Shown here in pieces: positions 1-40,196 of a stretch of 40,196 bases of DNA. Under the pieces are notes generated by a model. That model was not told the DNA's origin, made no database searches, and saw nothing but the letters and a program-made list of their open reading frames with translations. Origin of the DNA: a virus; IMG/VR virus record IMGVR_UViG_3300027754_005986, positions 1 to 40,196 of that record. One strand, written 5' to 3'. Made by a program: the position numbers and the translations under genes. Numbering within the stretch: position 1 is the stretch's first letter; every line of letters starts with the position of its first letter.

Positions 1-312
1 GGTACTTGTTACTGTTTGCGTAGGAGTCGATGTTAATGTTCGGGTAGGGGTTTGAGTATTCGTAGAGGTACTTGTTACCGTTTGCGTAGGAGTCTGCGTA
101 CTAGTAGCTGTTACCGACTGAGTAGGTGTTTGGGTACTTGTACTTGTTAACGTAGGAGTAGATGTTAACGTAGGAGTTTGGGTACTACTATTAGTAGGTG
201 TCTGCGTTTGTGTTCTGGTTTGTGTCTGCGTTAATGTAGGCGTCGCAGTTAACGTAGGAGTTCTTGTACTTGTAGGAGTAGGGGTAGGAGTTGATGTTGG
301 GTTGTTACATCC
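1..312 (-). repeat. Degenerate tandem repeat coding for TPTQTxTST units
   Basis: On the minus strand this stretch is a chain of short ACT/ACA/CCT/CAA units coding for Thr-Pro-Thr-Gln-Thr-x-Thr-Ser-Thr in many small variants. It begins after the CNNPTST boundary and continues past base 1. The same unit types occur at 4330-5030 in the adjacent gene, so the two tracts are candidates for recombination or slippage. Confidence 0.85.
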
Positions 313-3300
313 TATAAAGCTACCCGTACTATAAAAATACTTATTGACTGGATTAGGTGAGTCTATTGAAAATATATCTATACGGTATACGTTATTAAAC
401 GTAGGTATCTCTACTCCATATGGAACATATGTTCTAGAAGTATCTGAAGAACAAGTTACTGCATAGCTAGATGTATATACTGGACTCCCAGATACGTCTA
501 GATATACCTTAGCTGTTAAATTTACTTCATTAAATAATGGAGATTCTGTACTTCCTGATCTACCGACTACATAAAATCCGTATAATGTATTTGTAGGAGG
601 ATTAGAAGAAAGACATATTTCCTCTATATCTAAAGACATAGATTTAGCTCTATTGTAAATGAACACGTCACTAGACCCCCAGGGTACTAGAGGTGAATAG
701 TATCCGTTATCTGCTTCTACAGTACTAGCTGTATTAAAATTACTTGAGTATAAAGTAAAGTCTGATACGTTATAAAAGTCGTTTGCATAACTAGCAGTAA
801 GGAAGCCTCTCTTTATAAAATTCTGTCCGTAGATAGTAGTTGTATTAAAACTAGAAGTAGTATTATATGAATTAACTATAGTGTTTAATTCTGTTATAGA
901 ACTAGCATATGCGTACCAATTACTAGTCTTATTTAAATCAGTCGTAGTTAAAAGAAAAGAACTTCCTGATGTATTAGTTACAGCAGTACTGCTAGCTGAA
1001 GGCATATTGTATATGTCAACTACTGAACCGCTTCTTATTTCGTAGAATTTGTTATATTGATTAGAGCCAGATATAATGGATCCAGTCACACAATAGAATC
1101 CGTTTAATACTTTAGTCCCCCCTAGAGCGTCAGAGTAAACAGATGTACCTGTTACTAAGCCTAGTGAGCTAGTATTAGGGAAGTAAATTTGAGTAGCACT
1201 TGGATTACTTTCTAATTTTAAAGTATGAGTAAATGTAGCTACGTATATACCTAAATTACTACCAGATAAAGGTGTTGCATAATTAAAAGAACCAGTAGTT
1301 AAATCCGACATGGAACCATACAACCCATTAGCAAAAGTATTAGCTTGGGCTGAACTACTAAAACTAAAAGATGCACTAGGGTCTAAGTTCAAAAATATTT
1401 TACCTGGTACTATCTCCATTTGGTTGTTAGGTAGCAAAGTTATACTACCGCTTACTTTTCCACTGTAGAATACACTTGAAGCAGTAACATAAGCATCAGG
1501 CTCACCTGAAGTATACGGTAATAAAAGCAAACTATCTATTCTAGTTACTAAAGTAGGATCATCAGCCTTTAGTGAATATTCAAAGCCCGTTACTATTTCT
1601 GGGCTTTCAGAAGTTAAAGTTATAGTACTTGATAATTCCTTAGTTGTAACTACACCACCGGCTTGTTGATAAAAATATACTCCATCACAATAAAACCCGT
1701 TATTAGTCGTTTCAACTATAGATGTAGTATCGCTACAGGCTCCTTGAGGGCCGTAAATAGAAAGCCCTTCAGTAGTAATTCCATAAGGTACATACCCGTC
1801 TTGTACACAGAATGAAATAGATTCATTAGAGTCTATATTATAAGAAACCTCTTGCGTCTTTCCACAAGGTACATAGTATACGTAGACAGGCCACTCGTTA
1901 GTATTAAAGAATGTATAAGTTTGACAAGTAGCACCTGGGTCTGGAGCAGTAGAAACTCTTCTTCTCTTTAAAATGTTTCCGGTATTGATATAAGGAGTTG
2001 TAGTATAGTGTTTTATAAAGTATTTACACTCTTCTATAGCTGTAAATGTCTGATTTTCAAAAAACTTATAGATTAACTCTATTCCAGATACTATAGCGTA
2101 AAATGCAGCTAGATACCCTAATCCTGTGAAAACGGCAGCTGCTATATCAGCTAACTTTGCTGCAGCGGTCTTTGCTAAAACCTGTGTTACTTGCTTAGAA
2201 ACAGTTGTAACTAATTCTCTACCTGCATCCGACCAGAGTGATACGTCTATAAGTGTTTGGTAAGCTATATTAGTAGTAACATTTAGAAATGCGGTTTGTG
2301 CAGAAGCTATTCCAAAAGCTGCTATGGCTTTAAAAACTAAAAATGAGCTTAAAGCAGCAGAGCCAAAAGATTGACCAGTAGCAGCTAAAAAAGATAAATC
2401 TATAGAAAATCCGTCTAAAACAGAAGAACTAAAACCGGTTCTTGCTCCATAGGTCAACCTTAAAAGAGCATGTCTTATTCCTGTTAAAGGATAGAATTTC
2501 TTTTCTGAAAATACGTATTTAGTAAAAAAGTTATCGTTAGATAATTGCCTTGTTGATGCGTGATACCCTAAAAGAAATTTATACCTAGAAGGTCTTGTTA
2601 ATGTAGAGATGGTATGTACTTCTGTAATTATACCTAGCTTAGTAATTAATGGATTAGCACATGCATCTACCCCGTCATCATTATCCTGTAAAGTAGTAGG
2701 TCCGTTTATTACTTCTTTTTGCGTGTATGGAGAAACTCCAAATAACTTACCTAAAAAAGATTGACTAAATGCAGATGCGGAAAACACATAGTATATAAAA
2801 ATACCAAATGCCCTGTTAAAAGGACCGCCTACCTTAAATACTTTTCCTTCACTGCCGTAAGAATAGTAATACTGGAAAGCTGGATGACTAAATTCTGCTG
2901 TTGCCCATACTCGTTTGTTTTCAGACCAAGTATTAATAGCATGTCTAGAATATAACTTAGTTGTTAAAGCAGGGCTATTGGCTGAGTCGTAAGGAGAATA
3001 TACGTGAAGTCCTGTTGTATAGCTATATAATGGATTAGGACAATCGTACTCTATTACGAAGTTGTTTCCTGATAATGAAGTGGTGTTACCTATAGTAGTC
3101 TCTATGTTTAAATACTTAGTAGTATTCGAACGATTAGAGTTTACTATTACATAGATTCTCTTCTTAACTCCGTTGGTTAATTTATAGTCAAAACCACAAC
3201 CCAGCCCTATAGGAAAAGGTATAAATAAATCATCTAAATCAGTTCCTACAGCTATGGTAGATTCGTTATCTGTCGAAAAAGAAATACCTGCAAAACTAGC

Positions 3301-3507
3301 ACCTCCATTATAAGTTATATCAAATACTACATATCCGTAATCTGTTGTTGTTAAGTCTAAAGGTATAGATATGTTTGCGTATAAAATTCCCTTAGTATAC
3401 GTATACGAATTATCTACGCCCTTTGATGTAGAAGTAGCATAGCTTGGTTTAGCATCTACGAAATCAGAGGCAAAATAATTAAGCGTTTTAGAATGACTTA
3501 AGGGCAT
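1..3507 (-). CDS. Large tail-fibre/adhesin-like protein with Thr/Pro repeat tail (partial, runs off left edge)
   Basis: An open frame starts at ATG 3507 (reading MPLSHSKTLNYFASDF) and stays open to base 1, giving 1169 codons with no stop. It lies 13 bases after the stop of the preceding fibre gene and is the last gene visible in the late operon. Residues about 1-360 are polar and beta-rich. Residues about 370-490 are unusually hydrophobic and alanine-rich, with stretches such as LAATGQSFGSAALSSFLVF and ADIAAAVFTGLGYLAAFYAI, which could be membrane-active or a buried trimer core. Residues about 490-1065 are again polar. From about residue 1066 the protein becomes a TPTxTxTST low-complexity repeat shared with the neighbouring gene. 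Position next to the baseplate genes and this make-up suggest a fibre or receptor-binding protein. No enzymatic domain was recognised, and the C-terminus is outside the window. Confidence 0.8.
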   Translation of the reverse strand, partial: MPLSHSKTLNYFASDFVDAKPSYATSTSKGVDNSYTYTKGILYANISIPLDLTTTDYGYVVFDITYNGGASFAGISFSTDNESTIAVGTDLDDLFIPFPIGLGCGFDYKLTNGVKKRIYVIVNSNRSNTTKYLNIETTIGNTTSLSGNNFVIEYDCPNPLYSYTTGLHVYSPYDSANSPALTTKLYSRHAINTWSENKRVWATAEFSHPAFQYYYSYGSEGKVFKVGGPFNRAFGIFIYYVFSASAFSQSFLGKLFGVSPYTQKEVINGPTTLQDNDDGVDACANPLITKLGIITEVHTISTLTRPSRYKFLLGYHASTRQLSNDNFFTKYVFSEKKFYPLTGIRHALLRLTYGARTGFSSSVLDGFSIDLSFLAATGQSFGSAALSSFLVFKAIAAFGIASAQTAFLNVTTNIAYQTLIDVSLWSDAGRELVTTVSKQVTQVLAKTAAAKLADIAAAVFTGLGYLAAFYAIVSGIELIYKFFENQTFTAIEECKYFIKHYTTTPYINTGNILKRRRVSTAPDPGATCQTYTFFNTNEWPVYVYYVPCGKTQEVSYNIDSNESISFCVQDGYVPYGITTEGLSIYGPQGACSDTTSIVETTNNGFYCDGVYFYQQAGGVVTTKELSSTITLTSESPEIVTGFEYSLKADDPTLVTRIDSLLLLPYTSGEPDAYVTASSVFYSGKVSGSITLLPNNQMEIVPGKIFLNLDPSASFSFSSSAQANTFANGLYGSMSDLTTGSFNYATPLSGSNLGIYVATFTHTLKLESNPSATQIYFPNTSSLGLVTGTSVYSDALGGTKVLNGFYCVTGSIISGSNQYNKFYEIRSGSVVDIYNMPSASSTAVTNTSGSSFLLTTTDLNKTSNWYAYASSITELNTIVNSYNTTSSFNTTTIYGQNFIKRGFLTASYANDFYNVSDFTLYSSNFNTASTVEADNGYYSPLVPWGSSDVFIYNRAKSMSLDIEEICLSSNPPTNTLYGFYVVGRSGSTESPLFNEVNLTAKVYLDVSGSPVYTSSYAVTCSSDTSRTYVPYGVEIPTFNNVYRIDIFSIDSPNPVNKYFYSTGSFIGCNNPTSTPTPTPTSTRTPTLTATPTLTQTQTRTQTQTPTNSSTQTPTLTSTPTLTSTSTQTPTQSVTATSTQTPTQTVTSTSTNTQTPTRTLTSTPTQTVTST

Positions 3508-3520
3508 AGTCTATTTTTTA

Positions 3521-5737
3521 TCAAAGGCAACTGATTGGTAAATTGTCGCAGCTACCTGAATAAGTAGGAATACCGCTTGCCAATATAAATATTGGAGGAT
3601 TACTTATTGTTGTATCTGTTATAGGTTGTTTGTAGAATCCGTTAGAAGTTGTTCCAGATAATAAACTAGAAGAGTACCAAGTAAGGGCTGTTATATCTCC
3701 TTTAGAACTACTATAAGCAGATTTATTAAAATAAACTATACTAGAAGTAGGACAAGTACTACAAACTACATTTAAATCGCTAGTAGATAAAGCCGAACCT
3801 GAAATGTTATAATAACAGAATTCTTTCGTTACTACATCAACTACATCAAATAATGCATAAATTGTTGTTGAATATCTTAAATTATACGTAATAGACGATA
3901 AAGAAGAAATAATATCAACAGTTCCTGGAGAGTTAGACCATGCTATAAAGGTTGTTGTTCCTAGTGCTGTAGCTGATAATCCGTGGTTCGAATCATATGA
4001 GCCGGATAATATAAAGGAGCTGGTATACTGGGTGGGGTTAGAAGCAGTTACATAACCTTGAGAGTTATACGTCAAATATGTAGGTACAACTGTTAACGTA
4101 TAATCACTACATTGAGTCTGTGTTCCTCTATAGAATATTCCTGTTTGGTCTCTTACCCATGGATCTATATAAGCTAATGCTGTACTAGCAGAGTAGTATG
4201 ATGCAGAGGTAGGTGCAGTCCAATTTAAACCTGCATCTAGACTATACTCATAAGGTGGTAAACCACCTGCTACGTTAATAGTTGCATTACCGCCAGTACA
4301 GTCTACAGTAGTCCCTGTTATTCTTAATAAATTAGGAGGTGGTGGGCTAGATGTAGTTGGTGTCGGTGTTGATGTAGGAGTTCTTGTATTAGTAGCAGTT
4401 TGTGACTGCGTGTTAGTTTGAGTTTGAGTATTAGTACTTGTTAAAGTTTGAGTAGGAGTCTGTGTACTAGTACTTGTTACTGTCTGTGTCGGAGTCTGTG
4501 TATTAGTTGCAGTTACTGACTGAGTAGGTGTTTGAGTACTAGTACTTGTTAGCGTCTGTGTAGGAGTCTGGGTACTAGTACTTGTTAACGAAGGGGTTTG
4601 TGTCTGCGTAGACGAATTTGTTAAGGTAGGAGTTTGTGTTAACGTTGGAGTACTAGTTAACGTCTGTGTAGGCGTTTGCGTAGAAGTTAACGTAGGAGTA
4701 GATGTACCGCTATTGGTTGGAGTTTGTGTACTAGTTTGAGTATTTGTTTGAGTAGAAGTAGTCGTCAACGTAGGTGTCGATGTTAACGTAGGCGTCTTAG
4801 TACTCGTATTTGTAGGAGTCTGTGTAGCTGTTTGACTATTAGTTTGGGTATTTGTTTGAGTATTAGTACTTGTTAAAGTAGGTGTAGCAGTACTACTATT
4901 TGTAGGAGTCCTAGTGCTAGTAGGAGTCTGTGTAGGAGTAGGTGACTGTGTTCTAGTAGCTGTAACCGAAGGAGTCTGTGTCTGCGTTGTTGTTAACGTA
5001 GGGGTAGAAGTAGGACTAGGGCTAGCACATTCCGGGTCTTGTGCCAAAGCACAGTAGTAAATATCGTTAGTTACATATATTAAGCCTGCTGAATAAAATA
5101 TGTTTCCTACAAAGGTACCGCTTACATAAGCCTCGTAAATTAGGTTAGTATCTAATAATGCACTTCCAGTATAGTTAGCTAAATTGTAACTACCTGTTCC
5201 GAATTTAGAATTTAAGTAAGGTACAATATCAAATAAGTTACCGTTACCATCATCAAGAATATAATACGATTTATCATCAGGCTCTATAGCAAAACTTTTT
5301 CTTGCTATTCCTTCCCCGAAATATACCTGTGGTACGGAAACTGCTACTACTTTTGCAGCTGATGCACTACTAAATAATCTATAGTTGTAATCTAAAGAGC
5401 CAGAAGTAGCAAAGGATTGATTATACGAATCGTAAATATTTGCTATCGAAACGCTAGAGCTATCTGTAGCATCAGCAAGCATTCCATATGTCTGTGAAGA
5501 TAATGGTTCGTAAACTGATTGTGAATAAGCTGATTGTGCGTAGTATAACTGGTAAGCTGAACGATAAAATAGAGATAAAGTATTGTCACCACTTGCTGTT
5601 ACCGCAAAGTTTTTAGCTATTTCTACAGCTAATCCACTCGCAGTAAATTCACTATCTGCTATCTTAAAAGATTTCTGTAGCCCATAGGGCAATACAGATG
5701 TGTCGGAAATCTTTAAAGGTTTTACCGCAGAACTCAT
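3521..5737 (-). CDS. Fibre/adhesin-like protein with Thr/Pro repeat linker and SprB-like repeat
   Basis: A 738-residue protein. Residues 1-235 are rich in Ser, Tyr and Ala and probably form the baseplate-attached part. Residues about 237-470 are a long Thr/Pro/Ser/Gln repeat (TPTQTLTSTSTQT-like) expected to be extended and flexible. It is followed by PPPPN and then GGLPPYEYSLDAGLNWT, which matches the GG-PPY-YS pattern of SprB repeats found in Bacteroidota gliding adhesins. The C-terminal part holds spaced cysteines (CTGG, TQCSDY, VVCSTCP). The gene lies 18 bases after its upstream neighbour in the late structural operon. A tail fibre or surface adhesin is the best reading; the exact role is inferred. 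The repeat is shared with the next gene, suggesting duplication or gene conversion. Confidence 0.85.
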   Translation of the reverse strand: MSSAVKPLKISDTSVLPYGLQKSFKIADSEFTASGLAVEIAKNFAVTASGDNTLSLFYRSAYQLYYAQSAYSQSVYEPLSSQTYGMLADATDSSSVSIANIYDSYNQSFATSGSLDYNYRLFSSASAAKVVAVSVPQVYFGEGIARKSFAIEPDDKSYYILDDGNGNLFDIVPYLNSKFGTGSYNLANYTGSALLDTNLIYEAYVSGTFVGNIFYSAGLIYVTNDIYYCALAQDPECASPSPTSTPTLTTTQTQTPSVTATRTQSPTPTQTPTSTRTPTNSSTATPTLTSTNTQTNTQTNSQTATQTPTNTSTKTPTLTSTPTLTTTSTQTNTQTSTQTPTNSGTSTPTLTSTQTPTQTLTSTPTLTQTPTLTNSSTQTQTPSLTSTSTQTPTQTLTSTSTQTPTQSVTATNTQTPTQTVTSTSTQTPTQTLTSTNTQTQTNTQSQTATNTRTPTSTPTPTTSSPPPPNLLRITGTTVDCTGGNATINVAGGLPPYEYSLDAGLNWTAPTSASYYSASTALAYIDPWVRDQTGIFYRGTQTQCSDYTLTVVPTYLTYNSQGYVTASNPTQYTSSFILSGSYDSNHGLSATALGTTTFIAWSNSPGTVDIISSLSSITYNLRYSTTIYALFDVVDVVTKEFCYYNISGSALSTSDLNVVCSTCPTSSIVYFNKSAYSSSKGDITALTWYSSSLLSGTTSNGFYKQPITDTTISNPPIFILASGIPTYSGSCDNLPISCL
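4330..5030 (-). repeat. Thr/Pro/Gln-rich coding repeat inside the fibre gene
   Basis: About 700 bases of imperfect short units code for TPTxT, TSTxTQT and TNTQT motifs. Units such as TSTSTQTPTQTLTST recur several times, and the nucleotide sequence is similar enough to permit slippage. The same units are found at 1-312 in the next gene. Confidence 0.85.
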
Positions 5738-5755
5738 TCTCTATATAAGTTTATA

Positions 5756-6799
5756 TTACCAGTTTAGCTTAACCTGTATTAAAGCTTCTTTAGTAAAGTC
5801 TTTCACTAAAGGCTTTGATAATTTTGCTACAGCTAAAAGATCTCCTGCAGAATTATATAGTCCAACCGTTGTTATGTATGTTTGTGGGAAGTTAATTAAC
5901 GATGAGTATAATAAAGCTCCACTACCGCTAATAATCGATGGATTTGTTGTATAGTTAAATGCTTGGTTAGGAACCCTTATAAATACATAATCTGATGATA
6001 CTGTTTCTAGACTGTTTAATGAGAAAGAAGCAGAATAAGAAGTTGAACCAGATATTGCATTATAAAGAACTACGTTATTGGGTGCTAATGTACCATTAGA
6101 TTCAGTTACAGCTAAACTAATTCCTCCAGATGCAGGAGCTAATGATAATGCTCTAGGATTTAAAATGATTGTTCCAATATCCGGTAGGTAAAGACCATAA
6201 GAACCTGAAGGTGTTTGTCCTTTAGTTGCAGTTGGTGCTGCTGTAGGACTTAGTAAAGTAGCAGTACCATTACTACCACTTACTATAGTAAATGCTCTCC
6301 CACAATCTAAATAAGTTACTGTAGATACATCATTACTATTATCGGTTAACCAAAGTTGAGTTGAACCAGAAACCAATCTTAAATTAAATGTTCCAGGAAA
6401 AAGGCTTTCTTTATAGTCAGATCTCTGTACGTTAATTACGTATATGTCTCTAGATGTTGTATTTCCTGTTCCGAAGTTAAAATTAGCATTTTCGTCGCCG
6501 TATACTAACGTTCTGTATTGACCGTAAACAGTTCTAGTAGGAGTACTACTAGTAACTAGTGAATTAAAAGCTGCTGAGCCCGAGCCAAATAAGTGACCGT
6601 AAGCTATGCTAAATTCTGGTGATACTGTTGATATTGTAGCAGCACTTGCGCTATTATATGCATTTAAGTAAAAACTAGGAGCTACAGACGAAGCTGAAAC
6701 TATTTTAGTTAATGTAGGAGCACCAGTACTCCATGCAGGAGCGGTTACCGCATCACTACTAACTACTATATCTGTTGGTTGCAGTTGTAAAAAGCTCAT
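5756..6799 (-). CDS. Phage structural protein, probably fibre or baseplate associated
   Basis: A 347-residue protein rich in Ser, Thr, Ala and small residues, starting MSFLQLQPTDIVVSSDAVTAP. There are no transmembrane segments or catalytic motifs. The beta-rich texture with many SGS and SAS turns matches its neighbours. It begins 6 bases after the stop of the 218-residue gene and ends 18 bases before the fibre gene, so it is part of one late transcription unit. The C-terminal part (VGLYNSAGDLLAVAKLSKPL) has the look of the conserved phage fibre-adaptor phrase about new versus old parameter values, but I cannot name a family with certainty. Structural role is inferred from position and composition. 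Confidence 0.75.
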   Translation of the reverse strand: MSFLQLQPTDIVVSSDAVTAPAWSTGAPTLTKIVSASSVAPSFYLNAYNSASAATISTVSPEFSIAYGHLFGSGSAAFNSLVTSSTPTRTVYGQYRTLVYGDENANFNFGTGNTTSRDIYVINVQRSDYKESLFPGTFNLRLVSGSTQLWLTDNSNDVSTVTYLDCGRAFTIVSGSNGTATLLSPTAAPTATKGQTPSGSYGLYLPDIGTIILNPRALSLAPASGGISLAVTESNGTLAPNNVVLYNAISGSTSYSASFSLNSLETVSSDYVFIRVPNQAFNYTTNPSIISGSGALLYSSLINFPQTYITTVGLYNSAGDLLAVAKLSKPLVKDFTKEALIQVKLNW

Positions 6800-6805
6800 T
6801 GTTTA

Positions 6806-7462
6806 TTACGATTGTTTTATAATTGTAACTGGAACTGTTACTCTTGCTCCAGAATCTCTTCCTATAATTGTTAAGTTCGTCTGTAACTGCGTATTAGCGC
6901 CGAATAAAGTATTTACAGTTGTGGCTGTTATATTAATTGTTGTACCTATTACTGTCTTACTTACAACAGTTCCAATAGTAGTTGTAGTATTAAGTGCAGT
7001 AGCTGCAGGAGTATTAACTCCTACACCAGAAAAGTTAGACATTGTTCTAACATCACCTATTGTAGCTATATAACCACTTTGTTCAAAAGTAGAATTAACT
7101 CCTAAATAATTTAAAGTTTGAGGTGTTATAGCTAAAGAAGCTCCTTGTTTCAATGAGATAGAAGTATATCCGATATTTAATACAGGAAGTTTAGCTGTTC
7201 CTCTAGGTAAGGTAATTAACTTATATTTCATTATCTGCGTATCATCAGGAAACGCCTCTACTATTGGCATTGCCTCTATAGCTTCTCCATAATATGCAGA
7301 GCCAGATGGATGATTAGGGTTATACAAAGTATAATCTATTTCATCATCAGATAAAGCAAACTGTGTAATTTGAAAAGAGCCGTCGTTTCTTGCAAGTAAC
7401 TCTCTTCCTTTTTTAGTTAAAATTGCGTCTACTACGACAGATGTGTTATTTAAGTATCCCAT
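6806..7462 (-). CDS. Conserved phage structural protein of unknown role
   Basis: A 218-residue protein starting MGYLNNTSVVVDAILTKKGR. The N-terminal half, with LTKKGRELLARNDGSFQITQ and then FALSDDEIDYTLYNPNHP, resembles a conserved hypothetical protein I associate with uncultured marine and freshwater phages, usually encoded near baseplate and fibre genes. The KGRELLA...F.I..FAL.DDEIDY pattern also resembles fibre-attachment proteins that carry a 'new parameter' domain. The C-terminal third is Thr/Val/Ile-rich beta sequence. It is preceded by an AT-rich 35-base gap containing TATTTATA in the sense direction. A role at the baseplate-fibre junction is inferred only. Confidence 0.75.
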   Translation of the reverse strand: MGYLNNTSVVVDAILTKKGRELLARNDGSFQITQFALSDDEIDYTLYNPNHPSGSAYYGEAIEAMPIVEAFPDDTQIMKYKLITLPRGTAKLPVLNIGYTSISLKQGASLAITPQTLNYLGVNSTFEQSGYIATIGDVRTMSNFSGVGVNTPAATALNTTTTIGTVVSKTVIGTTINITATTVNTLFGANTQLQTNLTIIGRDSGARVTVPVTIIKQS

Positions 7463-7497
7463 ACTTCTTATTTTATTCTATTATAAATATATAAATT

Positions 7498-10400
7498 TTA
7501 AAAACTTCCTCCACCCAGTATGTTGTTATTGTTAGTTTCTCTAGATAAAAGTTTAGTTTGTACTTGAGCACTAATAACGTTAATGTTTGCTAATACATCT
7601 GGGCTTAAGTTATCAGGTATCAAAAAGCCATATGATGTTTGACCATCTCTTTTATTAAAAGTTAAAATAGTGTTAGTTTCATCATCTACTTTCTTTAATA
7701 AAATAAACCTTTCTATCTTCTGAGTACCGTCTACAATTTGACTAGCTACAGTAGGAGCTACATCCAAACATAAAGACCCTCCAGCACTGTGAGTTCCCGT
7801 AACTTCGTAAACATATTCTAAATTAGCCGAAGAAGATACTATTAGTAAGTCCCCTCCTTTTGGATTAAACGTATATTCAACATTACCGTATCTTCCATAC
7901 AAGCTGGATTTTGGATTGCTTCCTATACCTTCTGGTAAAAATAAATACCCTGCAAAGCCGCTTAATTGTGGACTGAAACAGAACTCGGAGGAGCCAGTGG
8001 AAGATATGTAAGGTTGGTTAGTAACAGGATTACCCCCTTGAGGACTAGATAATAATGTAGCTCCTGCGTTTATCGATTCATATGTAGAACCGGAATTTAT
8101 AGATGTTCTCTTTAAATAAAACTCTACCTTAGTTCCTGCAGATAATTGTTGAGGTGCCGCAGATACGTTTAATGAAATAGAACCTGTTAACTGAGCTTGT
8201 GGTAAAGAAACTATTGCGAATGTATACTTCGTTCTAACACTTATAGGTAATGTACCTGACGTGTTATAATTTATTATATTCCAGTTGCCTGATTCGAATC
8301 CCATTCCGAAATCTAAAGCAGCATAATATGATCCGGTAATACCAAAAGCAGTATACTCAGGTGAGGAACCTTGTTCACCTATATATACGTTGGCACTGTC
8401 TAGGTAAAATACTACAGGAGGACCATATGCTACAATATCTAATTGGTTTTCTGTTCCTACAGATATATACCCGGTTGTAAAAGAACCGGTAAATATTGAA
8501 TAACCTGATCTGGAAGATACAACGTTATTAGATGATGTTATAAAAAATTCATACCCTACTCCACTTCCATTATCTGCGTTTACATTAAAAGATAAATTAG
8601 ATAAGGAAAAACCGTATTGAGCAGTTTCTGGGACTATATAATAAGAAGATGTTGCAGCAGGAGCTGTGTATATACCTTCTACATAATTTAAACCTTCGTT
8701 ATAATATAACTCTGCATTTCTAAATAAATCGTATACAATGTCTCCTTTAGCACTTCCTGTGTAATGATATAAGCTAGATGTCCCAAACCTTGCTAAAGAA
8801 CCACCATTAGATACTGCTTTGAACATATTATTTCTACTATCAGCTACGATATCAAAAGACATAGTAGCATCAGAGCTAGAATAATATAAAGTAGGAAAAT
8901 ATGAATAGCCGCTGTTAAAGGTAGCTTTTATTCCATCGGTAGTTTTTTGGTCGCTAAATTTTTGATTATCAAATAACCTAATTGTAGCATTTCTACCCGC
9001 TTTAAAGGTGTTTTGAACCTCTTCCCAGTTTTTATTATCTCTATTAAGTTCAGTAAAGCTACCGCTTTCGTCTACTAAGTAAACTAGTGTAGTATCGTTT
9101 TGACCTTTAAAGAAGGAACTAGTAACAATTTGAGTAAACAATCCTAATTTTCTTGTATAATGTCCAATAGCAGATGTCTTACCGTAAGCCTTATTAATAG
9201 GAGTAATCGCATTATCTACTATACTGTACGTATTATATAGACTACTAGAGGTTTTAGAGCCTAAGTACCTGCTTGAATTATGTCTAAAAGAAGTATAATC
9301 GGATTCTTGTATTTCAGCATTTAAAAAAGCAGATTGATAAGGAGTTAAGTTACCGAATATTCTACCCGTAATAAAATTATTGTTTACTGGTTTGATTTGG
9401 TCTGAGCTATAATCTAAATTTAAAAACAGTGAAGATGTTCTACTCCCAGTAACGTTATTTCTTAAGTAGTTAAAAGAAGTAGTAATGTATTGTGATTCGG
9501 AATGATACTGCAACACCGTAGTGCTTAAATTAGATACCTCGTATTGAGGAAAATAATTAGAATGCTCTATAGTAGTACCGCCGAATCTTCCTGTGAATAC
9601 AGGGCTGTTATCAACATTGGATCTTGTAATATAGCCTAACGGTGATGTAACGTAAGCGGTAAAAGAAGAAGTCGGCATTGACCCCATAGGGCCAGAACCG
9701 CTTATAGAACCTATATCTATGGATCCAGAATAAGTATGAAAAGTAAAAATAGGTTCATGTCGAACATATTTACTTCTTTCTAAGATATGAGGTTTAACTA
9801 TTATACCTGTAGATAAATTTGCTCTAGAAGGAACAAAGTCCTTAATCATCTTGAACAAGGAATTATCATAGTACTTTACTAACCTTACATAATCTTTTAC
9901 GTTATAAGGAGCTGTGTATTTTTGAAAGTATGTATTTCTTAAAACATCTAAAGATGTGTAACTAGAACTATATGCGTATGCAGGATCTCCAATGTAATCT
10001 CCTATATTAAAGGCTCCTAATTGATTTGTTATATCACTGTCGATATTATCGGTAGGTGAAAAAGCTACCTCTATATCTGTTGCGTTTCTAGTTATATTAG
10101 CATTACGCTTCTGTAAAGAAACATAAGGTGATAAAACGCTACCAGTAAATTCACTCTTAGAAGGAGTAAATACCTTATTTGTTACTTTTTGATTTACCCC
10201 AGTTTGGGGAGTAGAAGTTAGTTGAAAGTCCTGAAAAGACTTATACTTAACAGGATTACCTGTATTATATAAAGCATTACTTACTTCGGTACTCCCACTA
10301 ATAAAAGATCCTATACTTCCTTCATATCTTCCTAGTTGATTTATAAAGAAAGAACCGGAAATAGATGGGTGTGCTGAAGATAGACTACCACTCGCATCTA

Positions 10401-10503
10401 ATTCTAATCTAAATATTAAATTCTGTATAGAGCCTGTAGGTGTGTCTGCACCGTATGCTCTTGAATTTAATGTATGTAAATTAAATGCTCCTTCAGTTAT
10501 CAT
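7498..10503 (-). CDS. Very large phage structural protein, tail/baseplate periphery
   Basis: A 1001-residue protein starting MITEGAFNLHTLNSRAYGAD. It is very rich in Ser, Gly, Tyr, Asn and Thr, with repeated SGS and TGS turns and few charged runs, typical of beta-rich phage tail proteins of marine Bacteroidota phages. No enzymatic motif, coiled coil or membrane segment was seen. A 45-base gap separates it from the upstream 818-residue gene; the gap contains TATTTATT in the sense strand. The C-terminus carries a run of Asn and Gly (NNNNILGGGSF). Position between wedge genes and fibre genes suggests a baseplate-periphery or fibre-network protein; the specific role is unknown. Confidence 0.8.
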   Translation of the reverse strand: MITEGAFNLHTLNSRAYGADTPTGSIQNLIFRLELDASGSLSSAHPSISGSFFINQLGRYEGSIGSFISGSTEVSNALYNTGNPVKYKSFQDFQLTSTPQTGVNQKVTNKVFTPSKSEFTGSVLSPYVSLQKRNANITRNATDIEVAFSPTDNIDSDITNQLGAFNIGDYIGDPAYAYSSSYTSLDVLRNTYFQKYTAPYNVKDYVRLVKYYDNSLFKMIKDFVPSRANLSTGIIVKPHILERSKYVRHEPIFTFHTYSGSIDIGSISGSGPMGSMPTSSFTAYVTSPLGYITRSNVDNSPVFTGRFGGTTIEHSNYFPQYEVSNLSTTVLQYHSESQYITTSFNYLRNNVTGSRTSSLFLNLDYSSDQIKPVNNNFITGRIFGNLTPYQSAFLNAEIQESDYTSFRHNSSRYLGSKTSSSLYNTYSIVDNAITPINKAYGKTSAIGHYTRKLGLFTQIVTSSFFKGQNDTTLVYLVDESGSFTELNRDNKNWEEVQNTFKAGRNATIRLFDNQKFSDQKTTDGIKATFNSGYSYFPTLYYSSSDATMSFDIVADSRNNMFKAVSNGGSLARFGTSSLYHYTGSAKGDIVYDLFRNAELYYNEGLNYVEGIYTAPAATSSYYIVPETAQYGFSLSNLSFNVNADNGSGVGYEFFITSSNNVVSSRSGYSIFTGSFTTGYISVGTENQLDIVAYGPPVVFYLDSANVYIGEQGSSPEYTAFGITGSYYAALDFGMGFESGNWNIINYNTSGTLPISVRTKYTFAIVSLPQAQLTGSISLNVSAAPQQLSAGTKVEFYLKRTSINSGSTYESINAGATLLSSPQGGNPVTNQPYISSTGSSEFCFSPQLSGFAGYLFLPEGIGSNPKSSLYGRYGNVEYTFNPKGGDLLIVSSSANLEYVYEVTGTHSAGGSLCLDVAPTVASQIVDGTQKIERFILLKKVDDETNTILTFNKRDGQTSYGFLIPDNLSPDVLANINVISAQVQTKLLSRETNNNNILGGGSF

Positions 10504-10548
10504 TCTTTATTTTTACTTTAAAATAAATAGTTTACTAAAAACTATTGA

Positions 10549-13005
10549 TTAATCATTAACCCAGTATCTAAATTCTTGAAACTGTCCTTGGAAGTTTACA
10601 CCGTCAGCACATATTGTACTATTACTTCCGGTACCGCCTAAATATGCATTATACATAGCGGTATTACTAGCTGTACTAAATAACGTCCATGATTGGTTAT
10701 AAGAAGGTTTATCTGTTGATGCTATGTAAATACTACTAGAAGCTTCAAAACCTAACTCTACTCCTCCTTCTTCGTTGTAAAGAGAACTTTTAGCGTAAAC
10801 CCAATACCTGTTATTGTACGTATTTATAGAACCAGTAATGCTTCCAGTTTCTTTCAATAGCATTACATTCCAGAATAAATTAGGATTATAAAAAGGTAAA
10901 AAGATAGGTGCCGATACTTTATATCCGTAAGCCCCGCTTAAATACAATGACATAGAACCGTAGTAGTTGTATATACTACCACTTATAGCATTATCAGGAT
11001 TATAATTTAAACCTAATCCAAACTGCATAAAACTGCCGGTACCTACCTGAAATAGTGATTGCGACTGGTATAAAGAAGATGTCGGTACACCATCGCTTTT
11101 GAATCTAAATTCTATAGCATCAGGTACCATCGGTATAGTTGGGTATAGTAAACTATGGTAGTAACTAGGAGCCCAAGGTATCTTAATACAGTTACCAGGA
11201 CTGTTTACATAAGCACCGGTGTAGATGTCTTCTTTGTAATCTCCTACAGTAGATGTTGAGTCTACCCCACCGAATTCGTTTATCTTTAAGATTGTATCAG
11301 GTATACCAAAGCAATTAATCAGCGCACGGAGACCCCTTTCAGTCCCTTTTGTCTTAAGTAGATAAGGTAGGTTGTGGTATAGTCTTTTATAGTACTCTAA
11401 CGTTATGTCTTCTGCCGGTAACGAAACTATAGAGGATGTTACGTAACTAGATATTTTTTCAGAGCCTGTTGGCGGTAAAGTACCTCCATAAGGATTAATA
11501 CCTAACATCGAATAATAAACACTATCCGAAATATTAGAGTTAGTATAAAGATTTATACCAAGAGACCTTAGAGCATCAGCTACTAAGTCTTTAGAAATAC
11601 CTTCACTAACGCTATTCTCTGCATTATTCTTTTCAGTAACATCTTTATAATATATCCAAATATTATCAAAATGCTGTCCAACCATATTTAAAAAAGTAAA
11701 ATATGGGGCATTAGCTTCGTCGTCTTTTAAATAATTTGGTATAGTGTTTGAAAACAGATCAGGATTAAGCTCATCATATAATGATGCAGAATAATACATA
11801 CTGTGAGTTGTCGCAGTAGGTTCTATATTAATACCTCCTAGCCAATTAGATGCTTGAGAAGAAGTTACTGAATAGAGGTTGTAAGGCTTTAAGGAAGTAC
11901 TTTTAGGCCAAGTAGTTGAACCGCTTTGGTAATATAGGTAATATTCATAACCGTCGAACTTTTCAATTATGTTATTTATTTTATTCTGTAGTATATAAGA
12001 AGTATTAGCAGAAATACCTGTACCTGTTTGTACTATGTTAGATGATGCAGAGATGTCTGCTTGGTAGTTTTCAATTAAACCTAACTTATATACAAAATTA
12101 CCTACTCTTTCTAAAGCAGAAGAAAAATGACTAAAACTGTTAAAATTAGAATAATCTACATTAATATCTAAACCTTTCTCATCCATCATGCTTTTCAGCT
12201 GCTGGTATGATGAGGTCATTGCTGATGATATTAAAGATTCATAATTGTAAAAAGGTGTTACCTGATTAATTGCCTTATTAATTTCTACATTATAATTAGG
12301 ACCTCTTAAGTAAGTCTTATCTAATGATTCGGAAGATGTTAATTCGATAGTAACGTTAAAAGAAGCTGGTTCGCTTATTTTATCTACTACCCAAAAAGTA
12401 TCTTTAAGTTTTATAGTAGTCGGTAACGGCTCGTATAGTTTAAATAAAATACTAGCTTGTGGTTCAGTAGCAGCGTAAAGAACGTTTACACCTATTATAG
12501 TTACGTTATTACCAAAATTTAAAATGAAATCAGGGTAATAAGCTTTCTCGTTTATATAAGTCTGATATTCAAGAAAAGCTGTCTGTAACTGAGCGTTAGA
12601 TAAATCTTGTCTGAAAACTCTTATCTCTGTTCTATCAGATGATATCTCACCTATCCAGAATTTATCCGTATAGCTGCTAGTAAATAACTGTCGGAAAAAA
12701 TTATATGTTATTGACGCCTCTCCTCTATCTATACCGTTAGATTTAATATCACCTTCGGGATTTAAATTAACAAACGTATAAGAATCGGATGTAGGATTTA
12801 CTCCTGTAGGTGTGAAATCGCGAACAAAGTAATTAGAGGCGATTAACTCGTCATTAAGGTCGTAAATAAAGTACTCTACATAATCTCCGGGAAAAGATCC
12901 AAAAGGAACTTGTATTTCCCTTTTAGAAATTAGGGAGGTGTCTTTATAAGAATATTCTTGATATTCATTAGGTGAACCAATATACTCTATTTTTACTTCC
13001 TCCAT
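10549..13005 (-). CDS. Large baseplate/tail protein with a possible gpI-like segment
   Basis: An 818-residue protein starting MEEVKIEYIGSPNEYQEYSY. Residues about 541-568 read LPYLLKTKGTERGLRALINC and then FG. The pattern LL-x-KGT-x-x-GLR-x-L-x-x-x-FG resembles the KGT motif of phage tail protein I and related wedge proteins that bridge the J-like wedge to fibres. Regions on both sides are Ser/Tyr/Gly-rich. The last third has a lectin-like flavour (EFRFKSDGVPTSS, NRYWVYAKSSL, GQFQEFRYWVND), which would fit a concanavalin-like jelly roll. It starts with a one-base overlap on the upstream 111-residue gene, so translation is probably coupled. A role as a gp7- or gpI-like wedge component is inferred. 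Confidence 0.8.
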   Translation of the reverse strand: MEEVKIEYIGSPNEYQEYSYKDTSLISKREIQVPFGSFPGDYVEYFIYDLNDELIASNYFVRDFTPTGVNPTSDSYTFVNLNPEGDIKSNGIDRGEASITYNFFRQLFTSSYTDKFWIGEISSDRTEIRVFRQDLSNAQLQTAFLEYQTYINEKAYYPDFILNFGNNVTIIGVNVLYAATEPQASILFKLYEPLPTTIKLKDTFWVVDKISEPASFNVTIELTSSESLDKTYLRGPNYNVEINKAINQVTPFYNYESLISSAMTSSYQQLKSMMDEKGLDINVDYSNFNSFSHFSSALERVGNFVYKLGLIENYQADISASSNIVQTGTGISANTSYILQNKINNIIEKFDGYEYYLYYQSGSTTWPKSTSLKPYNLYSVTSSQASNWLGGINIEPTATTHSMYYSASLYDELNPDLFSNTIPNYLKDDEANAPYFTFLNMVGQHFDNIWIYYKDVTEKNNAENSVSEGISKDLVADALRSLGINLYTNSNISDSVYYSMLGINPYGGTLPPTGSEKISSYVTSSIVSLPAEDITLEYYKRLYHNLPYLLKTKGTERGLRALINCFGIPDTILKINEFGGVDSTSTVGDYKEDIYTGAYVNSPGNCIKIPWAPSYYHSLLYPTIPMVPDAIEFRFKSDGVPTSSLYQSQSLFQVGTGSFMQFGLGLNYNPDNAISGSIYNYYGSMSLYLSGAYGYKVSAPIFLPFYNPNLFWNVMLLKETGSITGSINTYNNRYWVYAKSSLYNEEGGVELGFEASSSIYIASTDKPSYNQSWTLFSTASNTAMYNAYLGGTGSNSTICADGVNFQGQFQEFRYWVND

Positions 13006-13340
13006 TATGTTAATTTACTAATATCAATTACGTTCTTATTAGCTTCAAGCAACTGCTGTCTTAAGCTGTTAATCTCATCAATTAAAGCTTTCTCATTATC
13101 ACTTAATACACTACCGCCAATATAGTCAGAACTTCTCCTAACTAAGTACTCATGCGAATTAAAAGTTCCTTCTATGGGTATCTCGAAAAATAAATCTTCA
13201 TATAAAGTAAAAAACTGCTCTACATTAAAGCTTTGTGAGATAGGAGTAGCAGGAGATACTAACTGAGAAAAAGTAGTATCAACAACGTTTTTATACGTGT
13301 TTGTTCCGTAAACTTGTTTGGCTAAACCTATAGTTTCCAT
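13005..13340 (-). CDS. Small structural-operon protein of unknown function
   Basis: A 111-residue protein starting METIGLAKQVYGTNTYKNVV. The first 60 residues have mixed beta character. The last 40 (SDNEKALIDEINSLRQQLLE) form a predicted coiled coil with leucines in heptad register. It starts one base after the end of the 372-residue gene and its stop overlaps the next start by one base (TAATG), so it is translated within the tail operon. A small trimeric or connector-type tail protein is possible. I do not recognise a family. Confidence 0.7.
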   Translation of the reverse strand: METIGLAKQVYGTNTYKNVVDTTFSQLVSPATPISQSFNVEQFFTLYEDLFFEIPIEGTFNSHEYLVRRSSDYIGGSVLSDNEKALIDEINSLRQQLLEANKNVIDISKLT

Positions 13341-13341
13341 A

Positions 13342-14460
13342 CTAGCGAGTTACTTTAAATATTATATCGTTATCTACAATAACAGTTTCAGATGAACTAG
13401 GGATAACAGATTTAACTAATATCTTATAAGAACGTTCTGGTTCTAGGCCTGCTGTATACAACTTAAAGTAATTACCTTCTGAATTAGCACTAATTTTTGT
13501 ATAACTGTTATCAAAATCTATTACCATTTCATTAGTTTTGTAATCTTGGATAGCCCAGTAAGACTGGGATGGGAGATACTTCCAATTCAAGTAAACAGAT
13601 GAAGTTGTAAATTGTCTAGTAGGATACTGCTCTCTAGTCTTAAATTTGAAGTTATACACTTCTCCTTCCTTATACCTGTCTAAGTTGTTGTTAGCAAGTA
13701 AAATAAAATTATCAGAAGTAACTGTACCCACTGTAGTACTTCCAGTACTTAAAATGCTATCATCCCATTTAAACTCTAAACAAGGAGGATATATTGTATG
13801 GGTATCCATAGAGTAAAACTTAAGATTCATATACGTTTGAGTGTTTAACTCAATAGAACCTGTAAGCTTAACTACTACTCCATAATTTGCAATAGAACTG
13901 GAAATCCATCCTGCAGTTATATTTGTAATATCAACGTTTATATCCTTGTCGCTTATGTAATTAAAGCTTTGGGTAGCCCTATAGGCTGCATTCCATGTTC
14001 CTCCTCCTGTAGTGAATAAGTAACTACTACTTAAAGCGGTAGTGTTCCAAATAGCTGAAGAGCCTGATTGTCCTGTATATACCCAACTCACGCCGTCTGA
14101 TGTGGTAGGAACATTACCTAGTTTACCTGTGCCGACTTGCCAGTTTTGCGCTAAAGCATAAAATTCTAGCGTATAATCAGTAGATAAATCGTTTGCATCA
14201 GCTAAAAATAATCTTAAATTAGTCTTAAAGCTTCCTGTAGTTAATGCCAATGCCGTTGATATATCTGAAGCATCAAAAGAGATTACAGTTCTTCTAATAT
14301 CACCCGACCCTAAACCTGTAGTAGTTATTACAGGTAAACCAGCTAAACTAGGATTATTTCTACTTCCTACCTCTAAAATTTCATCTCTTCCAGCATTAGT
14401 GAGAGAGTATTTAGAATAAAGAGTAGAATCTTGAAGAGGAAAAACTTTATATACTGCCAT
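13342..14460 (-). CDS. Tail/baseplate protein with DNRLRE-like beta domain
   Basis: A 372-residue protein starting MAVYKVFPLQDSTLYSKYSL. The N-terminal 230 residues follow the layout of DNRLRE-type carbohydrate-binding beta domains: an early D-S-T-L-Y-S patch, then EILEVGS, then RRTVISFDASDI, and later VDITNITAGWI. This may help the baseplate bind surface glycans. The C-terminal 140 residues (NFKFKTREQYPTRQF, KYLPSQSYWAIQDYKTNEMV) look like a separate beta sandwich. It starts 9 bases after the gp6-like gene ends. The DNRLRE assignment is by pattern only; the baseplate role is inferred from position. Confidence 0.75.
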   Translation of the reverse strand: MAVYKVFPLQDSTLYSKYSLTNAGRDEILEVGSRNNPSLAGLPVITTTGLGSGDIRRTVISFDASDISTALALTTGSFKTNLRLFLADANDLSTDYTLEFYALAQNWQVGTGKLGNVPTTSDGVSWVYTGQSGSSAIWNTTALSSSYLFTTGGGTWNAAYRATQSFNYISDKDINVDITNITAGWISSSIANYGVVVKLTGSIELNTQTYMNLKFYSMDTHTIYPPCLEFKWDDSILSTGSTTVGTVTSDNFILLANNNLDRYKEGEVYNFKFKTREQYPTRQFTTSSVYLNWKYLPSQSYWAIQDYKTNEMVIDFDNSYTKISANSEGNYFKLYTAGLEPERSYKILVKSVIPSSSETVIVDNDIIFKVTR

Positions 14461-14469
14461 ATTAATATT

Positions 14470-16359
14470 TTAAAAAGTAACTACTCTACCGCTTATATCA
14501 GAATTAAGATATTTTACTTCAAATATAGATGGATCTAAAGAAGGATAAATAACATTATTTAAAGTAGCCCCAGGGATATCGTAAGCATATTCAGAGTATC
14601 CTACTCCTATTCCTGCCTTATTCACTATAGTAACTTTTCTTACTGTTTGAACACCGGCTACTTTATCTATTAACGTATATATTTCCGATAAAATAATCGG
14701 TTGATTAATACCCCATTTATCAATATTAAAATAAGTTTTTAACTCTGTTAAGCAGTTTGCTATTACGTCTCTAGAAGAATAATTAGGCCTCAAAGTTACT
14801 TCAAAATTTACCCCTATATTAATAATAAAAGCACTTTTTAAATTTATAGAATCTGTTAACATTCTATACTGAGATACATAAGCTTTTAAGTTATGTAACA
14901 ATGCACTAGGAGGTGTTACTAAATTCTTATCTGCATTATATGCTAATATATACGCTGATGTAGCTAACGGGTCTTGAATATTTTGTGTAGAGGTAGTTTG
15001 CGATTTATAGGTTTGGGTATCGTTTGTTATGTAGGCTTTAGCTACTTGACCAAACTTAGCCGGCATACTATAAATAACAGCTAAATAATCTTGTTGAGTA
15101 ACAGCTCTCATTTGTGATGGGAACTGATTCAATGTATTTAATCTTATCTGCTCTATAGTATCACCATCTCCTCCTCCTGAAGCAGGAGCTGGGTTATTAA
15201 CTGCTAAAGAAGCTGCTGTTGCGTTACCCAACGTTGGATCTACTAATCCTCCGTAAAAACTAGTAGTTCTAGATGTAATAGTTGTTAATTCATTACTAGG
15301 AATATTAGCCTGAGCTCCTCCACCTACAAGGTACCTAACAGTTAAAGTTGTATTAGATGGTGATAAGCCATACGTTTGCGTAGTAGTAAAATTAGTAGGA
15401 TCATAAGCTGCATTCATTTTACTTACGTTATCTATAGTACCTAGCCCTACATTATAGTTTGTAGGAAGTAACATTTCGTCAGCTTCTGTATTTACACCAG
15501 CTCCAAATTGAAGCTCTAAAGTCTTATCTGATTTAAACCTTGTAGCAAATCTTCTAGGTACTTTTAAAAGCTCTACAATATACGGCACTGTTATACGTTG
15601 GAATCCAAAGTCTGGATTAGAAGCTATGTTATTTTGAACATCTTCTAGAACAGTATCTTGAGCCAAGTAAGGTACTTCATACCATTTATTTCCATCAGAA
15701 TCGTAAACATCAATTATCTCTATTACGTTCGTATCTGTTAATAAAGAAGTAGTAAATTTTGTAGCAGAGCCATAATTAAACGTAGTAGTTTTAACTTGCC
15801 CGGAAATAGCAGCTACAGTCTTTTTTAACAAATAAGAGGCAGGATCTGTTCCTGCTACAGTGTATACAGATATATCTGTCATGTCAGCAGAAGAAGAAAC
15901 TGAAAAATCTATCTTCTCAGGAACGTAGAACGTTACATTACTGTCTATAGAGGAAGCAACTTGCATACCTTCATCTACTATTAAAGCATAATTAAAATCT
16001 GGTACTTTGTTACCTGCCGAACCAGAAGCCGGAACTGTCTGATATACCTCTAGATTTACAGCTGCTGCTGATGTTACCTTTGGTCTGTAACCTAGCATAT
16101 AAGCTAAGGTAAATAGATTTTCTTTTTGCTTGGCATACTGTAGGAATGTCTCTTGAATTTGGTTATCTAAATAGAAAGACATTACGTCTCCTACATAAGC
16201 AGCCATCTCGATAAACATTGTCCCTGGGGATGCTGAAGAAAAGTCGTTGTACGATGTTGGAAAATAGGCTTTTGCGTACTCAATTAAGGCTTCTTTAAAA
16301 GTAGAAAAATCCTTATTTAAGTATTTAATATCCTTAGTATTTGTTTGCAGATTAGCCAT
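14470..16359 (-). CDS. Baseplate wedge protein, T4 gp6 / gpJ-like
   Basis: A 629-residue protein. The N-terminal segment (YLNKDFSTFKEALIEYAKAY, then SPGTMFIEMAAYVGDVMSFY and LDNQIQETFL) is the classic start of T4 gp6-like baseplate wedge proteins, which dimerise to form the inner ring of the baseplate around the hub. The middle carries the J-like beta domain, and the C-terminal part (SMPAKFGQVAKAYI, LKTYFNIDKWGINQPIILSE, IYTLIDKVAGVQTVRKV) fits the Baseplate_J family end. Length is close to the T4 protein. Its start overlaps the gp25-like gene by 8 bases, the usual gp25-gp6 pairing. Confidence in the family is high. Confidence 0.93.
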   Translation of the reverse strand: MANLQTNTKDIKYLNKDFSTFKEALIEYAKAYFPTSYNDFSSASPGTMFIEMAAYVGDVMSFYLDNQIQETFLQYAKQKENLFTLAYMLGYRPKVTSAAAVNLEVYQTVPASGSAGNKVPDFNYALIVDEGMQVASSIDSNVTFYVPEKIDFSVSSSADMTDISVYTVAGTDPASYLLKKTVAAISGQVKTTTFNYGSATKFTTSLLTDTNVIEIIDVYDSDGNKWYEVPYLAQDTVLEDVQNNIASNPDFGFQRITVPYIVELLKVPRRFATRFKSDKTLELQFGAGVNTEADEMLLPTNYNVGLGTIDNVSKMNAAYDPTNFTTTQTYGLSPSNTTLTVRYLVGGGAQANIPSNELTTITSRTTSFYGGLVDPTLGNATAASLAVNNPAPASGGGDGDTIEQIRLNTLNQFPSQMRAVTQQDYLAVIYSMPAKFGQVAKAYITNDTQTYKSQTTSTQNIQDPLATSAYILAYNADKNLVTPPSALLHNLKAYVSQYRMLTDSINLKSAFIINIGVNFEVTLRPNYSSRDVIANCLTELKTYFNIDKWGINQPIILSEIYTLIDKVAGVQTVRKVTIVNKAGIGVGYSEYAYDIPGATLNNVIYPSLDPSIFEVKYLNSDISGRVVTF

Positions 16360-16765
16360 TTTGGAAATTTAACAATATTTCATCCGACTGCCCGGTATTT
16401 TTTATATTATAAGAGAACTCTACATTGATAACATTATTATCAAACGTAGATGCTACAGTTATCTTCTTAATTTCTATGTTAGTAAAAAAGTTTTCAACAG
16501 TCATTTTAATGTACTGTTCTAATCCTTTGTTACCCTCTTCCGTTATTACTTCAAACACTTGATTAGATAATCCTGAACCAAACTCAGGTACAAAAATTCT
16601 CTCGCGTTTACCTGTTAATAGGAAATTAATAATATTATACTTTAACTGCTCAGCTGTAGTAAAGACAGTATTAAACACAGATTTAGTAGAAAAAGGAATA
16701 CTTACACCTATTCCGGTGCTAGGCTTTAAATCTAAAGGGTTAATCTGTGTTTGTCTATATGCCAT
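16352..16765 (-). CDS. Baseplate wedge subunit, T4 gp25-like
   Basis: A 137-residue protein with the gp25/W family signature: NIINFLLTGKRERIFVPEFG followed by SGLSNQVFE, then an amphipathic helix (LEQYIKMTVENFF) and the C-terminal beta strands (NVEFSYNIKNTGQSDEILLN). In T4 and related contractile systems gp25 joins the sheath start to the gp6 wedge. The length matches the family. It overlaps both neighbours (one base with the upstream gene, 8 bases with gp6), giving tight translational coupling in the baseplate operon. Confidence 0.93.
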   Translation of the reverse strand: MAYRQTQINPLDLKPSTGIGVSIPFSTKSVFNTVFTTAEQLKYNIINFLLTGKRERIFVPEFGSGLSNQVFEVITEEGNKGLEQYIKMTVENFFTNIEIKKITVASTFDNNVINVEFSYNIKNTGQSDEILLNFQNG

Positions 16766-17256
16766 TAAATTGCTCCTTTACTCTTTAAAGTATTCATCAA
16801 TCCCGTAAAGTCCGGTACTACATCGATAGTTACTTGGTTTATATCTGTTGTAGGCCTATTAGAAGATAACATCTGCTCTACAGTTCCTACTGCTGCAGTC
16901 TCTTCTCCGTCAACCCCTCCTATCATACCAAAGTTAGGAGCCATAGATGCATCTGCATTTATCATTGTACGGTATTCGGTACTGGTCATCGACATAGCAG
17001 TTTCATTTAATAAATCAGCTATAGGATCTCCTGAGCTAACAGGTTTCAAATTTTTACTTTCCATAGCTAACGAAATAGAGTTTGCTAAATTCGTTGAACC
17101 TTTAACTGGTTTGTGTACTGGTAATGTATTAGAGATATTTCTATTTTCTTTTAATAAAGGTAATAATTCTTCTTTAAGTAAAGCTTTTAACTCTACTCTC
17201 ATTACAAGAGTGACCTCCTCTCTAATTATCTTTCTAAGAATATCTAATTTACTCAT
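16765..17256 (-). CDS. Unknown protein between hub and wedge genes
   Basis: A 163-residue protein starting MSKLDILRKIIREEVTLVMR. The first 40 residues are a strongly amphipathic, charged helix (LKALLKEELLPLLKENRN). The rest is low in structure, with Met/Ala/Asp-rich segments (MIGGVDGEETAAVGTVEQML). The N-terminal pattern K-L-x-x-I-L-R-x-I-I-R-E-E is loosely like the leaders on the 24-27 kb proteins and holds an IRE site, so it may be another propeptide; this is weak. The start lies 29 bases after the previous gene, with TATTTATA 4 bases before ATG. Function unknown; a baseplate chaperone or small structural part is possible. Confidence 0.7.
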   Translation of the reverse strand: MSKLDILRKIIREEVTLVMRVELKALLKEELLPLLKENRNISNTLPVHKPVKGSTNLANSISLAMESKNLKPVSSGDPIADLLNETAMSMTSTEYRTMINADASMAPNFGMIGGVDGEETAAVGTVEQMLSSNRPTTDINQVTIDVVPDFTGLMNTLKSKGAI

Positions 17257-17285
17257 ATGTTATAAATATTTTAATTATAAATTTA

Positions 17286-19130
17286 CTACCCCTCTCTAGC
17301 AACTCTATCTTCCTCTAATTTTAATTTAGCAGATCTATAAGCAGCTGTAGTAGTCGGGAAATCTTTTATTATTACTTTTAACCTTTCTCTTTCTCCATCT
17401 GAAAGAATATTTCCGTTATTTGCTGTTCCTGTGTTTATTCCTGTTCCTCCACTTCTATCTAATCCTCCAGTCATTAAACTACCTGAAGTAGGATTATATA
17501 CATCTGCTTTTATACTTGCTTTTAAAGCAGCTGAGTTAGAAGATACTCCTGCTCTAACTTTATTTCTTAGTGCATCTCCACCCGGTAAACCAGATATAAA
17601 CTGCGATAACTCTCCTTGTACAGCTTTATTTTGTATGTCTAATGCAGTTTCTCCGGGTATGCCTATAGAGTTGTATATTTCAGTATCAGATGTCGGTATA
17701 TCTAGTATAGCAGTCAAACCTGAAACATCAGGTATAGGGTATCCTAAATCTGCTACTAACCCGCTATTAATAAGCATTAACCTAGCTTCTTCGAATAATA
17801 TAGTTATATCTGTAGCAAAAGTTAAAGGGGTTGCCAGTACTAATACACCGTTGTTATCAAATACAACTGCTCTCCTTCTTTTATACTTAATAGCGTTATC
17901 GGTTATTTCTTCTTCCTCTATTTTAATTACATAGCCGTTAAAATTAGCTAAATTTCTCCTATCTTTTGAAACTACATAGTTTTTATTAAATTGATCTAAT
18001 AAATCCTTAGAGCTTCTTAACTTTGCTTTGGCATTCTTTATTTCCTCTATTGCTGGACTAGAGCTAGTAGCTTCGCATGATTCTAAGTTAAACTGAAGAA
18101 TTTCTAACTCTCTAGTAATTTGATCAATTATAGTACCTAAAGTTATACTAAAAGCATATATTAAGTCTATTATTACTCCTATTTGCTCTAATCTCTTTAA
18201 GTAGTCTGTTATTTTAGCTTCAGCAGCCTCTCTTAATCGAATTAACGTATCAGTTATTCCGTGGGTTGTAAACATACCCGGAAGGGGAAGAGTACCGAAG
18301 AATTTTAAGATTATTTGTAATACTTTAAGAACTACAGATAAAATTTTTACTATTATTTTAAGAACATTAACATAACCTATTACTTTTTGAGCTTGTTGAT
18401 TAACCGCTTTACTTTCATTTACTATTTTCCTAATAATAGGTAGTAGGTAAGCAGGACTAATTATCTTCTGTAATTGTTGAATTTCATTAGGTATTAGAAT
18501 TTTAGCTAAATCACCTACTGATCCTAAACCGGCTATAATACCACATACGCTCCTGACATCCTGAATAGTCTTAAGTATCTTTTGAATCTCAGGGTCCGGT
18601 ATGTTATTATAATCAGTATATGTTGCTATCAATGCCGGATATTGAGTCATTGATGCTATAAGGTCCGTAATGTAATTCTTAATGTTAGCTACTTGAGGAA
18701 TTAAAGTAACTATATCTCTATCTATAAGTTTATTTATTTCATTTAGACTTTTAAGAGCATCCTGTAGAACTTTTACATCTCTTAGAGCAGTAGGGTCAAG
18801 TAATATCTTATCTAAAAAGTCAGATACTTTCTTTGCGGCATCTTTAACTGCGGCTACTTTCTTCTCTAATCCATTAGGTTCCTCTCCTTCAGGAGGGGTA
18901 AGTTTTAGGTTATTTAAAGAGTATTGTAAAACATTACATAAATCAATAGCGTTTACTTCCCTAACAATAGGTAAAACACCATTTGTCTTTTTTTTACGGC
19001 CAGGGAATAATATACCGGTATCAGAAGCACTTCCGTAGACTATCTTTAGAAGACCGGATTCGATCTTAGATAGTCCTATACCTATCGATAGTATTAGTTT
19101 TTCTATACCTTTAGGTTCTACTTCCGCCAT
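17286..19130 (-). CDS. Long helical protein in the baseplate operon
   Basis: A 614-residue protein, mostly alpha-helical by composition, with many Leu/Ile/Lys heptads (residues about 80-130, 150-250 and 330-400). Stretches such as ILKIIVKILSVVLKVLQIILK are very hydrophobic and could be a membrane-seeking or pore-forming helix at the tail tip. A conserved-looking N-terminal part (IEKLILSIGIGLSKIESGLL, then LFPGRKKK) precedes it. The gene sits between the spike-like protein and gp25, where contractile phages encode hub or tail-tip parts, and overlaps the spike gene by one base. The usual tape-measure protein is not identified in this window, but this protein is short for that role. Assignment open: hub accessory, tape-measure-like or membrane-acting tip protein. 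Confidence 0.8.
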   Translation of the reverse strand: MAEVEPKGIEKLILSIGIGLSKIESGLLKIVYGSASDTGILFPGRKKKTNGVLPIVREVNAIDLCNVLQYSLNNLKLTPPEGEEPNGLEKKVAAVKDAAKKVSDFLDKILLDPTALRDVKVLQDALKSLNEINKLIDRDIVTLIPQVANIKNYITDLIASMTQYPALIATYTDYNNIPDPEIQKILKTIQDVRSVCGIIAGLGSVGDLAKILIPNEIQQLQKIISPAYLLPIIRKIVNESKAVNQQAQKVIGYVNVLKIIVKILSVVLKVLQIILKFFGTLPLPGMFTTHGITDTLIRLREAAEAKITDYLKRLEQIGVIIDLIYAFSITLGTIIDQITRELEILQFNLESCEATSSSPAIEEIKNAKAKLRSSKDLLDQFNKNYVVSKDRRNLANFNGYVIKIEEEEITDNAIKYKRRRAVVFDNNGVLVLATPLTFATDITILFEEARLMLINSGLVADLGYPIPDVSGLTAILDIPTSDTEIYNSIGIPGETALDIQNKAVQGELSQFISGLPGGDALRNKVRAGVSSNSAALKASIKADVYNPTSGSLMTGGLDRSGGTGINTGTANNGNILSDGERERLKVIIKDFPTTTAAYRSAKLKLEEDRVAREG

Positions 19131-19564
19131 TATTTTGTCTTAGTTACTGTTGATAAATTATCTTTAAACTTATCTTTAAGTATGTTAGCTGTTGTATTAA
19201 GAGATGAAGCAGTACTTACTATTTGAGGTACAGCTGCTGCTAAATTAGATTCGCTTAACTGACTAACGGCTTGAGTGAAATTCTCTATTTTTACTAGAAG
19301 AAAATATAAATTTTCCATAAAGCTGTCTCCCTTTATTACTGCCTCTGTAGCGTTAAGTCCTAGTTGTATTTCCTTACCGTCACCTGGGTTAATTTTTACC
19401 CCGTTAACTGCGTCTATATTTACAGAACCTTTTGTAGATATTCCTACAGCTTTTTCTCCAAAAATTAACGTAGAATCCTGCTTAGAGAGTAAAGTAACTC
19501 TTTCGGCTGCTACTATAGCTTGTGAACCTGTATAGGGAAATTCTGGAATATATAGGTTAGCCAT
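19130..19564 (-). CDS. Baseplate spike/needle-like protein
   Basis: A 144-residue protein. Residues about 10-75 have a repeating beta pattern with regular hydrophobic alternation (VTLLSKQDSTLIFGEKAVGI, then STKGSVNIDAVNGVKIN), as in the beta-helix of phage spike and gp5 C-terminal domains. Residues 55-70 (GVKINPGDGKEIQLG) resemble the end of that type of prism. A helical C-terminal half (ENLYFLLVKIENFTQAVSQL) follows. It overlaps the gp5-like hub gene by 8 bases, and the pair probably replaces a single long gp5. A role as the membrane-piercing tip is inferred from neighbours and fold pattern. Confidence 0.65.
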   Translation of the reverse strand: MANLYIPEFPYTGSQAIVAAERVTLLSKQDSTLIFGEKAVGISTKGSVNIDAVNGVKINPGDGKEIQLGLNATEAVIKGDSFMENLYFLLVKIENFTQAVSQLSESNLAAAVPQIVSTASSLNTTANILKDKFKDNLSTVTKTK

Positions 19565-20513
19565 TAGATTTTAAGTTTTTTAGTATTTCTTCGTCTTGAG
19601 CTTTACTTGCTATATTACTAAAGCTTGTTGGAACATCTTGTAAAGGTAATGTATTATCTGATGTTAGTACTCCTCTTGTACCTAGTTTAAAAGTATCTAA
19701 AGGAAAACCTGTTAAATCTATAGGTACTTCCTGTGTACTAGTCAGATAAACACTGCTATCATTAGTAGAAATAGACTCTACAACAGGTACCCAGCCTTCT
19801 TTAACGTCTACAGTCCCTTGACCATTTCTTAGGATAGTAATAGGGTCTCCGTCTATTCCTGAAGTACTCCACGGACTAACATTAGGTAACTCAGTAACGG
19901 TACTTCCAAATCGTATTGACTGCCCCCATCTACCTTCTAAAATAAAATCTCCTTCGAATGGCAGTAAAGGTTTAATGTTATTTCTCTCTTTGAATGTTTC
20001 TCCTAAAGGAAATTGAGGTATTTCAGCATTCTCTTGACTAGTTTCTCCTGCTTCTGCATTAGTGTAACTACCGTTTACCTCCTGTACTACCTTACTGTAA
20101 TCTGCTAAATTAGGAAAAGCATTATGGTGTTGAGAATTCCATAGATTTACTTGAGTAATATAATAGTAATCTTTCTCCCCTGCACTATCATTAAGCCTGT
20201 TGCTAGGTCCCATTACAATTAAAACTATCTCTCCTACTAGGGGATAATTTTTTATATTAGCAAATAAAGGCCTAGCTACTAATTTATTTGAGTTTACACC
20301 TTCAGGATTACTATTTTCGTAAAGGATATTAAATTTAATACTTCCAATACTACCCCAACCTCCCGAAGTAAGAAAGTCTTTATCTATCTTACCTTCTTTA
20401 TTTATCTCATTTAAAATAACCTTAGTTACTCTAGCTATAATAATTTCCTTACCTGGTTCTTGGTAATTACCACCACTAACTAGAAAATTATTTAAACCTA
20501 TATCGGTTGCCAT
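19557..20513 (-). CDS. Baseplate hub protein, T4 gp5-like OB-fold, no lysozyme domain
   Basis: A 318-residue protein. Residues 188-204 (GDFILEGRWGQSIRFGS) are the signature of gp5/VgrG-type hub proteins in marine T4-like phages. Residues 83-130 (LFANIKNYPLVGEIVLIVMG ... YYYITQVNLWN) form the OB-fold entry to the tail tube. Residues 241-262 (VPVVESISTNDSSVYLTSTQ) complete the barrel. T4 gp5 carries a lysozyme domain after the OB fold; none is visible here, so peptidoglycan cleavage must come from another protein. It starts with a one-base overlap on the previous 115-residue gene and overlaps the spike gene by 8 bases. Confidence 0.88.
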   Translation of the reverse strand: MATDIGLNNFLVSGGNYQEPGKEIIIARVTKVILNEINKEGKIDKDFLTSGGWGSIGSIKFNILYENSNPEGVNSNKLVARPLFANIKNYPLVGEIVLIVMGPSNRLNDSAGEKDYYYITQVNLWNSQHHNAFPNLADYSKVVQEVNGSYTNAEAGETSQENAEIPQFPLGETFKERNNIKPLLPFEGDFILEGRWGQSIRFGSTVTELPNVSPWSTSGIDGDPITILRNGQGTVDVKEGWVPVVESISTNDSSVYLTSTQEVPIDLTGFPLDTFKLGTRGVLTSDNTLPLQDVPTSFSNIASKAQDEEILKNLKSNG

Positions 20514-20860
20514 TATGCTGAGATAGTAAGTTTAGGAATATCTATATTCTTTATTGTTTCAAAGAGCATTTCCCTATCTCTATCAGATAAAAGTTCGGTA
20601 TCAACGACCCCTTTAGCATTTATACTTCGTTGAACAATATTTGCCATTTTAATAAGAGCGTCATCGTTCTTAACTGCTACTTCTAAATATCCTTGAATTA
20701 AAGGTACTATAATTATAGCATCACCTGGCTCATGAACCATATCCTTTAATTGCGATATTAATTCCTTAAGCTGCTTTTCTTTTGCTCTGCTATTCTCGTA
20801 AATGTCCTTAAATAAAGAAGATAGGTCCTTTCCTTTAAATATTTCTTGATTAAACTCCAT
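20513..20860 (-). CDS. Small helical protein upstream of the hub gene
   Basis: A 115-residue, highly charged helical protein starting MEFNQEIFKGKDLSSLFKDI. Heptad-like patterns (KEKQLKELISQLKDMV) suggest a coiled coil. The middle (EPGDAIIIVPLIQGYLEVAV) is hydrophobic, and the C-terminal half is helical again. It directly precedes the gp5-like hub gene with a TAATG overlap and follows the late sigma factor. The gap before it carries TATTTATT 7 bases ahead of the start. A hub chaperone or assembly helper is possible; no family was recognised. Confidence 0.7.
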   Translation of the reverse strand: MEFNQEIFKGKDLSSLFKDIYENSRAKEKQLKELISQLKDMVHEPGDAIIIVPLIQGYLEVAVKNDDALIKMANIVQRSINAKGVVDTELLSDRDREMLFETIKNIDIPKLTISA

Positions 20861-20888
20861 CCTTTTAAATAAATATATGTTTTATATA

Positions 20889-21653
20889 TTATTCTATTTC
20901 TAAATCTCCTTCTAGAAAATCTGAATACATTTCTCTGTATATTGATTTCAATTCCTTTATTACCTTAGTAACTACGGGTGTAGGCGCATCAGTTATCTCT
21001 CGAATATAGATATACAAGGCTTTTTTAGATAAAATTGAGAGGTTTTCTCTTTTTCTAAAGAGTTCCATTATAGCATCAGCAACCTTTACTTCTTTATCTT
21101 TATCGAATAGATTAAAAATCTCATGATCTACATATGATATGTACCGATCGAAAAATTTTAAGTAATCAGAATCTGAAGGGCTATCGTCTATTATTTCTGC
21201 ATATACTGTTGAATCTACGTCAACTTCATCAAGTCCTGCTCTACCTTTTAACTTTTTATAATTTGTATTATTATAATTAATTAAATAGTTAAGAGATACT
21301 TTATAGAAATAGGAATAAGCTTTACTTCCTTTAGATTGATCGAATCTAGGAAGCTTCTCTAGTAGCATGCAAACTACTTCGTGCTTTAATTCTTCAACGG
21401 TTTCTACTTCTGTATAATAGAATTTAAAATTATGAATCTGGATTTCTACTAGTTTATGGAAAGCATAATGAATTCTACCGTTATAAATAATACGGCGATC
21501 AATTTCATCTGTTGATGCTAGGTACGCCATGATAGCGTCCTCTGTATCTTGAGTAAAAAATGTATTTGGCTTCTTTGGCTTTCTTTTGCGAACAGTTCCC
21601 TGTTTAGTAAGCAGGACTTTTTCCTCTCCGGTTATCTCGTCTTTTACTACCAT
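20889..21653 (-). CDS. Late-transcription sigma factor, T4 gp55-like
   Basis: A 254-residue protein. The core (VEELKHEVVCMLLEKLPRFD, then QSKGSKAYSYFYKVSLNYLI) is the sigma-70 region 2 pattern seen in T4 gp55 and its relatives: a helix, a conserved FD-x-x-KGS-KAYSYF turn and the helix contacting the -10 element. A basic N-terminus (TVRKRKPKKPNTFF) precedes it. Gp55-like proteins redirect host RNA polymerase to late promoters, with help from the sliding clamp in T4. The gene sits inside the late cluster and shares a TAATG overlap with the gene before it, so it may be self-amplifying. Sense-strand TATTTAT motifs before several structural genes are candidate targets. Confidence 0.88.
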   Translation of the reverse strand: MVVKDEITGEEKVLLTKQGTVRKRKPKKPNTFFTQDTEDAIMAYLASTDEIDRRIIYNGRIHYAFHKLVEIQIHNFKFYYTEVETVEELKHEVVCMLLEKLPRFDQSKGSKAYSYFYKVSLNYLINYNNTNYKKLKGRAGLDEVDVDSTVYAEIIDDSPSDSDYLKFFDRYISYVDHEIFNLFDKDKEVKVADAIMELFRKRENLSILSKKALYIYIREITDAPTPVVTKVIKELKSIYREMYSDFLEGDLEIE

Positions 21654-21928
21654 TACTTGTTATTCTTGAAATTGTTTAATGTTTCTTGAATAGTTTGTAA
21701 TGCTTTAAAGAAGAATCCCACTTCATCATCGCTTCTAAAAGCTCCTAGTTGATCTACTTCTTTAACTAATTTATCCGAATCATCGATAATTTGTCCGATA
21801 GTCTGTAGACTTTGATTCTGTCTCTGTACTATTTCTTCTAGCTTGACGTTCTTACTATATAGATTGTAAATAACAAATCCGACTATAGTCAAAACCCATA
21901 TGTTAATATTAATTAATATTGATAACAT
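21653..21928 (-). CDS. Small membrane-anchored coiled-coil protein
   Basis: A 91-residue protein. Residues about 4-23 (ILININIWVLTIVGFVIYNL) are one transmembrane helix; the rest is a hydrophilic coiled coil (VKLEEIVQRQNQSLQTIGQI). Proteins of this plan lie next to gp55-like genes in related marine T4-like phages; I recall this as common but cannot name a function. It begins one base after the HD-domain gene ends and its stop overlaps the sigma gene start. Short topology and late position leave lysis timing or membrane anchoring as open ideas. Confidence 0.7.
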   Translation of the reverse strand: MLSILININIWVLTIVGFVIYNLYSKNVKLEEIVQRQNQSLQTIGQIIDDSDKLVKEVDQLGAFRSDDEVGFFFKALQTIQETLNNFKNNK

Positions 21929-22711
21929 TTAAATGTTTTTTAAAGCAGCCATGAGATTAGGATTAGCAGAGCTAATTCTTTTCATTGCTTCTTCACTGGC
22001 CGCAGGTTTAGAAATGATTTTATGCGTAACCGTTTTAGTTTGTCTTATAGGACTTCCGCTATTAAGTCTTGGAAGCCATTCTCCTTCCCATTCTACTCTA
22101 GCAGCCAGCATATCAGCTTGATGCAAAATAATAGGCAAAGAGCTACGTAATCTAGATTCTGGTTGATAAGAGATAAGATAGTGTTTGTTTGCCTCATCGT
22201 AAAGACCGTCGTGAAGTTTAATTCCCAAGTATTCATTTTCTGATACAGTTATACCGGCACTTTGAAGAATAAATAATGAACGATCGGGTACTGATGCAAA
22301 AGATAGAGCGGTATTAAACTTATAATGTGCTCCTTGATTCTTTACCTGCCAATCGTTATCATTTGGAAATACTCCAGGTGTACCGGGTAATCCTAATTTT
22401 CCTAAATCATGGTTAATAGCAGCAAAGACTAACTCTTCTTGCGAATACGTCTCTCTTACATTAAACGATTTCCAAACATTATCTAACTGTAAACTAGCTT
22501 TAACAACTCTTAATACATGGTCTACGTATCCTCCTGCAAAGCAGTTATGGTTAGAGTCACGTACAGCAGCAGGTGCTAAAATAGTTTGTTCTTCCATAGA
22601 TAAATATAAATCTTTTAATAGAGTAGATCTATCTCCAGTTATATAGGTATCGATAACAGCAAGAAAAGTATTCCAATTTGCTTGGATTTGTTCGGCAGAT
22701 AATTGAGTCAT
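21929..22711 (-). CDS. HD-domain phosphohydrolase
   Basis: A 260-residue protein with HD-superfamily metal ligands: CFAGGYVDHVLRVV (His65), then FAAINHDLGKLGLPG (His101-Asp102), and later HYKFNT and LHQADMLAARVEW carrying further His and Asp. The GGYVDH...NHDLGK pattern matches HD domains of the YhaM-type 3'-5' exoribonucleases and nucleotidyl-hydrolases. No OB-fold precedes it here, so the substrate could be a nucleotide, cyclic nucleotide or RNA end. In a phage such an enzyme could recycle nucleotides or remove a signalling nucleotide of host defence; this is inference. It ends directly before the membrane-anchored small gene in the late cluster. Confidence 0.8.
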   Translation of the reverse strand: MTQLSAEQIQANWNTFLAVIDTYITGDRSTLLKDLYLSMEEQTILAPAAVRDSNHNCFAGGYVDHVLRVVKASLQLDNVWKSFNVRETYSQEELVFAAINHDLGKLGLPGTPGVFPNDNDWQVKNQGAHYKFNTALSFASVPDRSLFILQSAGITVSENEYLGIKLHDGLYDEANKHYLISYQPESRLRSSLPIILHQADMLAARVEWEGEWLPRLNSGSPIRQTKTVTHKIISKPAASEEAMKRISSANPNLMAALKNI

Positions 22712-22729
22712 AACTTATTAGTTTAAAAT

Positions 22730-22912
22730 TTACTGGATTCCGTCGGTCTCGTTATTGATTAACGTTTTAATATCATCCATTTGTTCTTTTATCTTAGTAA
22801 TAGTTTCTATGATATCTTGGTAGGATGATTGTTGACGAATTTTCATGTTAAGATTAATTAAAGAATAATCTAATCTTTCTAGTTGTCCTAAGACAGGGCC
22901 TTTATTTCTCAT
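22730..22912 (-). CDS. Short coiled-coil protein
   Basis: A 60-residue protein starting MRNKGPVLGQLERLDYSLIN, with heptads through INLNMKIRQQSSYQDIIET and IKEQMDDIKTLIN. The RNKG-x-x-LGQLERLD start resembles small proteins often encoded next to glutaredoxins in T4-like phages, from memory. The start overlaps the end of the glutaredoxin-like gene by 11 bases and the stop lies 18 bases before the HD gene. Role unknown; a dimeric adaptor is plausible from shape. Confidence 0.65.
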   Translation of the reverse strand: MRNKGPVLGQLERLDYSLINLNMKIRQQSSYQDIIETITKIKEQMDDIKTLINNETDGIQ

Positions 22913-23210
22913 TTAGTTTTTTTAAAAGTAATGTTAGTTGTGGTATCGTTTGGTAGTAAACGATAAATTCTTTTTCTTCAATATCGGTAATTTTCTCACT
23001 ACCACCAAAAACAAAATAAACTTTTTCGTCTTCGTACTTAAACATAGCCATCGGATAATAATCCGAATTTAACTTACTTTCTATCTGTTTGGCTAAAGTT
23101 TTATTAGTATCGCAATATTCTTCTTTAAAATCGATACTTTCTTCTTTTAATTTATCTTTTAACCATAGACAAGTATCGCAATAAGATAAAGTAAATATTG
23201 TTATAGACAT
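22902..23210 (-). CDS. Glutaredoxin/thioredoxin-like protein
   Basis: A 102-residue protein with a thioredoxin fold. It has a beta strand then the redox motif Cys11-Asp-Thr-Cys14 (TLSYCDTCLWLKDKL), the helix that follows, and SDYYPMAMF, where the family's cis-Pro precedes a strand. The rest (VYFVFGGSEKITDIEEKEFI) fits a glutaredoxin C-terminus. Phage glutaredoxins usually reduce the phage or host ribonucleotide reductase or arsenate-type partners. A GTGG-N20-TAACTTTT promoter lies at 23254-23285, and the leader holds a direct 12-base repeat (23215-23244). Confidence 0.8.
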   Translation of the reverse strand: MSITIFTLSYCDTCLWLKDKLKEESIDFKEEYCDTNKTLAKQIESKLNSDYYPMAMFKYEDEKVYFVFGGSEKITDIEEKEFIVYYQTIPQLTLLLKKLNEK

Positions 23211-23214
23211 AGTA

Positions 23215-23244
23215 GCTATTCTTGCGTTTCTTGCTATTCTTGCG
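23215..23244 (-). repeat. 12-base direct repeat in the leader of the glutaredoxin-like gene
   Basis: On the minus strand CGCAAGAATAGC occurs twice, separated by AAGAAA. Both copies lie in the 5' untranslated part immediately before the ATG at 23210. A similar word (TAGCTATTCTTGCT on the plus strand) occurs near 34735. It may be a protein or translation-control site, or a slippage product. Confidence 0.7.
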
Positions 23245-23253
23245 ATGTTTACA

Positions 23254-23285
23254 AAAAGTTAAGGTTTTTTTAGCAGAAAAGCCAC
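23254..23285 (-). promoter_or_regulatory. Promoter for the glutaredoxin-like gene
   Basis: Reading the minus strand: GTGG at 23285-23282, CTTTTCTG directly after it, a spacer of exactly 20 bases, then TAACTTTT at 23261-23254. This is a one-base variant of the GTTG-N20-TAnnTTTA form used across the early region. The upstream element overlaps the stop of the preceding gene. Confidence 0.55.
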
Positions 23286-23566
23286 TATTCGAAATAATTT
23301 TTATGCAAATATTCTAAAACTATTTTTATCTTAGTACACTCTTCATACATTTCTTTTTCGATAAATAAGTCTAAGATGTTTGTATAGAAAGAGTTAATCT
23401 CTTCTACTTGCTGCATAGTTAAATCTTTAGCTTTACCTTCTTTATCTTTTTCAATAATTGCTATCATTTCATCTAAGGAAGATGTAATAACATTAAAAAA
23501 AAGTCGACTGGTGTTTATATCTAGTTGTTTGATTACATCTAGATTAAAAGCTCCTACTGTACTCAT
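23285..23566 (-). CDS. Small helical protein of unknown function
   Basis: Start set at ATG 23566 (MSTVGAFNLDVIKQLDINTS), giving 93 residues. A longer reading from ATG 23614 is possible, but it would place its start inside the promoter at 23584-23615, and its extra 16 residues look like leader sequence. The protein is helical throughout (FFNVITSSLDEMIAIIEKDK, then EINSFYTNILDLFIEKEMYE), with a Glu/Lys-rich C-terminus. It precedes the redox gene. No family recognised. The TVGAFNLDVIKQLDINTSRLF part is reminiscent of small helical phage helper proteins but too weak to name. Confidence 0.65.
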   Translation of the reverse strand: MSTVGAFNLDVIKQLDINTSRLFFNVITSSLDEMIAIIEKDKEGKAKDLTMQQVEEINSFYTNILDLFIEKEMYEECTKIKIVLEYLHKNYFE

Positions 23567-23583
23567 GTTGATATTTTTATTAG

Positions 23584-23615
23584 TAAATCTAGTAAATAAA
23601 TAGCTAATAAACAAC
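23584..23615 (-). promoter_or_regulatory. Promoter for the small helical gene
   Basis: On the minus strand GTTG (23615-23612) is followed by 20 bases and TAGATTTA (23591-23584), matching the early-region promoter form exactly in spacing. The spacer also contains TATTTATT, so this site could carry both an early and a late-type element. Confidence 0.5.
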
Positions 23616-23692
23616 AGTAGAGCCCCTTGTCTGCCTTTGAGACATTAACGCTCTCTAACGTTCTTTTTACTTTAATATAATGTAAGGGTAAC

Positions 23693-23718
23693 AAAAAAGC
23701 CTACCGTAGAAGTAGGCT
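23693..23718 (-). terminator. Rho-independent terminator after the leader-bearing gene cluster
   Basis: On the minus strand AGCCTAC pairs with GTAGGCT across a 7-base loop and is followed by a run of T. It sits 11 bases after the stop of the last leader-bearing gene and closes that cluster. Confidence 0.85.
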
Positions 23719-23728
23719 CTTTAAGGTT

Positions 23729-24178
23729 TTATCTATCTCTATCATGGTAGGCATCTGGGTCTTGACCGAAATCACTATCAAATTCTGTAGCAGCATCTTC
23801 GGCAGCAGACATTAACTGCCTGTTAGCTTCTTCAGAGGCTTCTAGTTTTGGAATAAGAGAATCCAAGAATTGTTTATCTTCTATGTAATCACCTTCTCCT
23901 TCTTTTATAGCTCCCTCTATATTTACTATTTCATAGTCGGTAACTTCCCATCCTCCTTGATCATAAAGATATCCATCCATATATTCAGCATCTTTGTAAT
24001 CACCGCTAACTTTTAATGTACCTGCTATTTCAGCATAGACAACACCATCTAATTCTATATCTGATATAGAGAATGGATAAGAAACAGTAGAATCACTGCT
24101 TCTCTCATTAATACCTTCTTTAATAATACCTGCTAATTGTTGAAGTCTAAATGCTTCGTTTATAAGTCCTTTTTTCAT
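23729..24178 (-). CDS. Leader-bearing protein 6: probable packaged internal head protein
   Basis: A 149-residue acidic protein that begins with the shared leader MKKGLINEAFRLQQLAGI, followed by IKEGINE. The body is unrelated to its neighbours. It has an acidic, Asp/Tyr-rich middle (VSGDYKDAEYMDGYLYDQGG) and ends DFGQDPDAYHDRDR. The leader holds INE-A at residues 6-8, and IKE-G and INE-R follow about 20 residues in. These fit the (L/I)-x-E cleavage rule of the T4 prohead protease. T4 internal proteins carry a similar N-terminal capsid-targeting segment that is cut off in the prohead. A packaged and perhaps injected effector is the inferred role; the biochemical activity is unknown. A strong terminator follows. 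Confidence 0.8.
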   Translation of the reverse strand: MKKGLINEAFRLQQLAGIIKEGINERSSDSTVSYPFSISDIELDGVVYAEIAGTLKVSGDYKDAEYMDGYLYDQGGWEVTDYEIVNIEGAIKEGEGDYIEDKQFLDSLIPKLEASEEANRQLMSAAEDAATEFDSDFGQDPDAYHDRDR

Positions 24179-24190
24179 TATTATTTTTTA

Positions 24191-24706
24191 TTAAATAGCT
24201 TTTTCATAACGTTCAGCTTTCCATACATAGTTTTCTATTCCAGAATCGTAAGTAACTATAATCATATCGGGCATAAGTATTTCTTCGTCATCCCACCAGG
24301 TTTCTATACTTTCAGACCCCTCAACAAATACAGGTTCGTTATTAGAGTAGTATTCTTCCCAATTTCCATTAAAACCATCCTCCTCAACTACATCACGTAA
24401 AACACTCTCATAGTCTTCTAAGAGTTGAGATACTAAGTCAAAATAGGAAGATTTTTCAATATCACTATAATCTTGTAAATTACCTCCAGGTCCTCCTGAC
24501 GTAATATCGCCGGAATAGACTGTTTCATCTAATTTTATACCTTCTTCTTTAGCTCCTTGAAGTAAAGTATCCTTAGCTATTTTAAGTAGGTTTTGAATAC
24601 CTTGTTCTATATACTTAGGACTATCGAATTCTTCATTAACTGGTATTGGAGTAATACCTGCTAACTGTTGAAGCCTAAAAGCTTCGTTTATTAATCCTTT
24701 TTTCAT
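24191..24706 (-). CDS. Leader-bearing protein 5: probable packaged internal head protein
   Basis: Start set at ATG 24706, where the conserved leader begins (MKKGLINEAFRLQQLAGI), giving 171 residues. An upstream ATG at 24733 would add nine residues not shared with the family. After the leader comes TPIPVNEEF, giving a second x-x-E site. The body is acidic (VSQLLEDYESVLRDVVEEDG, then IETWWDDEEILMPDM) and ends in a short basic tail (VWKAERYEKAI). The leader DNA is nearly identical to that of its neighbours while the body shares nothing obvious with them. An 11-base gap separates it from the upstream member. Function inferred from the family only. Confidence 0.8.
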   Translation of the reverse strand: MKKGLINEAFRLQQLAGITPIPVNEEFDSPKYIEQGIQNLLKIAKDTLLQGAKEEGIKLDETVYSGDITSGGPGGNLQDYSDIEKSSYFDLVSQLLEDYESVLRDVVEEDGFNGNWEEYYSNNEPVFVEGSESIETWWDDEEILMPDMIIVTYDSGIENYVWKAERYEKAI

Positions 24707-24716
24707 TTTATTAAAT

Positions 24717-25214
24717 TTACTTATAATGAACATTAGCTTTTAAACTAGGAGAATCAAGTATCATATCATACTCTTCTGTAGCGGGGTTTATAACATCTCC
24801 TTTTTCAAATACTATAGACCCGTAGTCTTCGTATTTACTATCTACGTCTGACATAGCAGCAATCATGTTTAACTTATCAAAGTAGTATAGATCCTTTAAG
24901 ATTAATATAGGACCTCCTTCTGCTTCGTTTTGCAAGCCTTCAGTTTCACCTAACTCATCGCGATAAGAATCAGAAATATCTTCGACTGTATCGTGTAAAA
25001 ACTGATTAAAAGGAAGCTTTTCAGTCATTAACTGAGTTAGTATGTTAACTACAGTCTCCGGTTGGGATTCAACCATTGTTTCAAAATATCTATGAATAGT
25101 ACCTTCATCTAATTTCAAAGCATCAGGATTAGCATCTCCAAACAATTCATTTACGGGCCTCAAACCTGCTATTTGTTGAAGTCTAAATGCTTCGTTTATA
25201 AGTCCTTTTTTCAT
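24717..25214 (-). CDS. Leader-bearing protein 4: probable packaged internal head protein
   Basis: A 165-residue protein beginning MKKGLINEAFRLQQIAGL, followed by RPVNELFGDANP. Cleavage-type sites are INE-A at residues 6-8 and VNE-L about residue 21-23. The body is helical and acidic (IHRYFETMVESQPETVVNIL) with a later mixed part (DLYYFDKLNMIAAMSDVDSK). The end of the gene overlaps the long upstream reading of the next gene but not its preferred start at 24706. It is one of five tandem genes whose first 54 bases are near-identical. Confidence 0.8.
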   Translation of the reverse strand: MKKGLINEAFRLQQIAGLRPVNELFGDANPDALKLDEGTIHRYFETMVESQPETVVNILTQLMTEKLPFNQFLHDTVEDISDSYRDELGETEGLQNEAEGGPILILKDLYYFDKLNMIAAMSDVDSKYEDYGSIVFEKGDVINPATEEYDMILDSPSLKANVHYK

Positions 25215-25229
25215 TTTATTTTTTTTAAT

Positions 25230-25715
25230 TTAAACTTCATTAACTCCAATTTGATCTAGGAAGTCCCAGATCTCTTCTGAATCTGCTTCTTCTACAAGGT
25301 ACTCAACTAAACTTTCTACAGAATCGTATCCATTTTCTTGCATGTAACCTTTAACTAGAGGTAAATCTGATGAAATAAATGCAGCTGATTCTTCTTCATT
25401 GAAGATCATTTGATACTCACCCTCTCCTAATTTATTAAAGGAAGCAAATTCTTCCATCATTCTAACAGCATCTTCATCTGTTCCATTGTCAGTTCTAAAA
25501 TTTACTTGCTCTTCATACTCATTTTGCATGTAAGAATCAGGATCGCCAGGAACAATTATTAACTCTACATCTTCAATTTCTCCTCTACTCCCTCCTGTAA
25601 CTTTGATGTATTTAGAACCTACTTGTTCTTTTTGCAAGCCTACATTAAAGTCTTCTTTGATAATACCTGCTAACTGTTGAAGTCTAAATGCTTCGTTTAT
25701 AAATCCTTTTTTCAT
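25230..25715 (-). CDS. Leader-bearing protein 3: probable packaged internal head protein
   Basis: A 161-residue protein beginning MKKGFINEAFRLQQLAGI, then IKEDFN. Cleavage-type sites are INE-A and IKE-D. The body is strongly acidic and ends in EEADSEEIWDFLDQIGVNEV. The middle has a beta-type pattern (YIKVTGGSRGEIEDVELIIV). The C-terminal PLVKGYMQENGYDSVESLVE block is helical. No known domain was recognised. The strongly negative charge is unlike the basic T4 internal proteins, so DNA condensation is unlikely; DNA mimicry or inhibition of a host enzyme could be tested. Confidence 0.8.
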   Translation of the reverse strand: MKKGFINEAFRLQQLAGIIKEDFNVGLQKEQVGSKYIKVTGGSRGEIEDVELIIVPGDPDSYMQNEYEEQVNFRTDNGTDEDAVRMMEEFASFNKLGEGEYQMIFNEEESAAFISSDLPLVKGYMQENGYDSVESLVEYLVEEADSEEIWDFLDQIGVNEV

Positions 25716-25726
25716 TTTATATTAAA

Positions 25727-26620
25727 TTATTGCCAAATTTCATATAAGTGACTATCGGAGAATGCTACAATTAATTTACAGTCTAGGCCCTGCACTGCAT
25801 CCTCATCGTCTCCTAATAAGCCATCTCCCGCTTCTGGACCATATTCAAACTGGATACCCCCTGTTTGATCGAAATCCGGGTCTTCTTCAGAATACATAGC
25901 TCTTTCAGCTTCTAAATTTTGCAATAACTCTTCACCTAGTATATCTTCAGCGTCTCCTATAGAATGACTACCGTAATCGGTAATACAAATAACAGGTTGT
26001 CTTAAATCAATACCTGCTTTCTGAAAAGCTTCTGTTATCGACTCATCAGCACTAATAATGTATTCTTTCTGCATGCCCATAGTTCCTTTTTTTTGCATGC
26101 CTGGTTTTGCACTTTCCATCTCCATTTCATTACCTTGTTGGTCGTAGTAGTAAGTATATCCTTCTCCATCACCATAACCACTTACTTCAAAACCAGTAGC
26201 TGTTTGTTCTATAGAGATAACAATTCCACCTTCCATATCTACGTCTCCTACTGTGAATGACGTACCATTAGGGAAAGAAACACTTTTTATTTCTTTTGGA
26301 GAGAAAAGAGCAGTTTTAGCTTGACCCATTTGCTCTCTTTGCATGCCTCTCGACATACCTTCAGCTTCGATTGTAAAGATAACAATTTTTTGACCATGTA
26401 TATCTTGATCATACTCTTTGGAAGAAGAAATACCTGCTTTACGTAGTTTATCCTCAATGAATTTCTCATTCTTTATAAGGTCACTTACAACAGTCTTGCC
26501 GTTTTCATCTTCGTATGCACCTAAAGTATTTAAAGTATTAGAATCACCTATTTCATTAATAGGTTTAATACCTGCTAACTGTTGAAGCCTAAAAGCCTCT
26601 TTAATTAATTGTTTTTTCAT
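25727..26620 (-). CDS. Leader-bearing protein 2: long acidic internal head protein candidate
   Basis: The largest member, 297 residues, beginning MKKQLIKEAFRLQQLAGI, then KPINEIGDS. Sites are IKE-A and INE-I. The middle is Gly/Met/Gln-rich with repeated MQ patches (MSRGMQREQMGQAKTA; MQKKGTMGMQKEYI) and a beta segment (NGTSFTVGDVDMEGGIVISI). The C-terminal third is acidic (DILGEELLQNLEAERAMYSE; EYGPEAGDGLLGDDEDAVQ). No catalytic motif is obvious. It starts 16 bases after the first gene of the cluster. A packaged effector is inferred from the leader alone. Confidence 0.8.
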   Translation of the reverse strand: MKKQLIKEAFRLQQLAGIKPINEIGDSNTLNTLGAYEDENGKTVVSDLIKNEKFIEDKLRKAGISSSKEYDQDIHGQKIVIFTIEAEGMSRGMQREQMGQAKTALFSPKEIKSVSFPNGTSFTVGDVDMEGGIVISIEQTATGFEVSGYGDGEGYTYYYDQQGNEMEMESAKPGMQKKGTMGMQKEYIISADESITEAFQKAGIDLRQPVICITDYGSHSIGDAEDILGEELLQNLEAERAMYSEEDPDFDQTGGIQFEYGPEAGDGLLGDDEDAVQGLDCKLIVAFSDSHLYEIWQ

Positions 26621-26636
26621 TTTAATTGATTGTTTT

Positions 26637-27218
26637 TTAATTTAAGTAATCCATTAATAAATCGTGAACAAAATCACTATCGTCATTTAACATCTCTAGT
26701 TCTTGTTCTGTATAAGGAGAACCGTCGCTATGTTCGGCATAGTCAATATAAGCATCACTATAGTCCGGTCTGTCCCAATGGTGAACATCGTCAAAAGTAA
26801 CGTTGTAAACATCTCTTGGATCAATACCTTGGGATGCAATGCCGGCCATCTCTTTTAACCTAATTGCCTCTTTGATTAAACCCTTTTGAGAGACCCCCGC
26901 ATTCTCATATATATATTTACCTTTTTTCTTCGTCGCTTCGTAGAGAGATGCATCATGAGATGCCATCTCAGAGCCTTGTCTTTCCTCATAGTCATCTATC
27001 CCTTTAGCATTTTCTGCCTCCGATGAATAGATATGTTTATTCAGAAACTCGATTATATCGTTATCTTCGAAGCCATCCTTGATTAGGTCGTCCATAATGG
27101 CCGATGCCGCCTGGCGAAAGGCATGCAAATCTTTTTGATTGACAAGGCCTTCCATTCTATTATCGCCTTCTTTCATGCCTAGGCTATCTAGGGCTTCTTT
27201 AATAGTTCTTTTTTTCAT
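26637..27218 (-). CDS. Leader-bearing protein 1: double-leader member
   Basis: A 193-residue protein that departs from the family layout. Its own start is a weak leader (MKKRTIKEALDSLGMKEGD, with IKE-A at residues 6-8). A full leader copy then lies inside the protein at residues 111-127 (QKGLIKEAIRLKEMAGI). The segment between them is helical and charged; the part after it (YNVTFDDVHHWDRPDYSDAY) is acidic. This looks like a fusion of two leader-bearing genes or a long pro-region with two protease sites. Its GC content and codon choice look a little higher than its neighbours. It is the first gene of the cluster, 22 bases after TATTTATA. Confidence 0.78.
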   Translation of the reverse strand: MKKRTIKEALDSLGMKEGDNRMEGLVNQKDLHAFRQAASAIMDDLIKDGFEDNDIIEFLNKHIYSSEAENAKGIDDYEERQGSEMASHDASLYEATKKKGKYIYENAGVSQKGLIKEAIRLKEMAGIASQGIDPRDVYNVTFDDVHHWDRPDYSDAYIDYAEHSDGSPYTEQELEMLNDDSDFVHDLLMDYLN

Positions 27219-27302
27219 TCTTTAGTATTAGCTATACAGTTATAAATATCGATGTCATAGACTATATGTCTATTCCGATTGCATATATATTTTGCTATAG
27301 GT

Positions 27303-27329
27303 AAAAAAATCTTGCTCCCACGGAAGCAC
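27303..27329 (-). terminator. Terminator after the GIY-YIG-like gene
   Basis: On the minus strand GCTTC pairs with GGAGC (one T-G pair) around a short loop, then AAGA and a run of seven T. It lies about 40 bases after the stop at 27371. Confidence 0.65.
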
Positions 27330-27370
27330 GGTTCTGAGGAATCATACAAGGGTCCGGAGGTTGAAAATCG

Positions 27371-27838
27371 CTAATCCATTTCCGGATCCTCTATACCTAG
27401 TACCTCAAATATCACTTTTCTTATATACATAAAATTAACGAAGAAGCCTTCTCTATTACTTTCAACCCTATAGTCATCCAATCGTCTATGTATTTCTTGT
27501 TCTTTATTATAGGGCTCATCGCAAAACCAAAAATCGCGTACCTGCCATGGAGTAATAACCCCGGTAGCACTATTAATCTCATTTATTCTCTCGGCCACGC
27601 TTCTCTCTGTAAAGCCTACCTTAAAAATGCCTGGCATAGATGTATTTTGCAGAACATAGATATGGCCGGTTGAACCGGACTTACCGTAGCCGTGTTTTTT
27701 TTTATAGTATTTTACCGACCAAGAATTATGGCCTTCCTCTTTAAAGGTATAGCCATTGGCAGTTTTTACAGTGTTACGTATTTGTTCATCGTCCATTTCG
27801 TAAAACTTTGATAAATCCTTGCCTGTTAAATTTTTCAT
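27371..27838 (-). CDS. T5orf172 / MUG113-type GIY-YIG-like nuclease
   Basis: A 155-residue protein. Residues 59-133 follow the T5orf172 family: HIYVLQNTSMPGIFKVGFTE (an IYVL strand, then KVGFT), RSVAERINEIN with the conserved Arg84, then KEQEIHRRL carrying Glu115 and His117, and finally EGFF. These are the positions of the GIY-YIG-like catalytic site. The N-terminal 55 residues are basic and may bind DNA. Family members occur singly in phages and conjugative elements; a role in nicking DNA or excluding rivals is inferred. The gene is preceded by a weak promoter-like TACCTTAA and a GC-rich, hairpin-rich stretch, and followed by a terminator. Confidence 0.82.
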   Translation of the reverse strand: MKNLTGKDLSKFYEMDDEQIRNTVKTANGYTFKEEGHNSWSVKYYKKKHGYGKSGSTGHIYVLQNTSMPGIFKVGFTERSVAERINEINSATGVITPWQVRDFWFCDEPYNKEQEIHRRLDDYRVESNREGFFVNFMYIRKVIFEVLGIEDPEMD

Positions 27839-27889
27839 TCTCTTTTACTTTATATGAATATATATTGACTTAAGGTAGAAATTTGAAGA

Positions 27890-28032
27890 GCGTTTGGTGC
27901 AGCAGTTACCCCCGCGGGTCTCCTGTAATACTGCCTATGGGCTATAACCACGTTGGTGGAATACTGCTCTCAGTCTTGTCTCAGTCGGGCGACGACTGCC
28001 ACGGCGATGACCACCGAGCCCATTCGGTCCCT
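27890..28032 (-). ncRNA. GC-rich, hairpin-rich candidate structured RNA
   Basis: This gap of about 140 bases is clearly richer in G and C than the flanking DNA and has no good reading frame. On the minus strand it can form several stems in order: ACCGA/TCGGT, CAGTCG/CGACTG, CCAC/GTGG, and GCAGT/ACTGC enclosing CCCGCGGG. GCAGTATT and GACTGAGA each occur twice. It lies between the papain-like gene stop and the next gene. It could be a processed small RNA, a riboregulator or a 3' end structure. I could not match it to a known RNA class. Confidence 0.3.
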
Positions 28033-28491
28033 TTAGTCCTCTATCGCTCTCCATGCCTTCTGTATAGGTCTACGTAGTCCTTCACTATAGTCGATAATAA
28101 CGCCATCTACAACGGCCAATGCATGTCTTCTTACTACTACGAAGTATTTACCTTTGTTATAGGTCTTAGCGAATGTTCCTACGGTCATTGATCGTTCTAC
28201 CATCTTACCTTGGTTGTTGTAGTAGGTCTTGATCTCTCTCCCGTTAAGAGTTATAATGCTATTATCATTTAAGAATCCTTTAGTGATGTTAGTAAGAGTA
28301 ACTCCTTTGTTGAAACGTCTCTTAAAGTTATCACTAGCATAACCTAATGCATCCTGATATGGAATGTTCTTTACTATAGCTAATGCCTTAACTGAACAGT
28401 CGCTGCTTTGATACTTGAATGGAGTAGTGCTTAGCTCGGATAAGCCTTTGGCAATTAGAGCCTCCTTGATGTGTACGAATTGATTTGACAT
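28033..28491 (-). CDS. Papain-like fold cysteine peptidase-type protein
   Basis: A 152-residue protein with the layout of small phage papain-like proteins: SSDCSVKALAIVKNIPYQDA (Asp31-Cys32 at the start of a helix), then VGTFAKTYNKGKYFVVVRRH, and ALAVVDGVIIDYSEG (His123, with Asp129 or Asp134). The Cys-His-Asp spacing is that of a cysteine peptidase or transglutaminase-like fold. The phage role is unknown; deubiquitinase-like, amidase or plain structural use are all open. It has its own promoter and starts from the common AATAAAGGTTATG leader. Confidence 0.75.
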   Translation of the reverse strand: MSNQFVHIKEALIAKGLSELSTTPFKYQSSDCSVKALAIVKNIPYQDALGYASDNFKRRFNKGVTLTNITKGFLNDNSIITLNGREIKTYYNNQGKMVERSMTVGTFAKTYNKGKYFVVVRRHALAVVDGVIIDYSEGLRRPIQKAWRAIED

Positions 28492-28513
28492 AACCTTTAT
28501 TTTTTAATGTACC

Positions 28514-28545
28514 TAAATGTAAGAAGAAGGAGGCAGAATGGCAAC
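28514..28545 (-). promoter_or_regulatory. Early promoter for the papain-like gene
   Basis: Minus strand: GTTG (28545-28542), 20-base spacer beginning CCATTCTG, then TACATTTA (28521-28514). The GTTG lies inside the terminator hairpin of the previous gene. Confidence 0.75.
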
Positions 28546-28552
28546 TGCCTCC
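28529..28552 (-). terminator. Terminator hairpin fused to the next promoter
   Basis: On the minus strand an 8-bp stem GGAGGCAG/CTGCCTCC with an 8-base loop is followed by TTCTTCTT. It closes the 124-residue gene, and its loop and right arm carry the promoter of the next gene. Confidence 0.75.
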
Positions 28553-28563
28553 CTATCTTTCTT

Positions 28564-28938
28564 TTAAAGAGCGTTAGCCGGCTCCTCTACAGTAACGTAG
28601 ACGTCTATAGCTTGCTCAATGATCCTAGATAGACTACTACGACTTACTTCATAGCTATCAACCTCTATACAGTTACCGCTTAAGCTAAACTCAGTATCAG
28701 AGATAACATCATCGATACTATCTTCTATATGACTGACTACCTCTTCAACTAAAGACTCATATTGCATGGGCGTTAACTTAAAGAATATTTCTTCTTCGTT
28801 TGACTTAGCCCCTAACTGAGATCTCATCTGATCTTCCATACCGACCTTCTCGATAATGTACTGCATGCTTTCGCCATCTATGTTGATACCGTTCAACACT
28901 GCGATTACTAACTCGATGTTTGCATTTTGATTTGTCAT
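28564..28938 (-). CDS. Acidic early protein of unknown function
   Basis: A 124-residue, very acidic protein starting MTNQNANIELVIAVLNGINI. It has a helix-rich middle (YESLVEEVVSHIEDSIDDVI) and a Ser/Val C-terminus. No catalytic or metal motif is visible. It has its own promoter at 28981-29012 and a long A-rich leader with the ATCAATCA word. The acidity and early timing would fit an inhibitor of a host protein, but that is a guess. Confidence 0.7.
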   Translation of the reverse strand: MTNQNANIELVIAVLNGINIDGESMQYIIEKVGMEDQMRSQLGAKSNEEEIFFKLTPMQYESLVEEVVSHIEDSIDDVISDTEFSLSGNCIEVDSYEVSRSSLSRIIEQAIDVYVTVEEPANAL

Positions 28939-28980
28939 AACCTTTATTGTTTAAATTGTGATTGATTAATTACTACTTTA

Positions 28981-29012
28981 TAAAGATAATAGATAGGATG
29001 CAGAAAGGCAAC
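28981..29012 (-). promoter_or_regulatory. Early promoter for the acidic 124-residue protein
   Basis: Minus strand: GTTG (29012-29009), CCTTTCTG at the start of a 20-base spacer, then TATCTTTA (28988-28981). CTTTATAAAG, a perfect 10-base palindrome, overlaps the downstream element. Confidence 0.75.
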
Positions 29013-29129
29013 TAGATCATAAGAAAGTTTTAAAAATAAAGTTTAAAAAAAGATCCCAACTTAGTTGCTCTTACGAGCTTTTTTTCGTAATTTACGGTAC
29101 TTTTTAATCCACCCCTAACTTTCTCCTAT

Positions 29130-29155
29130 AAAAAAACCTCCGTCAAAGACAGAGG
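29130..29155 (-). terminator. Terminator after the small HTH gene
   Basis: Minus strand: CCTCTGTC pairs with GACGGAGG (one non-canonical pair) around TTT, followed by seven T. It lies about 34 bases after the HTH stop. Confidence 0.85.
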
Positions 29156-29188
29156 CTTTAGTAATTTAACCTTAACTATGAATACAAC

Positions 29189-29359
29189 CTACTTAACTTT
29201 CCTTCGGCTAACTAACTTGTTAGCTTGTTTTGTAATTGATTCGTTGACACGACGTCCTGCGATTACATTATGGACGTGTGACAAACTGTAACCAGTTGTG
29301 ATTGCTACCTTAGCAAGATCCCCTTGCTTCTGGCGCTCTTTAAAAAATGTGTTTACCAT
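29189..29359 (-). CDS. Small helix-turn-helix DNA-binding protein
   Basis: A 56-residue protein reading MVNTFFKERQKQGDLAKVAI and continuing TTGYSLSHVHNVIAGRRVNE. The DLAKVAITTGYSLSHVHNVIAGRR segment (residues 14-37) is a compact Cro/XRE-type helix-turn-helix, and the tail is basic (KLVSRRKVK). It probably binds an operator as a dimer. It has its own promoter (29384-29415) whose spacer resembles those of two other promoters, and its own terminator, so self-regulation is likely. A second, longer HTH protein is encoded at 31196-31579. Confidence 0.78.
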   Translation of the reverse strand: MVNTFFKERQKQGDLAKVAITTGYSLSHVHNVIAGRRVNESITKQANKLVSRRKVK

Positions 29360-29383
29360 TGTTACGATGTTTTTAAGTTCTCT

Positions 29384-29415
29384 TAAATCTATGAACTTGT
29401 TTACGAGAAGGCAAC
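29384..29415 (-). promoter_or_regulatory. Early promoter for the small HTH gene
   Basis: Minus strand: GTTG (29415-29412), 20 bases, then TAGATTTA (29391-29384). The spacer contains AAACAAGTTCA, close to the GATCAAGTTCG word shared by the promoters at 30956 and 31084; a candidate operator. It follows directly on the terminator of the DUF932 gene. Confidence 0.72.
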
Positions 29416-29425
29416 TATTTTCAAA

Positions 29426-29451
29426 GAAAAAAAAAGGGCCCTAAGGCCCCT
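29426..29451 (-). terminator. Terminator after the DUF932 gene
   Basis: Minus strand: AGGGGCC pairs with GGGCCCT around TTA (one mismatch), followed by nine T. It begins 7 bases after the DUF932 stop. Confidence 0.85.
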
Positions 29452-29457
29452 TCTCTC

Positions 29458-30267
29458 TTAGGCGACTAATTCGTAGTCTGTAAACTGAGTAGCCATCTCC
29501 CAAAGGTTCTGATTAAGCTCTACGTCTGCAAGCATGTTAGTAATCTTTCTAACCTTACGCTGCTTACCTGCTTTATTCTTAACAACGAACCCTCCGTGAG
29601 TTAAATGCTCTTGAACTCTATTAAAGACCTTCCAAAGAGTATTACCTTCATCCTCCTTGCGAGTAGATTCAACCATTAAGACTAACTCTTCCTCAGTCAT
29701 TGCAGCATCCTCTCCGAAACGAATCGCAGCTGCCTTAGTAACGAAGTTCTTAATCTCATCTTCGGTCATAACCTTCTCAGTGAAAGCATTAATGCGACCA
29801 ACTACTACCGGCAAAGCTCCTACTGCATTATTTACTAACTGCTGAAGCTCTCCAAATGAATAACCGAAGTGACGAAGATTAAAAGATCCTAAATCTTTAT
29901 CTTTGATGACCAATCCATTAGAGCAGATCAATCTGAAGACTCCAATTTCAAAACGTAACCTTCCCCAACCTCTATGGTTATTGATGATTAACACTTCCGG
30001 ATAAGCTTCTACCTCGCCATTCTCATCCAAGATAGCAATCTCTGGATTATAAAATTTAACTAAGTGCTTACCGTAAGTAAGTTGAACTGGATTCTTACTC
30101 GTCATAGCTTTCGCATCTGAAACGAACCATCCTAACTTCTCCATATCTTCTATGATCTGGAATGTAGGAAGAAAAGAATACTTTGCTGATACAGAATCAA
30201 TTGGAGACTCTGTGTAAATTTGCGGAGCTAAAGCTTTGATTTCCGCTGGATTCAATTTGTGTGACAT
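29458..30267 (-). CDS. DUF932 / phage-plasmid-like protein
   Basis: A 269-residue protein of the DUF932 type. Marker phrases are VLIINNHRGWGRLRFEIGVF, RLICSNGLVI, FGYSFGELQQLVNNAVGALP and NTLWKVFNRVQEHLTHGG. The family is found in phages, plasmids and integrative elements across bacteria. It is expressed early where studied, and its molecular role is not settled. The fold has no recognised catalytic motif. It has its own promoter (30305-30336, whose upstream element overlaps the end of the previous gene), the common leader, and a strong terminator. Confidence 0.88.
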   Translation of the reverse strand: MSHKLNPAEIKALAPQIYTESPIDSVSAKYSFLPTFQIIEDMEKLGWFVSDAKAMTSKNPVQLTYGKHLVKFYNPEIAILDENGEVEAYPEVLIINNHRGWGRLRFEIGVFRLICSNGLVIKDKDLGSFNLRHFGYSFGELQQLVNNAVGALPVVVGRINAFTEKVMTEDEIKNFVTKAAAIRFGEDAAMTEEELVLMVESTRKEDEGNTLWKVFNRVQEHLTHGGFVVKNKAGKQRKVRKITNMLADVELNQNLWEMATQFTDYELVA

Positions 30268-30304
30268 AACCTTTTTGTTTAAATGAATAATTAATTTCTA
30301 TACC

Positions 30305-30336
30305 TAAAGATCGTTGTTTAGTTTCAGACTACCAAC
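30305..30336 (-). promoter_or_regulatory. Early promoter for the DUF932 gene
   Basis: Minus strand: GTTG (30336-30333), 20 bases, then GATCTTTA (30312-30305); one base off the consensus. GTTG forms part of the last codons (AAA AGT TGG TAG) of the upstream 48-residue gene. Confidence 0.6.
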
Positions 30337-30475
30337 TTTTCTTCTTATTTTTTTTGATCGTTGTATAAAATCTTTTGTCGAACGAATCATCTTTGATATT
30401 AAAGTAGGTCAAAGTGAATCCTAAAAAAGCTCCTAGAGCTAATAGGATAGCAAGAATGGCTGCTAATAGATTCAT
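30329..30475 (-). CDS. 48-residue single-pass membrane protein
   Basis: Reads MNLLAAILAILLALGAFLGF and continues TLTYFNIKDDSF, ending KKNKKKSW. One N-terminal transmembrane helix (residues 3-24) is followed by a basic cytoplasmic tail. It starts one base after the stop of the 63-residue membrane protein, in the same transcript, so the two may act together. Such pairs of tiny membrane proteins in early regions often act on the host envelope or block superinfection; this is inference. Confidence 0.68.
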   Translation of the reverse strand: MNLLAAILAILLALGAFLGFTLTYFNIKDDSFDKRFYTTIKKNKKKSW

Positions 30476-30476
30476 T

Positions 30477-30668
30477 TTATTTACGTTTAGCAAACTTACC
30501 CGTCTCGAAATCCCGGAGGACCTTCTTGCCTCTCTTGGTTGTGATCTCTTCGATCATTTGGATGTCTTGCTTGATAGCTTTGATGCAATAGAATGCCGCT
30601 ACCGAAAGAATTACTACGCTACCTACTACTTGGAAGATAGCCATTGGAGTGTTTAACATTTCTGACAT
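30477..30668 (-). CDS. 63-residue single-pass membrane protein
   Basis: Reads MSEMLNTPMAIFQVVGSVVI and continues LSVAAFYCIKAIKQDIQMIE. Residues about 9-28 form a transmembrane helix, followed by a charged helical tail ending GKFAKRK. It begins with the AATAAAAGTTATG leader after a promoter of the early type and is followed at once by the 48-residue membrane protein. No family recognised. Confidence 0.7.
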   Translation of the reverse strand: MSEMLNTPMAIFQVVGSVVILSVAAFYCIKAIKQDIQMIEEITTKRGKKVLRDFETGKFAKRK

Positions 30669-30692
30669 AACTTTTATTTTTTGATTGATACC

Positions 30693-30724
30693 TTAAGTTA
30701 AGAACAAGGAGGCAGAAAAGCAAC
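30693..30724 (-). promoter_or_regulatory. Early promoter for the two small membrane proteins
   Basis: Minus strand: GTTG (30724-30721), spacer beginning CTTTTCTG and 20 bases long, then TAACTTAA (30700-30693). It overlaps the terminator hairpin of the upstream 56-residue gene. Confidence 0.72.
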
Positions 30725-30731
30725 TGCCTCC
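30708..30731 (-). terminator. Terminator hairpin fused to the next promoter
   Basis: Minus strand: stem GGAGGCAG/CTGCCTCC with loop TTGCTTTT, followed by TTGTTCTT. It lies 11 bases after the stop of the 56-residue gene. Confidence 0.75.
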
Positions 30732-30742
30732 GAAGATTTATT

Positions 30743-30913
30743 TTAGCTACCTGCTATTTCGCAGCAATAGCTAACCTCTTCTGAGGTGAAGGAGTCTCCT
30801 AACTTTTCTAACTGGTCAACTAACTCCTCAGTAGCCTGTCCGTAGATTTCAATCTCTCTATTAACTAGAGACTGTATATCTAAAAATCTCAAAACTTTTT
30901 GTTTGTTTAACAT
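30743..30913 (-). CDS. 56-residue helical early protein
   Basis: Reads MLNKQKVLRFLDIQSLVNRE and continues IEIYGQATEELVDQLEKLGD. It is helical and amphipathic through residue 40 and ends in SYCCEIAGS with a Cys pair. It is supported by the AATAAAGGTTATG leader, an exact-spacing promoter (30956-30987) and a terminator hairpin right after the stop. Function unknown. Confidence 0.68.
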   Translation of the reverse strand: MLNKQKVLRFLDIQSLVNREIEIYGQATEELVDQLEKLGDSFTSEEVSYCCEIAGS

Positions 30914-30955
30914 AACCTTTATTTTTAAGTGATTGATTAATTACTTACTACATTA

Positions 30956-30987
30956 TAAAGGTACGAACTTGATCGCGTAAAGGCAAC
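30956..30987 (-). promoter_or_regulatory. Early promoter for the 56-residue helical gene
   Basis: Minus strand: GTTG (30987-30984), 20-base spacer with CGATCAAGTTCGTAC at its end, then TACCTTTA (30963-30956). The 15-base spacer word is identical in the promoter at 31084-31115. Confidence 0.75.
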
Positions 30988-31010
30988 TATTATTTAAAAA
31001 AGTTTCTCTT

Positions 31011-31083
31011 AAAAAAAAAGAACAAACTACGTCTGATCTCTTCAAGTTACGTCCTCGTGTGTCTCGATCTCTCATTGACAACC
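31011..31083 (-). ncRNA. Possible short RNA from an orphan promoter
   Basis: The promoter at 31084-31115 has no convincing gene behind it. The transcript would run about 65-70 bases to a run of nine T at 31019-31011. A 40-codon frame beginning MRDRDTRGRNLKRSD exists, but it lacks the common leader and runs into the next promoter. No clear terminator stem is seen before the T run, so confidence is low. It may be a small RNA or a duplicated, dead promoter region. Confidence 0.2.
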
Positions 31084-31115
31084 TTAATGTACGAACTTGA
31101 TCGTAAGAAGGCAAC
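31084..31115 (-). promoter_or_regulatory. Orphan early promoter
   Basis: Minus strand: GTTG (31115-31112), 20 bases ending CGATCAAGTTCG, then TACATTAA (31091-31084). The spacer is a near copy of that at 30956-30987. The 282 bases between the genes at 30743-30913 and 31196-31579 hold these two promoters, the T9 run and a terminator, with no good gene. Confidence 0.65.
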
Positions 31116-31142
31116 TAGATCATGATCTTTTTTTCCTTCGAA

Positions 31143-31170
31143 CAAAAGAAAGGAGGACCTAAATCCTCCT
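31143..31170 (-). terminator. Terminator after the longer HTH gene
   Basis: Minus strand: AGGAGGA pairs with TCCTCCT around TTTAGG, followed by TTCTTTTG. It is placed 26 bases after the HTH stop at 31196. Confidence 0.8.
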
Positions 31171-31195
31171 ACTCCTTCACTTATAATCAATCAAA

Positions 31196-31579
31196 TTATA
31201 ATTTTACTTGGTACTTTTCCTCAACAAAACGTTTAGCGACTGCGACAACAAATTTGTTCGGCTTATGACCGTTTAAGATAGAGCTCACATAAGTAGGGCT
31301 GATCTTAGAAAGCTTTGCAATCTCTTGATTGTCTCCTCTTCGTAGATACTTCTTGAATGGGAAGAGAACTTTAGGAGTAGTAATAACCTTCTTAACGATT
31401 CGTTTAATCGAACCTTCCTTGATTAATTCAGAGAGAACATTCTCCGTAACAAGTTGAACGTGTGCGGTAGTGATCGAATCGACATTAATGCCTTTGATCA
31501 TCTTAATTACTTCCGAAACCGGCAAGTAAGTGTTTGGTGCGGAGTTCTTAAGCGACTCCAACAAAGCTTGTTTTTCCAT
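31196..31579 (-). CDS. Helix-turn-helix transcription regulator
   Basis: A 127-residue protein. Residues 83-105 (DNQEIAKLSKISPTYVSSIL) are a Cro/XRE-type helix-turn-helix with the usual Gln-Glu-Ile-Ala first helix and Ser-Pro-x-Tyr-Val-Ser recognition helix, followed by NGHKPNK. Residues 1-60 are helical and may dimerise. Its promoter (31620-31651) lies inside the end of the upstream gene. It is the likeliest regulator of the shared early promoters. The palindrome-like TTCTTTAGAGAA at its own start site would suit self-control. Confidence 0.8.
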   Translation of the reverse strand: MEKQALLESLKNSAPNTYLPVSEVIKMIKGINVDSITTAHVQLVTENVLSELIKEGSIKRIVKKVITTPKVLFPFKKYLRRGDNQEIAKLSKISPTYVSSILNGHKPNKFVVAVAKRFVEEKYQVKL

Positions 31580-31610
31580 AACTGATTATTTATTTTTACT
31601 GATTGATTAA

Positions 31611-31943
31611 TTACTTCTCTAAAGAAACGAACCCTTCATCAGAAAGGCAACTCTTTTTAGTTTTATATCCTGCCGGCCTATATAGCCGTAGCTTCTTTAT
31701 TAGCTCCTCAATCTCCTTCTCATCAAGCCATCCAACGACTCCGGACGTACCTTCAAGTATAGGATGCTCCTCAACAATGTCTCCTTCGAAGAAGATAGCC
31801 ATTTCATAGAGGCCTTTATCACCTCCGTAGGTATGTTCTCCCTTGACGATGCTAAGGGTGTAGCCGTTATTCAAGACTACTAAGCCTTGAGTACCATCTC
31901 CCCCCCTCCGGGGGAAGAATGGAATCATATCAAATGTTATCAT
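31611..31943 (-). CDS. 110-residue early protein of unknown function
   Basis: Start set at ATG 31943 (MITFDMIPFFPRRGGDGTQG), which overlaps the upstream TGA in an ATGA, so translation is coupled; a longer reading from 32018 would lie inside the upstream gene. The protein has a Gly-rich N-terminus, an acidic middle (IFFEGDIVEEHPILEGTSGV) and a charged end (WLDEKEIEELIKKLRLYRPA). Its last 15 codons cover the promoter of the HTH gene. Function unknown. Confidence 0.65.
   Translation of the reverse strand: MITFDMIPFFPRRGGDGTQGLVVLNNGYTLSIVKGEHTYGGDKGLYEMAIFFEGDIVEEHPILEGTSGVVGWLDEKEIEELIKKLRLYRPAGYKTKKSCLSDEGFVSLEK
31620..31651 (-). promoter_or_regulatory. Early promoter for the longer HTH gene
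   Basis: Minus strand: GTTG (31651-31648), spacer CCTTTCTG... of 20 bases, then TTTCTTTA (31627-31620), one base off consensus. It lies wholly inside the 3' end of the upstream coding region. Confidence 0.62.
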
Positions 31944-32236
31944 GATATAACTTCTGAGGTTTGTTTTAAATAAGAGCTCGAGAATTGGTAGTATATAGAA
32001 GCAATATCTTCCTCCCAACTCCCATCAATAATATTATGCAATCCTCCCAACTCAATATAGGATATAATCTCCCCTACGGAGTCCATATTCTCGATAGCAA
32101 TGCTTAAATTACCCATTGCTTTGTAATGATCCCCTATCTCTGAGAAGTGAAGATCTTCTGATCGGAGGTCGTACATTTCCCTAATCCTTAACTGCACATT
32201 ATCCTTAGCACAGCGTAATAATGATTTTTTTTCCAT
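31940..32236 (-). CDS. 98-residue early protein of unknown function
   Basis: Start set at ATG 32236 (MEKKSLLRCAKDNVQLRIRE), which carries the AATAAAGGTTATG leader. An upstream ATG at 32293 would lie inside the promoter-hairpin and is rejected. The body is helical and acidic (DHYKAMGNLSIAIENMDSVG), ending SYLKQTSEVIS. Its TGA overlaps the next ATG. No family recognised. Confidence 0.7.
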   Translation of the reverse strand: MEKKSLLRCAKDNVQLRIREMYDLRSEDLHFSEIGDHYKAMGNLSIAIENMDSVGEIISYIELGGLHNIIDGSWEEDIASIYYQFSSSYLKQTSEVIS

Positions 32237-32262
32237 AACCTTTATTTGTTTTGATTGATGAC

Positions 32263-32294
32263 TAAATTTAGGAAGAAGGAGGCAGAATAGCAAC
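32263..32294 (-). promoter_or_regulatory. Early promoter for the coupled pair 31611-32236
   Basis: Minus strand: GTTG (32294-32291), 20 bases beginning CTATTCTG, then TAAATTTA (32270-32263). It overlaps the terminator hairpin. Confidence 0.75.
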
Positions 32295-32301
32295 TGCCTC
32301 C
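32278..32301 (-). terminator. Terminator hairpin fused to the next promoter
   Basis: Minus strand: stem GGAGGCAG/CTGCCTCC, loop TTGCTATT, then TTCTTCC. It lies 10 bases after the stop of the 101-residue gene. Confidence 0.75.
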
Positions 32302-32311
32302 CAAAATCTTT

Positions 32312-32617
32312 TTACTCCGGCCAAAGCATTAACGTCCCTGCGTCATTCCATTCCGGCCAGTAGCCAAGCTCGTTGACATACTCGATGAACTCGCTATGAA
32401 CTCCGTGCTCGTAACTTTGCCAGTCAGAAGTCCAGTAGTCAAATAATAAACGACCATCTGATGCTCTTTCGCCGTTCTCTGCTGAGAGCCAAAAGCCTTC
32501 TGTGGCACCGTTAAAGTATTCTGAAAGACGGATGTGTGATAATCCGAAACGGTTGGCAATTTGATCGCCTAAGGCTTCACGTTGCTCTTCATTGATAATT
32601 TCTACTGCGTTTGTCAT
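32312..32617 (-). CDS. 101-residue early protein of unknown function
   Basis: Start set at ATG 32617 (MTNAVEIINEEQREALGDQI) with the common leader; a reading from 32674 would start in the hairpin. The protein is acidic and Trp-rich in its second half (DYWTSDWQSYEHGVHSEFIE, then YWPEWNDAGTLMLWPE). The aromatic end suggests a protein-binding surface. No family recognised. Confidence 0.72.
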   Translation of the reverse strand: MTNAVEIINEEQREALGDQIANRFGLSHIRLSEYFNGATEGFWLSAENGERASDGRLLFDYWTSDWQSYEHGVHSEFIEYVNELGYWPEWNDAGTLMLWPE

Positions 32618-32643
32618 AACCTTTATTTGTTTTGATTGATAAC

Positions 32644-32675
32644 TAAAGTTAAGAAGAAGGAGCCAGAAAAGCAAC
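32644..32675 (-). promoter_or_regulatory. Early promoter for the 101-residue gene
   Basis: Minus strand: GTTG (32675-32672), 20 bases beginning CTTTTCTG, then TAACTTTA (32651-32644). Confidence 0.75.
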
Positions 32676-32682
32676 TGGCTCC
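32659..32682 (-). terminator. Terminator hairpin fused to the next promoter (alternate stem)
   Basis: Minus strand: stem GGAGCCAG/CTGGCTCC, where both arms differ from the GGAGGCAG/CTGCCTCC type in a compensating way, with loop TTGCTTTT. It starts 9 bases after the stop at 32691. Confidence 0.78.
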
Positions 32683-32690
32683 AAAGATTT

Positions 32691-32888
32691 TTAATCCCCT
32701 TCGTACATCAGTCGATTCTCTAAAGCCTCCTCGGCATCTCCCGACTCGACAAAGTCGATCATCAGTTTAAGTAGACGAATTCTATACTCCTCATCTCTAG
32801 GACCAGAAGCAATGCAATCAATGTGTGGAAGACATTCTACTAAATCTTTGTAGGTGTTTTCGTTTCTGCAATAAGACATGTTTGCCAT
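32691..32888 (-). CDS. Small conserved phage protein (MSYCR type)
   Basis: A 65-residue protein reading MANMSYCRNENTYKDLVECL. The MSYCR-x-x-NT-x-x-DL-x-x-C start is one I know from small hypothetical proteins in many phages; the role is not known. The rest is an acidic helix (LLKLMIDFVESGDAEEALEN). It has the common leader and its own promoter. Confidence 0.75.
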   Translation of the reverse strand: MANMSYCRNENTYKDLVECLPHIDCIASGPRDEEYRIRLLKLMIDFVESGDAEEALENRLMYEGD

Positions 32889-32927
32889 AACCTTTGTTGT
32901 TTAAATGATTGATTAATTATTACATTC

Positions 32928-32959
32928 TAAATGTAGCAATAAGGAGCCAGAAAAGCAAC
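32928..32959 (-). promoter_or_regulatory. Early promoter for the MSYCR-type gene
   Basis: Minus strand: GTTG (32959-32956), 20 bases, then TACATTTA (32935-32928). The downstream element is part of the palindrome TACATTTAGAATGTA. Confidence 0.75.
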
Positions 32960-32966
32960 TGGCTCC
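32943..32966 (-). terminator. Terminator hairpin fused to the next promoter (alternate stem)
   Basis: Minus strand: stem GGAGCCAG/CTGGCTCC, loop TTGCTTTT, then TTATT. It lies 10 bases after the stop at 32977. Confidence 0.75.
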
Positions 32967-32976
32967 CTAACTTTTT

Positions 32977-33177
32977 TTAGGCTGACTTAAACATCTCCCG
33001 TCCTTTATTCTTCCAATCTTGCCATTCCTTCTCTCCCATATGCTCTCCCATAAGCTCCTCTAGTTGATTCATCCGGTAGTGAAGAGCTTTTACGACTACT
33101 GCATTGTGGGTTGATACGTTCAACTCCCAGTTGACGTCTAACATCTCGTTAAATAATTCTCTTTGATAATTTGTCAT
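32977..33177 (-). CDS. 66-residue helical early protein
   Basis: Reads MTNYQRELFNEMLDVNWELN and continues with a second helix (MNQLEELMGEHMGEKEWQDW). It is Met/Glu/Trp-rich and probably a helical hairpin. It is the first gene of the leftward group from the divergent control region and has the common leader and promoter. Function unknown. Confidence 0.7.
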   Translation of the reverse strand: MTNYQRELFNEMLDVNWELNVSTHNAVVVKALHYRMNQLEELMGEHMGEKEWQDWKNKGREMFKSA

Positions 33178-33216
33178 AACCTTTATTGTTTAAATGATTG
33201 ATTAATTATTACATTC

Positions 33217-33248
33217 TAAATGTACGAAGAAGATCCTTAGGAAGCAAC
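33217..33248 (-). promoter_or_regulatory. Leftward early promoter of the divergent control region
   Basis: Minus strand: GTTG (33248-33245), 20 bases, then TACATTTA (33224-33217) inside TACATTTAGAATGTA. It drives the 66-residue gene and is separated by about 115 bases from the rightward promoter. Confidence 0.75.
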
Positions 33249-33272
33249 TTTTTTAATATAAATTATTTAAGG

Positions 33273-33336
33273 GAATATATATTAGTCGTCTATACCATGT
33301 CCCAAGGATATATATTAGGTCTTTATACCATGTCCT
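33273..33336. repeat. Two 31-bp direct repeats between divergent promoters
   Basis: Copy 1 (33273-33303) and copy 2 (33306-33336) share ATATATATTAG, then TATACCATGTCC, with a few differences in between, at a period of 33 bases (about three helical turns). They are flanked by an imperfect inverted repeat (AATATAAATTATTTAAGG and CCTAAATAATATAAATATT). The layout suits operator sites for a dimeric regulator or iterons; no start codon use was found here. Confidence 0.7.
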
Positions 33337-33364
33337 AAATAATATAAATATTTTTATAATAATA

Positions 33365-33396
33365 GTTGCCTTTCTGATCCTTAGCTATTATCTTTA
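33365..33396 (+). promoter_or_regulatory. Rightward early promoter of the divergent control region
   Basis: Plus strand: GTTG (33365-33368), 20 bases beginning CCTTTCTG, then TATCTTTA (33389-33396). It is followed by ATCAATCA and the AATAAATGTTATG start of the plus-strand gene, so the same control layout is used in both directions. Confidence 0.75.
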
Positions 33397-33420
33397 GACA
33401 TCAATCAAATAATAAATGTT

Positions 33421-33693
33421 ATGACAAACAAAATCGAACAAGTTAAGCTTCTTATGGAAAAAGCTAAGGATGGTAAAGTCTTTACCGTAGACTTCGTTAA
33501 GAAGGATGGTACTCCAAGAACAATGAATGCCCGTTTAGGAGTAAAGAAAGGTGTTAAAGGAGTAGGACAGAAGTATTCTCCGTCTGATTATAACCTCCTT
33601 ACAGTCTTCGATATGCAAAAGGCATCTTTTAGAAACATTGTATTAGAGTCGATCTCACGAGTAACTATTAGTGGAGAAACGATTCTCTTCTAA
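33421..33693 (+). CDS. WYL_2 / Sm-like SH3-barrel phage protein
   Basis: A 90-residue protein, the one well-supported plus-strand gene. VFTVDFVKKDGTPRTMNARL, then GVKKGVKGVGQKY and NLLTVFDMQKASFRNIVLES, follow the WYL_2 (Sm-like SH3 beta-barrel) family found widely in phages, which ends in a strand with an R-x-I pair. The family may bind a nucleic acid or small ligand; the function is not known. Control signals match the minus-strand early genes, and a terminator hairpin follows. Confidence 0.82.
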   Translation: MTNKIEQVKLLMEKAKDGKVFTVDFVKKDGTPRTMNARLGVKKGVKGVGQKYSPSDYNLLTVFDMQKASFRNIVLESISRVTISGETILF

Positions 33694-33708
33694 GAGAACA
33701 AAAGGAAA

Positions 33709-33735
33709 CCAGACTCGAAAGGGTCTGGCTTCTTT
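33709..33735 (+). terminator. Terminator after the plus-strand gene
   Basis: CCAGAC pairs with GTCTGG around an 8-base loop, then CTTCTTT. It lies 16 bases after the stop. Confidence 0.7.
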
Positions 33736-33818
33736 GAAATGTTCTATTCGGTTTTTAGAAAATCGGGTACTTTGTAATAGAAACTATCAATATTTCGAAA
33801 AGCATGGCTTGGAATAAT

Positions 33819-34175
33819 CTAATTTACTGGCTGAATCTGGTTGTAGACCTTCGGAGCTCCTGCCTTATCAATGAGATTGCTCTTGAGAGCATTAGCTTTC
33901 TCCTTAGAAAGACCACCTTTTACTTTCAACACAGTATACTTTTCTTTGTAATCTTTCCCTACCTTCTTCATGTCAGAAGAGATCTCCTTAGTTCCTCCTC
34001 CTGCCGTAGGGCTGTAGGCCATGGATCTAACCATGTTGAGAACAGCTTCTGGCTCTTCAAGCTTAGAAACAACATAAAACTTATGGTTTCTATTCTTGCT
34101 CTTCTTGTCTTCATTCTTAATCTGGAATACTGAATAGCTGTGAGACTTCTCTGCCTCGTCGATAAAATTGCTCAT
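33819..34175 (-). CDS. 118-residue basic protein of unknown function
   Basis: A Lys/Ser-rich protein starting MSNFIDEAEKSHSYSVFQIK. It has a helical C-terminal half (GGLSKEKANALKSNLIDKAG) and a central YTVLKVKGG strand. It may bind nucleic acid, judged by charge only. It converges on the plus-strand gene. Its upstream DNA contains AGGAGCTAAC before the ATG and one copy of the 19-bp palindromic repeat next to GTATAAT, so it may use a different promoter type from its neighbours. Confidence 0.7.
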   Translation of the reverse strand: MSNFIDEAEKSHSYSVFQIKNEDKKSKNRNHKFYVVSKLEEPEAVLNMVRSMAYSPTAGGGTKEISSDMKKVGKDYKEKYTVLKVKGGLSKEKANALKSNLIDKAGAPKVYNQIQPVN

Positions 34176-34203
34176 GTTCTTTAGTTAGCTCCTGGATCCC
34201 TAT

Positions 34204-34222
34204 TATACAATGCGATTGTACT
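34204..34222 (-). repeat. 19-bp palindromic repeat, copy 1
   Basis: Minus strand AGTACAATCGCATTGTATA, a palindrome TACAAT-CGC-ATTGTA with one odd centre. Here it is followed by ATAGGG, so GTATAAT is formed, and it lies 29 bases before the ATG of the 118-residue gene. Confidence 0.8.
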
Positions 34223-34302
34223 CTCATGGCTCCTGTGTTTATGTATATAAATATCTAATTGTTTACCTCCTTACCTTGATCCTGTCTCCTCTACCCTCAG
34301 GG

Positions 34303-34327
34303 AAAAGAAAAGCCGGCTAGGCCGGCT
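34303..34327 (-). terminator. Strong terminator of an orphan short transcript
   Basis: Minus strand: AGCCGG pairs with CCGGCT around CCTAG, followed by TTTCTTTTCC. No gene stops shortly before it, so it most likely ends the transcript from the promoter at 34426. Confidence 0.75.
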
Positions 34328-34425
34328 CCTCATTCTAAATGCTTGATTACTCTCTTGTAACCCCTTAAACAATGTTATACAATGCGATTGTACTTCTTAG
34401 TATCGCTGGTATAGCAATGGTACCG
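34312..34425 (-). ncRNA. Candidate small RNA of about 110 bases
   Basis: Bounded by an exact-spacing early promoter and a strong terminator, with no usable reading frame between them. It contains the second palindromic repeat, which would fold into a 6-bp stem in the RNA. Expression is not shown by the sequence; the call rests on promoter plus terminator. Confidence 0.4.
34376..34394 (-). repeat. 19-bp palindromic repeat, copy 2
   Basis: Identical 19 bases to copies 1 and 3; it lies inside the candidate small RNA. Confidence 0.8.
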
Positions 34426-34457
34426 TAAAGGTAAGAATTATATAGCAGAAAAGCAAC
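34426..34457 (-). promoter_or_regulatory. Early promoter of the candidate small RNA
   Basis: Minus strand: GTTG (34457-34454), 20 bases beginning CTTTTCTG, then TACCTTTA (34433-34426). Confidence 0.7.
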
Positions 34458-34476
34458 TCCCTTAGGAGCTAGTGTA

Positions 34477-34495
34477 TATACAATGCGATTGTACT
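34477..34495 (-). repeat. 19-bp palindromic repeat, copy 3
   Basis: Identical to the other two copies; it lies about 20 bases upstream of the GTTG element of the small-RNA promoter. Distances between copies are 172 and 101 bases. Confidence 0.8.
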
Positions 34496-34752
34496 CTACG
34501 GTACCGTGTACTACCTAGTACCTTGTATCGAATCGAACTAGGGGAGCAAGGAGCATTCTTATATATTTTGCCTAGGAGGCTTTTTTCAAGGGGGGAGGCC
34601 CTTCGGCCCCTAATTTTCAGTTTCTGCTACTACACTTTCTCTCTCTTCTTCTCTACACACCTACTACCTATTTCATTTAGTACCTTGTGACACATAGTAC
34701 CTAATTAAACCAATTAGCTACACCTTAGCTATTCTTGCTACTCTCTACTGTC

Positions 34753-34995
34753 CTATAGATCTTTATAATATTCCTCGTGTCTTACATCCTGTTCTACTCC
34801 TATATAGATCATATACCACATAAAGAATAAAAACAAGAGTATTACAGATCCATATGCTACATATGCAGTTATAGGAGGAAAGATATAACATATACCTACT
34901 ACTAGTGTTAATGCTCCTAATACTGTTAACATTAGCTTAGTTGTCATTATTGCAGCTTTCTTTTCTATCTCTTTTGTACTTAGTCTTTTATTCAT
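34753..34995 (-). CDS. 80-residue two-helix membrane protein
   Basis: Reads MNKRLSTKEIEKKAAIMTTK, then two hydrophobic helices (LMLTVLGALTLVVGICYIF and YVAYGSVILLFLFFMWYMIY), with an acidic tail (EQDVRHEEYYKDL). A small integral membrane protein with a holin-like plan, though the long charged ends and position away from lysis genes leave this open. No family recognised. Confidence 0.7.
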   Translation of the reverse strand: MNKRLSTKEIEKKAAIMTTKLMLTVLGALTLVVGICYIFPPITAYVAYGSVILLFLFFMWYMIYIGVEQDVRHEEYYKDL

Positions 34996-35087
34996 TGTCC
35001 TTTATTATTTACTTGTACTCTCTCTTATTCTTTTCTTCTGTATTATATCTACTATCGTTCTGGATATTTTGACTGTGTCTTACCCAC

Positions 35088-35588
35088 TTAATCAATTTTA
35101 TCCAAATTCAAAGGAACGTATTTATCCATTCCAGAATCGTATTGATAGAAGTTAAAGTTATCTATTCCTCTATACTCCGGTTTTAGTATCCCTATCTTAG
35201 AACTCTTTTGAAATGATAATCTGTTAACTCTATTGCCATTTGGTATCATTGGATAATCTTCTTCTTTCCAGTTAGTAGTTTCAAAACTATCTCCAGGATA
35301 TGTTTCTTTAGCTTTAAATGTTATCAGGTACTTTGACTTAGATGAACCTCCATCATATAATCCTCCTTTGTAAAAATTAGGAGCAGTTGAATTTTGTTTA
35401 TCGGCTGATAGCTTTGCATTAATAGTATAGTCAAACTCATCTAGATCTTCATTTATACCTATGAAAGCTTTCTCTCGTTTAATATTAGATAGTACCTCTA
35501 CTTTATTAGTTACGTGAGTCCAAGTATTAGACTCATCCTTATAAACCTTTTCAGTAATTTCTTTAAGTATGTTGATTAGCTTAATCAT
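35088..35588 (-). CDS. 166-residue protein of unknown function with a leader-like start
   Basis: Reads MIKLINILKEITEKVYKDES. The first 12 residues are amphipathic and include LKE-I, recalling the leader-bearing family but not matching it. The middle is mixed beta (KYLITFKAKETYPGDSFET) with Gly and Ser turns, and the end is YDSGMDKYVPLNLDKID. An AT-rich leader with TATTTATT lies before it. It may be another packaged protein; this is weak. Confidence 0.68.
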   Translation of the reverse strand: MIKLINILKEITEKVYKDESNTWTHVTNKVEVLSNIKREKAFIGINEDLDEFDYTINAKLSADKQNSTAPNFYKGGLYDGGSSKSKYLITFKAKETYPGDSFETTNWKEEDYPMIPNGNRVNRLSFQKSSKIGILKPEYRGIDNFNFYQYDSGMDKYVPLNLDKID

Positions 35589-35653
35589 AAATTTCTTTTA
35601 TAATAAATACCGATTCTGAGTGTCTTGTATCTCCTACTTACTTGACTTATGCT

Positions 35654-35866
35654 TTAAGTTTTGCTACCTTCTTTCTCATATTCTCTAAATCTTACATCTA
35701 AAGTATATCCTGTATTCTTCCAAAACTTGTCACAATAGAACATACCCTCTACTCTAGGAGATTTAGAATACGTTGATTGCCTCCATTGGTTAAACGGAGC
35801 TGTATGTCTGTAACAGTCAAACTTCATAGGACATTTCATATCATTACACATTGTTATATCAGCCAT
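35654..35866 (-). CDS. Small Cys-rich phage protein, possible zinc site
   Basis: A 70-residue protein reading MADITMCNDMKCPMKFDCYR and continuing HTAPFNQWRQSTY. Cys7, Cys12, Cys18 and Cys45 with His21 form a likely zinc-binding cluster. Small proteins with C-x-x-x-x-CP-x-K-x-x-CYR-x-TA-x-x-N are common hypotheticals in phages, from memory. The start overlaps the end of the 42-residue gene upstream. Confidence 0.75.
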   Translation of the reverse strand: MADITMCNDMKCPMKFDCYRHTAPFNQWRQSTYSKSPRVEGMFYCDKFWKNTGYTLDVRFREYEKEGSKT

Positions 35867-35987
35867 TGTCTTGTTGTTTAATTAATAACATAATCTCTCT
35901 TGTTAATTCACCTGCTGTTTTAGTACCATCAAGGTTCCAACGTATAATTGCAGCTTCTATAGCACTATATAATTCATTCTTTGCCAT
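35859..35987 (-). CDS. 42-residue protein in an overlapping small-gene run
   Basis: Reads MAKNELYSAIEAAIIRWNLD and continues GTKTAGELTREIMLLIKQQD, a compact helical protein. It overlaps the 71-residue gene upstream by 14 bases and the Cys-rich gene downstream by 8 bases. Both overlaps and the regular codon structure support it being real. Function unknown. Confidence 0.6.
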   Translation of the reverse strand: MAKNELYSAIEAAIIRWNLDGTKTAGELTREIMLLIKQQDNG

Positions 35988-36189
35988 AAGTTTCGTTGTA
36001 ATATTCTTCTGCATCTAATTTACATTCTATGCCATCAGGTATATTTGATTCCCAGCATTTTACAAAAGCATCTTTTATCTGCTCTTTCTCCATTTGTTTG
36101 GCTTGATCAATTATATCAGATGGTATTCCTTGACAAGGAGCCCATAATACTTCAATTAACCATTCTACTGCTGTTTGTTTATTTGCCAT
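35974..36189 (-). CDS. 71-residue phage protein of unknown function
   Basis: Reads MANKQTAVEWLIEVLWAPCQ and continues with an acidic helix (IIDQAKQMEKEQIKDAFVKC). The QTAVEWL-x-E opening is widespread in phages of Bacteroidota, from memory, with no known role. It overlaps its neighbours on both sides (11 and 14 bases). Confidence 0.75.
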   Translation of the reverse strand: MANKQTAVEWLIEVLWAPCQGIPSDIIDQAKQMEKEQIKDAFVKCWESNIPDGIECKLDAEEYYNETYGKE

Positions 36190-36436
36190 TATATATCTGT
36201 TCTAATTCTTCTAATTGTTCATCATATTCAATCTTCATAAATAGACCGCTCCAATGGCAATATGGTATTTCTGCAAATTCATACCAATCACCTGGTGCTA
36301 CATTATATTTTGCTGCTTCTTTAAATGAAGTGTGTGGTACTACATCTAATACATGATATATTTCACCACGGCTTATATGTGGACGATCTGGAAAATGATT
36401 ATTAGTTCCGTCTTTAATGCATATTACTTTATCCAT
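36179..36436 (-). CDS. 85-residue phage protein of unknown function
   Basis: Reads MDKVICIKDGTNNHFPDRPH and continues ISRGEIYHVLDV, then AEIPYCHWSGLFMKIEYDEQ. The DGT...GEIYHVLDV...YCHWSGLFM arrangement looks like a small beta-barrel common in phages. An acidic tail follows. One base separates it from the upstream gene and it overlaps the downstream one. Confidence 0.72.
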   Translation of the reverse strand: MDKVICIKDGTNNHFPDRPHISRGEIYHVLDVVPHTSFKEAAKYNVAPGDWYEFAEIPYCHWSGLFMKIEYDEQLEELEQIYNGK

Positions 36437-36437
36437 A

Positions 36438-36656
36438 TTATAACTTTTCTATTTCCTCCTTAACTTTATACCAATACATCATTGGTTCTCTAATTCCTTG
36501 CTCGTTACCGAATTTTATTATCTCATCTACTGCAATTAATGAACATTGTTTGGCGGACTCCCACCATTCTCTGCCTTCTAATCCCTGTATTTTATTTAGG
36601 TAATTATCATAAATTTCTTCTGCTTTCTCTCTTGGGTACTTAGCTTCCTTACTCAT
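36438..36656 (-). CDS. 72-residue phage protein, KQCSLIAVDEI type
   Basis: Reads MSKEAKYPREKAEEIYDNYL, then AKQCSLIAVDEIIKFGNEQG and YWYKVKEEIEKL. The K-x-C-(A/S)-L-IAVDEI core is one I know from many small phage proteins of Bacteroidota phages; function not known. It overlaps the preceding gene by 8 bases. Confidence 0.75.
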   Translation of the reverse strand: MSKEAKYPREKAEEIYDNYLNKIQGLEGREWWESAKQCSLIAVDEIIKFGNEQGIREPMMYWYKVKEEIEKL

Positions 36657-36861
36657 CTTCGCCGAAAGTTAAAGCCCATTCTTCTCCTGTTATTCCTGTC
36701 ATGAGGAATTCTCTATCGTCTACAGAAAGATGAGGAACTATCTTTTGAATAAGTTCTCCTGATTCGAATCTATTATCTACTCTTGCTAATTGCTCAGGTG
36801 TAATGTCTAAGTCCAAGGCATGAACTAATCCCGATACTCTACTTTTTCTTTCTACTAACAT
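36649..36861 (-). CDS. 70-residue conserved phage protein, DREFLMTGIT type
   Basis: Reads MLVERKSRVSGLVHALDLDI, then ESGELIQKIVPHLSVDDREF and LMTGITGEEWALTFGEDE. The GELIQ...PHLS-x-x-(D/E)REF-x-MTGIT-x-EEW pattern is widespread among phages as an uncharacterised small protein. It carries the AAAAAAGGTTATG leader. Confidence 0.8.
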   Translation of the reverse strand: MLVERKSRVSGLVHALDLDITPEQLARVDNRFESGELIQKIVPHLSVDDREFLMTGITGEEWALTFGEDE

Positions 36862-36882
36862 AACCTTTTTTAATTTAAAAAT

Positions 36883-37062
36883 TTAGTCTTTTATATCTAC
36901 TTTTTCTTCATTTATTTCATCCATCATGATGCTAATATCATCCCACATTTGCTCTTCTAAAGCTTGACTAATCTTTATATCTGATTGAAGTCTTCTAATT
37001 TTAAATATAGCTGCTACTAAAGCGGCTACTGTTATTACATTTGTTACTATTAAAACTATCAT
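36883..37062 (-). CDS. 59-residue membrane-anchored coiled-coil protein
   Basis: Reads MIVLIVTNVITVAALVAAIF (one transmembrane helix), then KIRRLQSDIKISQALEEQMW and an acidic end. Its start overlaps the stop of the next upstream gene (ATGA), so the pair is translated together. With the 49-residue gene it forms a plausible two-part membrane complex; an i-spanin/o-spanin style pair is conceivable but there is no lipoprotein signal. Confidence 0.65.
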   Translation of the reverse strand: MIVLIVTNVITVAALVAAIFKIRRLQSDIKISQALEEQMWDDISIMMDEINEEKVDIKD

Positions 37063-37208
37063 AATTTATTTTGTCTTCGTTTTCTACGTTTATAAAGATG
37101 GATTAAAAATCCATAAAAAAATACAAAAGTAACTATAAATGCTGAACCGATAGTTATAAAAAATATCCATTCTAAAATATTTACAAGCATACTAGCAATC
37201 TGTTCCAT
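37059..37208 (-). CDS. 49-residue single-pass membrane protein
   Basis: Reads MEQIASMLVNILEWIFFITI and continues GSAFIVTFVFFYGFLIHLYK, then the basic tail RRKRRQNKL. One long transmembrane segment with a positive C-terminus is a holin- or antiholin-like plan. It overlaps the next gene by 4 bases and follows the 79-residue gene by one base. Confidence 0.65.
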   Translation of the reverse strand: MEQIASMLVNILEWIFFITIGSAFIVTFVFFYGFLIHLYKRRKRRQNKL

Positions 37209-37209
37209 T

Positions 37210-37449
37210 TTATATACTAATTAAAGATTTTTTTATATTTTCCCAATGATCCTTAGTAAGAAGACTATTTTCTTGACTTGAATGAGAAGATTTAGAGTTG
37301 TCTTGTAAGTACTTAACTGTTAGTATAGCACTAGCTTTTACAAGTACAGTTAATGTTTCCTCATCTATACTTTCACCTCCTAAGGAAGAAAGAATTGAAT
37401 AATGCTCTCTAAGTAATTTTTCTGCTTGGTAATCGTATACTAATTTCAT
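37210..37449 (-). CDS. 79-residue helical protein of unknown function
   Basis: Reads MKLVYDYQAEKLLREHYSIL and continues with a hydrophobic helix (LTVLVKASAILTVKYLQDNS). Ser/Lys-rich end. It lies in the small-gene operon between the exported protein and the membrane pair. No family recognised. Confidence 0.68.
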   Translation of the reverse strand: MKLVYDYQAEKLLREHYSILSSLGGESIDEETLTVLVKASAILTVKYLQDNSKSSHSSQENSLLTKDHWENIKKSLISI

Positions 37450-37472
37450 CTTATTTAAGTAGTTAAAGGTTT

Positions 37473-38096
37473 CTATTTTATTTTAACATAGTAGCCCAAA
37501 GTTAAATATGGAGATATACCATAATTTTCATCTTGCCTCATAGACATTCCTGCTCCTACATGCAGCAAAGATTCATCTTTAGATTTAAATAATAAATTAG
37601 CACCCCAGAAATTAAATAAGCCATTAAAATTAGTTGATGCACTAGCCCCGAAATAAATTTTAGAACGGTCTTGCATAACTACTATGTGATCTTTAGTAAT
37701 AAATCTAGGAGTAATCTCTGCATGCCAATGCCTTCCTACGTGTCTGTTATAAGCTAAAGTATCCACAATAAATACCCAACCTTGGTTATTAGGAAGTTTT
37801 ATAGTTTCCTTATAGATATTTTTAGAATGGTACTTCTCTATAATAGCTAAAGTATCTATTGCTGTAGGAGGAGAAGGAATTGTAACTATACTATACACAG
37901 GTACCTTAACTATCTTCGGTACTTTCTTTATCTTTACTCTAGTTACTACCTTATATACCGTATCCGGTTTAGGGTATGGGATTTGTTTAATTATTTTAGC
38001 CTTACCATTAGTATAGGATGTTATTGTTATATACTTAGGCTTCTGAGCTAAAGCAGTTATGCTAACTAGCATCAATAATAATATAAATTTTTTCAT
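37473..38096 (-). CDS. Exported protein with Bacteroidota-type signal peptide
   Basis: A 207-residue protein. Residues 1-17 (MKKFILLLMLVSITALA) are a signal peptide, cleaved before QKPKYIT; Gln after the cut is typical of Bacteroidota. A basic and Pro-rich stretch (VKIKKVPKIVKVPVYSIV) follows. The last 90 residues have alternating hydrophobics with Gly and aromatic turns (SKIYFGASASTNFNGLFNFW) and end in a beta-barrel-like strand (GISPYLTLGYYVKIK). This suggests an outer-membrane or periplasm-facing protein, perhaps a spanin-like or exclusion protein. The neighbouring tiny membrane genes would suit a lysis or envelope cassette. Confidence 0.75.
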   Translation of the reverse strand: MKKFILLLMLVSITALAQKPKYITITSYTNGKAKIIKQIPYPKPDTVYKVVTRVKIKKVPKIVKVPVYSIVTIPSPPTAIDTLAIIEKYHSKNIYKETIKLPNNQGWVFIVDTLAYNRHVGRHWHAEITPRFITKDHIVVMQDRSKIYFGASASTNFNGLFNFWGANLLFKSKDESLLHVGAGMSMRQDENYGISPYLTLGYYVKIK

Positions 38097-38100
38097 GATT

Positions 38101-38451
38101 TTATTTTGTTTTTTTAACAGTAGTTTTTTTCTTTACAGTCTTTTTAACTGCTCCTTTATTATAAGTTAATCCTGCAACTAGGCCAGGAAGCCCTTCATTT
38201 AAAAATAAACGATAAGCATTAATAGTTTGAATCTTAGCCATTAAATCAATCTTATAGCATAAAGATTCAGCATTATACTTTCTAGTACCTATTGTAACAT
38301 AATCTAAATAAGAAGATGATAAAGCTTCATTCATTATAGCCCTCTTCATTTTCTCTCCACAAACATAAGCCGATGCTGTTACCTTAACGCCTACTTCAGA
38401 ATCTGGTTTAGTTGATCTTATTTTATTCTCTGATGTTTTATATAACTCCAT
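38101..38451 (-). CDS. Protein with Lys/Thr-rich tail
   Basis: A 116-residue protein starting MELYKTSENKIRSTKPDSEV. The core (AYVCGEKMKRAIMNEALSSS; ESLCYKIDLMAKIQTINAYR) is mixed helix and strand. The last 20 residues are a chain of Lys, Thr and Val (AVKKTVKKKTTVKKTK), a typical nucleic-acid-binding tail. It overlaps the upstream zinc-finger-like gene by 14 bases. Function unknown. Confidence 0.7.
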   Translation of the reverse strand: MELYKTSENKIRSTKPDSEVGVKVTASAYVCGEKMKRAIMNEALSSSYLDYVTIGTRKYNAESLCYKIDLMAKIQTINAYRLFLNEGLPGLVAGLTYNKGAVKKTVKKKTTVKKTK

Positions 38452-38764
38452 TCTCTTCTTTAACTAAATTTAAAAATTCTTTTAAGGCTTTTCTATTCTC
38501 AATAATAAAGTTCCTTGCTTGAGCGATACTAGTAAAGCCATTATCTACCATTTTAAGCCATACGTTAATCTCTGCATCAGTATCATAATCCCCGATCTCT
38601 TCAGATAACTCGATCATCCTTTTAAGAAAGATCTGCCTTCGATCAAAGGAAGATAAGTCTCTTCTATCATCAAAGATACTTCTATCGCAATAATTACACC
38701 AATCTGTATTGTCTAGATCGATAACTTGATTACAATATTGACATGTTACAGTATTACTGGACAT
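38438..38764 (-). CDS. Zinc-ribbon-like protein
   Basis: Start set at ATG 38764 (MSSNTVTCQYCNQVIDLDNT), preceded by AGAGGATT. An upstream ATG at 38785 would extend by seven residues into the previous gene. Cys8, Cys11, Cys23 and Cys26 (CQYC ... CNYC) form a zinc-ribbon. The rest is helical (RQIFLKRMIELSEEIGDYDT; RNFIIENRKALKEFLNLVKE). A nucleic-acid or protein binding role is likely from the ribbon. It overlaps both neighbours. Confidence 0.75.
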   Translation of the reverse strand: MSSNTVTCQYCNQVIDLDNTDWCNYCDRSIFDDRRDLSSFDRRQIFLKRMIELSEEIGDYDTDAEINVWLKMVDNGFTSIAQARNFIIENRKALKEFLNLVKEENGVI

Positions 38765-39053
38765 AATCCTCTTCGAATAACTCATGTGGGTTAACTAAAG
38801 CTAAAGCTGAAATAGCTTTATCATATTGCTTCCAAAACTCTTGCTCTGATATAGCTACATGAGAACAACCTACTACACTAACAACAAAGTTTAATGAAGT
38901 TGTAATAGTAATCTCTGCCGGAAGCTGAGAACGAAAAGAAGGACGAAAGTTTACTCTTAAGACTGAATCATTAACGGTATCTAAAGCGACATAGTCGAAT
39001 ATAGTACCTGATACTAGAAGGTTTTTGCCGAAGCGAGTGTAATTTGATTTCAT
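38754..39053 (-). CDS. 99-residue early protein of unknown function
   Basis: Reads MKSNYTRFGKNLLVSGTIFD and continues VALDTVNDSVLRVNFRPSFR, a beta-rich first half, then helical (AISEQEFWKQYDKAISALAL). It is driven by the early-type promoter at 39161-39192 with the common AATAAAAGTTATG start. Function unknown. Confidence 0.72.
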   Translation of the reverse strand: MKSNYTRFGKNLLVSGTIFDYVALDTVNDSVLRVNFRPSFRSQLPAEITITTSLNFVVSVVGCSHVAISEQEFWKQYDKAISALALVNPHELFEEDYVQ

Positions 39054-39160
39054 AACTTTTATTATTTAATTGATTATTGTTTACTTAATACCTCCTATTG
39101 ATATTGAAAGTATTGTCTGTAATCTGAAACATGGCAACCTCTTATGTTTTATTCTATACC

Positions 39161-39192
39161 TTAATGTATATACTATGTAGCAGAATAGCAAC
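39161..39192 (-). promoter_or_regulatory. Early promoter for the 38101-39053 group
   Basis: Minus strand: GTTG (39192-39189), 20 bases beginning CTATTCTG, then TACATTAA (39168-39161). Confidence 0.7.
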
Positions 39193-39226
39193 TAGAGCAT
39201 AGAAAGATTTAACCTCCAAGACATAG

Positions 39227-39397
39227 TTAATACTCCAGGTAACTACCCGTAGAGTACCCCCGCGGAAGCATTGTGTATGTTAAACTTACCGGCCCTAGCG
39301 TTGGTGTTAGCGTCTCTAGCATTCCGAATGTGTATCCGTATACCGTATGCTCTACCCTAGCCGACTTAGCCTTCTTTTCTTTCTTTTTCTTAGCCAT
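39227..39397 (-). CDS. 56-residue basic protein with higher GC than its neighbours
   Basis: Reads MAKKKKEKKAKSARVEHTVY and continues GYTFGMLETLTPTLGPVSLT, ending YTMLPRGYSTGSYLEY. The Lys-rich head suggests nucleic-acid binding or a membrane-targeting patch. The codons are clearly richer in G and C than the surrounding genes, which hints at recent acquisition. It ends shortly before the promoter of the next gene. Could also be an untranslated GC island; moderate confidence. Confidence 0.55.
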   Translation of the reverse strand: MAKKKKEKKAKSARVEHTVYGYTFGMLETLTPTLGPVSLTYTMLPRGYSTGSYLEY

Positions 39398-39473
39398 AAC
39401 TATGTAAATTATAAGAGAATATATATATAGAATCGCGAGCCTCGCCTAAATGGTTTGCGCCCCCCCTTTCCGT

Positions 39474-40196
39474 TTAGAAGTTATAAGTTATTATATCGTC
39501 ATCCTTCGTTATAAGGATAGCAGTTTTAGACTCTACCCAATCCCCGGAGTTAAGATAATGAACTCCATTTAATACTTTATTATCTGCAGTATGAATATGT
39601 CCACAAATTGCTCCTTCACAGTTTCTTTGCTTAGCTATTCTGCATGCATTTTCTTCAAAGTTATTTATAAACGATACTGCTTGTTTAACTCTATGTTTGA
39701 TTTGCCTGGATATAGAAAGGTACGGTTTTCCTCGTAGTTTTCGATACCTGTTGTAAAAAGTGTTAATAGATAAAGCTAAGTCATATCCTATCGATCCTAA
39801 TTTGGCAACCCATTTCCATGTTGAACTAAATACATCTAGGATATCTCCATGAAATACTAGATAGTTCTTTGATCCTATTTTAAGCTTATAGTCTTCTAAA
39901 ATTTCTATATTACCTTTTATAGATACTTTAAAAAAATCTTTAATAAAATCATCATGATTACCTCTAAGGTAAATAAGCTTAGTATTTTTCGAAATAGTTA
40001 AGAGCTTCTTAATAACTTTAGTGTGTTGCTTTCTCCATTTGCTCCCTCTTTCTAAAGCCCAAGCATCTATAATATCTCCATTTAATATTAAAGTATTACA
40101 AGAGTAATTATCTAAGAACTCAATAAATTCTTTAGCCTGACTGTCTTTAGTTCCTAAATGAATATCAGATACTATAATTGTTTTATACTTGGTCAT
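39474..40196 (-). CDS. LpxH-like metallophosphoesterase
   Basis: A 240-residue protein with every signature of the UDP-2,3-diacylglucosamine hydrolase type of calcineurin-fold phosphoesterases: DIHLG (Asp11, His13), NGDIID (Asp41), GNHD (79-82), HGD (116-118), GHIH (199-202) and NSGD (216-219). The mid-region (ISRQIKHRVKQAVSFINNFE) is the LpxH-like helical cap. In bacteria LpxH makes lipid X during lipid A synthesis. In a phage it may alter the outer membrane or act on another phospho-substrate; this is inference. The ATG is the last base triplet of the window, so the upstream promoter is not visible. A run of seven G follows the stop. Confidence 0.88.
   Translation of the reverse strand: MTKYKTIIVSDIHLGTKDSQAKEFIEFLDNYSCNTLILNGDIIDAWALERGSKWRKQHTKVIKKLLTISKNTKLIYLRGNHDDFIKDFFKVSIKGNIEILEDYKLKIGSKNYLVFHGDILDVFSSTWKWVAKLGSIGYDLALSINTFYNRYRKLRGKPYLSISRQIKHRVKQAVSFINNFEENACRIAKQRNCEGAICGHIHTADNKVLNGVHYLNSGDWVESKTAILITKDDDIITYNF

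Follow-up and report, generated by a model that had tools for sequence, protein, structure and literature searches.

Five short intergenic sites in a fragment of an Immutovirus-like myophage combine a hairpin of RNA type with the promoter of the next gene. The fragment is IMG/VR record IMGVR_UViG_3300027754_005986, analyzed here over its whole length of 40,196 nucleotides (the window), and its phage group is of the Flavobacterium type. Judging from sequence, it is highly likely that these elements are intrinsic terminators superposed on the next promoters in arrays of gene cassettes; we infer termination at the hairpin and initiation at the boxes, and about 40 bases probably both stop and start transcription. 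Co-location of hairpin and promoter, covariation of RNA type, a strand bias, placement after stop codons, and chimeric joints are all directly supported.

The five sites lie at 28514-28552, 30693-30731, 32263-32301, 32644-32682 and 32928-32966, where a preliminary description had placed them, and each carries on the minus strand a hairpin that includes the -33 GTTG of the next gene, with a -7 box farther on. All five read, in gene-strand order, as a stop codon, 8-11 nt, an 8-bp hairpin with GTTG, a T-rich tract, the -7 box, and the next ATG. The minus-strand consensus is GGAG[G/C]CAG-TTGCnnTT-CTG[C/G]CTCC followed by the T-rich tract and the -7 box, which starts 24 bases past the start of GTTG. 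Folded as 66-nt minus-strand RNAs, the hairpins are more stable than shuffles (z -2.4 to -3.8).

The hairpin of Element 1 (GGAGGCAG-TTGCCATT-CTGCCTCC, 28529-28552) stands 11 nt past the stop of ORF 28564-28938, and its tail TTCTTCTT illustrates that the T-rich tails in the window are interrupted runs. Its promoter (28514-28545), with GTTG at 28542-28545 and the -7 box TACATTTA at 28514-28521, would serve ORF 28033-28491. Element 2 has the hairpin GGAGGCAG-TTGCTTTT-CTGCCTCC (30708-30731), 11 nt past the stop of ORF 30743-30913, and a promoter (30693-30724) that would serve ORF 30477-30668; the previously proposed TAnnTTTA box is present at the other sites, but here GTTG is paired with the deviating -7 box TAACTTAA. 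The hairpin of Element 3 (GGAGGCAG-TTGCTATT-CTGCCTCC, 32278-32301) lies 10 nt past the stop of ORF 32312-32674, and its promoter runs from GTTG to the -7 box TAAATTTA (32263-32294); the gene probably starts with an ATG near 32236 rather than with the TTG farther upstream that opens the mechanical ORF 31940-32293. Element 4 (GGAGCCAG-TTGCTTTT-CTGGCTCC, 32659-32682) begins 8 nt past the stop of ORF 32691-32888, and its promoter, ending in the -7 box TAACTTTA (32644-32675), probably has its ATG at about 32617. Element 5 (GGAGCCAG-TTGCTTTT-CTGGCTCC, 32943-32966) is 10 nt past the stop of ORF 32977-33177; its stem reaches 11 pairs with a TAG/TTA extension, and its promoter (32928-32959, -7 box TACATTTA) would serve ORF 32691-32888.

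As had been reported, the stem is GGAGGCAG/CTGCCTCC at three sites and GGAGCCAG/CTGGCTCC at two. This split is weak evidence by itself because it comes down to a single changed pair among paralogous repeat copies, and covariation within the window is not strong. The claim of a real RNA stem over the promoter is supported, mainly by data from beyond the window; its in-window covariation is thin. That the five elements are only recent duplicates whose hairpin has no selected function would agree with this single varying pair, with an identity of up to 87% among the window elements, and with their recombination with one another, but we find it scarcely credible, given unrelated stems at the corresponding position in numerous further phages, formal covariation, and enrichment over shuffles.

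Weaker fused candidates occur outside the coordinates first described. On the minus strand, TAGCTCC-TAAG-GGAGTTG (hairpin 34454-34471) has GTTG in its right arm, followed by CTTTTCTGCT and the -7 box TACCTTTA (34426-34471 overall), and GCCTTTC-TGAT-GAAGGGT (31631-31648) overlaps AGTTGC and has a T-rich tail and the box TTTCTTTA (31620-31652 overall). A plus-strand candidate at about 29063-29096 reads AGTTGCTC-TTAC-GAGC-TTTTTTT and then TAATTTAC; minimum-energy prediction favours another fold over its short stem. The minus-strand promoter at 28981-29012 has no hairpin and retains a relic right arm, CTGCATCC.

Counts of GTTG-N19-22-TAnnTTTA against reversed controls were 12/0 in the window, 35/1 in immuto, 21/0 in G019, 22/0 in G021 and 30/1 in G022, so that -33 and -7 boxes with this spacing exceed chance, and the ATG of the downstream ORF follows at a median of 26-27 nt from the -7 box. 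Bacteroidetes promoters of the sigma-ABfr type have -33 TTTG and -7 TAnnTTTG (PMC7366714). The phage elements share the two-box arrangement and the -7 core TAnnTTT with such promoters, but their -33 box is GTTG, their -7 box ends in A rather than G, and about 15% of them have a strong hairpin over the -33 box. The canonical TTTG/TAnnTTTG pair was not enriched in these phages, which use GTTG/TAnnTTTA instead; sigma-70 consensus sites were also not enriched (39 found, 50.4 expected), in line with the host type.

Relatives were located by means of a baseplate protein and a stricter promoter pattern; a loose pattern run over all viral contigs was dropped, as it gave mostly chance matches, many of them apparently within genes. 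Among the matches listed there were 463 unique promoters of the GTTG/TAnnTTTA type from 67 sources. Hairpins over GTTG scoring at least 20 were found at 56 of these 463 (3.8 expected), and those scoring at least 18 at 68 (10.2 expected), relative to shuffles that preserve GTTG and dinucleotides. Hairpin frequency is highest at the -33 region (14.7%) and is 0-3% at distances of at least 50 bases. Many unrelated stems in several registers occupy this place across the related phages, and stem sequence, register and loop length (3-10) vary widely even inside one genome. About 85% of the promoters in the matches listed have no strong hairpin, and fusion is therefore an option, not a rule. Where terminator-like hairpins occur near these promoters, 63 are fused and 12 separate, a count that used a criterion of at least 5 T and was helped by the T-richness of the promoter itself ahead of the -7 box.

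Rfam had no match in the window, and a phage DNA collection held no nucleotide match to it. Outside the window, the viral collection has the exact window hairpin only in a near-identical contig, and exact-hairpin matches therefore yield no covariation; a search with the DUF932 protein likewise returned that contig only. One exact fused element, searched against 84,980 species genomes, had a single match, a 3.3-kb metagenome-bin contig that bears several promoters of the same GTTG/TAnnTTTA type and is probably phage DNA.

Covariation in related phages, which the preliminary description had named as a check, was found. In one register, compensatory change affected both sides of 6 of 10 pairs (covariation score 0.542 versus 0.239, 0/500 shuffles), and the score dropped to 0.05-0.14 when the register was slid. 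One element of contig G001 has a C.C mismatch. Among the matches listed, G.U and A.C pairs stand at 100:11, compared with 351:299 in shuffles; the ratio is 46:8 after de-replication to 42 elements and 19:8 without the pairs in which GTTG takes part. With G.U so far above A.C, the selected object is the sense-strand RNA and not a DNA palindrome. The inverted repeats might otherwise be DNA operators, with the palindrome over the -33 box bound by a protein dimer that regulates the promoters, since perfect 8-bp dyads recur at several window promoters and other phages also have palindromic repeats, among them the Cluster O mycobacteriophages with their 17-bp dyad (PMC4351075). A palindrome, however, would treat G.T and A.C alike, and the variable stem, loop and register, the lack of a conserved half-site, and the strand preference also make operators very unlikely.

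Hairpins that overlap promoters are known from phage N4, in whose early promoters a short hairpin always sits near -11. The window hairpins might likewise extrude in DNA and be recognized by a phage virion RNA polymerase. We judge this highly improbable: most promoters with the same -33 and -7 boxes have no hairpin, the hairpin's position upstream of the -7 box varies, the boxes are similar to the TTTG/TAnnTTTG consensus of the host primary sigma factor (PMC7366714), and the immuto annotation names no virion RNA polymerase. The N4 hairpin is a recognition structure at a fixed position, whereas that of the phage elements is optional and movable.

The features of the stems fit termination. In related phages they start mostly 2-26 nt past the upstream stop codon, and the 8 bases after the stem hold a mean of 5.2 T, compared with 4.2 in hairpin-less promoters; the T tracts are moderate and partly due to the promoter's T-rich bases before the -7 box. 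A-rich bases ahead of the stems make termination on the opposite strand possible as well. The elements share with intrinsic (Rho-independent) terminators a stable short-loop hairpin and a T-rich tail right after the stop codon; unlike plain terminators, they have the next gene's -33 box in an arm or loop, and the tail extends into the -7 box. The RNA hairpin could be real and yet act as a 3'-end stabilizer or RNase processing site in read-through mRNA. The moderate T tracts agree with this, and many joints between genes have no terminator-like hairpin, so that read-through is probably common; but stem strength, loop size, T-rich tail and post-stop placement suit intrinsic termination, and we hold the stabilizer or processing role to be improbable.

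Between the near-identical contig and the window, short cassettes have been gained and lost, and the crossovers fall at the GTTG core. Chimeric joints at GTTG occur at 32817 and 31638 of contig G001 and at 29012 of the window, and the promoter at 28981-29012 is a recombinant of two elements that are still apart in contig IMGVR_UViG_3300020042_009435. Fused joints are also places where neighbouring phages exchange single genes.

Each element would thus end one gene as a Rho-independent terminator and serve the following one as its promoter, in an array of small, probably early cassettes arranged head to tail. Host RNA polymerase, presumably the enzyme used, would transcribe the hairpin and T-rich tail after the upstream gene, and the transcript would be released just ahead of the -7 box. 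In double-stranded DNA, the GTTG carried by an arm or the loop of the hairpin would form the next promoter together with TAnnTTTA; because the hairpin is upstream of the start site, as RNA it would be part of the upstream transcript only. The shared core would make the joints recombination sites through which cassettes are gained and lost. A further idea, that the fusion is a hand-over station at which released polymerase stays on the DNA, reinitiates at once and moves from cassette to cassette, is speculative and in our view unlikely; we know of no natural element built for this. In vitro, E. coli polymerase can be retained after termination and reinitiate at nearby promoters (PMC6978380).

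Cluster O dyads (PMC4351075) resemble the phage elements as short repeats, many of them intergenic, and recombination between copies has been proposed to delete segments, but they are an invariant DNA palindrome mostly off promoters, while the stems here vary and covary as RNA. Our literature search, in which subscription journals were thinly covered and which is thus weak evidence of absence, turned up no description of fused elements like these. Single overlaps of terminator and promoter are known. The E. coli frd operon terminator overlaps the control region of ampC; it sits downstream of the ampC promoter and serves as an attenuator there. As in the phage elements, DNA for one gene's termination and the next gene's control is shared; unlike them, it is a single locus with the terminator outside the -33 to -7 interval and no repeated module. 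The systematic design appears to be a new form of such overlaps.

Terminators and promoters are usually annotated as separate parts. A stem at the RNA level and two boxes in the DNA, kept within about 40 bases, would be a naturally occurring example of regulatory codes that overlap and may provide compact parts for Bacteroidetes genetics. The fused elements also suggest how single-gene cassettes may be swapped without disturbing their neighbours, and would offer a natural system for asking whether a polymerase that has just terminated starts again at the adjacent promoter.

Five intergenic sites on the minus strand of the window (28514-28552, 30693-30731, 32263-32301, 32644-32682 and 32928-32966) each carry a terminator-like hairpin fused to the promoter of the next gene, exactly where a preliminary description had placed them. 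The genes at these sites also run on the minus strand, and on it the hairpin begins 8-11 nt past the upstream stop codon and runs into a T-rich tail, after which come the -7 box and the ATG. The hairpin consists of an 8-bp stem, GGAG[G/C]CAG/CTG[C/G]CTCC, and an 8-nt loop, TTGCnnTT; the G of the -33 GTTG closes the left arm, the loop begins with TTG, and the next ATG lies 54-71 bases from the start of GTTG. The same description gave the -7 box as TAnnTTTA, which holds at four sites, while the one at 30693 carries TAACTTAA instead. The 5' leaders, e.g. 28492-28512 and 32617-32640, share a conserved AATCAATCA...AATAAAGGTTATG, and no Shine-Dalgarno-like AGGAGG was found in the leaders of the window. 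A plus-strand gene at 33421-33693 (+), with a promoter of the same type at 33365 (+), diverges from the minus-strand array.

The window spans an entire IMG/VR contig (40,196 bp) and is evidently a piece of a larger phage genome. The baseplate wedge protein that it encodes shares 48% identity with the counterpart in Flavobacterium phage vB_FspM_immuto_2-6A (immuto), a 160-kb Immutovirus, and a nearly identical contig of 65,741 bp (G001, IMGVR_UViG_3300020042_009435) matches the hairpin pattern four times. In the window the motif GTTG-N19-22-TAnnTTTA was counted 12 times, against none in its reversed control; the corresponding counts are 35 and 1 in immuto, and 21 and 0, 22 and 0, and 30 and 1 in the related sources G019, G021 and G022. 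This promoter resembles that of Bacteroidetes (-33 TTTG, -7 TAnnTTTG; PMC7366714), although the end letters differ. The immuto sites are concentrated in a small-gene region at about 60-76 kb. Most promoter-bearing contigs belong to one broad phage group, because 13 of the 18 contigs tested share the baseplate protein of the window (46-59% identity) and eight share the immuto terminase (75-96%). Several such promoters with fused hairpins were also seen in a contig filed under a bacterial metagenome bin (CAJBLF010000034.1), which is probably phage DNA binned together with a host.

Hairpins lie over the same promoter box in immuto, G019 and G021/G022, with stems very unlike one another: AAGTTGCCTC-TTCG-GAGGCAATTT, AAGGTAGGTA-cttagt-TGCCTACCTT, AGGGAAGG-gttgct-CCTTCCCT and AGGGGGTTGGT-tat-ACTGACCCTCT. 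GTTG may fall in either arm of the stem or in the loop. A stricter pattern gave at least 463 unique promoters from at least 67 sources. Among the matches listed, stems overlapping GTTG numbered 56 of 463 at a score of at least 20 (3.8 expected) and 68 at a score of at least 18 (10.2 expected), the expectation coming from shuffled flanks with GTTG and dinucleotides preserved; about 85% of these promoters have no strong hairpin. The excess is maximal at the -33 box, where 14.7% of promoters carry such a stem, and at distances of 50 bases and beyond the share drops to 0-3%; strong hairpins 50-75 bases past GTTG were found in 0/463 and 0/462 of the promoters among the matches listed.

Compensating stem changes had been proposed from the window, correctly but on thin grounds, as the window and G001 elements alone give a single pair changed on both sides (36/500 for cells). 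The G001 elements add wobble variants and one C.C mismatch. Related phages bear the covariation out. Nine elements were aligned; the stem is 10 bp long with a 3-base loop in seven of them and about one pair shorter on the loop side in the other two. Both sides changed in six of ten pairs, and the covariation score reached 0.542, compared with 0.239 for shuffles (0/500) and 0.05-0.14 in slid register. Paired cells made up 98.9%, a percentage partly built in by picking hairpin-bearing elements, which does not apply to the sequence changes; same-core promoters without a hairpin pair at only 3-6 bases in this register.

A palindrome acting as double-stranded DNA could also leave paired arms. With G.T and A.C mismatches penalized equally, however, the stems hold 100 G.U and 11 A.C pairings (351 and 299 in shuffles), 46 and 8 after removal of similar elements, and 19 and 8 with pairs involving GTTG left out (sign test, p about 0.01). 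Because a double-stranded palindrome would not favor G.U over A.C, the molecule under selection is RNA, read in the gene direction. The stem lies upstream of the start site and can therefore exist as RNA only in the transcript of the preceding gene.

Over the region, the window and G001 share 93-98% identity, yet short segments have been gained or lost between them, with element repeats at their bounds. Three joints are chimeric, with the switch at or adjoining the GTTG core. G001 32817 resembles window 32675 upstream and window 32294 downstream; its ungapped upstream identity (0.43) is lowered by a one-base shift, after which the letters adjoining the core agree, so that this case is based on reading the alignment. 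Window 29012 resembles G001 29909 and then G001 28956 (97% and 94%), and G001 31638 resembles window 31115 and then window 30987 (93% and 96%). The chimera at G001 32817 has an imperfect stem with a C.C mismatch, and that at window 29012 has lost its left arm and keeps a relic right arm, CTGCATCC. The upstream half-element thus moves with the preceding gene and the downstream half with the following one.

Other features of the window were recorded alongside. Five consecutive genes at 23729-26620 (-) encode different proteins with a common N-terminal motif, MKK[GQ][LF]I[NK]EAFRLQQ[LI]AG, reminiscent of the leaders that target T4 internal proteins to the capsid; the following gene (26637-27218) starts with MKKRTIKEAL and carries GLIKEAIRLKEMAGI internally. 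A gene at 27371-27838 (-) looks by eye like a T5orf172-type protein, as immuto 75473-76105 is annotated, and in both phages the gene lies close to where the small-gene region ends. Two long hexameric GTnnnn repeat tracts (14-300 and 4344-5011) have 18- and 36-base spacing, one of them inside ORF 3521-5737, as would fit a repetitive protein rich in threonine.

Stems mostly start 2-26 nt past the upstream stop codon, and the 8 bases after them hold on average 5.2 T, against 4.2 in hairpin-less promoters. Terminator-like hairpins near promoters of this type were fused in 63 cases and separate, within 110 bases upstream, in 12, an approximate ratio as the T criterion is aided by the promoter's own T-rich stretch. 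That a terminator and a promoter can overlap at single loci is known in principle, and a literature search, thin on subscription journals, turned up no phage group described as joining its genes repeatedly through fused elements. Most likely, each element terminates the transcript of one gene and initiates that of the next, probably through a polymerase of host origin and on genes expressed early. A further idea is that polymerase may be handed over from the terminator to the next promoter, a precedent for which comes from in vitro work on E. coli (PMC6978380). Because separate terminators are scarce and the spaces short, the arrangement suggests compaction.
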